Part shown: positions 1 through 64,000 of the stretch, in pieces | How positions within the stretch are numbered: the stretch's first letter is position 1 | Layout: each line of letters begins with the position of its first letter | NCBI GenBank assembly: GCA_016284045.1 | Contig: JAEEOB010000106.1 | Span: 1-64,000 of the forward strand | Origin: Bacteroidaceae bacterium | Lineage (GTDB): Bacteria; Bacteroidota; Bacteroidia; Bacteroidales; Bacteroidaceae | Length of the DNA stretch: 64,000 bases | Reading direction: 5' to 3' | Position numbers and translations under genes: made by a program | Notes under the pieces: model-generated | Databases searched by the model: none | What the model was told of the DNA's origin: nothing | Seen by the model: the letters and a program-made list of their open reading frames with translations, nothing else

Positions 1-1053
1 AACCGTATCTACGAGAACAAGGACGTGGACAATGGGGGAAAGATGAAAGTGATGGGGGTGAGCTACGACCGGGGATTCTCTGCCGATGCAAATGCTGCCA
101 TTTTTTTCCAGATTCCGGATGACATGGATGTGGTGCGGTTCAAAGCTATGGCAGCTGCCGACGACTCGGGTATCAACCAGCCTAACGCCACAACGAGTAT
201 ACGTTTTATGGTGTTCTGTCAGAATCCGATTACCTCTGAGCAGGATAATTCGGTGGCAAGGTCGGGACTTATCAGCAGGAAGGGAACCAGGTCGGTGGCA
301 CTTGAGGCTGACGTGACGGATGCAGAGCAGCTTAAAATCGTGGTGAGCAACTGTGGTGACGGTTTCAATTATGACCGTGCTGACCTTGTCAATCCCGTAC
401 TTATCGATGAGGATGGAAATGAGACATCACTTACCAAGCTCACTGCCTCATCGTATCAGTCAGAGTGGGGAACGTTGCAGGTAAACAAGAATGTGGAGGG
501 AGGAACACTGAGGGTGGATGGCAGAAGCTATGCTACAGGATTGGGACTGAACGCCCAGTGTACACTGATTTACGACTTGCCGGAAGGGCATAATTATAAG
601 AAGTTCCATGCACTTTGCGGCTACGATTCCAGCTGCGACAATGACAACCCCTCTTCCAGCGGAACCACTATTGAATTTCTATTCTATGTGACTAAAAAAA
701 CACCGTTCACGTTCGACCTCACACAGTTGGGCTATAGCTCAACGGAAGCAGTGCCTGTGCATGATATCTGGGCTGGTAAGGATTTGGGAACATCAATGGG
801 CTCAATTACCACCATTGTGCCCAGTCATGGAGTCAGGTTGTTCCGTTTGGGCGATAACCCGCCGATACATGGTTCTGGTCTGCTGGGCGATGTGAACCTC
901 GATGGCAGCGTCAATATATCCGATGTTGTGGCGATTATCAATCAGATGGCTGGCACTGCCTCTTGGCAGAATGCGAATGTGAATGATGACGACAAAGTGG
1001 ATATCTCAGATGTAGTGGCGGTAATCAATATCATGGCTGGTAATAATTCCTGA
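1..1053 (+). CDS. C-terminal part of a secreted NPCBM-like protein ending in a type I dockerin-like double repeat (5' end outside window)
   Basis: Frame is open to base 1 (NRIYENKDVDNGG...). C-terminus GDVNLDGSVNISDVVAIINQMAG...NVNDDDKVDISDVVAVINIMAG is a duplicated DxNxDGxVxISD motif. Confidence 0.75.
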   Translation, partial: NRIYENKDVDNGGKMKVMGVSYDRGFSADANAAIFFQIPDDMDVVRFKAMAAADDSGINQPNATTSIRFMVFCQNPITSEQDNSVARSGLISRKGTRSVALEADVTDAEQLKIVVSNCGDGFNYDRADLVNPVLIDEDGNETSLTKLTASSYQSEWGTLQVNKNVEGGTLRVDGRSYATGLGLNAQCTLIYDLPEGHNYKKFHALCGYDSSCDNDNPSSSGTTIEFLFYVTKKTPFTFDLTQLGYSSTEAVPVHDIWAGKDLGTSMGSITTIVPSHGVRLFRLGDNPPIHGSGLLGDVNLDGSVNISDVVAIINQMAGTASWQNANVNDDDKVDISDVVAVINIMAGNNS

Positions 1054-1079
1054 ATCTTTATTTTGAGAGGATAATCATA

Positions 1080-1126
1080 AATAAAATTACCATAAACACG
1101 ATAATCATGTTTATGGTAATTTTATT
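1080..1126. terminator. Bidirectional AT-rich hairpin between convergent genes
   Basis: AATAAAATTACCATAAACA (1080-1098) pairs perfectly over 19 bp with TGTTTATGGTAATTTTATT (1108-1126). Confidence 0.7.
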
Positions 1127-1213
1127 CCATCCTGTTTTTCAGGTACTTAAAATAGTCCTAATGGAATATGCTTTTCACTATTTTCTTTTCACTTTCCACT
1201 TATAAATCATTTT

Positions 1214-2158
1214 CTATCTTACTGTAATGTGAAAACAAGGCTGTCGGTGTTCATGCTTCACATAGCATTTTCCTTCGTTTCGTAAATCGAAGAGAACCTC
1301 GGCGAGCGTGAGTTTCAGTTCGCTCCGCTTCCATTCGGCACTATCTACAGGTGTTGGAATGCCGGTGAGTGGCATGTAGCGGCTGTAGGTGATGTCGAAG
1401 GTTGTGCCGTAGCTGTGGCATGAGTTCTCTGTGGCATTACGGTTGTTGCGGGTCAGTTTTTTCACATCAAGAGTGGACCGAAGAGCAGAGGTCACTATTG
1501 GTAGATAAGGCTTCTGGCCTTTCGAACGTAGCGAGTCAAGGAAATTCAAGGAGATTGTAGTCAGTAAGTCTTTGGCTTTTGGAACCAGATATGGCATAGA
1601 ATAATTCATCTTTTCTACCACGAAAAAGGGTGAACCGCTGATGCTTACCAGCTGATGTCTGCGGGCTTTCCACAATACAGCACGGTGGGTAGCGACAGGC
1701 TGAATTCCATGTTCCATCGCACTGATGATATGTTGGTCCTGCGTGTCGGGCAGACATTCGTCGTAGTCCCATATTTTGCCGCTTTGGCGGAACAACGCCG
1801 TGTTGCGGCGGTTGATGCTGTCTTGGCGGAGCGAATCCTCCAAGGCTAATATCAGTGAGTCATTTTCTTCATCTGCTGACTCTGTCGTGTCTTTTTCTAC
1901 AATCTGCATTTTTGATTCTTTCTGCTTGACAGCATTTGGAGCAAGGACTTGCGGTTCTTCGCAGGAAAAATCAGCTTCACTGACTGGTGTTTCAGCCATT
2001 AATATCTTCAGGGAATCAGCTTTCTCATCCTTTGGCTTGCCGTTTTCGTAAGGGGGAACAAACAAGTTGAACAAATGGCGCAGAGAAGCCAAGACTCCTA
2101 TGGTAATCAAAAATACCATAAGGAATCTCAGTGCCTCTTGCTTTTTGCTTCTTGCCAT
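1214..2158 (-). CDS. DUF5715-like membrane-anchored protein
   Basis: N-terminal TM segment; C-terminal SALRSTLDVKKLTRNNRNATENSCHSYGTTFDITYSRY...HEHRQPCFHITVR, a conserved peptidase-like fold in Bacteroidetes. Confidence 0.6.
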   Translation of the reverse strand: MARSKKQEALRFLMVFLITIGVLASLRHLFNLFVPPYENGKPKDEKADSLKILMAETPVSEADFSCEEPQVLAPNAVKQKESKMQIVEKDTTESADEENDSLILALEDSLRQDSINRRNTALFRQSGKIWDYDECLPDTQDQHIISAMEHGIQPVATHRAVLWKARRHQLVSISGSPFFVVEKMNYSMPYLVPKAKDLLTTISLNFLDSLRSKGQKPYLPIVTSALRSTLDVKKLTRNNRNATENSCHSYGTTFDITYSRYMPLTGIPTPVDSAEWKRSELKLTLAEVLFDLRNEGKCYVKHEHRQPCFHITVR

Positions 2159-2248
2159 TTGCCTTATTTTAGTTTATAGTCTATAGTTTATAGTTTATAG
2201 TCTTCAGTAAATACACTTTCCACTTTTCACTAAAAAAAACTTCATTTT

Positions 2249-4975
2249 CTAAACTCTTCCAGAATGTTCAATCAATTCGTGGATATGTTCGCTCAGACTA
2301 GTGTTGTCGGCAAGTGCACTAACTGGCAAATGCATACGCCAACGCCAGTAGTGACGCGGATTCGAAGGGATATTAATTCGTTCGCCGTTGGCATCAGGAT
2401 TTCTTACCTCTTCGTCAATGGCAAGCCAGTCCTGAAGCGATAGCAAACAGAGCATCGACGGACTGTAGAGATGACGGCTTACGATTTTCTCTGCAAGCCA
2501 GCCTGGTAGGGTGGCAGGAGCCGTACCGTCAATGTCTAATGAGTTGTTGTAGTAGCGTTGGCTGCGCTCAGGGTCTTCCTCCCACCACTGACGGAGCGTG
2601 CTCATATCGTGGGTGGAAATGGTGGCAACCGATAAGTAGGGATTATCGCTCAATTTTCCGAACTCCACTCCAAAAGCTTTCGGCATGCTCTGAATCTCCA
2701 AGCTCAGAATACGCAGGTTATCCATTAAGGTCGGCACACAGGCAGGAACCATGCCTAAGTCCTCGGCGCATACAAGCATTCTTGTGCACTGGGTGAGCAT
2801 AGGCAGTTTCTTCATAGCCTCATGATACCAGAAGTCGTTATGACGGCGGTAGAAATAGTCTTCATAAAGCTTCTCGAATGCATATTTGTCGCTGTCAGGC
2901 AAATATTTGAATACCCAGTCCTGAGTGGCGCTGATGCGGGGGTGGTAGCCGTGGGGATTGTCGGGGTCGATGACGAACAGCACGTTGCTAATAAGGGCGT
3001 ACAGTCCGTCACGGAGTGAGATGGAGTCTTCGTCTTCCTTACCGGCAAACGCTGCCTCCACCTTGCGCTGGGTGTCATATTCTGGCTTCAGCTTATAAAG
3101 ACCGTTCACTCCGCCGAAGGTGTTGAAGGCGTTGTCACCGCCCATATTGCCGGCATTGTCGAGGTATAACATCTTCACCATGTCGGTGCGGTAACCGAAC
3201 ATCTGATAGAGGATGTCATCGTTGATGAACGGCTGGGTCATCAGCTTGCGGTTGAAATGCACGCCGTAGGACTCGATTTCGCTCTGGCTCAGCGGGAGGG
3301 AAGGGGAGAAATGACCGAGAAGACCGTGGACGGAATGTGAAGGTATCTCCCAGATGCGGAAGAACCCGAGCACATGGTCGATGCGGTAGGCATCGAAATA
3401 TTCTGACATCTTTGTGAAACGGCGTTTCCACCATGAATAGCCGTCAGAGGCCATCTCATCCCAGTTGTAGGTGGGGAAACCCCAGTTCTGACCGTTTGTG
3501 GAGAAAGCATCTGGTGGTGCACCCGCTTGAGCGTCCATGTTGAAGTAATGGGGCTCGCTCCAGGCTTCCACGCTGGTACGGCTGATACCGATGGGGATGT
3601 CACCCTTGATAATCACGCCGCAGGCTTTGGCGTGCTCATGTACGTCGGTTAGCTGAAGGTGCAGCTGGTACTGGATATAATAGTAGAGTGCCACACCAGC
3701 ATAGCTTTTGCTCTGAGGAGAGCATAACTTGCTCACGTTGCCTTTGTTGAAGCTGCTGTGTTTCGGCCATGTATGGAAATCAGGGGTGCCATAGGTGTCA
3801 CGAAGGTAACTGAAAGCGGCATAGGGCACCAGCCAGCTTTTGTTTGCCTCAAAGAACTTTTTGTAGTCATCGCTTGCTGATGTCGATTCCCATTCCTGCT
3901 CGTATGCCAGCCGGAAATATTCCATCTTGATGGCAATGGATGCCTCATAGTCCATCATCGGAGCACGGTTCAGCTCCTGCTGACGGATTTTGAACGTCTC
4001 CATCTTCAGGCTGTCGTGAAGCACTGGCAGGGAGTTAAGATCGGCGTAAAGCGGATGGAACGCATAAATCGAGATGGAGTTATAAGGATAGGAGTCCTGC
4101 CATTTACCCGACATCATCGTGTCGTTGATTGGAAGAATCTGAACCACATGCATACCCACGCTGGATGCCCAGCTGATCATCTCCTTCAGGTCTGCAAAGT
4201 CACCGACACCATAGCTGCGTTCAGTACGGAGTGAGAACACGGGAATCACCACGCCGGAACATTTCCAGTTGGAGATATTGAAACGTGGCGCTCTGTCTGT
4301 TTTCACCCAAGTCTGGTAATTACCGTTGATAAGTATTTTGTCGATATAACGGTTGGCACCCTCTTCCCACGAGATGATTTCACCAGACTCGTCTATAATT
4401 ACATATTTATATTCCAAAGGATGGAACAACTTGTCGGTGTCGATGTTCAGCGACCATTCCTGCAGGCCGGTCAGCTCCATAGGAACGGCTTTCTCCCAGT
4501 TCCCTAAGAGTGGGGTGTTGCCGCAGATTCCTAGCTGCTGGCCTTTCCGCAGACGCGGTTCGGTGATACGCAGCTGAAGAGTCGTCGGGAAATAGGTGAG
4601 GCTGGCGAGGGTTTTATGTTCATGACTTGCCACAACGTCGGTGTAGGCGCAGGAATAAAGCGGAAGATTATCGGGTATCGGACGCCAGCTGTCTTCAACG
4701 AAGAATGTTTGGGGAACCGAAGGCTTTTTTTTGCTCTTCGACTCTGCTGGTATGTAAATACTGTGGGAGCCAATCTCCCATTCGCGCCACACAAACTGAC
4801 CGTTACGGTACATTGCGTAGTTATAGGTGAAAATACCGGGTTTTATTGACAGTTCGAGGTCACAGGTCCAGATGATGCCGTCTAGCGTGTTCATCTGATA
4901 TTCTTTTCCGTTTGCCTGAAGGCGGATGTCCTCACCCCAGTGTGTGCGGTATTCTATGGAAAATCTGAATAACAT
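2249..4975 (-). CDS. malQ: 4-alpha-glucanotransferase (GH77) with N-terminal starch-binding CBM20-like domains
   Basis: PVFSLRTERSYGVGDFADLKEMISWA, DAYRIDHVLGFFRIWEIP, VCAEDLGMVPACVP, and CBM20-like GNTPLLGNWEKAVPM. Confidence 0.9.
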   Translation of the reverse strand: MLFRFSIEYRTHWGEDIRLQANGKEYQMNTLDGIIWTCDLELSIKPGIFTYNYAMYRNGQFVWREWEIGSHSIYIPAESKSKKKPSVPQTFFVEDSWRPIPDNLPLYSCAYTDVVASHEHKTLASLTYFPTTLQLRITEPRLRKGQQLGICGNTPLLGNWEKAVPMELTGLQEWSLNIDTDKLFHPLEYKYVIIDESGEIISWEEGANRYIDKILINGNYQTWVKTDRAPRFNISNWKCSGVVIPVFSLRTERSYGVGDFADLKEMISWASSVGMHVVQILPINDTMMSGKWQDSYPYNSISIYAFHPLYADLNSLPVLHDSLKMETFKIRQQELNRAPMMDYEASIAIKMEYFRLAYEQEWESTSASDDYKKFFEANKSWLVPYAAFSYLRDTYGTPDFHTWPKHSSFNKGNVSKLCSPQSKSYAGVALYYYIQYQLHLQLTDVHEHAKACGVIIKGDIPIGISRTSVEAWSEPHYFNMDAQAGAPPDAFSTNGQNWGFPTYNWDEMASDGYSWWKRRFTKMSEYFDAYRIDHVLGFFRIWEIPSHSVHGLLGHFSPSLPLSQSEIESYGVHFNRKLMTQPFINDDILYQMFGYRTDMVKMLYLDNAGNMGGDNAFNTFGGVNGLYKLKPEYDTQRKVEAAFAGKEDEDSISLRDGLYALISNVLFVIDPDNPHGYHPRISATQDWVFKYLPDSDKYAFEKLYEDYFYRRHNDFWYHEAMKKLPMLTQCTRMLVCAEDLGMVPACVPTLMDNLRILSLEIQSMPKAFGVEFGKLSDNPYLSVATISTHDMSTLRQWWEEDPERSQRYYNNSLDIDGTAPATLPGWLAEKIVSRHLYSPSMLCLLSLQDWLAIDEEVRNPDANGERINIPSNPRHYWRWRMHLPVSALADNTSLSEHIHELIEHSGRV

Positions 4976-5183
4976 GGTATTTTTGTGAATAGTGAAAAGT
5001 GAATAGTGGAAAGTGTAGTAACTTAGTGTATAAGATTTATTTGCTTAATGAAGTTTTTAATAGTTTGTTTGAATCTACTTTAATTGTGTCCTTCATCAGA
5101 TGTAATAACTGTCTTCTCGTCTTCTTAGATTATTAACTATCCAAATAGCTAAATAAATCGTAAATAATTTAATCGTAAATTCT

Positions 5184-5639
5184 TTAATTTTTCATCAAGT
5201 TGTCGATAAATGAGTCAAGGTCGTCGTCAAGACCTTTCAGAAGTTCATCACCAATGATGTAGTTAGCATCATCCACAATCAGAAGATCTTCAATGTCGTC
5301 GGCTGTCTCAAGCAAGAATGAGAAGGGGTGGAACACATTGACATCGTCGAAAGCCTTGGCGGTGTTCAGCCGTTGAAGTTCCTCCTTCAGCGACTGCCGA
5401 AAATCAGCAAGCAGCCCCTCGGGAGCATCATTCTCCTCGTCGGACTGCAAATCCGAAGGGATAGCCTCTCGGGAAAGCAACGTGTCGTTGTCGTCAACAA
5501 TCCGCATTTCACCAGAGCCGGGATCAACATGGATGTAGAAATCCGTGATTTCCTCTTCCTGATAGAGTGTGTGCATCTGATTGACGCATTGTTCGAGCAG
5601 GTGCTTTACTGCACTGTTGATTTTCTCTTTTGAATACAT
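5184..5639 (-). CDS. Conserved acidic hypothetical protein
   Basis: 151-aa ORF in same-strand context, very acidic C-terminus. Confidence 0.5.
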   Translation of the reverse strand: MYSKEKINSAVKHLLEQCVNQMHTLYQEEEITDFYIHVDPGSGEMRIVDDNDTLLSREAIPSDLQSDEENDAPEGLLADFRQSLKEELQRLNTAKAFDDVNVFHPFSFLLETADDIEDLLIVDDANYIIGDELLKGLDDDLDSFIDNLMKN

Positions 5640-5692
5640 CTTTTTGTGAGAATAAAAATGAAAATGTTTAAATTGTTTGAATCTCGTTTGTA

Positions 5693-6043
5693 TTATGCTT
5701 CAAAATCCGACATCGCTTTGCTGAGTTCCTGAAGCTCTTCACGGATAAATTTCAGCCGTTTAAGCACGTCTAAACGCACATCACCACCTTTCCCCGTCTG
5801 TTTCAGAGTCTGACGGGCACCATCAATTGTCATGCCTTTCTCTTTCAGCAGATGATGCACTTTGCGTACCACCTCAATGTCTTCATGAGAGTATTGGCGA
5901 ATGCCACGACCCGCTTTCTGGGGGTTGATCTCAGGGAATTCCTTCTCCCAGAAACGGAGGGTCGTCTCGTTTACACCTATCATCGTAGCCACCTCGCTGA
6001 TGGAGTAATAGAGCTTCAAGTTTTTATGTTTCTTTAGTGCCAA
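5693..6043 (-). CDS. MerR-family transcriptional regulator
   Basis: YYSISEVATMIGVNETTLRFWEKEFPEINPQKAGRGIRQYSHEDIEVVRKVHHLLKEKGMTIDGAR. Confidence 0.85.
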   Translation of the reverse strand: MALKKHKNLKLYYSISEVATMIGVNETTLRFWEKEFPEINPQKAGRGIRQYSHEDIEVVRKVHHLLKEKGMTIDGARQTLKQTGKGGDVRLDVLKRLKFIREELQELSKAMSDFEA

Positions 6044-6068
6044 ATATTTAGTTTTTAGTTCTTAGTTT

Positions 6069-7529
6069 TCAGTTCTTTGCCGGAATGTTCTTGAGCATTT
6101 CAACCACGAATGCATAGAATTTCTCAACCGAAGGAATGTAGCAACGCTCGCTTGGTGTGTGTGGTGATTCTAAGGTGGGACCGAATGATGCCATATCCAT
6201 TTCAGGATAGGTCACACCGATAATGCCGCATTCCAGACCAGCGTGGCACACCTCAACTTTTGGCTTGTTGCCGTACATCTTCTCATATACCGCCGACATA
6301 TTTGCCACAAGCGGACTCGAGGTGTTTGGCTGCCAACCACCATAGCCTCCGACCAGTTCCACGTCCATCCCTGCCAAACGGAAGCAGCTTGCCAACGACT
6401 CACAAAGGTAGGCTTTCATTGTGTCGCTTGAGCTCCTGGCAAGCAGATAAACTTCAATGCTGCCATTCCCGGCTTTCACGATAGCGAGGTTGGAAGAGGT
6501 TTCAACGATATGTGGAATGGTGGGGATAAAGCGCAGCACACCGTCGTGGGCGGCGAGGATGGCATTCACAAGATTGAGCTGGATGTCGTCAGGCATTGCT
6601 TTGGAAGGAACTTCGCAAGGCTCAATATTGATAGCGATTTGGCCATTCTCAACGGTGATATATTCTTCGTTGTAGATTGCAAGACGTTCATTGACAATCG
6701 ACTTGAATTCCTCTTCTTTGGATGACGGTACAAGCACCACTGCCTCACCGCTGCGGGGGATGGCATTGCGCATCGTCCCGCCGGTCCAGCTGCTGAGCCA
6801 TGCGCAGTCGGCATCAATGAGTGAAGACAGCAGGCGGGCCATCAGCTTGTTGGCGTTCGCACGGCCTTCGTTGATTTCCAATCCTGAATGACCGCCACGC
6901 ATTCCGTCCATGATGATTTTAAAGGCTTTCATCCCTTCTGGATTCACGTCGATTTCATCGTATTCCAGCTTACATTCCACATCCTGACCACCGGCGCAGC
7001 CGATAGTGATTTCACCTTCAGTCTCAGAGTCCAAATTCAAAAGGTATTTGCCTGTCAGGGTGCCGGCTTCCAGACCACGGGCACCAAACATGCCGGTCTC
7101 CTCGTCGGCGGTAATCAGCACTTCAAGCGGACCGTGCTCCACTGACTTGTCTTCCAATATGGCCATGGCTGCTGCCACACCCATGCCGTCATCAGCTCCG
7201 AGCGTTGTCCCTTTCGCGTAAACCCAGTCACCCCGGATTTCTGTCTCTATCGGGTCGGTCTCGAAATTATGAGGACCGTCGAGAGGCTGGGGAACCATGT
7301 CCATGTGAGCCTGAAGGATGGCGGTCTCTAGATTCTCATAGCCTGGGGTTGCCGGCTTACGCATCACCACATTGCCGGCTTTGTCGATGAATGCCTCGAC
7401 ACCAATTGATTTTCCAAACTCTACCAGGTACTGGGCTACGGCTGCCGTGTGACCACTCGGACGGGGAATACGTGTCAGCGAATAGAAGTTTTTCCAAACT
7501 AATTTCGGACTTAATTCAGCTATTTCCAT
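6069..7529 (-). CDS. pepD: Aminoacyl-histidine dipeptidase (M20)
   Basis: ILQAHMDMVPQ, LGADDGMGVAAAMAILED, LLNLDSETEGEITIGCAGG, CHAGLECGII. Confidence 0.9.
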   Translation of the reverse strand: MEIAELSPKLVWKNFYSLTRIPRPSGHTAAVAQYLVEFGKSIGVEAFIDKAGNVVMRKPATPGYENLETAILQAHMDMVPQPLDGPHNFETDPIETEIRGDWVYAKGTTLGADDGMGVAAAMAILEDKSVEHGPLEVLITADEETGMFGARGLEAGTLTGKYLLNLDSETEGEITIGCAGGQDVECKLEYDEIDVNPEGMKAFKIIMDGMRGGHSGLEINEGRANANKLMARLLSSLIDADCAWLSSWTGGTMRNAIPRSGEAVVLVPSSKEEEFKSIVNERLAIYNEEYITVENGQIAINIEPCEVPSKAMPDDIQLNLVNAILAAHDGVLRFIPTIPHIVETSSNLAIVKAGNGSIEVYLLARSSSDTMKAYLCESLASCFRLAGMDVELVGGYGGWQPNTSSPLVANMSAVYEKMYGNKPKVEVCHAGLECGIIGVTYPEMDMASFGPTLESPHTPSERCYIPSVEKFYAFVVEMLKNIPAKN

Positions 7530-7637
7530 AATATTAAAATTTTATAGTTCATATTTTGTACAAAATTACAAAAAATATCTGATTTAAACATAAAAAATCA
7601 GTGCTTTCTTTTTTTGTAAAGATAAAAAACACTAATT

Positions 7638-8789
7638 TTGCGGGGAAATTCAACATCTGATATGCGCTATTATCTGATTGCCGGTGAGGCATCCGGCGAC
7701 TTGCATGCCTCTAATCTCATGGCGGAGATTTTCAGAATCGATACGAAGGCTCTGTTCCGTTTCTATGGTGGCGACAAGATGCAGGAGGTGGGCGGCACGC
7801 TCGTGAAGCATTATAAGGAGATGTCGTATATGGGGTTCATCCCCGTACTCACACACGCACGCACAATCCTCCGAAACATGAAGGCGTGTAAGCGCGACGT
7901 GGCTAAATGGAAACCAGATGTGCTCATTCTCATCGATTATCCGGGATTCAACCTCGAGGTGGCGAAATACATCAAGACCCACACCGACATCCCCGTATAT
8001 TATTACATTTCCCCAAAAATATGGGCATGGAAAGAATACCGCATCAAAAGCATCAGAAAATATGTGGATGAGCTGTTCTCGATTTTGCCATTCGAGGTGG
8101 ATTTCTTCCAGAAAAAGCATCATTACCCCATCCATTACGTGGGAAACCCTTGTGTGGATGCAGTGGAGGAGTTCCGGCAGACGTTAGGTGAAGAAAAATC
8201 AGCTGTTACCGGCAAGTTGCCGATTATTGCGGTGCTTGCAGGCAGCCGCGTGCAGGAAGTCAAGAAGAACCTGGCTAAGATGCTTCTTGCAGCTTCGAAG
8301 ATCGGGGGATATCAATCAGTAGTGGCTGGTGCGCCGAATATCCCGATGGATATATATAAAAAATATATCCCTAAGGGGATGGATGTGGAGGTGAGGTTCA
8401 ACAGCACATACGAAATCCTCAGTCAGGCAGATGCGGCACTTGTCACAAGCGGGACGGCAACGCTGGAGACGGCACTTCTTAATGTGCCTCAGGTGGTCTG
8501 TTACTATCTCTCGGCGGGCAAGTTCATGAAATGGTTGAAAGGTGTTATTCTCAAGGTGGAGTTTGTATCGCTTGTAAACCTTATTAGTGGAAAAGAAATC
8601 GTGAAGGAACTCATCGCATCCGACATGACTGTCGATAAAGTCTATAACGAGCTGAAGGCAATCCTCCCGGGAGGAGAAAAAAGGCAGAAAATGCTTGACG
8701 ACTATGAGGAGATGCGCCATATCATCGGACCGGCCGGAGCATCACGACGGGCTGCCGAAATCATGGTGAAACTGCTAACTAAAAACTAA
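7638..8789 (+). CDS. lpxB: Lipid-A-disaccharide synthase (likely start ATG 7662)
   Basis: MRYYLIAGEASGDLHASNLM, PDVLILIDYPGFNLEVAKY, VLAGSRVQEVKKNL, TSGTATLETALL. Confidence 0.92.
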   Translation: MRGNSTSDMRYYLIAGEASGDLHASNLMAEIFRIDTKALFRFYGGDKMQEVGGTLVKHYKEMSYMGFIPVLTHARTILRNMKACKRDVAKWKPDVLILIDYPGFNLEVAKYIKTHTDIPVYYYISPKIWAWKEYRIKSIRKYVDELFSILPFEVDFFQKKHHYPIHYVGNPCVDAVEEFRQTLGEEKSAVTGKLPIIAVLAGSRVQEVKKNLAKMLLAASKIGGYQSVVAGAPNIPMDIYKKYIPKGMDVEVRFNSTYEILSQADAALVTSGTATLETALLNVPQVVCYYLSAGKFMKWLKGVILKVEFVSLVNLISGKEIVKELIASDMTVDKVYNELKAILPGGEKRQKMLDDYEEMRHIIGPAGASRRAAEIMVKLLTKN

Positions 8790-8805
8790 CAACTAAAATA
8801 CAATC

Positions 8806-9048
8806 ATGCACGGAAATTATAAACGCACATACACAAAGGAAGAGGCTGAAGACCTCGTGAAATGGATTGAAACAGCCAAGCCGACAGGAGAAATCGACCT
8901 TGGTCAGGGAGTCATGATCCGGGATCTTGAGGTGTTCGCCAGCCAGGTGAAGCATATTGCTTTGGAGAAGTACGACAATCCTACCTTTTCAGGGCAGATT
9001 TCTCTTATGATGGATGTGAGAGAGAGACTCGGTTCGTCAGCTCAATAA
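8806..9048 (+). CDS. Small conserved hypothetical protein
   Basis: 80-aa ORF just after lpxB on the same strand; 3' end overlaps convergent rsmA. Confidence 0.5.
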   Translation: MHGNYKRTYTKEEAEDLVKWIETAKPTGEIDLGQGVMIRDLEVFASQVKHIALEKYDNPTFSGQISLMMDVRERLGSSAQ

Positions 9049-9787
9049 AGTCGTCAATCGACAGCTGTTCAGGTCGTTTGTTGAACAATGGGTCGGAGAG
9101 CATCGGGGCATCGCTGCCTATAATCTGTTTCATCCCGTTGCGAAGCATCTTACGTCGCATCGTGAACACCGTCTTGACTATCCGGCGGAACAGCCGTTCG
9201 TCACAGCCAAGAGAGGTCTTGTCGTTACGCGTGAGACGAATTACAGCACTCTTCACTTTTGGAGGCGGGTCGAACACGTGCTCATCCACGGTGAACAGGT
9301 ATTCAACGTCATACCATGCCTGTATGAGGATGCTCAGCACACCATATACTTTGCTGCCGGGGGCAGATGCCAGCCGCTCAGCCACTTCCTTCTGAATCAT
9401 GCCGGTGCAACAGGGGATAAAATCTTTGTAGTCAAGCATCTTGAAAAATATCTGGCTGGAGATGTTATAGGGATAGTTGCCGGTGAGTACAAATGGACGG
9501 CCGGAAAAAACCGACGACAAGTCCATCTTTAGAAAGTCTGCTCCCAATATGTTGTCGTGGAGCGAAGGGTAGTGGCTGTGAAGGTATTCAACAGACTCAC
9601 GGTCAATTTCCACCACCTTCAGCTCCCGCTCTTTTTGCATCAGATACTGAGTGAGCACACCCATGCCCGGTCCCAGTTCAAGAATGGGGATAGAAGGGCA
9701 GGAGTCAACGGTGTCGGCAATCCGAGATGCCACCGACAGATCTGTCAAAAAGTGCTGACCCAGCGATTTCTTTGGTCTAACTTGCAT
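9005..9787 (-). CDS. rsmA: 16S rRNA (adenine1518-N6/adenine1519-N6)-dimethyltransferase
   Basis: VRPKKSLGQHFL, ILELGPGMGVLTQYL, LTGNYPYNISSQIFFKML, FDPPPKVKSAVIRL. Confidence 0.93.
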   Translation of the reverse strand: MQVRPKKSLGQHFLTDLSVASRIADTVDSCPSIPILELGPGMGVLTQYLMQKERELKVVEIDRESVEYLHSHYPSLHDNILGADFLKMDLSSVFSGRPFVLTGNYPYNISSQIFFKMLDYKDFIPCCTGMIQKEVAERLASAPGSKVYGVLSILIQAWYDVEYLFTVDEHVFDPPPKVKSAVIRLTRNDKTSLGCDERLFRRIVKTVFTMRRKMLRNGMKQIIGSDAPMLSDPLFNKRPEQLSIDDFIELTNRVSLSHPS

Positions 9788-9849
9788 AAAAAATGTTTAA
9801 AAAATAAAAAAAACTACGTATTTATTTTTTTTATACTTTGAATTTGCAC

Positions 9850-9871
9850 TAACTTTGCACCCGCAAAGTTA
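9850..9871. promoter_or_regulatory. Palindromic divergent promoter element (TAACTTTGC on both strands)
   Basis: TAACTTTGC-ACCC-GCAAAGTTA; each arm matches the Bacteroidetes -7 box TAnnTTTG. Lies between rsmA (-) and a + strand gene. Confidence 0.55.
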
Positions 9872-10100
9872 ATACATATATTTGAATAATGATTAATTTT
9901 TAGTTTTTAGTTTTTAGTTTTTTGTGGATTTCTTTGTTTTCCGGGTATCAGCGGGGAGCACTGGAGGTTCGCTGGCATCATCCAAGGTTTTTATGGGGGC
10001 ACCATAACTTGAAAAATCTTACATCTTAATTTTGGGTAAATCAAACAGCGAAAATAAATCTTACATCTTAAATAATTAAATTTTTAAATATTTTAATTTC

Positions 10101-11087
10101 TTGCCACGTAAGAATATCCGAAATACTGTAAACGTCGTACTCTCAATCCTCCTCGGGGCGGGGATTTTGTGGTGGATGTACCGGGGATTTGACTTCGGAA
10201 GGATGTGTCATGTGCTGCAGAACGAGATGCACTGGGGATTCATGATGCTCTCCATGGTCTTCGGTGTCACGGCACAGGTGTTCCGGGGATTGCGTTGGAA
10301 GCAAAGCCTTGAACCGATTGGCGAGCATCCGAAAGTCAGTACCTGCATCCATGCAGTCTTCCTTTCCTATGCATCAAGCCTCATCATTCCCAGGGTGGGG
10401 GAGGTAACACGCTGCGGGGTGCTCAACCGCTACGACAAGGTGTCGTTTGCCAAGGCGTTCGGTACGGTGGTGACTGAGCGCATCATCGACTCGTTGCTCA
10501 TCCTCGTCATCGTGGCAGCTGTGTGCCTGTCGCAAATCGGGGTGTTCGCATCTTTTTTCAGTAAGACAGGCACTAATTTCGGACATTTTTTCTCTCAGTT
10601 TACACTCACTGGTTATATTGTCACCGCCATCTGCACCATCATCACTGTATGTTTCCTTTATTGGGGACTGAAGAAAGTGGCGAAATTCGTGAATTTCAGG
10701 AAAATCATTGACGATATCATGGAGGGTGTCAAATCGGTGGGGGCTGTGAGGAGAAAATGGCTGTTCATCCTCTATACCTTAGGCATCTGGGTGAGCTATT
10801 TCCTCCATTTCTACATCACATTCTTTTGCTTCCAGTTCACAGAGAATCTAGGAGTCATGACAGCGCTTGTTGCGTTTGTCGTCGGAAGCATCGCAGTGAT
10901 TGTACCTACACCTAATGGGATGGGGCCCTGGCATTTTGCGGTCAAGACCATCTTTGTGCTTTATGGAGTGGCGGCGGTCAACGCCGAGACATTCGTCCTG
11001 ATTGTCCACACCCTCCAGACCGCTCTTATCCCTATCCTCGGTGTTTTCTCACTCATCTGCCTCTCTTTCCGCCACCCTGCCAAGTAG
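10101..11087 (+). CDS. Flippase-like / lysylphosphatidylglycerol synthase TM-region family membrane protein (TTG start)
   Basis: Polytopic; RGLRWKQSLEPIG, YASSLIIPRVGEVTRCGVLNRYDKVSFAKAFGTVVTERIID, VPTPNGMGPWHFAV. Confidence 0.85.
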   Translation: MPRKNIRNTVNVVLSILLGAGILWWMYRGFDFGRMCHVLQNEMHWGFMMLSMVFGVTAQVFRGLRWKQSLEPIGEHPKVSTCIHAVFLSYASSLIIPRVGEVTRCGVLNRYDKVSFAKAFGTVVTERIIDSLLILVIVAAVCLSQIGVFASFFSKTGTNFGHFFSQFTLTGYIVTAICTIITVCFLYWGLKKVAKFVNFRKIIDDIMEGVKSVGAVRRKWLFILYTLGIWVSYFLHFYITFFCFQFTENLGVMTALVAFVVGSIAVIVPTPNGMGPWHFAVKTIFVLYGVAAVNAETFVLIVHTLQTALIPILGVFSLICLSFRHPAK

Positions 11088-11278
11088 AGATGCCCTACTG
11101 GGTGTCTAAAAGGAAAACCGAATACCCCCCCAGACACCAGACGTTTCCCAAAGTACGACCGACAGGAGCCGGAGTCTCTGAACTTCGAGCAACAGAATCG
11201 TTTCTTATCGTACAATGGCAAGTCACGAAATAGAAACTAACAACAATATAGTTTCTTGTTTAAATCCCTTATAAAAAC

Positions 11279-14200
11279 TTATTCTGCTGAATCTTCCGCA
11301 GCCAAATGGAACACCTCATCTGTTTGTAGATCGTACCTTTTTGTTCTGCTCTTCACATATTCACCGATGACATTGAACCATTCACGCTGTTTGCCTATCA
11401 TAGCCGGGTATTTTTCGTTGAAGCGTTCCTGACATGATTGAATAATATGAAGAATGGATGTCCCGTCTGTCATCGCCATGAGGGTTTCAATATGAGCTAC
11501 CATTTCTGCATCGTCTTTGACATCTGTCAGTACAGGTGAGGAAGCTATGGCAAATTCGGTTGTATAGTCGTCATCGTCCGACCATTCCTCGCATTGTTTC
11601 AGCACGATGTCCATGGCATATTGCGCTTCCTCTGGCGGATAATTGTATTTTTTCAGCAAGCGTTTTACCAGCTTACGCATACCGGCACGCGCCGACTCTT
11701 TATGCTGCCAGTCGATGGTGCGGTTCTTGCGAAGCGTTTCCGTCAGCTCCTTCGTCATCTCCACCAGCTCATCGTTTTCATACACGTCTTTCACCGCCTG
11801 TGGACGGGTCAGTGCATCATAGAATGCTTTCTCTTCGACAGAAAGACCCAAATCATTTCCCTTTTCCTCGGTCTCCTTGATTTCAGATGCCAGTTTCAGC
11901 AATTCCTGAATAACCTCCTCATTGGTCAGCATACCTTTAAGGTAATTGCTCAGTGCGTTGTTAAGCAACTCAGAGAATTTCTCGCTCTGCACGATGTTCT
12001 TATGCTGGAATGCCCTTACCTTATCTTTCAGCAGGTTTTCCAAAATTTGGATGGAGATGTTCTTCTCCTTCATTTTGGAAAGCTCTTCAAGGAACACCGG
12101 GTCGTTCAGCGAGAAGTCCTTACCTTCGTTCTGGAACAGGTTGATGACTCCCTCGCTCTTCACGCTCTGCTTCATCAGCTCACGGATGCGCTGGTCGATG
12201 TCCTTCTTCGTGATTTTTCCTTTTGCTCCCAGACGGAGTATCATCACGCGCACCGTCTCGAAGAAAGCGCTTTCCCATCGCTGGTCCTCTGTCAGCAGAC
12301 TGCGGCAGAGCGTGATGGACTGATGCAGTGCGGTGGCATGCTTCATATAATCGTCTTTCTTCTTCTGGCGTTTTATGTCCAACATAAAGTTGGTACCGCC
12401 CTTGATGATTTCCGCACGCCTTAGGTCGGAAGCATCCTTGAATTGAGCATAGTCGAACCCGTGCATAAGGTCGCGGCAGATTTCCAGTTCCTCCTGGAAT
12501 ATCTTCAGTGCAGTGGATTTGATGTTCGGGTCACCGAATTTCCGCTTGTCGTTCGTGGAGTAGAACTTCATCGCCTGTTTCAATGCCTGGGCGATACCGA
12601 TATAATCCACCACGAGTCCGCCTTCCTTGCCTTTGAACACGCGGTTCACACGTGCGATGGCCTGCATCAGGTTATGTCCGCTCATCGGCTTGAACACATA
12701 CATCGTAGCCATAGATGGTACATCAAAGCCGGTCAGCCACATATCTACTACGATGGCGATTTTCATCGGGTCGTTGTCATCCTTGAACTTCTTCGCCAGT
12801 TCCTGCTTGTATTGCTTGTTGCCTATGATGTCGCGCCATTCCTCCGGGTCGTTGTTTCCACTGGTCATCACGCACTTCACCTTCTCCGTCCAGTCCGGAC
12901 GCAGTTCGAGTATGCGCTTGTATATCTTGATGGCTATCGGACGGCTGTAAGCCACAATCATCGCCTTTCCTGTGAGTTCCTGCTCACGGTAGTTCTCATA
13001 GTGATTGAGTATGTCGCCCACGAGAGAGTCAATCGTGGCATCCGCTCCGAGCAGTTCTTCCAGATGCGACAAGTCTTTCTTGCTCCGCTTCACCTGTTCC
13101 TCTTCGGCTCCCTCAGCTTCCAACAGCTCATATTCCTGGTCGATGAGTGCCAATGTATGCTCATCCAGTTTCAGGTTGATGACACGGCTCTCATAATACA
13201 CCGGCACGGTGGCATGGTCGAGCACGCTCTGTGTCATGTCATATACGTCGATGCAGTCGCCGAACACCTCTATGGTGTTGCGGTCTTTCAGTGCGACAGG
13301 CGTACCAGTGAAACCGATGAACGATGCATGGGGCAGTGAGTCGTGAATCATACGAGCAGTGCCCACCTTTATCTGTCCTGTCTCGGGATTTACCTTCTCC
13401 TCAAAGCCATACTGCCCACGGTGCGCCTCATCGCTCATCACAATGATGTTGCTTCTTTCGGACAGCGGTGCATCATACTCCTCAAACTTTTGCATCGTCG
13501 TGAAGATGATGCCGTTGGCGGTTCTGCCCTCCAGCAGCTCACGCAGATGCTGACGGGTGGAAGCCTGAACTGGCACCTGCCGCAGGAAGTCCTTGCATTT
13601 GGCGAACTGCGTATATAGCTGGTTGTCTAGGTCGTTGCGGTCGGTGATGACCACGATGGTGGGTTGCGACACAGCCGCTTGAAGCAGGTGGGCATAGAAC
13701 ACCATCGACAATGACTTTCCACTGCCTTGTGTGTGCCAGAACACACCGATTTTGCCGTCGCCCTGCACAGCGCTGACGGTGCGGTCGATGGCTTTGCGAA
13801 CGGCGAAATACTGATGATAGCCGGCAAGAATCTTATAGTCCTTGCCCTCGTCTTTACAGTAACACACGAAGTTCTTGATGATGTCCATCAGCCTGTCCTT
13901 GCGGAACATTCCCTCGAAGAACACATCGAAATTCACTACCTCGCTGCTTTCATATACGCCGTCCTTCGATTTCCACTGCATATAGCGGTCCTCGCTCGAT
14001 GTGAGCGTGCCCGCTTTCGATTCCGCCATGTCGCTCATCACGCAGAACACGTTGTAAGTGAACATGCCCGGTATCTCCTTCATGTAGTTCTTCAGCTGAC
14101 GGTAGGCGGCGCTTGCATCCGTCTCCTCACGTGACGGTGATTTCAGTTCCATCAGCACTATGGGCAGACCGTTGAGGAAAAGAATCAGGTCAGCGCGTTT

Positions 14201-14608
14201 CTTCGATTTCTCCACGTATGTCCATTGGTTCACCAACAGAAAGTCGTTCCGGTTGATATGCTCATAGTCGGCAAGATAGACGATGTCGTTTTTCAGCTCA
14301 TGTCCGTCGTGGTATGTCACTTCCACACCATGCTGCAGATAGTCCATGAACAGCTCGTTGTTCTGCACCATATTGCCGGCTTCTATATGCAGCAGTTTCC
14401 GCTCTGCCTCATCTATCGCTGTAGATGGCAGACCTGAATTCAACATAGCCAGCATCCTGCGCAGCCGATCCTTATACACTGGGCAGTAATAGTCTTTCAC
14501 AGCGTATGTGCTTTGGATGTCGTAACCGTTCGCATAGTCATAATCCAGCCGCTCGGTAAATAGCTGGATGAGCGTTTGCTCGTAGTGGTCTTCGTTGTAG
14601 GTTGGCAT
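11279..14608 (-). CDS. hsdR: Type I restriction endonuclease subunit R
   Basis: HTQGSGKSLSMVFYAHLL, VVITDRNDLDNQLYTQF, MSDEAHRGQYGF, FIGFTGTPV, VDMWLTGFDVPSMATMYVFKPM. Confidence 0.95.
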   Translation of the reverse strand: MPTYNEDHYEQTLIQLFTERLDYDYANGYDIQSTYAVKDYYCPVYKDRLRRMLAMLNSGLPSTAIDEAERKLLHIEAGNMVQNNELFMDYLQHGVEVTYHDGHELKNDIVYLADYEHINRNDFLLVNQWTYVEKSKKRADLILFLNGLPIVLMELKSPSREETDASAAYRQLKNYMKEIPGMFTYNVFCVMSDMAESKAGTLTSSEDRYMQWKSKDGVYESSEVVNFDVFFEGMFRKDRLMDIIKNFVCYCKDEGKDYKILAGYHQYFAVRKAIDRTVSAVQGDGKIGVFWHTQGSGKSLSMVFYAHLLQAAVSQPTIVVITDRNDLDNQLYTQFAKCKDFLRQVPVQASTRQHLRELLEGRTANGIIFTTMQKFEEYDAPLSERSNIIVMSDEAHRGQYGFEEKVNPETGQIKVGTARMIHDSLPHASFIGFTGTPVALKDRNTIEVFGDCIDVYDMTQSVLDHATVPVYYESRVINLKLDEHTLALIDQEYELLEAEGAEEEQVKRSKKDLSHLEELLGADATIDSLVGDILNHYENYREQELTGKAMIVAYSRPIAIKIYKRILELRPDWTEKVKCVMTSGNNDPEEWRDIIGNKQYKQELAKKFKDDNDPMKIAIVVDMWLTGFDVPSMATMYVFKPMSGHNLMQAIARVNRVFKGKEGGLVVDYIGIAQALKQAMKFYSTNDKRKFGDPNIKSTALKIFQEELEICRDLMHGFDYAQFKDASDLRRAEIIKGGTNFMLDIKRQKKKDDYMKHATALHQSITLCRSLLTEDQRWESAFFETVRVMILRLGAKGKITKKDIDQRIRELMKQSVKSEGVINLFQNEGKDFSLNDPVFLEELSKMKEKNISIQILENLLKDKVRAFQHKNIVQSEKFSELLNNALSNYLKGMLTNEEVIQELLKLASEIKETEEKGNDLGLSVEEKAFYDALTRPQAVKDVYENDELVEMTKELTETLRKNRTIDWQHKESARAGMRKLVKRLLKKYNYPPEEAQYAMDIVLKQCEEWSDDDDYTTEFAIASSPVLTDVKDDAEMVAHIETLMAMTDGTSILHIIQSCQERFNEKYPAMIGKQREWFNVIGEYVKSRTKRYDLQTDEVFHLAAEDSAE

Positions 14609-14620
14609 GGTTGAGCGTTT

Positions 14621-14700
14621 TATCTAGTCATTGTAGTTTATCTAGTTAGTCTAGTTCATCTAGTCAGCCTAGTTTGTCTAGTCAGCCTAGCAAAAACTAG
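14621..14700. repeat. Degenerate TCTAGTYNN short-period (about 9 bp) intergenic array
   Basis: tatctagtca ttgtagttta tctagttag tctagttca tctagtcag cctagtttg tctagtcag cctag. Confidence 0.7.
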
Positions 14701-15211
14701 TTCTTACTTTTGGGGGATTGAATTTCTTTCTTCAGAGATTCTATTTCTTTTTTCAGAGAATCTATCTCAGTTTTTAAGGCGAGAATTTCGCGGTCTTTGG
14801 CTTCGATGGTGGCACGTTGGATGTTGCGGTAGCCGAGACGAGCAGCGGTCATGCGCTCACGGATGCCGCCGTTTTCTATGAAATCTTTCTCCAGGAAATG
14901 AGCATAGCTTACAATGACGCCCGCGCCACGTTGAGCAGTTTCAGTTCCAGTTCCGTCGAGGTGACACCGTCTGCCATTCCTTCCACGATGTTCTGCTTCC
15001 CTGAACGGGCAGCCTGCACCATCTGATCCACTGTGCGGTCGCCATACTTGGGCAGAAATCTTAGGCTGAAAATATAGGTCATCTGATAGAGCACCACGGT
15101 CTTCTGATAGAAGTGAAGTCGTTTCCAGTTCTTCTCCTTCCGTAGCACGGTATCAATCATTGCGGCAGCATCTATCGGATTATAACGTTCTTCTTGATTG
15201 ACTTCCATCAT
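14697..15211 (-). pseudogene. Four-helix-bundle (23S-IVS-like, 'suffix domain') protein with internal deletion and frameshift
   Basis: N-part 15211-14909 (...GKQNIVEGMADGVTSTELELKLLNVARASL*). Another frame continues YAHFLEKDFIENGGIRERMTAARLGYRNIQ...SPKSKN* to 14697. Confidence 0.6.
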
Positions 15212-15277
15212 ACGAATTGGTTATAGCGTTTTATTGGACACGACATCAACTGAGAATTTACAGGTTCGTTATACTTC

Positions 15278-16153
15278 TTAATTCTCCTGCTCATAGTAAT
15301 ATGAGTAGTCTATACCCTTCATGAATATCTCGCGGTCATCAATTTTGTCAGTGAGGGCATTTCGAAGCAAGAGTTTGATTGTTGACGCGTCTGTTGTGCT
15401 CTTGCGCATCGCTGAAAGATAATCTTTCTTGTCGATCAGGCTCCAGTCGACGCATTTTTGAAGACGAGCCTTCAACAGCAAATCAAGCCAAATGCGAGTG
15501 CTACGCCCATTGCCCTCCATAAACGGATGCGCCACGTTCATTTCCACATATTTATCGGCTATCTCGTCGAAATTGTTTTCCGGCATTGACTCGATGATTT
15601 GCAGGTTCCGCTTTAGATATTCTGCACGGCAGAACAATGTTCCGTCTTTCCAAATGGTCTTGGTACGTATCTGCCCAGCAAAGTCGTAAAGCCCGCCAAA
15701 GAGGAAAGCGTGTATCTGCTGCAGGCACTCCACTGTCCCCGGCTTCATGCTGTCGAGAATGCCACTTTCAAAGAGCGAATAGGCCTTCTTGCGACTTTGC
15801 CCATCAATACTGTTGTCGCTATATACAAACCAATTCAGGAAAGCATGAGCACGATTGTTTGGATAGTGTTGTGCTAAGGTCTGTATGCAGTCAGCATCAA
15901 GCGCATCTGCAGTACGCTGCTTGCCATCTGGAGCTTGAAATTTGAACTCGTGAGTGACACTCACGAGTTGAATGCCGTCTTGGTTGAGTTTCTTTTTCAA
16001 CCACCTCCAGTAGTTTCCAGCTTTTATGTAGTCTTCCTCATCATTGATGGCTCGTATGATATCTGTGGCAGAAAACCACCACTTGCTATGTTCTTCGTCC
16101 CACACAGCGCGTACCTCGTGGTCGTTGTAAAAACGTATCGATTTCTTGTTCAT
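15278..16153 (-). CDS. Fic-family AMPylase-like protein with N-terminal Bro-N-like domain
   Basis: Fic motif HPFMEGNGRSTRIWLD; N-terminal VWDEEHSKWWFSATDIIRAIN...YWRWLKKKLNQDG; C-terminal SYYYEQ resembles the class III inhibitory SxxxE(G/N). Confidence 0.9.
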   Translation of the reverse strand: MNKKSIRFYNDHEVRAVWDEEHSKWWFSATDIIRAINDEEDYIKAGNYWRWLKKKLNQDGIQLVSVTHEFKFQAPDGKQRTADALDADCIQTLAQHYPNNRAHAFLNWFVYSDNSIDGQSRKKAYSLFESGILDSMKPGTVECLQQIHAFLFGGLYDFAGQIRTKTIWKDGTLFCRAEYLKRNLQIIESMPENNFDEIADKYVEMNVAHPFMEGNGRSTRIWLDLLLKARLQKCVDWSLIDKKDYLSAMRKSTTDASTIKLLLRNALTDKIDDREIFMKGIDYSYYYEQEN

Positions 16154-17325
16154 ACCAGGTTTTCAATTTCGTTTACTTTAAGTTCGCCTGACATCAAGCG
16201 AGGGAGAAGGGTGTCACGGAGAGAAGCGAGACGACGGGATTCAAGAGAGTTGTTTTTAATGACTTCCATAATTCCATGTAGCTTATCACTTACAAAATCC
16301 AGTGTCTCGTTAGTAATTTCTGGCATTTCATAATTAGCGATGTCACTTCCTGAAACCCTCTGTCTTCCGCTGCTTCCATTCATGTGAGCAACTGCGTATG
16401 AGACAAAATCATCATGCCTTGCCAGAAAATATAATAGTTCGGAGCAGAAGCCCTCTTTTGCCGATAATACGATGTACTCCGTTGAGCCAAAAGCAACTTC
16501 GTTTTCATCCAAAAAGTTGATGTATGCCGTCTTTCCATTTTCAAGACACGGAGTAATCCTGGCCATAATAGTATCGCCATTCTGGAACTTCATGCCACCA
16601 TTATAATCCTTAAATGTCCAATCGCTTGGAAAAGTGCCTTTTGTAGGCAGTGAAGACATATCAATGCATCTTGAAGTTTTACCTTTTGTTATAGTTCGTG
16701 TTGGATTTATAAGCGTGTAGTTGCTTAACAGCTGTGTTCGGGGCCAATTCGGATTCATCACATACTCATCAAACAACGATTGTCCTTGTTGCTCTAAATT
16801 ATCATTTATCCGCCTGTTTACCTCGATTTTGTCATCGATTGTAGATAACACATCTGCTATCCGAATTTGTTCTGATAATGAAGGCATATTTATGCCAAAA
16901 TCTTTTATAATTTGAGCATTAAGATTTTGTTGAGCACCGCCATTAGCTAGAGATGCAAGTTCAAAGAACTTATTGCAAAGAAAGTAATATACAAATCGAT
17001 AATCAGCAACATCTGAGTTAATGGTTAAATTACAACAAGCCTGATTTGTTGTCAATGGTATCTTTGCTATAGCTGATTTTCCTGCAGTTGCACCATACAT
17101 GGCAATAATAACAGAGTTTGCTTCAATCCATTTTGCGGAAGAATTATTTAAACCATCTTCTGTTATGCTTTTTTCTGTATTGTATATACGATTGAAATTG
17201 ATTTCTTTCGTATTAAGCCATGGAATATCACCATCATAGTAATCTGATTGTTTACTAGATGGTGTTCCCCCGCTGCATACTTTGCTGCAAATATCGCCAA
17301 TTTTATATTCTTTCCACTCTTCCAT
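16150..17325 (-). CDS. hsdS: Type I restriction-modification specificity subunit S
   Basis: EEWKEYKIGDICSKVCSGGTPSSKQSDYYDGDIPWLNTKEI; NMPSLSEQIRIADVLSTIDDKIEVNRRINDNLEQQGQSLFDEY. Confidence 0.92.
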   Translation of the reverse strand: MEEWKEYKIGDICSKVCSGGTPSSKQSDYYDGDIPWLNTKEINFNRIYNTEKSITEDGLNNSSAKWIEANSVIIAMYGATAGKSAIAKIPLTTNQACCNLTINSDVADYRFVYYFLCNKFFELASLANGGAQQNLNAQIIKDFGINMPSLSEQIRIADVLSTIDDKIEVNRRINDNLEQQGQSLFDEYVMNPNWPRTQLLSNYTLINPTRTITKGKTSRCIDMSSLPTKGTFPSDWTFKDYNGGMKFQNGDTIMARITPCLENGKTAYINFLDENEVAFGSTEYIVLSAKEGFCSELLYFLARHDDFVSYAVAHMNGSSGRQRVSGSDIANYEMPEITNETLDFVSDKLHGIMEVIKNNSLESRRLASLRDTLLPRLMSGELKVNEIENLV

Positions 17326-17330
17326 AATTA
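17305..17330. repeat. 26-bp direct repeat copy A (true hsdS start)
   Basis: atattctttccactcttccataatta, identical to 18080-18105. Confidence 0.9.
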
Positions 17331-18054
17331 TTCTTCTTTAGAATAATCCTCTAATCGTTTTTTTGTAACTTCAAGAGATTTATGTATTTGTCTAATTAGC
17401 ACATCACGAGGCGGCAACTCGGTTAGATATTGTGCGACTTTGATTCCCGCCTTGTCGAGTTGTAGCAGTTCTATTTGTTCTTCACTTCCTTCTGTACAAA
17501 GCAATAGCCCAAGTGGCGGTTCTTCTCCTGGCTCCATCTCATTCTTTTCCAACCAGCGCAAATAAAGTTCCATCTGACCTTTGTACTGCGCCTTGAAACG
17601 TCCTAATTTGAGGTCAATCGCAATCAACCGGTGCAGACGGCGGTGGAAGAACAGTTAGATAGAACTCTCGTTGAAGGATGTCTTTGAGAGAAAGCACTTG
17701 TAATATATGCGTCCAACTTAATTGTCGCATCATCGATGCGACAATTTGTTCGTCTGGAAATTCCTGAGCGAACTGCATCATTCTTCGAATATTTTTTTCG
17801 TCGAATCCTTTAGCACCATATTCTTCTCTCAATTGTCGCGCCACCGATGCGACAATTTGTTTTCCATACTCAGCACGCTTATTTTCAAGTATTTCGTTAT
17901 TAATACGCTCTCCAATTTTCCAATACATTATGCTTAATGCATAGTTCACAGTAGAAGCCACATGACTTCTCGCATATTCTATAATCTGACGTAAGTCCTG
18001 TATCAAAGATTCTGTCGTCGCTGCCGACACTTTTGCTATTTTGTTCTCTTCCAT
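17328..18054 (-). pseudogene. Second YhcG/DUF1016-type nuclease, middle of gene deleted and ends out of frame
   Basis: ORF 18054-17614 gives the N-domain to LSWTHILQVLSLKDILQREFY. ORF to 17328 gives FFHRRLHRLIAIDLKLGRFKAQYKGQMELYLRWLEKNEMEPGEEPPLGLLLCTEG. About 130 aa expected between them are missing. Confidence 0.8.
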
Positions 18055-18079
18055 AAATGAGAATTAACTTGTTTAACTA

Positions 18080-18105
18080 ATATTCTTTCCACTCTTCCAT
18101 AATTA
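18080..18105. repeat. 26-bp direct repeat copy B: relic hsdS start (ATG GAA GAG TGG AAA GAA TAT TAG)
   Basis: Exact copy of 17305-17330; reads MEEWKEY* on the minus strand just after the intact YhcG stop. Confidence 0.9.
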
Positions 18106-19236
18106 CTACTTTTTATGTTGTAAACGGAAGAATTCTTTCTGCTGTTCAATCTCTCGCCGGAGTTCTTCTTTTGTAGGCATATATGTGAGGTACTTGGCAG
18201 CAAAGAGGTGGTCGTTGTCATTCAGGACTGAATAACGAGCAATATCCTCATCTGTATCCGCACAAAGCAATAGTCCTATGGTTGGGTTATGGCCTTCTGG
18301 TCGTACCAGTTCGTCGTACATTCTCACATACATATCCATCTGCCCCACGTCCTGATGGCGCAGTTTTGTAGTTTTTAGGTCAATCAGCACAAAACTGCGA
18401 AGATGATAATTGTAAAACACAAGATCTATGTAATAGTCTTCTTTTTCCGTATGAATATGCTTCTGGCGGTCAACGAATGCAAAGCCTTTTCCTAATTCCA
18501 TAATGAAATGGACAAGATGGTCGATGAGGCTTTGTTCTAAATTTGACTCAGTATATTGTGCATTGTTCTTGAACCCTAAGAATTCTGCAACTACAGGATT
18601 CTTCAGGTATTCGAGCTTGTCTTGCATAGGTGCTGTCAACTTTATCATTTCATCATGAACCAAGACCTTGTCTTGCGACTTTAGCAGTCGGTGATAATAT
18701 TGGCTACTCACATTGCGCTGAAGTGTTCTGGTACCCCACATTTCACGTGCCGCCTCCTGCTCATACCAATCACGAGCCTCTTGGCTATTTTCTTGCAGAA
18801 TGATACGATAGTGAGTCCAAGAAAGCCTAATTGGAGATTTTGCACGCAGTGAGTGGAAAATGTTTTCAGATTTTGCACGCACTGAGTGCAAAATTGTCTG
18901 AGCGTTTGCTGTCTCGCCATTCTCCTTCAAGAAAAAACTGCTATATGTCGAGTAGAAATCAATATAGTTATACAAATTTCTCCATGTAAAACCTTCACCA
19001 TATTTTGTAGTCAGCTCCTTTGCTAAAGACTTTACTACTTGTTCGCCATATTCAGCGCGTTTGTCCTTCAACACCTCATGCTGAATTCTCATTCCCAACA
19101 GCCAATTACGTTTGATCAGTATTTCATTAATTTTATGATATGCTGCCATCTGAGCCTGGTCAATGATAATGCAGGCATCCTGAAACAGCATTTTCTCTTG
19201 CTGTTCCTTCTTTATTATTTTGTTGTTCTCTTCCAA
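18106..19236 (-). CDS. Intact YhcG/DUF1016 PD-(D/E)XK nuclease-family protein
   Basis: DUF1016_N-like N-domain; RLSWTHYRIILQENSQEARDWYEQEA; KGFAFVDRQKHIHTEKEDYYIDLVFYNYHLRSFVLIDLKTTKLRHQDVGQMDMYVRMY. Confidence 0.88.
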   Translation of the reverse strand: MEENNKIIKKEQQEKMLFQDACIIIDQAQMAAYHKINEILIKRNWLLGMRIQHEVLKDKRAEYGEQVVKSLAKELTTKYGEGFTWRNLYNYIDFYSTYSSFFLKENGETANAQTILHSVRAKSENIFHSLRAKSPIRLSWTHYRIILQENSQEARDWYEQEAAREMWGTRTLQRNVSSQYYHRLLKSQDKVLVHDEMIKLTAPMQDKLEYLKNPVVAEFLGFKNNAQYTESNLEQSLIDHLVHFIMELGKGFAFVDRQKHIHTEKEDYYIDLVFYNYHLRSFVLIDLKTTKLRHQDVGQMDMYVRMYDELVRPEGHNPTIGLLLCADTDEDIARYSVLNDNDHLFAAKYLTYMPTKEELRREIEQQKEFFRLQHKK

Positions 19237-19314
19237 AAATGATAATTTATTACTAAGTTATTTTTTTACTGTTGCTATGAGCTTTTTCTCTTTTACTTTC
19301 TTCTGAAACTAAAA

Positions 19315-20823
19315 TCATATTTTGAAGCCGATACTACCTAACTGTTTGCGTATTTCTTCCTCTAACTGATGGCTTTGTTTGAACAGTGCGCTCAGTTCGG
19401 TAGTGAGCCGGTTCATCTTCTCCTCAAACGGCTCACCATCATCCTCCTGCTCTACGATGCCGACATAACGGCCAGGCGTAAGGATGAAATCCTGTGCCGC
19501 CACATCCTCAATCGACTTCACCGCACAATAGCCTTTCTCATCGGCAAGCGTGCCATTACGGTAATCGGTGAATGTCTGAGCGATGCGGTTGATGTCGTCG
19601 TCGGTCAGTTCACGGAGCTTACGAGTGACCATGGAGCCCATGTTACGGGCATCGATAAACACCAGCTTTCCCGGCTGTGTCTTCTGTCGGTTGAGGAACC
19701 AGAGACATACCGGTATGCCAGTGCTATAGAACAGCTGGCTGGGCAATGCTACGATACCTTCCACAAGGTCGGCCCTCAGGATGTTCTTACGGATTTCTCC
19801 CTCCCCTCCCGTCTGACTGCTCAACGAGCCGTTGGCAAGCACCAGCCCAATACGTCCTGTTGGCGAGAGGTGACTGATCATGTGCTCCAGCCATGCGAAG
19901 TTAGCGTTTCCCTGGGGCGGTATTCCATATTTCCACCGCACATCCTCCTGCAACTTGTCCGCTCCCCAGTCGCTCATGTTGAATGGCGGGTTCGCCATCA
20001 CGAAGTCCGCTTTCAACGTGGGGTGCTGGTCTTCGAAGAACGTATCAGCGTTCTTATCGCCGAGATTCGCCTCAATGCCACGGATGGCGAGGTTCATCAT
20101 CGCCATCTTGCGGGTGTTGGCATTGATTTCCTGCCCGAAGATGGAGAGGTTCTTGATATCTCCCTGATGATGGCGGACGAAGTCGGCACTCTGCACAAAC
20201 ATGCCGCCACTGCCCATCGCAGGGTCGTAGCAGCGGCCTTTGAACGGCTGCAATACTGCAACTATAGTGCGTACAATACACGAAGGTGTATAGAACTCGC
20301 CGGCGTTCTTTCCTTCAAGTGAGGCGAATTTGGAGAGGCAGTACTCGTAAGTACGTCCGAGCAGGTCTTTGTTCTCTTCCTGCTTACCCAGCTCGATGGT
20401 GTTGGTGAAGAGGTCAACCACATCGCCGAGACGGCGCTTGTCCAGCTCCGGACGTGCGAAGTTCTTGGGAAGGATGCCTTTCAGACGGTCGTTCTCCTTC
20501 TCGATTTCCAGCATGGCATTGTCGATGACCTTACCGATTTCAGGAGTGTGAGCCGCTTCGGCAATCACATTCCATCGTGCATCGGCTGGGACATAGAAAA
20601 TGTTTTCTGAAACATACTCGTCCTTGTCCTCCTCGAAACCGTCACCTTCATCTACCAGCTGCTGATGTTTCACATCGAAGCAGTCGGAAATATACTTCAG
20701 AAAGATTAGTCCAAGTACAACGTTTTTATACTCGGCAGCATCTATTGAGCCACGTAGCAAGTCTGCCGCTTTCCATATCTTATCCTCAAATCCGAGGTCT
20801 GCGGTGTTATTTTTCTTTGCCAT
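19315..20823 (-). CDS. hsdM: Type I restriction-modification DNA methyltransferase subunit M
   Basis: FYTPSCIVRTIVAVLQPFKGRCYDPAMGSGGMFVQS; ADFVMANPPFNMSDWGADK. Confidence 0.95.
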   Translation of the reverse strand: MAKKNNTADLGFEDKIWKAADLLRGSIDAAEYKNVVLGLIFLKYISDCFDVKHQQLVDEGDGFEEDKDEYVSENIFYVPADARWNVIAEAAHTPEIGKVIDNAMLEIEKENDRLKGILPKNFARPELDKRRLGDVVDLFTNTIELGKQEENKDLLGRTYEYCLSKFASLEGKNAGEFYTPSCIVRTIVAVLQPFKGRCYDPAMGSGGMFVQSADFVRHHQGDIKNLSIFGQEINANTRKMAMMNLAIRGIEANLGDKNADTFFEDQHPTLKADFVMANPPFNMSDWGADKLQEDVRWKYGIPPQGNANFAWLEHMISHLSPTGRIGLVLANGSLSSQTGGEGEIRKNILRADLVEGIVALPSQLFYSTGIPVCLWFLNRQKTQPGKLVFIDARNMGSMVTRKLRELTDDDINRIAQTFTDYRNGTLADEKGYCAVKSIEDVAAQDFILTPGRYVGIVEQEDDGEPFEEKMNRLTTELSALFKQSHQLEEEIRKQLGSIGFKI

Positions 20824-21005
20824 ATTAAAAAAAATGAAAAATCTTCAGTATTGGCTTGCAGGTTAACCAAACATTTCAGCCCCCATTTTGCCGTTGTGCG
20901 ATTCAGGGGAGGGTAAATACACTTTTCACTATTCACTTCGTAGAACCTTGTCACGACCCGGCAAATCTCGAACACGTTCGGATCTGCGCTTGCTGCTCCA
21001 AGGTT

Positions 21006-21809
21006 TCACTTAATCAGCTTCTCCTTCAGGAAATCAAAAGCACTGTAAGCCGTGAAGTCAAGCGTGATGGGAGTGATGGCGATATATCCGTTGTCCAAAG
21101 CCCAGATGTCGGTGGAAGGATCATCGCCGTCGTAACTTTTGAAACTGCCGGCTATCCAGAAATATTTGCCGCCGCGGGGATGGTCGCGCTCAATCCATTC
21201 GTCAATCCAGTCGCCCATGCCCATACGGCAGATTCTCATTCCTTTGAATTGTTCACATGAGGGGAAATTCACGTTCAGGAACACTTTGTCGGGCAGTCCG
21301 TTGGCAAGCACCATGCTCACAATCTCGCGAATGGGTGCTGCCAGCCGCTTGAAGTCGTCGGCACCGCTGAACGCACAGCTTGAGAATCCCACCGACGGAA
21401 TTTCTTTCAAGGTGCCTTCTATCGCGATGCCTATGGTACCTGAATAGTGGGCGTTCGTGGCTGCGTTATCACCGTGGTTGATGCCACCAATCACGATGTC
21501 GGGACGGCGGGGAAGCAGAAACTCCAATGCCATCTTCACGCAATCGCAAGGGGTGCCGCTACAGCTATATACAGTCAGACTTCCAAGTTCCCTGCCCTCT
21601 ACAATTTTTCTATTCTCCTCTCGTTCTTTATTATATTTCACAGGAACAGTGCCCGTGATCGACAGCGAAGAGCCCGAACGGCCGCCATCGGGAGCAACGA
21701 CGATGATATCGCCTAAATCACGTAATATTTCTATCAACACACTGATGCCGGTGGCATCAAAACCATCATCGTTCGATAACAGCAACAGAGGGCGTTCGTT
21801 TTGTTCCAT
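21006..21809 (-). CDS. surE: 5'/3'-nucleotidase SurE (ORF open to 21854; ATG 21809 preferred)
   Basis: MEQNERPLLLLSNDDGFDATGISVL, VVAPDGGRSGSSLSIT, SCSGTPCDCVKMAL, IGGINHGDNAATNAHYSGTIGIAIEG. Confidence 0.93.
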   Translation of the reverse strand: MEQNERPLLLLSNDDGFDATGISVLIEILRDLGDIIVVAPDGGRSGSSLSITGTVPVKYNKEREENRKIVEGRELGSLTVYSCSGTPCDCVKMALEFLLPRRPDIVIGGINHGDNAATNAHYSGTIGIAIEGTLKEIPSVGFSSCAFSGADDFKRLAAPIREIVSMVLANGLPDKVFLNVNFPSCEQFKGMRICRMGMGDWIDEWIERDHPRGGKYFWIAGSFKSYDGDDPSTDIWALDNGYIAITPITLDFTAYSAFDFLKEKLIK

Positions 21810-21933
21810 TACATTTTTGATTTGATTTCTGTAATTTTTTGCAAAAATACGCATTTTTTTTCAAAAAGTCATGATTTTATTTGGAAGTTTCAAAAGAAAG
21901 CTATAACTTTGCACCGCTTTTCAAAAATCATAT

Positions 21934-22005
21934 TGGGATATGGTGTAATTGGCAACACAACAGATTCTGGTCCTGTTATTCAAGGTTCGAGTCCTTGTAT
22001 CCCAA
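21934..22005 (+). tRNA. tRNA-Gln (anticodon CTG by inspection)
   Basis: Acceptor TGGGATA/TATCCCA, D arm GTGT..ACAC, anticodon loop TTCTGGT, T arm CAAGG TTCGAGT CCTTG. Confidence 0.85.
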
Positions 22006-22014
22006 CTTAAGAGA

Positions 22015-22049
22015 CTTCAAACAGCTTATCGCTTGTTTGAGGTTTTTTT
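22015..22049 (+). terminator. Rho-independent terminator after tRNA-Gln
   Basis: CTTCAAACA-GCTTATCGCT-TGTTTGAGG followed by TTTTTTT. Confidence 0.75.
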
Positions 22050-22164
22050 ATTGTTAAAAAAAACTATTTGATTTTTATTTTTTGCTTTTTACTTTTACAA
22101 TTTCACTTTTTTTGCTATCTTTGCCAATTATTTGTGCCTATTGCATTATTACTATTTTTAATTT

Positions 22165-22533
22165 ATGAAATCAGCATTAAACACTAATCAACTTGTAAAC
22201 AGTATTGTAGAAGGAATTCAAGAGAAAAAGGGACATCACATCAGCGTAGCCGACCTTTCAACTATTGAAGACACGCTATGCCAGTACATTGTCATTTGTG
22301 ATGCCAACTCACCCAGCCATATTTCGGCAATCTGTGAGTCTGTCAGAGAGTTTGCACAGAAAAATGCGGGAGAAAAACCCAATGCAGTCGATGGACTGAG
22401 AAGCAGCATTTGGGTGGCAATGGACTATTCGGATGTGATTGTGCATATCTTCCTGCCCGAATCCAGGCAGTTCTATGACATCGACCATCTTTGGGAGGAC
22501 GCAAAAGTGGAACTTATTCCTGATGAGGAATAG
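22165..22533 (+). CDS. rsfS: Ribosome silencing factor
   Basis: IVEGIQEKKGHHISVADLSTIEDTLCQYIVICDANSPSHISAI...VDGLRSSIWVAMDYSDVIVHIFLPESRQFYDIDHLWEDA. Confidence 0.92.
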   Translation: MKSALNTNQLVNSIVEGIQEKKGHHISVADLSTIEDTLCQYIVICDANSPSHISAICESVREFAQKNAGEKPNAVDGLRSSIWVAMDYSDVIVHIFLPESRQFYDIDHLWEDAKVELIPDEE

Positions 22534-22630
22534 TTTTAGTTGACTTTTCCTGATATCAGGGATATGCTGGTGATTCTATAGGCAGTCATTAAATCGAACA
22601 TCATTAAATCTGTAAATCAAAATTTTAAAT

Positions 22631-25585
22631 ATGCCGATACAGAACAACAAATCGAATAACAACAAAAGCAAGTTCAACCTCACATGGGTATATGTGGCGG
22701 TGCTGGCTTTCGTGTTCTTCTTTATCATGACCAACAACGAGGAGTCCATGATGAAGGTGAACTACACTAAATTCCAGGAATGTCTCGACAGCGGTTATGT
22801 CGCCAATATCAAGGTCGATAAGACGGAGCAGGAGCTTTTCTTTGAGTTGAAGCCCGACAGTATAGTCCCGGCTGCCAATATCCTCCCCAAGGAGGCGAAG
22901 GCGAAGTCGGCGCTGGTCACCAATTTTGCCACGGTTGACAAGCTCGATGAGTTCGTGGCAGAGAAGAAAGCTGAGGGCAAATTCCAGGGAGAGGTGAAAT
23001 ATGAGAATGGAGGAGGCGGCTTTTGGAGCGTGTTTATGCAGTTCGTGTTCCCGTTCCTCCTGATCATTCTCTTCTGGATGTTCATCATGCGCCGTATGGG
23101 CGGCGGTGGTGGCGGTGGTGTCTTCTCTTTCGGTAAATCAAAAGCAAAACTATTTGAAGGGGGAGGCAACGGACAGGATCGTATCACATTCAAGGATGTT
23201 GCCGGACTGGCAGGAGCCAAACAAGAGGTGCAGGAAGTGGTCGATTTCCTACGCAACCCACAGAAATATACTGAGTTGGGTGGTAAGATTCCTAAGGGCA
23301 TACTTCTTGTGGGACCTCCTGGAACCGGTAAGACTCTTTTGGCAAAGGCTGTGGCAGGAGAGGCCAACGTGGCATTCTTCTCTCTCTCAGGTTCAGATTT
23401 TGTTGAGATGTTCGTTGGAGTGGGGGCGTCGAGAGTGCGCGACCTCTTCAATCAGGCCAAGGCGAAAGCTCCGAGCATCGTGTTCATCGACGAGATTGAT
23501 GCTATCGGACGAGCAAGAAGCGGAAAATCAAGCATACAGTCGAACGATGAGCGTGAGAGCACACTCAACCAGCTGCTTACCGAGATGGACGGTTTCGGTG
23601 CCAACACCGGTGTTATCGTCATGGCTGCCACTAACCGCGCTGATATTCTGGATAAGGCTCTTCTCAGAGCCGGACGTTTCGACAGGCAGATCACCGTCGA
23701 GCTTCCCGACCTCAAAGAGCGTCAGCAGATATTCAATGTGCATCTTAAACCAATCAAAATCGACGAGTCGGTGGATGTGGAGATGCTTGCAAGGCAAACT
23801 CCGGGACTTTCGGGAGCCGACATCGCGAATGTGTGCAACGAGGCTGCGCTTATAGCCGCCCGACGGCAGCAGGACTGGGTGGACAAACAGTGTTTCCTCG
23901 ATGCAGTTGACCGGGTGCTCGGAGGCCTGGAAAAGAAGACGAAGGTGATGACTGAGTCAGAGAAACGTACCATTGCCATACATGAGGCTGGACATGCCAC
24001 GATTTCTTGGTTCCTACAACACGCCAACCCGCTTGTGAAAGTGACTATCGTGCCGCGAGGCAACGCCCTCGGTGCCAACTGGTATATGCCAGAAGAAAGA
24101 CCGGTGACAACTAAAGAGGAACTGCTCGACCAAATCTGTGGACTGCTCGGAGGACGTGCGGCAGAGGAACTTTTCACCGGGCATATCTGCACAGGTGCCA
24201 GCAACGACCTGCAACGTGTGACCAATATGGTCTATAGCATGATTTCCATCTATGGTATGGGTGAGAAAATGCCGAATGTCAACTACTACGACTTTGCGGA
24301 GAACACGTTCACCAAGCCATACAGTGAGGCTACCGCACAGATGATTGATGAGGAGGTGAAAACTCTCATACAGCGCGAGTACGACCGTGCGAAACGGGTG
24401 CTTATCCAGCATTCAAGAGGCTTGCAGCAGCTTGCCCAGGTGCTCATCGAGAAAGAGGTGATTTATCCGGCTGACCTTGAGCGTATTTTCGGTCCGAGAC
24501 AGTGGAAGTCGAGGTCGGACGAAATCATGGAACTCAATAAAAACTTGGGTGCCAACGGGCAGGATGGGACAGACGAATCAACCGACTTCGACGACGAGAA
24601 CGCTGAGTTCATTCGTCAGAAAGCGGTCGAAGCTGTGCTTGAGAAGCAACGCCGTTTGCAGGAGCAGAATGCCCTGAATCAGGAAGCCGGAAACGGAAAT
24701 GCTTCACAAGGCATGACAGGTGCAGCTGGAGCCGCAGGTGCAGCAGGCATGGCGGGCGCAACTGGTTACACCCCCGATTCCGACTATAGCCAGACTTACC
24801 AGCCGTCGGCTGAGCAGGATAATAAGCAGTCGGGAGGCACATCTGACGACAACGACTACAACCCGATTTTCGACAGTTGGTCTTCTTCTTCTTCTGCTGC
24901 TTATTCTGAAGAGACGGAAACATCACGGGACGAGCTGACTTCCGAACCGGTGGAAGAAAATGAACCGGAACCGCTTGTCCCTGCCTCATCAGACGAAATG
25001 GGTGCAGAACTGGCAGTGGATGAAAATGCAGGAGAAGTGGTTTCTGAAGCACAGGCTGACCATATCGATGAAGATGATGAGCCGGTTATCGATTTGAACG
25101 ATGATGAAGAAGAGCAGGTGGTCATTGAAGAAGATGAACCTGCCCACGGAGAGTCAGAACCTGCCGACAATTCAGATGAAGGGCAACCTGCTGAAGAACA
25201 GAAACCGCAAGACAGTGATGTTCCTGCTGGAAAAAACGTTTCAAAGGAAACTGCATCAGTCAAGCATAGCGCGTTTGAGCCAACTTTATTTGCCGATGAA
25301 CTCGACGATAACGGATATGACTCTGCTGAGCCTGAAGAGGAGCCTATTGCTGATTCTGATTCACTTCCCGATACAGAGGACAGCTCAGCAGAACATTCGG
25401 CTGAGCCGGAACCCCCTCAGGATCCTGAGGAAGAAGAAGGTGAATACGTGATGGTCAATGAAGGACGGAAGAAAGACATTGATTTCGTTGAAGTTGTGCC
25501 TGCTGACGAACGTGCCGGCGAAGACAAGGGCAATAAAAAAGATGACGAGGATGAGCCGGAACTCACGATTACCCTCGATGAGTAG
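22631..25585 (+). CDS. ftsH: ATP-dependent zinc metalloprotease FtsH with a long acidic low-complexity C-terminal extension
   Basis: [49 protein letters not shown]; about 330 extra residues of Glu/Asp/Ser/Pro-rich tail. Confidence 0.95.
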
Positions 25586-25673
25586 TTTGTAGTTTATTGT
25601 TTGTAGTTGTTTACATTATATATCTATCCCCTAAATTCAAAAACCGTAAACCGTCAACCCTAATCCGATTTTC

Positions 25674-26651
25674 ATGGACTACAAAGAAGATAATAAAAGC
25701 GGTAGCCCGCTCGACGGAGGTGTGCTCGACCCGCAGCCCTTAGAGCCGTTGCAGGATCCCGGAAAACCCAAAACATTCGGATCGATTTTGGCGCGCACAA
25801 TCACAGGCATTGCCTTTGTGGTGATGATTGTGTTGTGCCTTCAAAATCCGATGGCGTATCTTATCCTTTTCGCAGCGTTGACTGGCCTTATGACATGGGA
25901 ATTCTGTACTCTTGTCAACAGCAACCTCCATCTGCAGGTCAACGCGCTTATTACCACGCTCATGTCAACCTATTTCTTCTTTGCTGTTTTCGATGCTGCA
26001 ACTGGATTGACAGGCTCTGGCTATAAGACGTTCATCCCCGTGGTCATCTCGGTTATGTATTTGCTGGTTTCAGAGCTTTATCTAAAGGGATTCAGGAAAA
26101 TTGAGAACTGGGCTTTCGCATTTATGGCGTTCGTCTATATTGCTGTGCCTATGTCGATGCTTCATGCCATGGCGTTCATTGGGATTCAGTCAGGGCTTGC
26201 CTATGTCTCCGTGCTTAATCTCGCGGTGTTCGTGTTCCTGTGGTCAAGCGACACAGGGGCTTATCTCATCGGCTCTAAGTTTGGCAAACGCAGGCTTTTC
26301 CCCAGCATATCCCCGAAGAAATCATGGGAAGGAACTATAGGCGGCGGTGTGTTGGCGATTATCGCCTCTCAGGTGTTTGCTTTTATCGGTAATCCTGCAA
26401 ATGAAGGAGTGAATCCTTTCTTGGTGTTCAATGCCAGCAGCACATTCCTCAACCATCTCCTTTGGGCGGGGCTCGCGCTCGTCGTTGTCGTGTTTGGCAC
26501 ATGGGGCGACCTCGTTGAATCCCGCCTCAAACGCAAATTGGGTGTGAAAGACTCTGGAAACATCCTCCCCGGCCATGGTGGCTGGCTCGACCGTTTCGAC
26601 TCTGCACTCATGGCCATTCCCGCTGCTGCCATATACATCTATTTCATCTGA
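25674..26651 (+). CDS. cdsA: Phosphatidate cytidylyltransferase
   Basis: SDTGAYLIGSKFGKRRLFPSISPKKSWEGTIGG; VVFGTWGDLVESRLKRKLGVKDSGNILPGHGGWLDRFDS. Confidence 0.95.
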   Translation: MDYKEDNKSGSPLDGGVLDPQPLEPLQDPGKPKTFGSILARTITGIAFVVMIVLCLQNPMAYLILFAALTGLMTWEFCTLVNSNLHLQVNALITTLMSTYFFFAVFDAATGLTGSGYKTFIPVVISVMYLLVSELYLKGFRKIENWAFAFMAFVYIAVPMSMLHAMAFIGIQSGLAYVSVLNLAVFVFLWSSDTGAYLIGSKFGKRRLFPSISPKKSWEGTIGGGVLAIIASQVFAFIGNPANEGVNPFLVFNASSTFLNHLLWAGLALVVVVFGTWGDLVESRLKRKLGVKDSGNILPGHGGWLDRFDSALMAIPAAAIYIYFI

Positions 26652-26692
26652 TAGAGGATAAGAAACATACGTTCAAAGGGATTCAGAAAATT

Positions 26693-26734
26693 AAAAAGTT
26701 CGGTTGAATAAACGTTTTCAATCGAACTTTTTTT
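26693..26734. terminator. Bidirectional terminator between convergent cdsA and BNR-family gene
   Basis: AAAAAGTTCGGTTGA-ATAAACGTTT-TCAATCGAACTTTTTTT. Confidence 0.75.
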
Positions 26735-26744
26735 ATAGGGGTGT

Positions 26745-29700
26745 TTAATAGGTGAAGTCCTTGTCAATTATCCATCTTATGCTTTCTGCTTGCTTCTGAG
26801 CCATAAAATTGATGACGGCTACGATATCGGAGATATCCACTTTCCCGTCCTCGTTGACATCGGCATTGGCTCTCAGTGTGGTGCCGGCGATATGGTTGAT
26901 GATGGCTACGATATCACTGATGTTGATGACACCGTCTTCATTGACATCGCCAGGTAAGCCCGGTTGTGACTTGAGGGTCAGCGTCACATTGTCGAACCCG
27001 ATGATTTTCTCTTTGCCGTCGGAGTTGTGTACGGCTTCAAGACGGATGGTGGTAGAAGCCTTTCCGTCGCTGCTGAAGGTGAGCGATGTGGGCTGCCATG
27101 CCTGCTGGTTTTCCGCAGCGGGAGAGTTGCTTACGACAGCCCCCCCCTCTGTCTCGGCGCTGACTATGGCCTTTCCGCCCGAACCGCTGCTCCAGATGTC
27201 TGCAGTCAGTTCGTATTCACCCTCTTCCAGCAGCAGCTCCTGGGAGAGGGTGAGTGTGGGGACCCCCCAGTTCTGACGAATCCAGTAAGTGTGATTTCCA
27301 TGCTCCGCCGGTTTGTCGAGCACCGCGAAGAAACGGTCGAAATAGAGGTCGCCGCTCTGCAGGGCAGTCAGGTCGTTGTTGTTGGGCTCGCTGCGGCTCA
27401 CGGTCCATCCCTCGGGCACATAGATGGCGCGGTCGCTGCTCACGCCCGAGCCGCTCTGTACGCTGTAGCCCGATTCGAAATCACCGTTCAGCAGGGCTGA
27501 TGGCAGTTCAGCAGGCTGGTAGCCGATATCCTGAAGACCGCATATCTCCTCACGAGTGAGGCAGGTGCTGTAGAGCATGAATCCGGAGATGGTGCCGCTG
27601 AAATCAACATTATCCCCGTTGTAGGAGGTGTCCCACCACTGTGTGCGGCCTATGTAGTTACGGCTGTCAATGGCGTTCTCCACGAGCATGTATGCCTCGT
27701 TGGTGTTTGCCGTACCGCTCACGTCCTCGATGCCGTCGATATAGATTTTGGTGGTGTGGGTGGATGCGTTGTAGGTAACAGCCAGCTTGTATTCCTTGCC
27801 CGTCTGCAGCGTGGTGGCACCGCTCACCATCGTGGTGGTGCCTCCGTTGTATTTGATGCCGGCGGCAAGAGGGGAGAGACGGAGAAACACGCTGTTCTCC
27901 TTGTTGCAGCCGAAATCGTAGGCACGGGGCTGATGGGAGAGTGATGCTGCATTCACGGTCAGCAGGAAAGTATATGACCTTAGCCCTGTGAGCAGTCCTT
28001 CGGGAGCGGTTACGTAAGTGTTTGAAGCAAAGCCGTTGGCGGTGTTTTTCGTCATGTCAAGCACGTTTTTGCGCTCATATAGTATGTTTTGGGTGATGTC
28101 ACGTTTCAGACCGGTCACAGTGTAGGATCGTGTGCTGTTTCCGACGCGTGCGGTCAGTTCCACGGCCTTGTCCTCGGTGAGTGGCATCAGCGCACCGTCG
28201 CTTGTGATGACGCTCTCGTCGGAGGATGTCCAGCTCACTTCTTTTCCCAGGGATGTCTTGGGCAATACCAGGTCGGTGCGGGTGGAGGATGGCAGATTGA
28301 TGGTCTCAATAGCTTTCTGGTCGAGGATGGCTGAGATGTTTTCTTGCATGTGGTCCGTCATCGTCTTGACTGTCTGTGGAGAAGCGCAGGCATAGAAATC
28401 GGATTCATTAATAATCTCGTGGTTGAAATCCGCTCCGTATGCGTTGGCTGTTCCTCCTTCCAGGTTTTCCACATCGATTACCTGGTCAAGCAGTCCGTTG
28501 CGGTAGAGGCTGAGCGTGTGGCCGTCGTAGGTCATGCTCAGCACCCACGTGGTCAGTTTGGTGGGGTGGTTGTCACCATTTGTCCCGCCGCTTTTCGTCG
28601 CCCAGTCGTCTGAGGTGTAGAGGCGGTTCTGGCTTTTGTATTCCTTGCCGTCGATGGTTACTACCGGGTAGCCGTCGGTGCCGAGACTATAGACAAGTGG
28701 CTTTTCATCGCCAATTTGGAACAACGGACCATAGTATTTGTCGTGGTTCATGGCGAATGCGATGTTCAATGTCTTGTTTGGGGCAAGGCAGATGCAGTCG
28801 GTGCGTGGATTCTCATCATCGGATTGCTCCGCAGTGAATGGTTCTTTCCATTCGTAATCACAACGGATGCCGGTAGGATAGCCTTTCGGATAGTTGGTGT
28901 TGACCATCCAGTAGTAATAATCACCGTTCATCCAGGTAAGCCGCATCTGGCTGTTTTGGGAGCCTGGCATGACAAACGGACGGATGTTGTTCTTCTCTGA
29001 GCCGCTGGTCACCTGCTCCGAGCTGACCACTTTCCCCTCGTCGTCGAGGGTGTATTTCCAGATTTCATACACACCGTCTTTGTTGAAAACACCGCTCTTG
29101 GTCGGGATGCTGAGGTAAAGGTCGTTCACGTTGTCGGGGTCGATGGCCATACCTCCGCTGTAGCACCGTTCCGTCTGGTTCCAGTTCAGGTGGAAGGCAT
29201 GTCCGCCGTTGGCAATCCGTGTGTTGCGCCATGCGGTGCCGGTCCAGCGGGAGTACCAATAGACATGAGTGGTCTTTGCCTGGTCGATATGCGGATATGC
29301 GATGACGGGATGCTCGTCAGCGTCGAGGCTGATTTGCCACACCCAGTTGCGTGTGTCGGCGGTCTTGTCAACAACGGTCATCGGATAGCTGTTGGCATAG
29401 CTGTCGCTTTTCGACACATTGAACGGGCCGCTGCTGATGGTGCTGAGCTGCTTGCCCTGTATGTCGCGTAGGACAGGACCGTTACCCTTGTTGATGTCGA
29501 TGACGTTGAAATAAAGCCAGTCGGGCATCTCGTTGTCGGGGTGGCCTGTGGTGTAGGAGAGGTAGATCTTGTCCTTGCCGTTGCTTTGGTATTTGGCATA
29601 GGGGCGGGCACCGGTGGATTGCACAATCTGCTTAGGACCGAAGTCAAACTTACAGTTGCCGTCAGCGTCGGGCATGGTCAGCCGCGCGATGGTGGGATGC

Positions 29701-30218
29701 CAGTTGATCCCTCGCCAGCACAGGTAGATATGGTCGGGGTCATCGCTCAGGATAAACGGCGAGGGGTAGGTGGTGTTGTTGGCTGTGCTCAGGCTCTTCT
29801 CCTCGCCCAATCGGCTGATGTCGCCTGGCACGGTGGATATCCGGTACCAGATCTTCGGCTCGTCGGTGTGGCGGGTGTAGAAAATCATCACCCGCTCGTC
29901 GGGCAGCACGATAAAGGTGGGGTTGTTGTGGTCGTCGGGCTGGAAATAGGAGCGCACCAGCACGTCGGTCTTCCGTTGTTTCTTCCAGTCGTACTGAGTG
30001 GCTTTCACGTTGCCGTGAACGTCGATGTAGCCGATATAGGTGCTGTTGATGCTGCCGTCGGCATTCTCATAATGGATGGCGCGAGGGTCGGCAAACCAGC
30101 ACCAGGCACCCTCGTCTGTCACCTCGTTACTGCTGAATTGGCTGTTCTGGCTCTGTGCCTGCATCTCTGTGAGACAACCGAAAACCAGCAGAGCTATCAT
30201 AAATAATCTGTTCATCAT
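26745..30218 (-). CDS. Secreted BNR-4 repeat protein with LamG-like and carbohydrate-binding-like regions and C-terminal dockerin-like repeat
   Basis: Signal peptide MMNRLFMIALLVFGCLTEMQAQ; WCWFADPRAIHY...; LamG-like KIYIDGIEDVSGTANTNEAYM..NYIGRTQWWD; C-terminal GDVNEDGVINISDIVAIINHIAG..DVNEDGKVDISDIVAVINFMA. Confidence 0.8.
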   Translation of the reverse strand: MMNRLFMIALLVFGCLTEMQAQSQNSQFSSNEVTDEGAWCWFADPRAIHYENADGSINSTYIGYIDVHGNVKATQYDWKKQRKTDVLVRSYFQPDDHNNPTFIVLPDERVMIFYTRHTDEPKIWYRISTVPGDISRLGEEKSLSTANNTTYPSPFILSDDPDHIYLCWRGINWHPTIARLTMPDADGNCKFDFGPKQIVQSTGARPYAKYQSNGKDKIYLSYTTGHPDNEMPDWLYFNVIDINKGNGPVLRDIQGKQLSTISSGPFNVSKSDSYANSYPMTVVDKTADTRNWVWQISLDADEHPVIAYPHIDQAKTTHVYWYSRWTGTAWRNTRIANGGHAFHLNWNQTERCYSGGMAIDPDNVNDLYLSIPTKSGVFNKDGVYEIWKYTLDDEGKVVSSEQVTSGSEKNNIRPFVMPGSQNSQMRLTWMNGDYYYWMVNTNYPKGYPTGIRCDYEWKEPFTAEQSDDENPRTDCICLAPNKTLNIAFAMNHDKYYGPLFQIGDEKPLVYSLGTDGYPVVTIDGKEYKSQNRLYTSDDWATKSGGTNGDNHPTKLTTWVLSMTYDGHTLSLYRNGLLDQVIDVENLEGGTANAYGADFNHEIINESDFYACASPQTVKTMTDHMQENISAILDQKAIETINLPSSTRTDLVLPKTSLGKEVSWTSSDESVITSDGALMPLTEDKAVELTARVGNSTRSYTVTGLKRDITQNILYERKNVLDMTKNTANGFASNTYVTAPEGLLTGLRSYTFLLTVNAASLSHQPRAYDFGCNKENSVFLRLSPLAAGIKYNGGTTTMVSGATTLQTGKEYKLAVTYNASTHTTKIYIDGIEDVSGTANTNEAYMLVENAIDSRNYIGRTQWWDTSYNGDNVDFSGTISGFMLYSTCLTREEICGLQDIGYQPAELPSALLNGDFESGYSVQSGSGVSSDRAIYVPEGWTVSRSEPNNNDLTALQSGDLYFDRFFAVLDKPAEHGNHTYWIRQNWGVPTLTLSQELLLEEGEYELTADIWSSGSGGKAIVSAETEGGAVVSNSPAAENQQAWQPTSLTFSSDGKASTTIRLEAVHNSDGKEKIIGFDNVTLTLKSQPGLPGDVNEDGVINISDIVAIINHIAGTTLRANADVNEDGKVDISDIVAVINFMAQKQAESIRWIIDKDFTY

Positions 30219-30240
30219 GTCGTAGTTTTTTTATTTATTT

Positions 30241-30326
30241 GGAGTTAAAATTTCATTTGGAGTTATAATTCCTGTCAGGAATTGGAGTTAATCCTTCGGA
30301 TGGAGTTAACGAGCCTGCGGCTCGTG
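30241..30326. repeat. GGAGTTAA/mini-hairpin element, copy 1
   Basis: Four GGAGTT(A/T)(A/T) heads interleaved with AATTCCTG-T-CAGGAATT, ATCC-TTC-GGAT and CGAGCC-TGC-GGCTCG. Confidence 0.75.
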
Positions 30327-30472
30327 GATGCTAGTTTTGCCAATGATAATACAATATCCATTTACTTGCTATTGCAAATTTAGTTGAAAAAATCCAAATA
30401 ACACGCTTTATTTAAAAGTTTTAATTAGGTTGATTTATTAAAGAGTTAAAAATTTCTTGGTTGAGCGGTATA

Positions 30473-31921
30473 TTATAACTCATTCACAAACAAATCGTCA
30501 AGCATTACCTCACTTTGAATGTTTTGCCACCCTGCGTTTTTCTCCACACCATCGGATGTGATCATTGTGAGATATAAAGATTTGGATGTTCTTGTCAAGG
30601 CTCTGAAAGCCTCACGTCTGTCAATCATTCGCTTTGCATAATCATTAGAAATGGAAAAAGAAGAGTTTGCATATTTCATCTCACAGAGATTGATGGTGTT
30701 GTCGCTTCGGTCGAGAATCAAGTCTATTTGTCCGCCTTGATGCTGCTTGCCGTCTTTGTCGGTAAATGTTTGCCAAGAATAAGAGCATACATTACATAAA
30801 ATGCCTGAAATACCCAGTTTCATCTTTATTTGCTGAACATGATGCAAACAAATCTGTTCGAATGCATATCCTTCCCATGAGGAAATGTTCATTTGGCGGT
30901 GACTCCAGTAACTGGGGTCGCCACCGTTATACGATTTGACAAAACGCAGATAGAACAGGGTATACAGGTCCGTCAACTGATACATGGTGTTCCGATCTGT
31001 TTTACCGAATGCATTATAAGAACGGATAAAGTCGCAATTGCAAAGATCGGACAGAACCTCGGAGAAAAAACCTGTGTCTTCACACTTCACCTCTGACAGT
31101 ATTTCCTTTCGTGTCATTCCTTTCATTTTGTGTGAGAGACACTCTACAACTTTGCGGTATAATGACGATTCCCGGAATAGCGATTTGAATAAAAATACGT
31201 ATTCGGTTTTCAGGGGAGCATTACTCCCGAAAAACAGTCTGTCAATATTTTGGGCAACACTCTCCTCGCGGCGCAACATGTTCAGGTAGAATGGTGTGCC
31301 ACCAACCGACATGTATAATTCTGTCACTTGCTTCCTTGAAAGAGCAAAACCTCTGGATGTCAAAAACTCCTCGGTCTCTAAAAGATTGAATGGACGAAGA
31401 TAAATAGACTGTGTCACTCTGTTGTGAAGTCCTCCCTTGTCGCCAAGAAGTTTGTTGGTCATCCATGTAGTGGCGGAGCCGCAAACAATTAACTTGATGT
31501 TTGAATGTTTTGATGCCCATTCGTTCCAAAAAAGTTCAAATGCTTTCATAAAACGTGAGCGTGGTGTGTCAAGCCATGGAAGTTCATCAATAAAAATGAT
31601 TATTTGCTTCTCAGATAGCTTTTCTTCAAGAAAATTCTGTAGAGCAAACATGGCTTCTATCCAATCGCTTGGAGTGGGGCATTTCTTACCTGAATATTTC
31701 TCCACCTGATGAACGAAGTTCTGTAGTTGTTCCTTGCGGGTTCCCTCATATATTCCAGTCATGTAAAATGCGTATTCTTGTGAGAACAAGCTGTCAACAA
31801 GAAAGGTTTTGCCGATGCGTCGTCTACCATAAATCGCAACAAATTCAGGGCGATTGCTCTTGTAGATGTCTTTTAGAATGTCAATTTCGCGCTTACGTCC
31901 TATAATTGAGCTGTTTGTCAT
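30473..31921 (-). CDS. AAA ATP-binding protein with C-terminal DUF234/PD-(D/E)XK-like domain
   Basis: YGRRRIGKTFLVDSLF (Walker A), IIIFIDELPWLDT (Walker B), GGQIDLILDRSDNTINLCEMKY. Confidence 0.85.
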   Translation of the reverse strand: MTNSSIIGRKREIDILKDIYKSNRPEFVAIYGRRRIGKTFLVDSLFSQEYAFYMTGIYEGTRKEQLQNFVHQVEKYSGKKCPTPSDWIEAMFALQNFLEEKLSEKQIIIFIDELPWLDTPRSRFMKAFELFWNEWASKHSNIKLIVCGSATTWMTNKLLGDKGGLHNRVTQSIYLRPFNLLETEEFLTSRGFALSRKQVTELYMSVGGTPFYLNMLRREESVAQNIDRLFFGSNAPLKTEYVFLFKSLFRESSLYRKVVECLSHKMKGMTRKEILSEVKCEDTGFFSEVLSDLCNCDFIRSYNAFGKTDRNTMYQLTDLYTLFYLRFVKSYNGGDPSYWSHRQMNISSWEGYAFEQICLHHVQQIKMKLGISGILCNVCSYSWQTFTDKDGKQHQGGQIDLILDRSDNTINLCEMKYANSSFSISNDYAKRMIDRREAFRALTRTSKSLYLTMITSDGVEKNAGWQNIQSEVMLDDLFVNEL

Positions 31922-31997
31922 AATAATGTGTTGTTGGTTTTGTTTGTCAAAGATATAGCTTTTTATACAAACAACAAAATTTTTAACATTTATTATA

Positions 31998-32032
31998 CTA
32001 CGGTAACCCGATTTTTTTTGGGGTTACCGTAG
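31998..32032. repeat. Perfect 12-bp inverted repeat with T-rich loop
   Basis: CTACGGTAACCC-GATTTTTTTTG-GGGTTACCGTAG. Confidence 0.85.
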
Positions 32033-32673
32033 TGGTTCACGATGTTTTTAACATTTCGTCATGAAGAATTCATCTTTCTTTATAGCTTTAGCGTCTGCAA
32101 AAAAATACAACTTATGTGCGCAGGTACTTCAGGATTTTGTGTGGAAATTTTAACGAACAAAGATGAGAAAGATTTTGTAGATGTTTTTAATAAGATATGC
32201 CATGGCATTAAGGGTGGTTCTAAAAATTCTGAATTAATATAACATTTCTAATGGATGGTTTCATCTCGATTGCTTTTTACTTTGCGAACATTCATAAATT
32301 GTTTTCATACTGATTAGTTTTTTAATTGTTTTGAAATCTGCTGCAAAGTTATTATCATGTTCTCCTTGTTCTTATCAGTTTTGCTGATAAATTGGAAAAA
32401 ATGTTTAAAATGAAAAATACAGATTCAAGAAGCTGATGTGAAGAATAAAACGAAAACTTCTTTTTCAGAATCATAGTGTCTGTATGGTTCATCATTGCTG
32501 TTGAAAAACAGTATCAGTTGAATGGACAATTAAGGTAGAAGCATTGAAAAAGAAGCAAAAAGCAGTCCATTGGACTGAGAAAAAACCTTCGCGGAAAAAA
32601 CCATGCGGACGATTTTTAGCTAAGTGTGTTAATATCAGTATATAATCTAAATGCGAAAGTTAAATTTGTTATT

Positions 32674-33927
32674 TTAATAATCTTCTTCCTCCTCATCATA
32701 TTCCTCATACTCTTCATCATATTCCTCATCCTCCTCATCATATTCCTCATCCTCCTTATCATCGTAGCTGTAAGTGGTTGTGGACTTGTTGGTTGGAGCC
32801 CATTCACGGTAGGCGTCGGCATAGCCGTGGTTGAAGCCGAGAATGAACGTCTGCTTGTTGTTGCCGCTGTAGGATGAGCCGTTGCGCCAGTCGCGGTAGC
32901 CATTGTAGCCAGATCCCTCTATCGCGTCCTCCTGACCCTGATAAAAGCCTTTCTTGTAGCCGTCGAGATAGGGTTTTGTGGTGTTCGTTCGGCGGTTTGC
33001 CTTCATGCTGCTGTCAATCCGTTTCTGTTGCAGCTCTTCGAAAGTCATGTCCAGTTCAGACTTTTCTGCAGCCGGCTTTGTCTTTTCCACCTGAACCGTC
33101 GTTTCCTCTTCGCCAATGGCTTTCTTCGACTCTTCAATTGCATTCAGGGCTTCTTTGATGGTCTCGTCAGGATTTACCGAACCGAGAATATACCTTTCCA
33201 CTTCTGCTGCTGCGCTGTCAACGGTTCCTTTAGTTACACCGTCTGCAGACCGTGATGCCGTGTCCACAACAGTCTTTATGGGGAATTTGTAATATGTGTT
33301 TTTTTTCTGTGATTTACATGCTCTATGGATGAATGAGAAGTAAATAATCCAAGCGATGAACGTAATAATCAACCCTATCTTTTTGTAATTAGTGTTTTGT
33401 GTGCCCTGTCTGTTTGGCTTTGTTCCGCCTCCCTGCTGTGACGGCGGTTGCTGATTCGGATAGGGCTGAGGTGTAGTGGTGTTCTGCTGCCCTGTCTGAC
33501 GTCTGTTTGCCGGTTGTTCCCACCAGTTTTTTTTCTTTTGTGGTCTCTGTGGCTGCTGACTGGGCTGTGGTGTCTGAGTTACTGATGACGGTGTGGTTTC
33601 TGTCGATGTTGGCAGGCCGCATTTCCATCCTATAGCCCATGCTATGCTGTTGAGCAGGCTACCAATCAGTTCCTGCTTGTAGCCATAGATATGTTCGAGC
33701 CGGTTTTGTATTTTCAGCAGTTCTGTCTGTTGTTCTGCTGCCGTTTTTCCATCCGCCTTTTGTATAGTGGTGCCGCAATGCTCATCGATGAAGCTGGTCA
33801 ATATCCATCGGTGCGCCGGATTTTCAAATCCGCCGTAGTCGGAGACCATGTTCACGAGCCTCTCCTCATTGAGCATCTCAAGTCCGTAGGTGCTTAGTAT
33901 GATTTTAAGCGCTTTGCGTAGTTCCAA
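32674..33927 (-). CDS. Hypothetical single-TM protein with Gln/Pro-rich linker and acidic EDEEYDEE repeat tail
   Basis: 417 aa; TM IGLIITFIAWIIYFSFIHRA; C-terminus DDKEDEEYDEEDEEYDEEYEEYDEEEEDY*. Confidence 0.65.
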   Translation of the reverse strand: MELRKALKIILSTYGLEMLNEERLVNMVSDYGGFENPAHRWILTSFIDEHCGTTIQKADGKTAAEQQTELLKIQNRLEHIYGYKQELIGSLLNSIAWAIGWKCGLPTSTETTPSSVTQTPQPSQQPQRPQKKKNWWEQPANRRQTGQQNTTTPQPYPNQQPPSQQGGGTKPNRQGTQNTNYKKIGLIITFIAWIIYFSFIHRACKSQKKNTYYKFPIKTVVDTASRSADGVTKGTVDSAAAEVERYILGSVNPDETIKEALNAIEESKKAIGEEETTVQVEKTKPAAEKSELDMTFEELQQKRIDSSMKANRRTNTTKPYLDGYKKGFYQGQEDAIEGSGYNGYRDWRNGSSYSGNNKQTFILGFNHGYADAYREWAPTNKSTTTYSYDDKEDEEYDEEDEEYDEEYEEYDEEEEDY

Positions 33928-33966
33928 GGTGTGATTCTTTTGGGGGGGGTGATAGGTTTTAGGCTT

Positions 33967-34071
33967 ACTAGGTTTACTAGGTTAACTAGGCTTACTAGGT
34001 TTACTAGGTTAACTAGGCTTACTAGGTTAACTAGGCTTACTAGTTTTACTAGGTTAACTAGGCTTACTAGG
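33967..34071. repeat. 9-bp-period array ACTAGG(TTT/TTA/CTT), 12 units with partial 27-bp higher-order period
   Basis: actaggttt actaggtta actaggctt actaggttt actaggtta actaggctt actaggtta actaggctt actagtttt actaggtta actaggctt actaggg. Confidence 0.95.
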
Positions 34072-34110
34072 GATTTTTTGGGGGGTAGGTTGTTTAGGGA
34101 TGACGAAAAT

Positions 34111-34152
34111 TCATCATTCTTCATTCATCATTCTTCATTCATCATTCTTCAT
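34111..34152. repeat. Three perfect 14-bp tandem copies (tcatcattcttcat) spanning the stop codon of the acyltransferase gene
   Basis: Units 34111-34124, 34125-34138, 34139-34152 are identical. Confidence 0.95.
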
Positions 34153-34867
34153 TTTTTTCCAGCTTGCTGTGGATGATGTCCCATGTGTCCTGCATGAACT
34201 TCTTGGTGGGGTGCTGCCGATAGACTTCTGTAGGGATAACATCGTGGACAAAAAGTCGGAGTGTGCCGTGACTGACAGACTTCGCTTTGCGGCTGAATAT
34301 CTTGAAGGAGCCGTTTATAGTCATGGGCACGATTGGTAGCCCAATCTCGTTGGAGAGCATGAAGGCTCCCCGCTTGAACTCTCCCATCTCCCCGTCGAAA
34401 GTGCGGGTGCCCTCAGGGAATATCACCATCGACATACCACCCTGCAGTGTCTTACGTGACTGTTGTACTGCCTTCTGTATGCCGCTGCGTGTGTCATCAA
34501 CAAAAATCTGGCCAGACACCTTGCACGCCAGCCCCACAAACGGAATCTTACGCAGGTATTCCTTCATCATCCATTTGAAGTTGTGACCAAGATATCCGTA
34601 AATCAGGAAGATGTCGAAATATCCCTGATGGTTAGCCAGAAACACATACGACTGCTTCTTCGACAGTTTCTCTCTGCCCTCTACCTTGATTCCGAGCAGG
34701 AACAACCGGCAGGTGAAGCGCGACCACCACTTGCACATGAAATAATCCACGATGTCTTTGTCGCCCAGAAGGGCAGCGAACATAATGATCAGCGCTGTGA
34801 TAATGGTGATTATCACAAATAGTGGTAGCGCGATACAAAAAGAATACAGTTTATATAAGAAATTCAT
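34142..34867 (-). CDS. 1-acyl-sn-glycerol-3-phosphate acyltransferase (PlsC family)
   Basis: FLANHQGYFDIFLIYGYL, MVIFPEGTRTFDGEMGEFKRGAFMLSNEIGLPIVPMTI. Confidence 0.92.
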   Translation of the reverse strand: MNFLYKLYSFCIALPLFVIITIITALIIMFAALLGDKDIVDYFMCKWWSRFTCRLFLLGIKVEGREKLSKKQSYVFLANHQGYFDIFLIYGYLGHNFKWMMKEYLRKIPFVGLACKVSGQIFVDDTRSGIQKAVQQSRKTLQGGMSMVIFPEGTRTFDGEMGEFKRGAFMLSNEIGLPIVPMTINGSFKIFSRKAKSVSHGTLRLFVHDVIPTEVYRQHPTKKFMQDTWDIIHSKLEKNEE

Positions 34868-34870
34868 TCG

Positions 34871-34973
34871 GGAGCTAAAATTAAATTTGGAGTTAATTCT
34901 ACGAATGGGAGTTAATCCCTGCGGGATGGAGTTAAAGTCCTTCGGAAATGGAGTTAAATACGGAATTGGAGTG
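34871..34973. repeat. GGAGTTAA/mini-hairpin element, copy 2
   Basis: Six GGAG(T/C)-type heads interleaved with ATTC-TAC-GAAT, ATCCC-TGC-GGGAT and TCC-TTC-GGA. Confidence 0.75.
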
Positions 34974-34976
34974 CCT

Positions 34977-36257
34977 TTATTTCAGTTTTTTCAGCGTAAT
35001 GATGTCAAGCTCAGGCCATGCACCGAAGCGGAAAGGGAGCATGATGTTTCCCACGCCGTCAGTGACATTCAGCACCTGAAAGCCTTCTGTATAGACACCT
35101 GACCATTCGCGGTATTTATGTTGGATAGGCGACCATCCAAAGATTTTGAACTGACCGGCATGGGTGTGTCCCGCTAGCGTGAGGTCGATGTTTGTCTCAG
35201 GGATGATGTCTCGTCGCCAATAGGTGGGGTCGTGTGTGAGCAGTATGCTGAAAGTATGTGGGGGAGGGGCCACGAGGCTGTCCTCGCTCTTTCTCTGTTC
35301 CAAGCCTGTCAGTCCTTCTGCCATTTTGTGGATGTCACCAAGGGCCGGCCATGGGGGCATTCCGTCGTTTTCCGAGCCAAGCAGTGCGATGGAGTCGTTG
35401 CCACGACGAAGCACTATATTCTCGTTAAGTAGCAGATGCCAGCCGTATGAACGCTCTTTAAACTTGATGAGCTCCATGTCGCGTTTCTTTTCTGCCTCGC
35501 TCGTGAAATGCAGATACATGTCATAGTCGTGGTTGCCCAGCACGCTGTAAACCCCGTCAGGAGCATGGAGCTTGTTGAGCACCTGTTCAAAGCCCTGCAG
35601 TTCTGCAGACTCGTAGTTCACGATATCACCCGTAAACACTACCATGTCGCAGTGCTGACGGTTGATGAGATCCACAATCGTACTGACATCTCTCTGATGA
35701 CCATCGGCAAACGTACCGATATGCAGGTCTGAGAAATGCAGGATACGGTAGCCATCGAACGAGTCAGGCAGCGACTCGAAATAAATTTCCTGCTGATTAA
35801 CTTGATAACGGTTACGTCCCCAGAAATAACCATATAGGATGATGAACGAAGAGCAAAGAGCGAAAGCCATGGCAAATAACCGTATATTGCGCCGAAGAAC
35901 TTTACCCTGTTGCTCTTTTCTTTCCACATCTTCTTCAGTGTATTCATGGTCGGGTTTCAGACGGGCTTTCAGCCTCCCGCAGCTGACTCCTATGGCATCG
36001 AAGATGGTAAAGAGCATTTTAGGAGATGTGACAGTGAGGAATACAATCATCAGCGTGCCGACCATCGGCTGATGTGGGGCGCGTAAGTCGTCGTGAACCA
36101 AAACGACGATGAGGTAAGTCAGCAGGAGAAGCGACGGCAGGAAATAAAGGGCGCGCTTCCACCACACTGAAGTCCATTTGCGAATATACACATAATATAT
36201 ATAGATGTCGGGGACAATCAGCAATATGAATAAAACAAAGAGTACTCGCTGAAGCAT
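34977..36257 (-). CDS. Membrane-anchored metallophosphoesterase
   Basis: ILHFSDLHIGTF, VVFTGDIVNYES, SVLGNHDYDMY, LAGHTHAGQF. Confidence 0.92.
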   Translation of the reverse strand: MLQRVLFVLFILLIVPDIYIYYVYIRKWTSVWWKRALYFLPSLLLLTYLIVVLVHDDLRAPHQPMVGTLMIVFLTVTSPKMLFTIFDAIGVSCGRLKARLKPDHEYTEEDVERKEQQGKVLRRNIRLFAMAFALCSSFIILYGYFWGRNRYQVNQQEIYFESLPDSFDGYRILHFSDLHIGTFADGHQRDVSTIVDLINRQHCDMVVFTGDIVNYESAELQGFEQVLNKLHAPDGVYSVLGNHDYDMYLHFTSEAEKKRDMELIKFKERSYGWHLLLNENIVLRRGNDSIALLGSENDGMPPWPALGDIHKMAEGLTGLEQRKSEDSLVAPPPHTFSILLTHDPTYWRRDIIPETNIDLTLAGHTHAGQFKIFGWSPIQHKYREWSGVYTEGFQVLNVTDGVGNIMLPFRFGAWPELDIITLKKLK

Positions 36258-36335
36258 GTTTGTTTTTTTATTGGGAAGTTAATTTTCTTTGAAAACAGAG
36301 TTAATTATTCTGCTCTCGCTTATTCGCAGTTTTCT

Positions 36336-37265
36336 TTATTTAATATATTTTCTCATTTCTTCCAAAGGCATTCCCCGACGTCGGGCGTAGTCGGCAAGCT
36401 GGTCGTCGAGGACTGTGCCCACAGCAAAATAGCGGGCGTATGGCGATGAAAGCATGAGTCCTGAGACTGAGGCATGGGGAATCATCATGCCATGCTCTGT
36501 CAGGCTTATTCCCACAGCATCGAAATCGATGAGCTGAGAGAGCAGGAAATTCAACGATATGTCGGGAAGGCAAGGATAGCCCACGGCAGGACGGATGCCT
36601 TGATATTGTTCCGTGTGAAGCTCGTCGATGCTCAGCGACTCGTTGGGGGCATACCCCCACAGTTCTTTCCGTACATACTCATGCAGCCGCTCAGCGCCAG
36701 CCTCAGCCAATCGGTCGGACAAGGTTTGCATCATCAACGTATGATAGTCGTCGGGACTGAGCGTGGTTGCTGCTGCACGACGTATGCTGCTGCTTGCTGA
36801 CACCTGGGGTGATGTCTGGCTTACGGATGTGGCAAAGATGCCGATGGTGTCGGTTTTTCCACATGCTTCGTCATAGATGAAATCAGCAGTTGAAAGGCAA
36901 TACCCGTCAGATCCGGGTGTCTGCTGACGAAGCATCGGCAACACAAATGGTTTGTCTCCTTCTGGCTTCCGGATGAGAATATCGTCGCCTGAGGCTACTG
37001 CCGGATACAACTCCACCACACAGTGGATGCTCACGTGTCCGCTCATGCGCGAAAGTTCCCGTTGGGCATCGCTGTAGAGCGACAGGGCCTCAGATGCTTT
37101 CGGTTGCTCATCGATAGCAAACGAACTGATCCACTGCCTACGACATGCGTCGCATCCATGAACCTTGGCGACACGTGCATAATGAGGAGGTATTCCCCAG
37201 GCGTGGAAGAAATAAGTCCAGTTGATATAAGGAACCAGGTCGGAAACGCTGTAGGTGCAGAGCAT
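36336..37265 (-). CDS. Stand-alone vitamin B12-dependent methionine synthase activation-domain protein
   Basis: YINWTYFFHAWGI; FIYDEACGKTDTIGIFATSV; LSIDELHTEQYQGIRPAVGYPCLPDISLNFLLSQLIDFDAVGISLTEHGMMIPHASVSGLMLSSPYARYFAVG matches the MetH activation domain (RPAxGYPxxPD, P.a.SVsGly). Confidence 0.85.
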   Translation of the reverse strand: MLCTYSVSDLVPYINWTYFFHAWGIPPHYARVAKVHGCDACRRQWISSFAIDEQPKASEALSLYSDAQRELSRMSGHVSIHCVVELYPAVASGDDILIRKPEGDKPFVLPMLRQQTPGSDGYCLSTADFIYDEACGKTDTIGIFATSVSQTSPQVSASSSIRRAAATTLSPDDYHTLMMQTLSDRLAEAGAERLHEYVRKELWGYAPNESLSIDELHTEQYQGIRPAVGYPCLPDISLNFLLSQLIDFDAVGISLTEHGMMIPHASVSGLMLSSPYARYFAVGTVLDDQLADYARRRGMPLEEMRKYIK

Positions 37266-37326
37266 GATGGGTTTGGTTTTGGATTGATGACTGAACGGTG
37301 ATTGGCCGGAGACTTCAGTTTTTCAG

Positions 37327-38670
37327 TTATCCGAAACGAAGTGCCTTGCCCCTCACACCGTCGATGACGATGCCGTCGCAGTAGGCGGTCTTGCCGTTCA
37401 CGATGGTCCGACGCACTTTCCATTTGAATGTACGCTCATCCATCGGAGTCCATCCGCATTTCGTGTAGTAACGGCCTTTCAGCACCTGCCAGTTAGCATC
37501 AGGATCAACCAGTACGAGATCGGCATAGTAGCCCTTGCGGATATAGCCTCTCTGACCGATTTTGAACAACCGCGCCTGATTGTGGCAAAGCAAATCAACC
37601 ACACGTGGACGGCTGAGGTAGCCTTTGTCGCTCAGTTCGAGCATGCTCACAAGAGAGAACTGTACCATCGGCATGCCCGAAAGTGCTTTCAGGGCACCAC
37701 CCTGTTTCTCTTTCAGAAGATGGGGAGCATGGTCGGTCGATACCACATCGATGATGCCGGTGGAAAGGGCATGACGAAGTGCCTCACGGTCCTCACTGCT
37801 TTTGACAGCGGGATTGCACTTTATCATACAGCCCAGCTGGTCGTAGTCGTCAGAGCAGAACATCAGGTGGGGAATGACCACCTCACATGTGATTCGTTTT
37901 TCTTCCAGTGGAATGTCATTGCGGAACAGGTCGAGCTCCTTCTTCGAAGACACATGGGCGATATGAAGCCGGGCACCCGTTTCCTTTGCGATTTTTACGG
38001 CGACAGACGAAGAGGCGAAGCAGGCCTCTGTCGTGCGGATGCGGGAGTGATAACGTACTGGAAAGTCGTTCTGTCCTTTATAACGTTTCTTGAAATAACG
38101 GATATTCTGGTTGATAATGTCGGTGTCCTCGCAATGGGTCATCAGTAGCAGCGGACTGTTGCCGAAGATGTCGTAGAGTGCACGCTCACGATCTACCAGC
38201 AAACCGCCGGTGGTACTGCCCATATACACTTTCACACCTGGCACCACTGAGGGGTCGAGATCTTTGATGGTCTCCAAGTTCGTGTTGGTCGCGCCAAAAA
38301 AGAATGAGTAGTTCACACGGCTCTTCTCTGCTGCAATCCGATGTTTCTCTTCTAAGGCTTCGAGCGTTGTGGTGGGGGGGATGCAGTTGGGCATGTCGAT
38401 GTACGATGTCACACCGCCAGCTGCTGCGGTGCGGCTCTCAGAGGCGATGTCGGCTTTCTCCGTCATTCCCGGCTCTCTGAAATGCACATGGCTGTCGATA
38501 ATGCCAGGAAGCAGGTAGAGACCGGTGCCGTCAATCACTTGGTCATAGCCCGATAAGTCCGTTGCCGGTCCATCTGTCACTTCTGCTATATGTTCACCTT
38601 CTATAACAACGCTGCCAAGCCATTCCTTGCCCTCGTTGATAATGGTTGCATTATGGATTATGGTTTTCAT
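37327..38670 (-). CDS. pyrC: Dihydroorotase
   Basis: LLPGIIDSHVHFREPGMTEKADI, THCEDTDII, LHIAHVSSKKELD, VVSTDHAPHLLKEK. Confidence 0.9.
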   Translation of the reverse strand: MKTIIHNATIINEGKEWLGSVVIEGEHIAEVTDGPATDLSGYDQVIDGTGLYLLPGIIDSHVHFREPGMTEKADIASESRTAAAGGVTSYIDMPNCIPPTTTLEALEEKHRIAAEKSRVNYSFFFGATNTNLETIKDLDPSVVPGVKVYMGSTTGGLLVDRERALYDIFGNSPLLLMTHCEDTDIINQNIRYFKKRYKGQNDFPVRYHSRIRTTEACFASSSVAVKIAKETGARLHIAHVSSKKELDLFRNDIPLEEKRITCEVVIPHLMFCSDDYDQLGCMIKCNPAVKSSEDREALRHALSTGIIDVVSTDHAPHLLKEKQGGALKALSGMPMVQFSLVSMLELSDKGYLSRPRVVDLLCHNQARLFKIGQRGYIRKGYYADLVLVDPDANWQVLKGRYYTKCGWTPMDERTFKWKVRRTIVNGKTAYCDGIVIDGVRGKALRFG

Positions 38671-38738
38671 AAAGTAATTGCTTGTTTTCTTGACTGTATG
38701 CTCCTCTTACCTTCCAATAAAATACTATTTACGGAAAA

Positions 38739-39491
38739 TCATTCGTCATTTATCTTAGGATATTTCTTGAACCAGCCGTCCCAACGCAGGCGTATCACAC
38801 CGAAGAGCGCTTCGGAGAAAATACCGCCGCTCATCTTCGAAACACCTTCAACACGGTTGACAAACACCACTGGCACTTCTTTGATTTTGAAGCCGCACTT
38901 GTAGGCAGTGAATTTCATCTCAATCTGAAAAGCGTAGCCTTTGAAACGGATGTCCTTCAGGTTGATAGTCTCAAGCACCCGCCGGCGGTAGCATTTGAAG
39001 CCTGCTGTCGTGTCCTTCACCTTCATCCCTGTTATCAGCCGAACGTATTTCGATGCGAAATACGACATCAGCACGCGGCCCATCGGCCAGTTCACCACAT
39101 TTACTCCGCCGATATATCGTGAACCGATCGCCACGTCATACCCCTCGTCAGCGCATGCAGAATAGAGACGGGGTAGGTCGTTGGGGTTGTGGGAGAAGTC
39201 AGCGTCCATTTCGAAGATGTAGTCGTAGCCATGTTCCAGGCTCCATTCAAATCCGCGGATATAAGCTGTGCCCAATCCCAGCTTACCTTCACGCTCCACG
39301 ATGAAGAGCTGGCCGTTGAACTCGTTGGTGATGAGCTGTTTCACGATGTTGGCAGTGCCATCGGGCGATCCATCGTCGATGACAAGGATGTGGAACGACT
39401 TCTCCAAGGCAAACACCGCGCGGATGATTTTCTCGATGTTCTCCTTCTCGTTATATGTGGGTATGATGACTATGCTGTCGCTTGCTCTCAT
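38739..39491 (-). CDS. Polyprenol monophosphomannose synthase-like glycosyltransferase (GT2)
   Basis: VIIPTYNEKENIEKII, ILVIDDGSPDGTANIV, IFEMDADFSHNPNDLPRL. Confidence 0.9.
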   Translation of the reverse strand: MRASDSIVIIPTYNEKENIEKIIRAVFALEKSFHILVIDDGSPDGTANIVKQLITNEFNGQLFIVEREGKLGLGTAYIRGFEWSLEHGYDYIFEMDADFSHNPNDLPRLYSACADEGYDVAIGSRYIGGVNVVNWPMGRVLMSYFASKYVRLITGMKVKDTTAGFKCYRRRVLETINLKDIRFKGYAFQIEMKFTAYKCGFKIKEVPVVFVNRVEGVSKMSGGIFSEALFGVIRLRWDGWFKKYPKINDE

Positions 39492-39680
39492 GGTGGTAAG
39501 TAAAGTCAGAAGATTTTATGCGGATGCTATTTAAAATGCGAAGATACAAAAAATAAATGTATCTGCCAAATGACAACTAAACGTTTTTTTTGATATTTAT
39601 TCGTTTCTATGATTCTATTCAAAAAATATTCCGTATTTTTGCATAATAGATTAGTGTAACATATTTAACAATTACTACTG

Positions 39681-40004
39681 ATGAATAAATTTCGTTTGTT
39701 TATTTGTGTTATGATGAGTGCGTTTGTTTTTGGGGCTTGTAACTCCACCACGGGATCTATCGTGGGTGGAACGTCGGGGTCCATCGTTGGCGGAATTCTT
39801 GGTAGCCAGATTTCCAATAACCCGGTGGGTAGTATAGTCGGATCCATAGGTGGCTCATACGCCGGGTCAGTGGCTGGTAGCAGTATCGGTTCGGGAAAGG
39901 CGTTCAAGAAGAAGAGCAGGAAAAGTAAGAAGAATGATGACAAGGCTGAAATCCAGACCATCGAGGGACAGCAGCCTGTGAGTACCGATGACATGTATAA
40001 GTGA
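39681..40004 (+). CDS. Glycine-zipper lipoprotein-like small protein
   Basis: Lipobox-like AFVFGACN; SIVGGTSGSIVGGILGSQISNNPVGSIVGSIGGSYAGSVAGSSIGSG. Confidence 0.7.
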   Translation: MNKFRLFICVMMSAFVFGACNSTTGSIVGGTSGSIVGGILGSQISNNPVGSIVGSIGGSYAGSVAGSSIGSGKAFKKKSRKSKKNDDKAEIQTIEGQQPVSTDDMYK

Positions 40005-40401
40005 TTGTTTCATTGAGTTGATGATGCTGCCTGACTGCCGATGTTTTTTTAGCAGGCGGGTTAATAACCGGAATAATAAGATTATTCAGAAAAATCATAG
40101 TACTCAGACTAAAAACTAAAAAATCTGGTCTGTCATAAAATATATTCAGTTTTTGTTCGTTTATAATAATAACTGACATAAATTATTTTGCCTATGACAG
40201 ATTCTACTCACGATTGCACAGACACGAAGAAAAAATCACTGTCGAAGAAACTGACAGGAAAAGCCACCGGAAAAATGAAAAAGGTGCTGAGACTATCTGA
40301 TGAGATAAGGCCTGGTGCTGATGCGCTTTTCTTTATCCGGCTCTTTGCAAGGGCATGTCAGCCAATATGCTGACAGACTCCCCTTTTAGTTCTTATCCGT
40401 T

Positions 40402-43400
40402 TTGGACAAGATTCAGCTAATCAGACGCATGGCGGCTACTGATGCCGCAAAAAAAGTAAGCGAGGCTCTCAAAAGACCTCGCTTTAACTGTATCAACATA
40501 GGAGGGCTCGTTTGCTCTGCAGCCTCCCTGCTTGTCGCCTCGCTGAAAAGCAAAACCAAAATCATTCCCCCGATGCTCATCGTGCTTAACGACATGGAGG
40601 AGGCGGGCTATTTCTATAACGACATTGTTCAGCTGATTGGCGATAAGCAGATTCTTCTCTTTCCATCCTCTTACCGAAGGGCAATCAAATACAATCAGAA
40701 AGATGCATCCTATGAGATACTCCGCACTGACGTACTCGGGAAAGTGGGTAAGGAGGAAAGACTCTTTGTGGTCACATGTCCGGAAGCGCTTGCGGAGAAA
40801 GTGCTGACTCCTAAGGAACTGGACGAGAACACACTGACAGTTAGTGTGAACGACACCATTGACTTCAACTTTCTTGAGGAATGGTTAGAACAACACGGAT
40901 TCATAAGGACAGACTATGTGTATGAGCCTGGACAGTTCGCCATTCGTGGCAGCATCGTTGATATCTACTCGTTTTCGATGGAAGACCCGATCCGCCTCGA
41001 TTTCTTCGGCGACACCGTGGACAGCATCCGAACATTTGACATCCAGACTCAATGCTCCGACAGCGATTGTCAGAAGGTGGCGATTGTGCCTGAGATGGAA
41101 AGGGACAACCAGGAATATATCCAGTTTCTTGACTATCTTCCAGATGATTATATCATTGTTGCAAAGGACTTGCAGTGGATTTACAACAAGGTGGAGACTA
41201 TCTGTGAGGAAGGATTTGCCAAGCAGGCTGATATTGAGGCAAAAGAGATGTCGGACAAGGAAACAGCAGGAAATGACAATTACACACCGCAGTTCCAGCG
41301 GCTTGTTGTAAACTATTCCGATTTCGTCAGACGGATGCAACAGCGACGGAAAATGCTGTTTTCTCCTGCCAGAAGGGGAGAAGTGGAAACCGATGGAAAA
41401 GGAACTGTCTATATTGAGTTCCTGACTGCGCCACAGCCTCTCTTCCATCGTAATTTCCAGATGTTCAGAGATGAGTGTGCAAAGCTAAAAGACGATGGCT
41501 ACCAAGTGGTGATTCTCACCGATGGAGCAAAGCAGACCGAACGTCTCAGAGAAATCCTTACAACTAACGAAATTCCAGGCAACACACTCAGTCCTAATTC
41601 AGTGGATATGATGGAGTGTACGCTGCATCAAGGGTTCATTGACCATGAGAACAGACTGGCTGTGTTCACCGACCATGAGATATTCGACCGGTTCCATAAA
41701 TACAATCTCCGAAGTGATAAGGCGAAACGAGGAAAGATGGCGCTTACACTTAAGGAAATACAGCAGTTTGAGGTGGGAGGTTATGTGGTGCATATAGACC
41801 ATGGTGTCGGACGATTCGACGGACTCATCCGTGTGCCGATTAACGGGGTGATGCAGGAGATGATAAAAGTCACTTATCTGAATGGTGGTTTCATCTACAT
41901 GTCGATTCATTCGCTCCATAAATTGTCGAAATATAAAGGCAAAGAAGGGGAACCACCACGTATGAACCGTCTCGGAACTGGTGCGTGGGAGAGGATGAAG
42001 GGAAGGGTGAAGGCAAAAGTGAAGGATATTGCCCGCGACCTGATTAAACTGTATGCCGACCGTTTGCAGCAGAAAGGATTCGCATTCTCACCCGACTCAT
42101 ATATGCAGCAGGAGCTGGAGGCATCGTTCATTTATGAGGACACCCCCGACCAAATCAAGGCTACACGTGAGGTCAAGGAGGATATGGAAAGCGAACGGCC
42201 GATGGACCGACTCATCTGCGGAGACGTTGGATTCGGAAAGACGGAAATCGCCGTAAGGGCGGCATTCAAGGCCGCTGCTGACAGTAAGCAGGTTGCGATC
42301 CTTGTGCCGACTACGGTGCTGGCATATCAACATTACCACACATTCTCGCAGCGACTCAGAGAATTTCCTGTGAAGGTGGATTATCTCACTAGGGCAAGAA
42401 CTTCCAAGGAGCTAAGGGTAATTCTCGATGATCTCAAAAGCGGAAAGACTGACATCATCATCGGCACGCATAAACTTATAGGCAAGGACGTGCAGTTCAA
42501 GGACCTGGGGCTGCTCATCATAGATGAGGAGCAGAAATTCGGGGTGGGGGTAAAAGAGAAGTTGAGGCAGATGAAGGTGAACGTTGATACACTTACCATG
42601 ACAGCCACACCTATTCCACGTACGCTACAGTTCTCCCTTATGGGAGCACGCGACCTTAGCGTCATCACCACGCCGCCGCCAAACCGTTATCCCATACAGA
42701 CGGAAATCCATTCTCTCTCTCCAGAAATCGTGGCGGAAGCAATCAATTTCGAACTCAGCCGAAATGGACAGGTCTTTTTTGTGAACAACCGTATCAGTGA
42801 TCTGGAATCACTGAAAAAAATGATTGAACGACATGTGCCTGATGCCCGTGTATGTGTGGGGCACGGACGTATGGAGCCCAAGGAATTGGAGCATGTGCTG
42901 ATCGACTTCTTCAACCACGACTACGACGTGCTGCTCTCCACTACCATTGTTGAGAACGGCATTGATGTGCCCAATGCCAACACCATCATCATCAACAGCG
43001 CACACAACTACGGACTCAGCGACCTGCATCAGATGAGAGGAAGGGTAGGAAGAAGCAACAAGAAGGCATTTTGCTATCTGCTTGCACCACCACTCGCCGG
43101 ACTGCCCGATCATGCACGAAGAAGACTGCAGGCGCTTGAGAGCTTCTCAGAGCTCGGAGCAGGATTGAATATCGCAATGCAGGATCTCGACATCAGAGGG
43201 GCTGGAAATCTTCTTGGAGCAGAGCAGAGTGGATTCATTGCAGACCTCGGCTATGAGACATATCAGAAAGTGCTTGCAGAAGCGGTCAGTGAGTTGAAAG
43301 CCACAGAGTTTGCCGATGTCTGGGCTAAACAGGAAGATGAGGATTCCAAAGGGGATTCAACTGAGAAGAAAATTGATTTTGGTATCACTTTTGTGAATGA

Positions 43401-43845
43401 ATGTAATATCGAGACTGACATCCCCGCTTCCTTCGCTGAGACCTATATCCCAACGAGTGGGGAGCGTATGGCGTTGTACCGTGAACTAGACGGCTTGAAA
43501 AACATTCATGAGCTCGAAGCATATAGCGGACGCATTAAAGACAGGTTCGGACCGATTCCCAGGGAAGGAGAGGAATTGCTTCGGATTATGCCACTCAAGT
43601 GGCTGGCATGTAAACTTGGTATTGAGAGGCTCATCCTAAAACAGAAAACTATGTTCGCTTACCTCGTGGAAAATCATGAAAGCCCTTATTACAAAAGCAC
43701 TGCATTTGGTAAGTTACTGCAGTTTGCCACCCAATATTTCCGCAGATGCAAACTCATGGATGGAACAAAGCGATCGCTCCGTATCGACAATGTAAGCTCT
43801 GTGAAGGAGGCACTTGAAATACTCACCGAAATTAATGATTTATAA
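40402..43845 (+). CDS. mfd: Transcription-repair coupling factor (TTG start)
   Basis: VHIDHGVGRFDGL, DRLICGDVGFGKTEIAVRAAFKA, LIIDEEQKFGVGVKEKLR, LTMTATPIPRTLQFSLMGARDLS, QMRGRVGRSNKKAFCYLL. Confidence 0.95.
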   Translation: MDKIQLIRRMAATDAAKKVSEALKRPRFNCINIGGLVCSAASLLVASLKSKTKIIPPMLIVLNDMEEAGYFYNDIVQLIGDKQILLFPSSYRRAIKYNQKDASYEILRTDVLGKVGKEERLFVVTCPEALAEKVLTPKELDENTLTVSVNDTIDFNFLEEWLEQHGFIRTDYVYEPGQFAIRGSIVDIYSFSMEDPIRLDFFGDTVDSIRTFDIQTQCSDSDCQKVAIVPEMERDNQEYIQFLDYLPDDYIIVAKDLQWIYNKVETICEEGFAKQADIEAKEMSDKETAGNDNYTPQFQRLVVNYSDFVRRMQQRRKMLFSPARRGEVETDGKGTVYIEFLTAPQPLFHRNFQMFRDECAKLKDDGYQVVILTDGAKQTERLREILTTNEIPGNTLSPNSVDMMECTLHQGFIDHENRLAVFTDHEIFDRFHKYNLRSDKAKRGKMALTLKEIQQFEVGGYVVHIDHGVGRFDGLIRVPINGVMQEMIKVTYLNGGFIYMSIHSLHKLSKYKGKEGEPPRMNRLGTGAWERMKGRVKAKVKDIARDLIKLYADRLQQKGFAFSPDSYMQQELEASFIYEDTPDQIKATREVKEDMESERPMDRLICGDVGFGKTEIAVRAAFKAAADSKQVAILVPTTVLAYQHYHTFSQRLREFPVKVDYLTRARTSKELRVILDDLKSGKTDIIIGTHKLIGKDVQFKDLGLLIIDEEQKFGVGVKEKLRQMKVNVDTLTMTATPIPRTLQFSLMGARDLSVITTPPPNRYPIQTEIHSLSPEIVAEAINFELSRNGQVFFVNNRISDLESLKKMIERHVPDARVCVGHGRMEPKELEHVLIDFFNHDYDVLLSTTIVENGIDVPNANTIIINSAHNYGLSDLHQMRGRVGRSNKKAFCYLLAPPLAGLPDHARRRLQALESFSELGAGLNIAMQDLDIRGAGNLLGAEQSGFIADLGYETYQKVLAEAVSELKATEFADVWAKQEDEDSKGDSTEKKIDFGITFVNECNIETDIPASFAETYIPTSGERMALYRELDGLKNIHELEAYSGRIKDRFGPIPREGEELLRIMPLKWLACKLGIERLILKQKTMFAYLVENHESPYYKSTAFGKLLQFATQYFRRCKLMDGTKRSLRIDNVSSVKEALEILTEINDL

Positions 43846-43900
43846 TGAGATAAATGATTTTTAAATAGCAATTATAATGCCATCTGAGTACTAAGATTAT

Positions 43901-44003
43901 CCAGAATCTCCTATAACCTCTTATAATCTCCTATAACCTCTTATAATCTCCTATAATTTCCTATAATCTCCTATAATCTCTTATAATTTCCTATAACCTC
44001 TTA
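43901..44003. repeat. 10-bp-period array (C/T)TATAAYYTC, about 10 units
   Basis: ctataacctc ttataatctc ctataacctc ttataatctc ctataatttc ctataatctc ctataatctc ttataatttc ctataacctc. Confidence 0.95.
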
Positions 44004-44029
44004 GAAAAACAACCTCTATAAAAAAAACT

Positions 44030-47000
44030 ATGCTTCGTCTCTGTATATCCTTTCTTTTTTGCATTGCCTTCGTTCTGTGTGAGGCGCAGCAACGTGTTAT
44101 GCGATATTTCCCGGATGACAGAGACATTGTATGCGTGAACGGCCATAACCGTTACACGCGTGCGCTGTATGGCTCTCCCACATTGTTCCGTCTAGAGACG
44201 AGCGACCGCCCTGTGTTTGCCACTTACGACAAGGAAAACAGCCGGAATATCAGTTTCCGGCTTTCACTTCCTGACGGAAGCAGTGTGGCACTTGACTCAA
44301 CTGATTTATGCGAGGCAAGATACCAGGGAGGACGGCGCACTTACCGCCTGCGTCATCACACTTGGCCGGAAGAGGCAGAGCTGAACATCAATGTGATGTG
44401 CTGCTTTGACAGGGAGGCTGTCGTATGGAGATTCCAGCTAAACGGATTTGATAGTGCCACATTCCTTTCCCTCCGATCATGCCGGATTGCTGACACCAAA
44501 ATGAAACGGGGAGGCGATCTCGGAGTGGATCCGCGCAAACAGTTTGAGGCAGACCCGCAGAGACGCAATGAGCAAATCTGTGAGTGCAGGGTCGATACTG
44601 AATGCTTCATATATTATGGCAACCCCGACACGCTCAAAGTGCTTGATTTGCTGGAGGGAAGGGCAATCTTCAAAACAATAGATGATGAACGTCAGCGACG
44701 GATGGGCATGGTAGCGTTTGACACCCCGGACCCGTTTATCAATACTATGGGAAGCGTGTTAATGCAGGCTGCCGACGGACTGTGGGACAGACAGACATGG
44801 CTACACGGATGCATTGGCTGGCGCACACAGCTTGCTGGTTGGCGTGCCGCTTATGTGGGAGATGTGGTGGGCTGGCATGAGCGGTCAGACCGACATTTCC
44901 GTAATTATGCCGCGAGCATGGTCACCGATGTGACGCCTGTCGTGCCGCATCCCACTCAGGATCCTGAAAAGGGAATGGCGAGAGCACTGAAGAAATGGGG
45001 CACACAGATGTATTCCAATGGTTATATCTGCCGAAGTCCCAACAAAAATAATGTGATGCATCACTATGACATGAACCTCAACTTTATAGATGAGCTGACT
45101 GAACATCTGCAATACCAATGCGATACGATGTTCATTCGTGAGTTCTGGCCGAAGATGAAGTTACATCTGGAGTGGGAAAAACGGAATTTCGATCCCGACA
45201 ACGATCATCTCTATGATGCCTATTGCTGCATCTGGGCATCCGATGCGTTATACTACAACAGTGGGGCTGTGACACACAGTTCGGCATATAACTATAAAGC
45301 GAATAGGATGGCAGCGAGGATGGCGGAAATCGTGGGTGAAGAACCGGCACCATACAAGCAAGAGGCTGACCTTATTCTTGATGCCATGAACCGGCGGCTA
45401 TGGATCAATGAGGAAGGACACTGGGCTGAGTTCCAGGATTTCATGGGGCTGAGACGACTGCATAAAAGTGCGGCACTTTGGTCGGTTTATATACCCATTG
45501 ACTGCTGCGCCGGCACATCCCGACAGGCTTTACTCGCCACAGATTATGTGGATTGCTGCATCCCGCATATCCCCATTGACTATGAAGTGGACACCGGAGC
45601 GTTGCGCTTATTAGGCTTGGAAGGCAAGAGAAATAAATTCATGCCTGACAACTATTTCACGTTGAGTACCACAAACTGGATGCCATACGTGTGGAGTACT
45701 AACAACGTGGCGCATGAGGAGGTGGCGAACATGGCATTGGCATATATGCAGGCTGGCCGTCCATCGATGGGATTCAAACTGCTGAAGAGCGACTTGATCG
45801 ACGAGATGTTTTTGGGTGATTCGCCTGGAAATTTCGGACAAATTAGTTATTACGACGCTGCTCGTAAAGAGGCTTATCGAGATTTTGGAGATAATGTGGG
45901 AATCACAGCGAGGGCGTTGGTCAATGGGGTGTTCGGCATCATGCCGAAGGCACTCTTTGGAAAGTGTGTCATTCAGCCAGCATTTCCAGAAGAATGGAAT
46001 GAGGCGGCTGTCACCACTCCTTATCTCTCTTATAGGTTCCGTCGGGAGGGGAATGAAGATGTGTATGAGATCGAGCAGCATTTACAGCACCCGCTGAGAA
46101 TCATCCTGCGGCAAAGTGATGGGAATGGAATGTGGTACGAGGTGGAGGGCACAGATGATGAGCACCAGATTATCCGAATGGGACATATAAAACGACTGGA
46201 TAATGACAATTGGAAAAAACTATGGAATGATCGCCAGGAGTCTTTCACTCATGACCGTATGACGGAAATGGGACTTGATGATGTCACCCCCGATGCGTCA
46301 GATCGTCAACGGTATGTGAGGCTCGTCAACCTTTTTAATGCGAATGTATCCGATATCTTCGAAAACGAATACCGCTCTCCACGTTCGCCATACACCACGC
46401 TGGAGATACCGCTCCACGGGATGGGCGACTGGTGTGTGCCTGACTTGAAAGCCGACATCTCGGACGAGGGACTGAGAGACCATATTGCTCCTGATGGGAC
46501 ATTCGACACCCATGTGGGCGTGAAATTCCTCCTGCCGAAGTTGGGGCCGAATGTGGTGTTCACGTCGTTGTGGGACAACTATCCTGATTCCGTTGTCATT
46601 CCTGTCAGCGGAAATGCGGCATTTGCCTATCTGCTTATGGCTGGATCCACCAACAACATGCAGAGCAGAATCGACAACGGTCTGGTAATTGCCGAATACA
46701 CAGACAACACCACCGACACGCTATGCCTTATGAACCCCATAAACTGGTGTCCCATTGAGCAGGATTATTATTATGATGAATATGCGTTCTGGGCTCCAGA
46801 TAAACGGCCCTACCGAGTGCACCTTGGATCAGGACTCACCTCAAGGACACTCATAAAAGATCTCAATATCAAAGGAGACGGAACGGCAACGCATACCAGC
46901 GACTTCACAGAGACGGACACACCCTTAGCAGCTGGAATGGGCATACCACAGGGAGCAGCTCAACTGCTGAAAATGCCGCTCAACCGACAGAAAACTCTCC

Positions 47001-47071
47001 GAAGCATCAAGCTGCGTTCTCTCTCCAACGATGTGGTCATCGGAATCATGGCGATAACGTTGGAAGATTAG
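44030..47071 (+). CDS. Secreted DUF4450-like, six-hairpin glycosidase-type protein
   Basis: Signal peptide; RYFPDDRDIVCVNGHNRYTRALYGSPTLFRLETSDRPVFATY typical of the DUF4450 N-terminus; alpha-toroid-like middle. Confidence 0.75.
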   Translation: MLRLCISFLFCIAFVLCEAQQRVMRYFPDDRDIVCVNGHNRYTRALYGSPTLFRLETSDRPVFATYDKENSRNISFRLSLPDGSSVALDSTDLCEARYQGGRRTYRLRHHTWPEEAELNINVMCCFDREAVVWRFQLNGFDSATFLSLRSCRIADTKMKRGGDLGVDPRKQFEADPQRRNEQICECRVDTECFIYYGNPDTLKVLDLLEGRAIFKTIDDERQRRMGMVAFDTPDPFINTMGSVLMQAADGLWDRQTWLHGCIGWRTQLAGWRAAYVGDVVGWHERSDRHFRNYAASMVTDVTPVVPHPTQDPEKGMARALKKWGTQMYSNGYICRSPNKNNVMHHYDMNLNFIDELTEHLQYQCDTMFIREFWPKMKLHLEWEKRNFDPDNDHLYDAYCCIWASDALYYNSGAVTHSSAYNYKANRMAARMAEIVGEEPAPYKQEADLILDAMNRRLWINEEGHWAEFQDFMGLRRLHKSAALWSVYIPIDCCAGTSRQALLATDYVDCCIPHIPIDYEVDTGALRLLGLEGKRNKFMPDNYFTLSTTNWMPYVWSTNNVAHEEVANMALAYMQAGRPSMGFKLLKSDLIDEMFLGDSPGNFGQISYYDAARKEAYRDFGDNVGITARALVNGVFGIMPKALFGKCVIQPAFPEEWNEAAVTTPYLSYRFRREGNEDVYEIEQHLQHPLRIILRQSDGNGMWYEVEGTDDEHQIIRMGHIKRLDNDNWKKLWNDRQESFTHDRMTEMGLDDVTPDASDRQRYVRLVNLFNANVSDIFENEYRSPRSPYTTLEIPLHGMGDWCVPDLKADISDEGLRDHIAPDGTFDTHVGVKFLLPKLGPNVVFTSLWDNYPDSVVIPVSGNAAFAYLLMAGSTNNMQSRIDNGLVIAEYTDNTTDTLCLMNPINWCPIEQDYYYDEYAFWAPDKRPYRVHLGSGLTSRTLIKDLNIKGDGTATHTSDFTETDTPLAAGMGIPQGAAQLLKMPLNRQKTLRSIKLRSLSNDVVIGIMAITLED

Positions 47072-47121
47072 GTTTTTAGTTACATTTTTTCTCTGTTAAC
47101 TAAAAAAACTTATCCGTTGGA

Positions 47122-47152
47122 TTTGGAAACTCAAATATTTTGTTTAACTTTG
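47122..47152 (+). promoter_or_regulatory. Bacteroidetes-type promoter upstream of rubrerythrin
   Basis: TTTG (47122-47125), N19, TAACTTTG (47145-47152). Confidence 0.65.
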
Positions 47153-47233
47153 CAATGGATAATCCCTTTTTCGGGAGGAATTATTGAAACGCAGTGTTTT
47201 ACTGCCTGTTTTATTTTTTAAAAATAGTAGATT

Positions 47234-47788
47234 ATGGGATCAAAAAATGAAAAACTGAAAGGAACGAAGACCGAAAAGAACCTCATGGAGGCTTTTGCTG
47301 GTGAGTCGATGGCACGCAACAAATACACCTATTTTGCCTCGAGAGCGAAAAAAGACGGCTATGTGCAGATGGCTGCCATTTTCGAGGAGACTGCCGCCAA
47401 CGAGAAGGAACATGCCAAAATCTGGTATAAGTACTTGAATGGTGGCTCTGTGAGTGACACCGTGACTAACCTGAATGATGCTGCAGAAGGTGAGAATTTC
47501 GAGTGGACCGACATGTATGCGCGTATGGCTCGTGAGGCACGTGAGGAAGGCTTCGATGAGATTGCCGACAAGTTTGAGATGGTGGCTGCCATTGAGAAAC
47601 ATCATGAGGAGCGTTATCGCAAACTCTTGAAAAACATCGAAGACAAGAAAGTGTTCACGAAAGACGGTGATGCCGTTTGGCAGTGTGCCAACTGCGGACA
47701 TATTGTTATCGGGAAGCAGGCACCGGAAATATGCCCCGTGTGTGACCATCCACAGAGCTTCTTTCAGGTACTGGCTGAGAATTATTAG
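47234..47788 (+). CDS. rbr: Rubrerythrin
   Basis: [37 protein letters not shown], rubredoxin-like [30 protein letters not shown]. Confidence 0.93.
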
Positions 47789-47912
47789 TTTTTTCAGTCC
47801 GATTATTCTGATTATTCCGATTCATCGAAGTACCATTATTTCGAAATCCCCCAAAAGACACCTAATCTCTCAACACTCAACTTTTAACTATAAACATTAA
47901 ATTTTTACTATT

Positions 47913-48419
47913 ATGAAACGAATCATTTTCTCGCTGATCATGATGGCATCAGCTTTCACATTGAGTGCACAACAATATTACGGACGTGTGACTGACCCCG
48001 ACGGTTACACAAACATCCGCCGCGGACCATCTACAGGATCGCCAATCGTGCGCCGCTACAATTCGGGAGAGTATCTCTATTACACTCCTGCAGGAAACGG
48101 ATGGAGCAAAGTGTATTCGGGTGCGCGAAGCAACACATTCATGGGCTATATGTCCACCAGCCGTATTGCACCAGTGGATCCTAATAGCAGCTATGACCGT
48201 CCGGCGCCAAGAAGAGACAACTTCCGCTCAGGACATATCGTTGACCCTGACGATTACTATGTGAACATCCGTAAGGGACCGGGAACTAACTATGCCATCA
48301 CAGGAAGACTTGATGTCGGCACGTACGTGTATTACACACCGACCAATTCTAACTGGTATAAGGTATATACACGCAACAAGCGTTTTCTCGGTTACGTTTA
48401 TTATGACAGAATCGATTGA
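47913..48419 (+). CDS. Secreted protein with two bacterial SH3 domains
   Basis: Signal peptide; duplicated DPDGYTNIRRGPSTGSPIVRRYNSGEYLYY and DPDDYYVNIRKGPGTNYAITGRLDVGTYVYY. Confidence 0.85.
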   Translation: MKRIIFSLIMMASAFTLSAQQYYGRVTDPDGYTNIRRGPSTGSPIVRRYNSGEYLYYTPAGNGWSKVYSGARSNTFMGYMSTSRIAPVDPNSSYDRPAPRRDNFRSGHIVDPDDYYVNIRKGPGTNYAITGRLDVGTYVYYTPTNSNWYKVYTRNKRFLGYVYYDRID

Positions 48420-48433
48420 TTCGTAACTGTGCC

Positions 48434-48473
48434 AAAAAAAGGTGTGTTCAGCATTCTGGACACACCTTTTTTG
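48434..48473. terminator. Hairpin terminator
   Basis: AAAAAAAGGTGTGTTC-AGCATTCT-GGACACACCTTTTTT. Confidence 0.8.
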
Positions 48474-48490
48474 TTCCACAATTTATAAAA

Positions 48491-48563
48491 TCTATAATAT
48501 CCTATATTATCCTATATATTCCTATATCATCCTATAAATTCCTATATCATCCTATAAATTCCT
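48491..48563. repeat. 10-bp-period CCTATANNAT/T array
   Basis: tctataatat cctatattat cctatatatt cctatatcat cctataaatt cctatatcat cctataaatt cct. Confidence 0.95.
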
Positions 48564-48593
48564 GTTTTTTACTTCCGAAACATATATTAAAAC

Positions 48594-49553
48594 CTATTTC
48601 AGAAACTCCCTCACCCGCCGGATATATTCCTCGCGGTGGTTTTTATAAGACTGAGCATGACCCGTTTCTTTTGTGACCCAAAGTTCTTTAGGAGTCGTTT
48701 TCACATCATATAGTCGATACACCATTTCCGTGGGAACAAACGTGTCTTGGTCACCGTGGATGAAAAGCATGGGATGGGGGCATTTCTTCAACTGCTCAAG
48801 GGCAGAGGCCTCGCTGAAACTCCATCCGTAGCGCAGTTTGCATAATAGACTCGATGTGTACATCAGAGGAAACTCAGGCAGACCGAACCGTGCTTTCATC
48901 TCTCCGGCAAATTCGTCCCATACGCTCGTGTAACCACAGTCGTTTACAAAACGGATGTCCTTGATACCATCAGGTATTGGTTCTCCAGAGATCATCATCG
49001 CCGTGGCACCGCCCATCGACACTCCGTGGACCACCATCGTATCCGTCTTAAATGCCTCAAGCCAACGGAGCATGTCCAATCTGTCAAGCCACCCCATTCG
49101 CACGACATCACCATCGCTCTGCCCGTGACCATACACATCGGGTATGACAACATTGTAGCCGAACTCACGTTCATACATCCGCGCCAGATAGAAAAACTTG
49201 ATAGCCTGGTCGCGCCAGCCGTGAATCAGCAGGGCGGTACGACCGCAGTCGCTATTTCTGTTGATTTTCTTCACATAGTAGGCATGACAGCGGTAGCCTT
49301 CCGGGAAAGTCATGAACGTGTCGCGCAGGGCATTTGCCTCACGCAGGCTATCTACCCACTCCTCCGTCTCTGGATAATTCTCGAACAGGCGGATATAGCA
49401 GGAGTCCGTGTCCAAGCGGTCGGGGTCAGACGCCAGTGAGTAGTTGAGCATATAGAAACTGCCCCCGATGATGATTCCGACAAACAGTAACAGCACGCTG
49501 ACTACCCACCTTATAATTAATTTATTACGTCGTTTCATATTGCAAAGATACAA
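48594..49553 (-). CDS. Alpha/beta hydrolase
   Basis: TALLIHGWRDQAIKFFYLARMYEREFGYNVVIPDVYGHGQSDG; VVHGVSMGGATAMMISG; MLFIHGDQDTFVP. Confidence 0.9.
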   Translation of the reverse strand: MYLCNMKRRNKLIIRWVVSVLLLFVGIIIGGSFYMLNYSLASDPDRLDTDSCYIRLFENYPETEEWVDSLREANALRDTFMTFPEGYRCHAYYVKKINRNSDCGRTALLIHGWRDQAIKFFYLARMYEREFGYNVVIPDVYGHGQSDGDVVRMGWLDRLDMLRWLEAFKTDTMVVHGVSMGGATAMMISGEPIPDGIKDIRFVNDCGYTSVWDEFAGEMKARFGLPEFPLMYTSSLLCKLRYGWSFSEASALEQLKKCPHPMLFIHGDQDTFVPTEMVYRLYDVKTTPKELWVTKETGHAQSYKNHREEYIRRVREFLK

Positions 49554-49811
49554 TTAAGAGAGCACAATACAAAATGAAAACACAGTTTTTTATTTTTATT
49601 GTCGAACGATAGTATCTTCGGAACCAGCCAAAGATAAAAAGCACCGCCCATATTTCCAAATTTTTACTGATATTTTTGAGAATTGGCTGTTTTTCTCCTT
49701 TTTTATTTTGAGTATTTTGAAAAACTTTTTAAATTTGCAGACGATTACTTAATTCCAAAACTTATAAGTCTATAATAAATTTAAGTTCGAATTAATGGAA
49801 GCTTATTAAAT

Positions 49812-50507
49812 ATGAAAAAAATCACTTTTTTACTATTTTTACTGGCTCTCTCTGCCACATCATTAGCGCAGGGATTTCAGCCGCATCAGGGATTTGTGCT
49901 TGTGAGGGACTATGTGCCCGATGTGATTGAGGACATCCGCTATTTCACCTCCAACAATTTCATGGGGGCGAAAGTGAACGGCTATGAGGCGAATGCCGCC
50001 ATTGTCACCACCCGTACAGCCCAGGCGCTCAAGGAGGCTGCCGACGAGTTGCGCCAGATGGGGTATGTCATTAAAATCTACGATGCTTACCGTCCTCAGC
50101 AGGCGGTTGACCACTTTGTGCGTTGGGCTCAAGGAACGGATCAGAAAAACAAAAAGGACTATTACCCCACAATCGAGAAGCGTAATCTCTTCCCGAGATA
50201 TATCGCTCGCAAGTCGGGGCATAGCAAGGGCAGTACTGTCGATCTGACCATCTGCTATAAGGATACGAAGAAAGAAGTTGATATGGGAAGCCATTTCGAC
50301 TATTTCGGACCCCCTTCACACACCACCTATTTGGGTGCATATCCTGGCGGAAACGTCAATAAGACCCACAACAAAAACCGCCTGATGCTCAAACGTGTGA
50401 TGGAAAAGCACGGATTTACCAACTATGCTAACGAATGGTGGCACTTCACTCTCAACAACCAACCTTTTCCAAACACTTATTTTAACTTTCCTGTGAGAGA
50501 TAAGTGA
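49812..50507 (+). CDS. M15 family D-Ala-D-Ala dipeptidase (VanX/DdpX-like), secreted
   Basis: VIEDIRYFTSNNFMG, IYDAYRPQQAVDHFVRWA, SGHSKGSTVDLTI, FTNYANEWWHFTL. Confidence 0.9.
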   Translation: MKKITFLLFLLALSATSLAQGFQPHQGFVLVRDYVPDVIEDIRYFTSNNFMGAKVNGYEANAAIVTTRTAQALKEAADELRQMGYVIKIYDAYRPQQAVDHFVRWAQGTDQKNKKDYYPTIEKRNLFPRYIARKSGHSKGSTVDLTICYKDTKKEVDMGSHFDYFGPPSHTTYLGAYPGGNVNKTHNKNRLMLKRVMEKHGFTNYANEWWHFTLNNQPFPNTYFNFPVRDK

Positions 50508-50632
50508 TGATAAGAGTTGATTTTGTCATTAGATAGGCGTTTTTTGAAATTTATCTGACAAATAGATACAACATCTTTATTTTTTTTGTAAATTTGCTGA
50601 TTAATTTACAAAAACACTAAAAAACAGATATT

Positions 50633-51652
50633 ATGGCAGAACTGATGGACTGGTCGAACTTGGGGTTCGGCTATCACAAGACAGATTACAATGTGCGGTG
50701 TTGGTATCGCGATGGAAAATGGGGCGAGATTGAAGTGAGCAGCGAGGAAACTTTTCCAATTCATATCGCTGCTACATGCCTGCACTATGGTCAGGAGGCT
50801 TTCGAAGGACTGAAAGCTTACCGATGTCCTGACGGAAAGGTGAGGGTGTTCCGGCCCGATGAGAATGCAGCGCGACTACAGTCAACTTGTAGGGGAATCC
50901 TCATGCCAGAGGTGCCTACAGAGTTGTTTATTGAGATGGTGAAAAAAGTGGTAAGGCTCAATGAACGATTTATTCCCCCTTACGAGAGTGGAGCGACACT
51001 ATATGTCCGTCCACTGATGATTGGCACCAGCGCACAGGTGGGGGTGCATCCCTCAAAGGAATATCTCTTCCTGATACTTGTCACGCCGGTGGGACCCTAT
51101 TTCAAGGGTGGGTTCGCATCCAATCCCTATGTGATTATCCGTGAGCATGACCGATCTGCACCTCTCGGGACTGGTATATATAAGGTAGGCGGAAACTATG
51201 CTGCTTCGTTGCTCGCCAACAAGAAAGCTCACGACAAAGGCTATGCCTGCGAGTTTTATCTCGACGCGAAAGAAAAGAAATATATCGACGAGTGTGGTGC
51301 AGCCAACTTCTTCGGAATCAAGGACAACACCTACGTGACACCAAAATCCACATCGATTCTGCCGTCTATCACAAACAAGAGCCTTATGCAGCTTGCAGAA
51401 GACTTTGGCATGAAGGTGGAGCGCCGTCAGATTCCGGAGGAGGAACTTTCTACCTTCGAGGAGGCTGGTGCCTGCGGAACAGCAGCCGTGATTTCACCGA
51501 TTTCATATATCGACGACTTGGAGACAGGTAAACGCTATGACTTCGGTGAGAAGCCCGGACCTGTCAGCCATAAGCTATTTGAGCATCTGCGCAATATCCA
51601 GTATGGTATCGACGAGGATATCCACGGATGGACCATGGTGGTGATTGATTAA
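50633..51652 (+). CDS. ilvE: Branched-chain amino acid aminotransferase
   Basis: [69 protein letters not shown]. Confidence 0.93.
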
Positions 51653-51654
51653 TC

Positions 51655-52446
51655 ATGGGCAAAGGCAAACTGGCGAAATTCGAAGATATGCAAGAAAACC
51701 CTCTTGTAGTGCAATGTCCCTTCTGGATGTTGCAACAGGAGGGTTTTGGTATGCGTGGACGATGGAACCAGGATTTTTTTCATAACGACCATCCCATCGT
51801 GCTCGAACTGGGCTGCGGACGAGGTGAATACACCGTGGGACTGGCACGTCGCTACCTTGACAAGAATTTCATTGGTGTGGATATCAAGGGCGCACGGATG
51901 TGGCATGGTGCACAGGAAGCACTTAAGGAAGGAATGAAGAATGTGGGGTTTCTGCGGACAACAATTGAGTTCATTCATGAGTTTTTCGCTCAGGATGAGG
52001 TCAGCGAGATATGGCTTACTTTCTCCGACCCCCAGATGAAGAAAGCCACCAAGCGCCTTTCCAGCACATGGTTCATGCAGAGATACCAAAAGATGCTGAC
52101 CGACGGAGGACTTATCCACCTGAAGACCGACTCTCCTTTTCTCTACACCTACACCTGCCTGATGGCTGAACATAACAGCCTGCCGGTTCTGGCTGCCACT
52201 GATGACTTGTATGCGGAGAATCTTCTGGAAGGGCAGCCTGCCGACAGTTTGCTCTCCGACCCCTCGCTCAGGGAAATCCAGACATACTATGAGCAGATGT
52301 GGCTCGAAAGGGGATTCTCCATCAAATACATTTGTTTCAGACTGCCCCGCGAAAGTGAGCTGGAAGAGCCAGACCAGGAAATCCCCGTTGACGGCTATCG
52401 ATCATATCACCATGAGGTGAGGTCAACCAAGACCACGGCAAAGTAG
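51655..52446 (+). CDS. trmB: tRNA (guanosine(46)-N7)-methyltransferase
   Basis: [55 protein letters not shown]. Confidence 0.92.
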
Positions 52447-52453
52447 TTTTTAC

Positions 52454-52494
52454 GACAAAAAAATGGCGCAGCCATCGGCTGCGCCATTTTTTGT
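52454..52494. terminator. Bidirectional terminator between convergent trmB and rpmH
   Basis: GACAAAAAAATGGCGCAGCC-ATC-GGCTGCGCCATTTTTTGTC, near-perfect. Confidence 0.9.
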
Positions 52495-52510
52495 CAATGT
52501 CGTTTCGACA

Positions 52511-52666
52511 TTATTTTCCGTGATGCTCGCTGGATACGGTGAGCTTTTTGCGACCCTTCTTACGACGGTCTGAGAGGACCTTCCGGCCGTTCTTTGTGCT
52601 CATACGCTCGCGGAAACCATGCTTGTTCACTCTCTTACGATTGTGAGGTTGGAATGTTCTTTTCAT
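52511..52666 (-). CDS. rpmH: 50S ribosomal protein L34 (not in supplied ORF track)
   Basis: Minus-strand translation [51 protein letters not shown]. Confidence 0.96.
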
Positions 52667-52968
52667 TGTTCTAACTATTTAATTGTTTTTATTTGCGATT
52701 TTACTGCTAGTGTTCGGTGTTGAAAAACAGGCTGAAATTGAAGAAATATTACTCCATTGCCGCTCACAGCACCAAAACGAGTTGCAAAATTAGTGATTTT
52801 ATGTAAAATAACAAAAAGTTATGCCGATTTTGACCAACTTTTTTTGTCATTTTATGAAAAAAACCTAATTTTGCATAAAATTTGGTGCTCTGATTTTGCA
52901 ATCGGGTGAAGAATTTATATAAAACAGCAAATAATCAAAATAATTAATAATCTAAAAAAACAGCTAAT

Positions 52969-53526
52969 ATGTTAGCAGGTGACATTAAGAAAAATGTGTG
53001 CTTACGTCTTGATGGTCGTATCTATGTGGTTATCGACTTTCTGCACGTGAAGCCGGGAAAAGGTAATACAGTGATGCGCACCAAGCTCCGCGACGTTCAG
53101 GACGGACGTGTGCTTGAGCGCACTTGGATTGTGACTGCAAAATTGGAGGATGTCCAGGTCGATCACCGTCAGTTCCAGTATCTCTATAAGGAGGGAGACG
53201 ACCTTGTGTTTATGAACACAGAGACTTACGAGCAGGTGAACATCAGTAAGGATGTGATTGAAGGTGTTGATTTCCTCAAGGAGGGTGAGAACGTGATGGC
53301 TGCTATCGATTCTGCAACTGACACTATCCTCACCGTTGAAATTCCTGTGAAGGTTGTCCTCAAAGTCACTTACACCGAGCCGGGACTGAAAGGCGACACT
53401 GCAACCAATGCGACTAAGCCGGCAACAGTGGAGACAGGAGCTAAGATTCGTGTTCCGCTGTTCATCAACGAAGGCGATTTAATCGAGGTTGACACCAGAG
53501 ACGGTTCATACGTCACAAGGAAATGA
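52969..53526 (+). CDS. efp: Elongation factor P
   Basis: DIKKNVCLRLDGRIYVVIDFLHVKPGKGNTVMRTKLRDVQDGRVLERTW; GAKIRVPLFINEGDLIEVDTRDGSYVTRK. Confidence 0.95.
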   Translation: MLAGDIKKNVCLRLDGRIYVVIDFLHVKPGKGNTVMRTKLRDVQDGRVLERTWIVTAKLEDVQVDHRQFQYLYKEGDDLVFMNTETYEQVNISKDVIEGVDFLKEGENVMAAIDSATDTILTVEIPVKVVLKVTYTEPGLKGDTATNATKPATVETGAKIRVPLFINEGDLIEVDTRDGSYVTRK

Positions 53527-53542
53527 TGATTTTTCATCGGAT

Positions 53543-53585
53543 GAAAAAAAAAGGCAACGCACAATTTAGTGTGTTGCCTTTTTTT
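53543..53585 (+). terminator. Terminator after efp
   Basis: AAAAAAAAAGGCAACGCAC-AATTTA-GTGTGTTGCCTTTTTTT. Confidence 0.85.
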
Positions 53586-53812
53586 GAACCACCTGAACCA
53601 TCTTTTTTGAGCTACCTTTTTGTAATTGTTCAGCATTAATAATTTTGTGTAATTTTAAGTATGTCCACAATCAGATGCAGTAACTGTTGTCTTTTCTTCT
53701 TTTCTTCTCGTCTTCTCATCTTCACATTTTTATGTCACATATATTTGGATGTACTCCGATTATTCCGTAAATTTGCATCAAATAATTTTATTAGTAATAA
53801 CTGTCGTCAAAA

Positions 53813-54556
53813 ATGAAAATCGCATTGATTCAGACTGAAATCGTGTGGGGCAGTCCGGAGGCGAATATTGCTGTCATGGACACTCTCATCGACCATGCGG
53901 GAAAGGCGGATCTTTATGTGCTGCCGGAAATGTTCTCAACAGGATTTGTGATGCAACCGGAGAATTACGCTGAAAAGCAAGGACTTTCGCTCAAATGGAT
54001 GCAAGGGAAAGCACGGCAGACAGATGCAGCTGTCTGCGGAAGTTTGGCGGTGGCTGACGGTGATAAATATTATAACCGCTTCTATTTTGTGAAACCCGAC
54101 GGGAGTGTGGCTGTTTACAACAAGCGGCATCTCTTCACTTATAGCGGTGAGCATGAGCATTATCAGAAGGGAAACGGACGAACTGTAGTAGAGTGGAGGG
54201 GGGTACGCATCCTCTTGCAGGTGTGCTACGACCTGCGCTTTCCCGTTTTCTCCCGCAACCATAAAGACTACGACCTCGCTCTGTATGTGGCAAGCTGGCC
54301 TGAGAGCCGACGGATGGTATGGGACATTCTCTTGAAAGCACGTGCCATCGAGAACCAGTGCTATGTGGCTGGTGTCAATCGTGTGGGAGACGACCAGAAG
54401 TGTCATTACAACGGCGGAACCGCCATCATCAGTCCTTACGGCAATGTCGTTTCAGATGCAGCAGACAACGAGACCTACGTCGTAGTCGCCACACTCGACA
54501 TGGAGAAACTCAAGGCATTCAGGGAAAAATTCCCAGTCCTTGACGATGCGGATTAG
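53813..54556 (+). CDS. Carbon-nitrogen hydrolase / omega-amidase-like (nitrilase superfamily)
   Basis: DLYVLPEMFSTGF, YNKRHLFTYSGEHEHY, ILLQVCYDLRFPVFSRN. Confidence 0.88.
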   Translation: MKIALIQTEIVWGSPEANIAVMDTLIDHAGKADLYVLPEMFSTGFVMQPENYAEKQGLSLKWMQGKARQTDAAVCGSLAVADGDKYYNRFYFVKPDGSVAVYNKRHLFTYSGEHEHYQKGNGRTVVEWRGVRILLQVCYDLRFPVFSRNHKDYDLALYVASWPESRRMVWDILLKARAIENQCYVAGVNRVGDDQKCHYNGGTAIISPYGNVVSDAADNETYVVVATLDMEKLKAFREKFPVLDDAD

Positions 54557-54713
54557 CCGTTTTTTATTATTTTTTCTTTTTTTGAGGCTTCACAAGTAAA
54601 CCCCCAATATTAATAATTAGTCTAAAGGTCATCAGCTGAGGTCGCAGTTGTCTATGCTGCACATCTGGCGAAGCACAGCCTAACTATTTTTTTGTATAGA
54701 ATTTGTTTATTCT

Positions 54714-56399
54714 ATGAAGAAGCGTATCATTATCACCCTGCTGTTGGCCGTCGTCGCACTGGCAGGGCAATGTCAGAAGAAAAATCCAGTCCAGAAGACT
54801 GTGGAGCAGATAAGCATCACTACAGACGCCAAGTTGAATGCAAGGCAGAAAGTGGGGGCGTATATGAAAGCTGGAGATTATGACGGACCAATCGGCATCA
54901 AACTGCGGGGCAACAGCTCACTGAGTTTCAACCAGAAAAAATACACGATTGAGTTGCGCGACAGAATGGGTAAGGATGTGGAGGCACCCCTTTTGGGAAT
55001 GCCATCACACAGCGACTGGGTGTTGCTGGCTCCTTATAACGATGTGTCGGCTGTACGCGACCCGTTGGCGTTTTATCTTTGGCGTGAAATGGGGCACTGG
55101 GGACCACGAACGAGGATAGTGGAGCTGACGCTTAACGGTGAATATCGTGGCATATACATCCTTTCGGAAGCTATCAAGCGTGGCGAACAACGGGTGAATA
55201 TCGACAAAATGAGGAAAAAAGACATCGGAGGCATTGACGTTACCGGTGGCTATCTGCTACGAATCGACACTTACAACGAAGATGATGCCACGCATGTGTC
55301 GAAAGTTCCTGGTATCGGGGAAGGTAACATGTCGAGCCAGGTCATCTGGTCGTGTATCTATCCTAAGAAGAAAAAACTGCAACCTGAGCAGCTGGCATAT
55401 ATCTGGAATTATGTCGATACGGTTGAGCAAGTGATTCAGTCCGACAGTTTTGCTGACCCGAATACAGGATATTCCAGATACATCGATGTGCCGTCGTTCG
55501 TGGACTATTTCATTCACACCGAACTGAGTATGAACGCCGACGGATATAAGCGGAGTGCCTATTTCTATAAGGAAAAGCAAAACGCCGATGGAAGTGGCGG
55601 CAAGTTGGTGGCTGGGCCTGTGTGGGACTATAACCTGGCATACGGAAATGCCAATTTCGCCAATGCCGACAACACAGAGGCTTGGTGTTTTGAGGGGGCA
55701 AGCAACAATCCCACGCCAGCTCTGTGGCAGCGACTCCTGCAGGACCCGGCATTTCGCAAGCAAGTGAAATCACGCTATGAGTCTTTGCGTAAGAATGTGC
55801 TTAGCAACAAAGCAATCAATACGTATATCGACCGTCATGCCCGTCTGCTTGCTCCATGCTTAGCGCGTCATTTTGAGAAATATCCGGAACTACTTGTCTC
55901 TGAGGAGGAAAAGCTGCAGGCATCAAAGCAGCCTCCTTTCGGGGCATTCCCTCCTATGGGCGGTTTACCTGCCCTAGACTCCATACATCATTTCCCCGGC
56001 GGCTTTTCTATGTCGGACTCCATTCCGCAGTTTCCATTTGGTTTTCCCCCAATGGGTGGCGGAGTTCCTCCGATGGGCGGCGGATTTCACATGCCAGACT
56101 CCATTCCTGGCTTCCCTGATGGGTTTCCACCCATGGGTGAGGGCTTTTCTTTTGGCGATGACTTCCCGATGATGCCCGGTTTCGGGAATGCTGTCGTGGG
56201 TATGTTCGCTGCTTATCGTGTCAGTTCCTATCAAGAGGAGATTCAAATATTGAAAAAGTGGCTGGCCAGCCGTCTGTCTTTCCTTGACAGGAATATCAGC
56301 CGCTTCGACAAAGACTGGGAACCGCACATTCAAGAGCCAAAGGAAATTAAGGCTCCTCTGTTCGGCGGAGGATTTCCTTTCGCTTTCCCTGCTTTTTGA
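54714..56399 (+). CDS. CotH kinase-family protein with internal Pro/Met/Gly-rich repeats
   Basis: GPIGIKLRGNSSLSFNQKKYTIELRD, SDWVLLAPYNDVSAVRDPLAFYLWREMG, GEYRGIYILSEAIKRGEQRVNI, WDYNLAYGNAN. Confidence 0.88.
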   Translation: MKKRIIITLLLAVVALAGQCQKKNPVQKTVEQISITTDAKLNARQKVGAYMKAGDYDGPIGIKLRGNSSLSFNQKKYTIELRDRMGKDVEAPLLGMPSHSDWVLLAPYNDVSAVRDPLAFYLWREMGHWGPRTRIVELTLNGEYRGIYILSEAIKRGEQRVNIDKMRKKDIGGIDVTGGYLLRIDTYNEDDATHVSKVPGIGEGNMSSQVIWSCIYPKKKKLQPEQLAYIWNYVDTVEQVIQSDSFADPNTGYSRYIDVPSFVDYFIHTELSMNADGYKRSAYFYKEKQNADGSGGKLVAGPVWDYNLAYGNANFANADNTEAWCFEGASNNPTPALWQRLLQDPAFRKQVKSRYESLRKNVLSNKAINTYIDRHARLLAPCLARHFEKYPELLVSEEEKLQASKQPPFGAFPPMGGLPALDSIHHFPGGFSMSDSIPQFPFGFPPMGGGVPPMGGGFHMPDSIPGFPDGFPPMGEGFSFGDDFPMMPGFGNAVVGMFAAYRVSSYQEEIQILKKWLASRLSFLDRNISRFDKDWEPHIQEPKEIKAPLFGGGFPFAFPAF

Positions 56400-56512
56400 A
56401 CAGACGCTTTGGGGAGAGTAGTGGCTTTTGTGAAATGTAAATTTCCCAAATCAGATATTCTCTCAGTGCTCAGTCCCGATTTGTCAGCTTTTTCGTGACT
56501 TTGGCTGCGCAG

Positions 56513-56677
56513 AAGTTACTTTCACTCGGCAATACAAAGAAAAAACTGCGTTTCTTCTTTGTGCTGCTCTCGTTTTTTCGTACTTTGGCTACGCCGAAGT
56601 TACTTTAAAGTTACTTTCACTCGGCAATACAAAGAAAAAACTGCGTTTCTTCTTTGTGCTGCTCTCGTTTTTTCGTA
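56513..56677. repeat. 70-bp direct repeat, two identical copies (56513-56582, 56608-56677), period 95 bp
   Basis: aagttactttcactcggcaatacaaagaaaaaactgcgtttcttctttgtgctgctctcgttttttcgta in both copies. Confidence 0.95.
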
Positions 56678-56683
56678 ACTTTG
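56653..56683 (+). promoter_or_regulatory. Promoter of the LptF/G-family permease
   Basis: TTTG (56653-56656), N19, TAACTTTG (56676-56683); ATG at 56693. Confidence 0.65.
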
Positions 56684-56692
56684 CACGGAATT

Positions 56693-58810
56693 ATGTTCAA
56701 GAAGATTGACAAATATGTGCTGAAGAATTTCCTGACCCTTTTTATAGGAACCTTCGTCATCAGTATTTTCATATTGATGATGCAGTTCCTATGGAAATAT
56801 GTCGATGACCTCGTAGGGAAAGGGCTGGAGATGAGTGTACTCGCGAAATTCTTCTTCTATGCTGGAGAGACGCTCGTCTCGCTGGCGCTGCCACTTGCCA
56901 TACTTCTTGCATCACTTATATCGTTTGGCAACATGGGAGAGAGGTTAGAGCTCCTCGCAATGAAAGCGGCGGGAATACCTCTTGTCAGAATCATGAGGCC
57001 GATTGCTATTTTCATGGTCATCATGACGGGGGTGTCTTATTATTTCCAGGACTATGCGGCGCCATACGCACAGAAAATGCTGTTCCAGATGCTCTATTCT
57101 GTCAGGCAGACATCACCTACCATCGACATACCGGAGGGGGTGTTCTACGACGGTATCGACGGAGTCAACCTATATGTCAAGGAGAAAGACCCGAAGACCG
57201 ACATGCTCTACGAGGTGATTATTTATGAGCTTTCAGAAGGGGCTGCAAATGCCCATATCATACTAGCTGATTCAGCCATGCTTGAGACATCGGCCGACAA
57301 GCAACATCTGCTTCTCCACCTCTACAATGGGGAACAGTTTGAAAATCTGCGCACAAACGCTATGCAGACGAACAATGTACCATACCGTCGAGAGACATTC
57401 GTCGATAAGCATTTCATCATTGATTTCAGCACGGACTTCTCGATGACTGACAATGATTTCTCGCAGAACGCCAAGACCAAGAGCATGGGAAACCTGCTCG
57501 ACGGCATCGATTCGCTTGCTGCATATATCGACAGCACGGCATTGGCATACTACGACGACATGAAACGGGGAACGCTGCAGGTAAGCGGATTCTCTAAGCC
57601 GCAGTTTAATTTCACTCATCGCCGAAACCGGATGATTGAACGTCAGCAGCTGCAGATCGGACAGGCACGTCCTAGGCCTGATCGACAACAGGAATACGAT
57701 TCCACGGCAGTGAAGTCTGCTGTTAGAGACTGGAGACAACCTGCCGCATGGTTTGAGAAGCGTTTGCGTGAGAGCCGGCAGGAGGACTCCCTGTTTGAGG
57801 CTAAGCAGGCTGAGGCTAAGAAAGTGATGGAAGAACGGGAGAAGATGAAACGGACAGATGCCGATTCACTGTTTGAGTCGTTCCAGGAAAACCGTCAGGC
57901 CAATATCATACACAACGCACTGCAGAAAGTCACGCTGGCCGCTAGTGACATGGAGTTCAGGGCAGAGATGATGAAATCGATAAAGCGCGACCAGCGACAG
58001 CATAAGATTCAGTTCTGGCAGAAAATCACACTGGCTGTGGCATGCATCGTCTTTTTCTTTATCGGAGCACCACTCGGAGCCATCATACGCAAAGGTGGAA
58101 TGGGGATGCCGGTGGTAGTAGCAGTGGTTATTTTCCTCTTCTACTATATCATCAATTCATTCGGGTCTAACCTCGCATCAGCGGGCACTATTCCCCCATG
58201 GCTCGGCATTTGGTTCAGCACGCTTGTGCTTGCCCCGATCGCTTATTATCTCACCGTGAAGTCGAACAACGACTCCGTGGTCTTCAACATCGACACCTAC
58301 CGCAATTTCTTCCGGAAAGTGTTCGGTATCAAGACCAAACGGAATATCTATCGCAAGGAGGTGATCATCAGCGATCCCGAATACGGACTGATGCAGCAGG
58401 AACTGCTCGACGTGGCGGGGATGGCACAGGAATACCGCCGTACGAAACACCTCAACCGCTTCCCCAATTATTTCAGGCTTTTCTTCCGCACCGAGCAGGA
58501 TGAGGAGGTGGAGAAACTCAGCCAGAAGCTCGAGCATTGCGTCGAGGAGCTGTCGAACAGCAAGGACAGGCATGTGCTTAACCACCTGAACGTGTTCCCT
58601 GTGCTCGACCCGTCGGCTCATATCGCCCCTTTCAAAAACTCAAAATGGAACAAGGCTGTGGGTTATTTCTTCCCTGTGGGCATTATCTTCCTCTTTAGGA
58701 TCAGCCGCTTCCGGAGGAGGCTCAGCCGTGAGCTGAAGACCGTGATGAACACAGCCAAAACCATTTCCAAGCGTTGTGGTGAGCTGTGTGAAAATGCAAA
58801 AAAAGAATAA
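56693..58810 (+). CDS. LptF/LptG family permease (ORF-track start 56654 lies within the promoter repeat; ATG 56693 preferred)
   Basis: MFKKIDKYVLKNFLTLFIGTFVISIFILMMQFLWKYVDDLVGKGL; FFFIGAPLGAIIRKGGMGMPVVVAVVIFLFYYIINSFG. Confidence 0.9.
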   Translation: MFKKIDKYVLKNFLTLFIGTFVISIFILMMQFLWKYVDDLVGKGLEMSVLAKFFFYAGETLVSLALPLAILLASLISFGNMGERLELLAMKAAGIPLVRIMRPIAIFMVIMTGVSYYFQDYAAPYAQKMLFQMLYSVRQTSPTIDIPEGVFYDGIDGVNLYVKEKDPKTDMLYEVIIYELSEGAANAHIILADSAMLETSADKQHLLLHLYNGEQFENLRTNAMQTNNVPYRRETFVDKHFIIDFSTDFSMTDNDFSQNAKTKSMGNLLDGIDSLAAYIDSTALAYYDDMKRGTLQVSGFSKPQFNFTHRRNRMIERQQLQIGQARPRPDRQQEYDSTAVKSAVRDWRQPAAWFEKRLRESRQEDSLFEAKQAEAKKVMEEREKMKRTDADSLFESFQENRQANIIHNALQKVTLAASDMEFRAEMMKSIKRDQRQHKIQFWQKITLAVACIVFFFIGAPLGAIIRKGGMGMPVVVAVVIFLFYYIINSFGSNLASAGTIPPWLGIWFSTLVLAPIAYYLTVKSNNDSVVFNIDTYRNFFRKVFGIKTKRNIYRKEVIISDPEYGLMQQELLDVAGMAQEYRRTKHLNRFPNYFRLFFRTEQDEEVEKLSQKLEHCVEELSNSKDRHVLNHLNVFPVLDPSAHIAPFKNSKWNKAVGYFFPVGIIFLFRISRFRRRLSRELKTVMNTAKTISKRCGELCENAKKE

Positions 58811-58871
58811 AAAAACAAAATACTTATAATGTTAGGCTGAAAAGTCTGAACTTTTCACTAACTTTGCACCA

Positions 58872-60086
58872 ATGGATAAAAAAATATTTGCTACCATACA
58901 ACAGGCAATCGATGATTTCCGCCAAGGTAAGTTTGTGATTGTGGTCGATGACGAGGACCGTGAGAACGAAGGGGATTTCATCACTGCTGCCGAGATGATT
59001 ACCCCGGAGAAAGTGAATTTCATGCTACGTGAGGGAAGGGGGGTGCTCTGTGCGCCTATAACAACAACACGCGCGCGTGATTTGGAACTACAGCATCAGG
59101 TGGAGGAGAACACATCAATGCTCGGAACACCTTTCACGGTCACCGTCGATAAACTCGAAGGATGCACAACGGGGGTGTCAGCACACGACCGTGCAGCTAC
59201 TATACAGGCGCTCGCAGACCCGGCATCTACACCTAAGACCTTCGGAAGGCCAGGACATATCAATCCGCTATATGCCCAGGACAACGGGGTGCTGAGAAGG
59301 GCTGGACACACCGAAGCAGCTGTCGATCTGGCTCGCTTGGCAGGGCTCAGGCCAGCGGCGGCGCTCATCGAAATCCTTAATCCTGACGGCACGATGGCGA
59401 GGATGCCTGAGCTCATCAAAAAGTCCGAGGAATTTGGCATCAGGCTCATTCAAATCAAGGATATCATAGCCTACCGACTCCAGCGCGAGTCGCTTGTCGA
59501 GAAAGGTGAGGAGGCTGACCTCCCCACGGAATACGGACATTTCCGTATCATCCCGTTCCGGCAGAAAAGCAACGGACTGGAGCATGTGGCACTCTTCAAA
59601 GGATCGTGGGAGCCCGACGAACCGGTGCTCGTGAGGATGCATTCCAGTTGTGCCACAGGCGATATTTTCGGATCTAAACGCTGCGACTGCGGAGAGCAGC
59701 TCCACCGATCCATGCAGCTCATCGAGAAGACGGGCAAAGGTGTCATTGTCTATCTCCTGCAGGAGGGACGCGGCATCGGACTGATGAACAAAATCGCGGC
59801 TTATAAGCTGCAGGAACAGGGACTCGACACTGTAGATGCCAATATTCATCTTGGATTCGACCCCGATCTCCGCGATTATGGGGTGGGAGCGCAGATTCTC
59901 CGTGAGCTCGGTGTCTCGAAAATTAAACTTCTCACCAATAACCCCGTCAAACGGGTGGGTCTGGAGGGATACGGGCTGGAAATTGTAGAAAACGTCCCTA
60001 TTGAGGTCACGCCAAACAAGTACAACGAACGGTATCTGCACACCAAACAAGAACGTATGGGGCATATCCTCCATTTCACGAAATAG
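58872..60086 (+). CDS. ribBA: Bifunctional 3,4-dihydroxy-2-butanone-4-phosphate synthase / GTP cyclohydrolase II
   Basis: [71 protein letters not shown]. Confidence 0.95.
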
Positions 60087-60151
60087 GTTCAGTTTTCAGA
60101 TACCCTTAAAGTGTATATATCTCTCAACAACAATTACTAAACAATTATATT

Positions 60152-60937
60152 ATGGACAATTACAACAATTACAATGGTTATCAGAACGGGTCGCAGCAGT
60201 ACGGACAATCTGCCTACGGCCAGGGCTACTCACCCTACACACCTTCTGTCGCTGAAGGACAGCAGGCTGCAACGGCTTTCGCCGTGCTGATGAGGAAAGT
60301 GTATGTCTGGATGGCGCTCGCTCTCGCAGTCACCGGACTGACGGCATACGGTGTTTCGCAGAGCTATACTATGATGGAGATGCTTTTCTCCAATCAGGCT
60401 ACATTCTGGATTCTGGCTATCGTGGAGATTGGACTCGTCATCGGACTCTCTGCCGCTATCAACAAGTTGTCGTTTACGGCTGCCGCTATCATGTTCGTCA
60501 TCTATTCAATAATCAACGGACTGACGATGTCTGCGATATTCCTTGTTTATACGATGACTTCCATCGCAACCACCTTCTTCATCACTGCCGGTGCCTTCAC
60601 CGGTTTGGCACTTATCGGCTATTACACGAAGAAAGACCTTTCGGCAATAGGTAAGTTCTTGATGTTCGCGCTCATCGGAGTGATTATCGCATCGGTGGTC
60701 AACATTTTCCTTAAGAGCTCAGGACTGGAATGGGGTATATCGATTGTCGGCGTGCTTCTCTTTGCAGGACTCACAGCCTACGACTCGCAGAGAATCAAGG
60801 AGATGTTCCTTGCTCACGGCAACGAGGTGAACGACACGACGCAGAAGCTTGCTGTGCTCGGAGCACTCTCGCTTTATCTCGACTTCATCAACCTCTTCCT
60901 CTATCTCCTCCGTTTCATGGGAAAGATGAAGGAATAG
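60152..60937 (+). CDS. Bax inhibitor-1/YccA family membrane protein
   Basis: LMRKVYVWMALALAVTGLTAYGV; LLFAGLTAYDSQRIKEM; ALSLYLDFINLFLYLLRFMG. Confidence 0.92.
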   Translation: MDNYNNYNGYQNGSQQYGQSAYGQGYSPYTPSVAEGQQAATAFAVLMRKVYVWMALALAVTGLTAYGVSQSYTMMEMLFSNQATFWILAIVEIGLVIGLSAAINKLSFTAAAIMFVIYSIINGLTMSAIFLVYTMTSIATTFFITAGAFTGLALIGYYTKKDLSAIGKFLMFALIGVIIASVVNIFLKSSGLEWGISIVGVLLFAGLTAYDSQRIKEMFLAHGNEVNDTTQKLAVLGALSLYLDFINLFLYLLRFMGKMKE

Positions 60938-60954
60938 TTGTTAGTTGGTTTTTC

Positions 60955-61058
60955 CAGGAAACCTAGGAAACCCTAGGAACTCCTAGGAAACCCTGGGAAT
61001 CCCTAGGAAAACCTAGTAATCCTAGTAATCCTAGGAAAACTAGAAAATCCTAGAAATC
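60955..61058. repeat. 10-then-9-bp-period CCTAGGAAA array
   Basis: ccaggaaa cctaggaaac cctaggaact cctaggaaac cctgggaatc cctaggaaaa cctagtaat cctagtaat cctaggaaaa ctagaaaat cctagaaat. Confidence 0.93.
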
Positions 61059-61146
61059 AAAACTCCTGGCAAAAACCTCCTCCCTCCCAACTTTTCCCTT
61101 TATCCTTTACACTTTACACTTTACATTTTACCCTATAAAAGAAACC

Positions 61147-62340
61147 ATGCAGAATTTATCAGACCGTTTGAACCGTCTGGCGCCGTCTGCCACGCTGGCG
61201 ATGTCGCAGAAGAGCAGTGAGCTCAAAGCCCAGGGGGTTGACGTGATTAACATGAGTGTGGGTGAACCTGATTTCAACACCCCTGACCATATCAAGGCTG
61301 CCGCCATCAAGGCGGTGGAGGAGAACTGGACACGCTACAGTCCTGTTCCCGGCTACCCTTCTCTGAAGGATGCCATTGTGAAGAAGCTGAAGAACGAAAA
61401 TGGATTGGACTATGCACCGTCGCAGATTCTGACTTCGAACGGTGCCAAGCAGTCGGTGTGCAACACCATCATGGCGGTTGTCAATGCCGGCGATGAGGTG
61501 ATTATCCCTGCCCCTTACTGGGTGAGCTATCCGCAGATGGTGCTGCTCGCAGAGGGCACCCCTGTCTTTGTGGAGGCGAAAATCGAGCAGGACTTCAAAA
61601 TCACGCCGGAACAACTGGAACAGGCCATCACGCCTAAGACGCGTGCGCTGATTCTCTGCTCGCCGTCTAACCCTACTGGTTCTGTCTATAGCAAAGAGGA
61701 GCTGGAAGGACTGAAAAACGTGCTGCTCAAGCATGAGCGGATTATCGTCATCGCCGATGAGATTTACGAGCATATCAACTATACTGGCAGCCATGCGTCG
61801 ATGGCGCAGTTTCCTGACATCAAGGACCGTGTGGTCATCATCAACGGTGTAAGTAAGGCTTACGCCATGACAGGCTGGCGTATCGGATTCATCGCTGCGC
61901 CGGAGTGGATTGTGAAGGGCTGCAACAAGCTGCAGGGACAATACACGAGCGGACCATGCTCTGTGAGCCAGAAAGCGGCTGAGGCGGCATGGAACGGACC
62001 GCAGGACTGCGTGGAGGAGATGCGGCAGGCATTTGAGCGCCGCAAGAATCTCATCGTCAAGTTGGCAAAGGACATCCCGGGACTGGAGGTGAACGACCCG
62101 CAGGGAGCATTCTATCTCTTCCCCAAATGCTCGTCTTATTTCGGAAAGAGCGACGGCAACCGCGTCATCAACAACTCCACCGACTTCGCCATGTACCTGC
62201 TCGAGGTGGGACATGTGGCAACGGTGGGAGGCGACGCTTTCGGCTCGCCTGAGTGCTTCCGCATGAGCTATGCCACCTCCGACGAGAACATCATCGAGGC
62301 GATGCGACGCATCAAGGAGGTGCTCTCAAAGCTATCCTAA
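61147..62340 (+). CDS. Pyridoxal phosphate-dependent class I/II aminotransferase (aspartate aminotransferase-like)
   Basis: INMSVGEPDFNTPDHIK, SNPTGSVYSKEEL, NGVSKAYAMTGWRIGFIAAP, FRMSYATSDENI. Confidence 0.94.
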   Translation: MQNLSDRLNRLAPSATLAMSQKSSELKAQGVDVINMSVGEPDFNTPDHIKAAAIKAVEENWTRYSPVPGYPSLKDAIVKKLKNENGLDYAPSQILTSNGAKQSVCNTIMAVVNAGDEVIIPAPYWVSYPQMVLLAEGTPVFVEAKIEQDFKITPEQLEQAITPKTRALILCSPSNPTGSVYSKEELEGLKNVLLKHERIIVIADEIYEHINYTGSHASMAQFPDIKDRVVIINGVSKAYAMTGWRIGFIAAPEWIVKGCNKLQGQYTSGPCSVSQKAAEAAWNGPQDCVEEMRQAFERRKNLIVKLAKDIPGLEVNDPQGAFYLFPKCSSYFGKSDGNRVINNSTDFAMYLLEVGHVATVGGDAFGSPECFRMSYATSDENIIEAMRRIKEVLSKLS

Positions 62341-62370
62341 GTGCGTTTTTCTGAAATGCTTAATCAACCA

Positions 62371-62402
62371 AAAAGGATATGTCAGAAAAGGCATATCCTT
62401 TT
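62371..62402. terminator. Hairpin terminator
   Basis: AAAAGGATATG (62371-62381) / CATATCCTTTT (62392-62402). Confidence 0.7.
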
Positions 62403-62461
62403 GTTTTATGTTTCCACCGGTTTCAGAACGAAAAGTCACTGACAATAAACATACAGCATAT

Positions 62462-62493
62462 TTTGCGGAATCTGTTTTTTTTTCTTAATTTTG
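62462..62493 (+). promoter_or_regulatory. Bacteroidetes-type promoter
   Basis: TTTG (62462-62465), N20, TAATTTTG (62486-62493), directly upstream of ATG 62497. Confidence 0.5.
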
Positions 62494-62496
62494 CGG

Positions 62497-63039
62497 ATGA
62501 ATAAAAACTTAGCAATATTATGGGGTCGTATATTGATGTGGGTAATCACCAGATTCAGTAATAACATGTCGGTTGTCAAAAGCAAGGATGATGTATTCAC
62601 TGTGCTGATTCATCTGGGTTATCTGTCGTACGACTGGAAAAAAGTGAGTGCTACATCCCGAATAAGGAGGTGGAGGGTGAGATGGTGAATGCTGTCAAGA
62701 GCAACTGCTGGAAGACGGCCGTTGATGCCCTCCAGCAGTCGGAGCAGCTGCTTGAGGTGACGCTCCTGGGCGAGGAGGAGGCTGTTGCCTGCGCGCTCGA
62801 TAATGCTCACGACGAGCATACCCGCATCCTGTCTAACAACGATGAAAACTCACTTGCCTGCGTCATCAGCATCGCCAACTATTATGCCCGCAACGACTAT
62901 ATCATCCATCGACCAGATAAAGCAGAAAATCTACCCTGCAAAAATCGCCCAATACACCGACAACCTCCTGCTTGTGGGCATCAACTACGATGCCGACACC
63001 AAATCCCATTCCTGCATCATCGGGCGGTATCAGGCTTAA
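62497..63039 (+). pseudogene. Remnant of an AAA-ATPase-like/DUF1703-type PD-(D/E)XK protein, C-terminal fragments in three frames
   Basis: SVVKSKDDVFTVLIHLGYLSYD | CYIPNKEVEGEMVNAVKS...NDENSLACVISIANYYARNDYI | SIDQIKQKIYPAKIAQYTDNLLLVGINYDADTKSHSCIIGRYQA. Confidence 0.8.
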
Positions 63040-63365
63040 CGAAGCTGTTTCAATTCCCGCTGTTTTTCCATCAGCAGTTTCTTGTACTTTGTCTTCGGTT
63101 TAACTAACCGAATGCAGCCCGTCAGTCCTCGGCTGGTTTTGTGGTCGTACCGACCGCACATTAGACTGGCGAAGCATAGTCAATCATTTGCAAACAATAC
63201 TTTTTTCTTTCATCCTTCTTCGGGCATCTTTTATAGTTTATAGTTTTTTGTAGCGGATGGCTTTTGTTTTTCATCCGTATTCGGACATCAAGCCCTCGAC
63301 GGCTGACACGGTCGGGACGACCAAGTCCCCAGCCGAACCCGATTGGGGTTTCGAACTAATTCTGT

Positions 63366-63405
63366 AGCCACAGGCTCGTTAACTCCCATTCGAAGAATTA
63401 ACTCC
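63366..63405. repeat. GGAGTTAA/mini-hairpin element, copy 3 (head on minus strand)
   Basis: Minus strand: GGAGTTAA-ATTC-TTC-GAAT-GGGAGTTAA-CG-AGCC-TGT-GGCT. Confidence 0.7.
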
Positions 63406-63440
63406 CTTTTTATGCAAGAAATTTAACTTTAAATAAAAAA

Positions 63441-64000
63441 ATGTTTGAGATTGATCCAAAAACCACAAGACGTGCCCGCGATTTTGAGCTGTGGATAAAA
63501 TCGCCGATGCCGATGGTCACGCTGACGAAGACCTTCGATGTCAGCAGATTGAGAAAAGCCGCAAAAAGGCAAGGCATCCGTTTCACTACGCTGATGTGCT
63601 GGTGTATTGGCAAAGCGGCAAGCGGCATCCCTGAGTTTTTTATGCTTCCGGTCGGCGAGAAGCTGATGGGGTACGAACGCCTCGCTGTCAATGTTGTTGT
63701 CGAAACGGCTGATGGTGGTATCGCCACATGCGACATCCCGTTTTCCGGCAGTCTCAGCCAGTTTCAAGCCGACTATGCCAGACTGACACGCCAGGCACAC
63801 GACAGCGGCGAGCTGTTTAGCCTGGGCGACGACTATGCCATCATCGGCACCTCTGCCCTGACCAACTGCGAGATTGACTCCTTTGTGAATCAGTATTCTG
63901 GCATCTGGAACAACCCGTTCCTGATGTGGGGAAAATACCGCCGCAAGTTATTCAAGACCACTTTGCCCGTATCTTTCCAGTTCCACCACGCCCAGATGGA
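63441..64000 (+). CDS. Chloramphenicol acetyltransferase-like acyltransferase, truncated by window edge
   Basis: MFEIDPKTTRRARDFELWIKSPMPMVTLTKTFDVSRL...; FQFHHAQMD matches the CAT active-site motif HHxxxDG. Confidence 0.85.
   Translation, partial: MFEIDPKTTRRARDFELWIKSPMPMVTLTKTFDVSRLRKAAKRQGIRFTTLMCWCIGKAASGIPEFFMLPVGEKLMGYERLAVNVVVETADGGIATCDIPFSGSLSQFQADYARLTRQAHDSGELFSLGDDYAIIGTSALTNCEIDSFVNQYSGIWNNPFLMWGKYRRKLFKTTLPVSFQFHHAQM

What the first reader, a model, noticed from the sequence alone, without database searches (positions are those of the whole stretch)
30241..30326. GGAGTTAA heads alternating with covarying mini-hairpins, copy 1
Upstream of the BNR/dockerin gene, a GGAGTTAA-type head occurs four times in about 70 bp. 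Each of three intervals holds a different perfect palindrome: AATTCCTG-T-CAGGAATT, ATCC-TTC-GGAT, CGAGCC-TGC-GGCTCG. Heads are conserved while stem sequences differ but stay self-complementary, the expected signature of selection on or generation of structure. Established knowledge: REP elements mobilised by RAYT (Y1) transposases carry a GTAG/GGAG head beside a hairpin. Inference: this may be an analogous Bacteroidales element, or a 5'-leader structural element.
Basis: partly seen in the sequence, partly recalled or inferred. Interest (0 to 1): 0.75.

Follow-up and report, generated by a model that had tools for sequence, protein, structure and literature searches.

The report
Dispersed repeats of a four-helix-bundle element
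The repeated GGAGTTAA-plus-hairpin stretch is one of dozens of copies of a selfish DNA repeat scattered between genes of gut Bacteroidales, and its full-length relatives carry a gene for a four-helix-bundle protein known from 'intervening sequences' in ribosomal RNA, which gives a testable lead on how those long-puzzling elements move.

Summary
In detail: 98 GGAGTTAA head pairs genome-wide against 0-1 for the reversed pattern, with palindromes of stem ≥4 between heads in 45% of spacers versus 12% in shuffles. The RAYT/REP reading fails. The genome's own RAYT has a different REP, and 0 of 22 Y1 transposase loci are bracketed by these heads.

The heads belong to another element. In related genomes inverted GGAGTTAA / TTAACTCC arrays bracket a gene of Pfam PF05635 (23S rRNA intervening-sequence protein, S23/Avd-like four-helix bundle). 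Eleven such loci plus a truncated one in this genome fall in a single protein clade (support 0.99). Other PF05635 clades are bracketed by other short tandem repeats, and repeat and protein co-vary (Mantel r = 0.42; 0/2000 permutations).

At one operon junction, gene pairs 1-7 nt apart or overlapping in 15 genomes carry a 457-525-nt repeat+protein element in 9 others. The window's copies are gene-less arrays next to gene edges. Some copies in this genome sit in MITEs with 7-8-bp target duplications.

Shown: dispersed repeat family, protein-repeat linkage, empty versus filled sites. Inferred: that the protein binds the repeat and drives its spread. Not shown: mobility mechanism, or any effect on neighbouring genes.

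The parts
30241..30309 (+). Copy 1: four GGAGTTAA-type heads (30241, 30259, 30284, 30302) with three head-to-head palindromic spacers
30310..30350 (+). Terminal core of copy 1: hairpin CGAGCC-TGC-GGCTCG, then TGGATGCTAGTTTTGCCAATGATAAT; close match to the core shared by the MITE-embedded copies of this genome
26745..30218 (-). Gene whose start codon is 22 nt from copy 1 (BNR_4, Laminin_G_3, dockerin)
34871..34957 (+). Copy 2: five heads with hairpins, filling most of the 109-nt gap between a phosphoesterase gene and an acyltransferase gene
   Evidence: absent from 11 same-genus orthologous loci
34142..34867 (-). Acyltransferase (PF01553), downstream neighbour of copy 2
34977..36257 (-). Metallophosphoesterase, upstream neighbour of copy 2
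63365..63405 (-). Copy 3: two heads, one TTC-TTC-GAA hairpin and the CGAGCCTGTGGCT core hairpin, 35 nt upstream of a CatA-like acetyltransferase gene

Best explanation
The GGAGTTAA/hairpin arrays are dispersed, gene-less copies of the repeat that forms the two inverted arms of a small selfish element whose coding member carries a PF05635 protein (23S rRNA intervening-sequence protein, S23/Avd-like four-helix bundle). Complete elements read [GGAGTTAA]n - gene - [TTAACTCC]n and sit between the stop codon of one gene and the start codon of the next. Each PF05635 clade travels with its own short repeat. Inferred steps: the protein recognises its repeat, probably as a folded-back strand of RNA or single-stranded DNA in which hairpins separate the heads; recognition spreads or maintains both gene-bearing and gene-less copies; arrays then lengthen by tandem duplication. 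In this genome some copies also ride inside a TIR/TSD MITE that presumably needs a separate, unidentified transposase.
For: (1) Inverted GGAGTTAA/TTAACTCC arms bracket PF05635 genes in G242, G191, G141, G204, G177, G195, G230 (three times) and G139; 0 of 606 other ORFs in array-rich loci have two or more such heads on each side, and 0 of 22 Y1 loci are so bracketed. (2) Bracketing inverted repeat in 54 PF05635 loci: median score 46.5, 38 of 54 at or above 40; control genes median 19.5, 0 of 10. (3) GGAGTT-type PF05635 proteins from five host genera, including the truncated copy of this genome (L294), form one clade, support 0.986, Fitch steps 2 versus shuffled minimum 7; Mantel r = 0.42, maximum of 2000 permutations 0.147. 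(4) etfA-acd junction in 30 genomes: gap 1-7 nt in ten and overlap in five; 457-525-nt repeat+PF05635 element in nine, with two different repeat classes; a 37-nt gap holding GGAGTTAACTCCGCTAACTCC and no gene in one. (5) The same ends occur on gene-less and gene-bearing copies (GGAGTTAAGCCGATAGT in G242, GGAGTTAAGACA in G191). (6) Copy 2 is absent from 11 same-genus orthologous sites. (7) The outer GGAGTTAA end lies within 0-17 nt of a gene edge in 35 of 66 arrays (null mean 10.4, maximum 22 in 2000 runs), as at the ends of complete elements.
Against: The only PF05635 gene of the matching clade found in this genome is truncated (61 of 106 positions; assembly 78.6% complete). PF05635 was not found in G326 and G079, which are rich in arrays but incomplete. 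No binding or movement was observed. No target duplication was established for complete PF05635 elements, whereas MITE-embedded copies have them, so at least two mobility modes may be mixed. Hairpin bricks are prominent here but rarer in the arms of gene-bearing elements. Co-variation of repeat and protein shows that they travel together, not that one acts on the other.
Confidence: 0.68

Rival explanations
1. Ordinary MITE: the arrays are subterminal repeats of a non-autonomous DNA transposon moved by an unidentified DDE transposase; the PF05635 gene is passenger cargo.
For: Copies in this genome and in G326 have TIRs TTCAAGTTTC[GT]GA / TTCAACTTTCG[CG]A and 7-9-bp target duplications (six or more bp in 10 of 17, null 1.1%). 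The MITE core is shared with window copy 1. One MITE carries a 12-mer minisatellite (L068).
Against: Only a minority of arrays retain the TIRs; arrays at gene edges lack them. The repeat co-varies with the PF05635 clade and other clades have other repeats. No transposase was found between such TIRs.
Confidence: 0.2
2. Selected cis-acting RNA leader: hairpins with UUAACUCC linkers upstream of start codons regulate translation or stability.
For: In most arrays TTAACTCC runs in the sense direction towards a start codon, often ending 9-17 nt before it (26 of 52). Stems stay complementary.
Against: 17 arrays have a stop codon on that side, in the opposite sense; the RNA z-score is weak; copy 2 is missing in relatives; neighbours are unrelated genes; there is no promoter-box enrichment upstream.
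Confidence: 0.07
3. REP elements mobilised by a RAYT (Y1 HUH) transposase, with GGAG as the head tetranucleotide.
For: GGAG-type head next to hairpins; a RAYT-like gene exists in the genome.
Against: That gene is flanked by a different REP. 0 of 22 Y1 loci in array-rich genomes are bracketed by the heads, while several have REPs of their own. Some array-rich genomes have no detectable Y1 gene (G204, G195, G340, G297, G141, G111).
Confidence: 0.02
4. Neutral slippage minisatellite without a protein partner; palindromes arise by quasi-palindrome template switching.
For: Clear tandem duplications of bricks (L020, L069, L080) and reuse of brick types.
Against: The same 8-mer recurs in 15 of 30 sampled genera, is linked to CGATA[GC]T and to one PF05635 clade.
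Confidence: 0.03

Closest known systems
Intervening sequences (IVS) of bacterial 23S rRNA, with S23p ORF (Coxiella burnetii and others; PMC4990558)
   Same: A small selfish element with terminal inverted repeats that can form a stem, enclosing an ORF of the S23 / PF05635 four-helix-bundle family; sporadic distribution; mobility and function unexplained.
   Different: The IVS lies in helix 9, 25 or 45 of 23S rRNA; here the elements sit at protein-gene junctions, their arms are arrays of short tandem repeats, and gene-less copies are dispersed in dozens.
RAYT / REP systems (PMC2817692)
   Same: A protein family whose gene is bracketed by its own repeat in inverted orientation; repeat and protein co-vary; many gene-less copies; heads beside hairpins.
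   Different: The protein is a PF05635 four-helix bundle, not a Y1 HUH transposase; heads are 7-10-bp tandem units; no GTAG/GTGG head.
CGTC-tagged REPs (PMC3733652)
   Same: Palindromic repeats without an associated transposase; the core here reads ATCGTCCA before its hairpin on the opposite strand.
   Different: CGTC is not conserved (GCCGATA and GACAACA in other genomes), and stems and loops differ.
BrickBuilt, a MITE with a minisatellite, Porphyromonas gingivalis (PMC4596501)
   Same: A Bacteroidales MITE enclosing a tandem array of short units, intergenic.
   Different: Different TIRs and units; no protein partner described in the passages read.
Avd of diversity-generating retroelements
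   Same: PF05635 resembles Avd, an accessory protein essential to retrohoming (PMC10053308).
   Different: No reverse transcriptase was sought next to these elements here.

Membership tests
RAYT-associated REP | Repeat flanks a Y1 HUH transposase gene in inverted orientation | tested here: not met
   0 of 22 Y1 loci; own RAYT has another REP
RAYT-associated REP | GT(A/G)G head directly beside a GC-rich palindrome | tested here: not met
   Head is GGAGTTAA, stems mostly AT-rich
23S rRNA IVS | ORF of the S23/PF05635 family inside terminal inverted repeats | tested here: met
   Met for the gene-bearing elements; window copies are gene-less
23S rRNA IVS | Insertion in 23S rRNA | tested here: not met
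   Elements lie between protein genes
23S rRNA IVS | RNA excised by RNase III | not testable with these tools
   Needs an RNA experiment
MITE | Terminal inverted repeats with target site duplication, no transposase | tested here: met
   Met for a subset in this genome and G326, for example C72:85513-85684 with TSD TTATTTA
MITE | TIRs and TSD at window copy 1 | tested here: not met
   Shares the MITE core but has no left TIR; no TSD seen on reading its flanks
BrickBuilt | Its direct-repeat unit and ISPg1/ISPg9-like TIRs | tested here: not met
   TIRs here differ from those printed in PMC4596501; unit compared by its description only

The most novel reading that the evidence does not exclude
A hitherto undescribed class of protein-plus-repeat selfish system: S23/Avd-like four-helix-bundle proteins, each specific for its own short tandem repeat, populate stop-start junctions of Bacteroidales operons through an RNA or single-strand intermediate, generate much of the short tandem repeat content of Bacteroidales intergenic DNA, and are the free-living relatives of 23S rRNA intervening sequences.
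Probability: 0.35. Interest if true: 0.92.

Novelty: new variant of a known kind. Interest (0 to 1): 0.8.

Why it matters
The function and origin of 23S rRNA intervening sequences are described as unclear more than 25 years after their discovery (PMC4990558). Here related genes sit outside rRNA, bracketed by clade-specific repeats, with empty and filled sites at the same operon junction and many gene-less copies. That makes binding specificity and movement directly testable in culturable Bacteroides relatives. It also offers an explanation for the short tandem repeats found between Bacteroidales genes, including several other families in this window.

Tried and rejected
RAYT/REP. Rfam: only a tRNA in the window. 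Literature for GGAGTTAA, TTAACTCC, Prevotella repeats, MITEs and S23 proteins: nothing found that describes this repeat or a PF05635-repeat pairing of this kind; one large CRISPR survey lists 23S rRNA IVP among domains found with CRISPR adaptation modules (PMC10910872), which I did not pursue. No preprints are held and subscription journals are mostly missing. Named organisms by pattern scan: none. Plasmids and phages: no match to the MITE. Autonomous transposase between the MITE TIRs: none in the sequence held. Promoter box TAnnTTTG beyond arrays: no enrichment. The own-genome PF05635 gene L280 first looked GGAGTTAA-bracketed; its left match lies in a coding gene and it is bracketed by TAGTTTATAG repeats instead, so it was dropped. 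A trans base-pairing idea between GGAGUUAA after stop codons and UUAACUCC before start codons was considered and not tested. The PF05635 link was first seen by eye in two elements (L264, L274) and then tested; these two are among the counts.

Full report
The observation. The window has ten GGAGTTAA against 1.2 expected, nine of them in three arrays: 30241-30326, 34871-34957 and 63365-63405. As single-stranded DNA the first array folds into exactly four hairpins, z = -3.7; the corresponding RNA leader gives z = -1.4. The loops are mostly TTC or TGC, 86 of 136 spacers, that is GAA or GCA on the other strand; triloops of the GNA type are known from general knowledge to make very stable DNA mini-hairpins.

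Genome-wide. The genome (3.37 Mb, 243 contigs, 78.6% complete) has 98 head pairs against 0-1 for the reversed pattern. In 642 kb of fetched sequence nearly all arrays are intergenic (crude ORF calls, no gene finder was available). The GGAGTTAA end lies within 0-17 nt of a gene edge in 35 of 66 arrays with two neighbours (null mean 10.4, maximum 22 in 2000 runs); the other end does so in 2. It faces start codons in 52 arrays and stop codons in 17. Stems vary yet stay complementary in a fixed register, but brick types are reused among arrays and tandemly duplicated, so covariation here reflects copying and possibly template-switch correction as much as selection.

Distribution. Head pairs occur in 119 of 350 genomes and 15 of 30 genera of the family, dense in some species and absent in sisters. 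Copy 2 of the window lies between a phosphoesterase and an acyltransferase gene; at this pair 11 same-genus relatives lack it.

The RAYT test. The genome's only Y1 gene is a RAYT-like ORF (NF047646 below cut-off, PF01797 above it) flanked by another REP. None of 22 Y1 loci, found in 15 of 25 further genomes searched, is bracketed by the heads.

MITE layer. In 13 of 19 genomes, of 8 genera, heads are followed by [AC]CGATA[ACGT]T. In G326 and in this genome a subset of copies is enclosed by TIRs TTCAAGTTTC[GT]GA / TTCAACTTTCG[CG]A with duplications of 6 bp or more in 10 of 17 elements against 1.1% of mismatched flank pairs, for example TAACATAA, TATTCTAA and TAAATAA. Window copy 1 aligns closely with the core of these MITEs from its last head to about position 30350 but lacks the left TIR. 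No transposase was found between such TIRs.

The protein partner. Longer elements in G191 and G242 contain an ORF between the inverted arrays. It is PF05635, 23S rRNA intervening-sequence protein, E 3e-37 and 1.7e-38, related to the solved proteins 2gsc and 2rld. A paper on diversity-generating retroelements notes that PF05635 resembles their Avd protein (PMC10053308). From a 12-genome scan and a 300-genome scan that partly overlaps it 54 PF05635 loci could be scored. The best inverted repeat bracketing the gene has median score 46.5 and reaches 40 in 38; ten control acyltransferase loci have median 19.5 and none reaches 40. The arms are short tandem repeats, but not always GGAGTTAA: other clades have for example GACAAGTT, TTAGACGTTAGA, AAGTAGTC, GGTGAAAA or GAAGAATGAAG. 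Proteins with GGAGTT-type arms, from five host genera, form one clade of 12 with support 0.986; Fitch steps 2 against at least 7 in 2000 shuffles; protein identity and shared repeat 6-mers correlate with r = 0.42, no permutation above 0.147. Several genomes hold two or more protein-repeat pairs of different clades, so this is not host ancestry alone. As a control, 0 of 606 ORFs in array-rich loci not selected for PF05635 have two or more inverted heads on each side. This genome's own member of the clade, L294 (C65:3912-4094), is truncated and lies between variant and typical heads.

Empty and filled sites. At the etfA-acd junction (names by recognition of the proteins, not by a family search) in 30 genomes of two genera, ten have gaps of 1-7 nt and five read as overlapping genes. 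Seven carry a 500-525-nt GGAGTTAA-type PF05635 element and two a 457-nt AGTAGTC-type element. One has a 37-nt gap with GGAGTTAACTCCGCTAACTCC and no gene; four have another insertion and one a 48-nt gap. The elements begin a few nucleotides after the stop codon and end 7-18 nt before the next start codon, the same edges at which the gene-less arrays of this genome are found.

What is shown and what is inferred. Shown: a dispersed repeat family, its tight linkage and co-variation with one PF05635 clade, lineage-specific presence at orthologous sites, and MITE hallmarks for a subset. Inferred: that the protein recognises the repeat and causes or maintains its spread; that RNA or single-stranded DNA is the substrate (from the fold-back arms, the hairpins and the Avd resemblance). 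Unknown: the chemistry of insertion, the relation between the PF05635 elements and the TIR/TSD MITEs, and any effect on the BNR/dockerin gene. Weak points: incomplete assemblies, the truncated own-genome protein, crude gene calls, and a literature search limited to open-access papers.

Comparison. 23S rRNA IVS elements share the S23 ORF inside terminal inverted repeats, but lie in rRNA (PMC4990558). RAYT/REP systems share the logic of a protein with its own bracketing, dispersed repeat (PMC2817692), with an unrelated protein. BrickBuilt shares a minisatellite inside a MITE (PMC4596501). The case is filed as a new variant of the S23/IVS kind that works, by inference, like a REP system.

Noticed in passing
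window 33960-34071; 34109-34153; 2170-2201; 4985-5015; 9893-9922; 43905-44003; 48484-48563; 60956-61058; 61090-61131: Other 7-10-bp tandem arrays (TAGGTTTAC, ATTCATC, TAGTTTA, GTGAAAA, TTAGTTT, AATCTCCTAT, TATAAAATCC, AGGAAATCCT, ACTTTAC); some resemble repeats that bracket other PF05635 clades.
   Followed up: partly
L040 (G000:C26:4822-8088): RAYT-like gene with its own REP family (GGAGAGGTAGGCAGGACC..GTCCTGC), one copy of which lies inside the reading frame.
   Followed up: partly
L214, L217, L222, L226, L228 and others (G000): A second MITE family with the same TIR (TTCAAGTTTCGGATGTTCAATCAACAAAAAA..), present in many copies.
   Followed up: no
L076:13608-13892 (G000:C67): The same short array cassette occurs twice about 260 bp apart between two genes, flanked by TTTACGATTTA repeats.
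   Followed up: no
window 63441-64000: CatA-like O-acetyltransferase, family 2 (NF040637), next to array copy 3.
   Followed up: no
L340, L341 (G113, G316): A PF05635 element with AGTAGTC-type arms occupies the same etfA-acd junction that carries GGAGTTAA-type elements in other species: repeated use of one site.
   Followed up: partly
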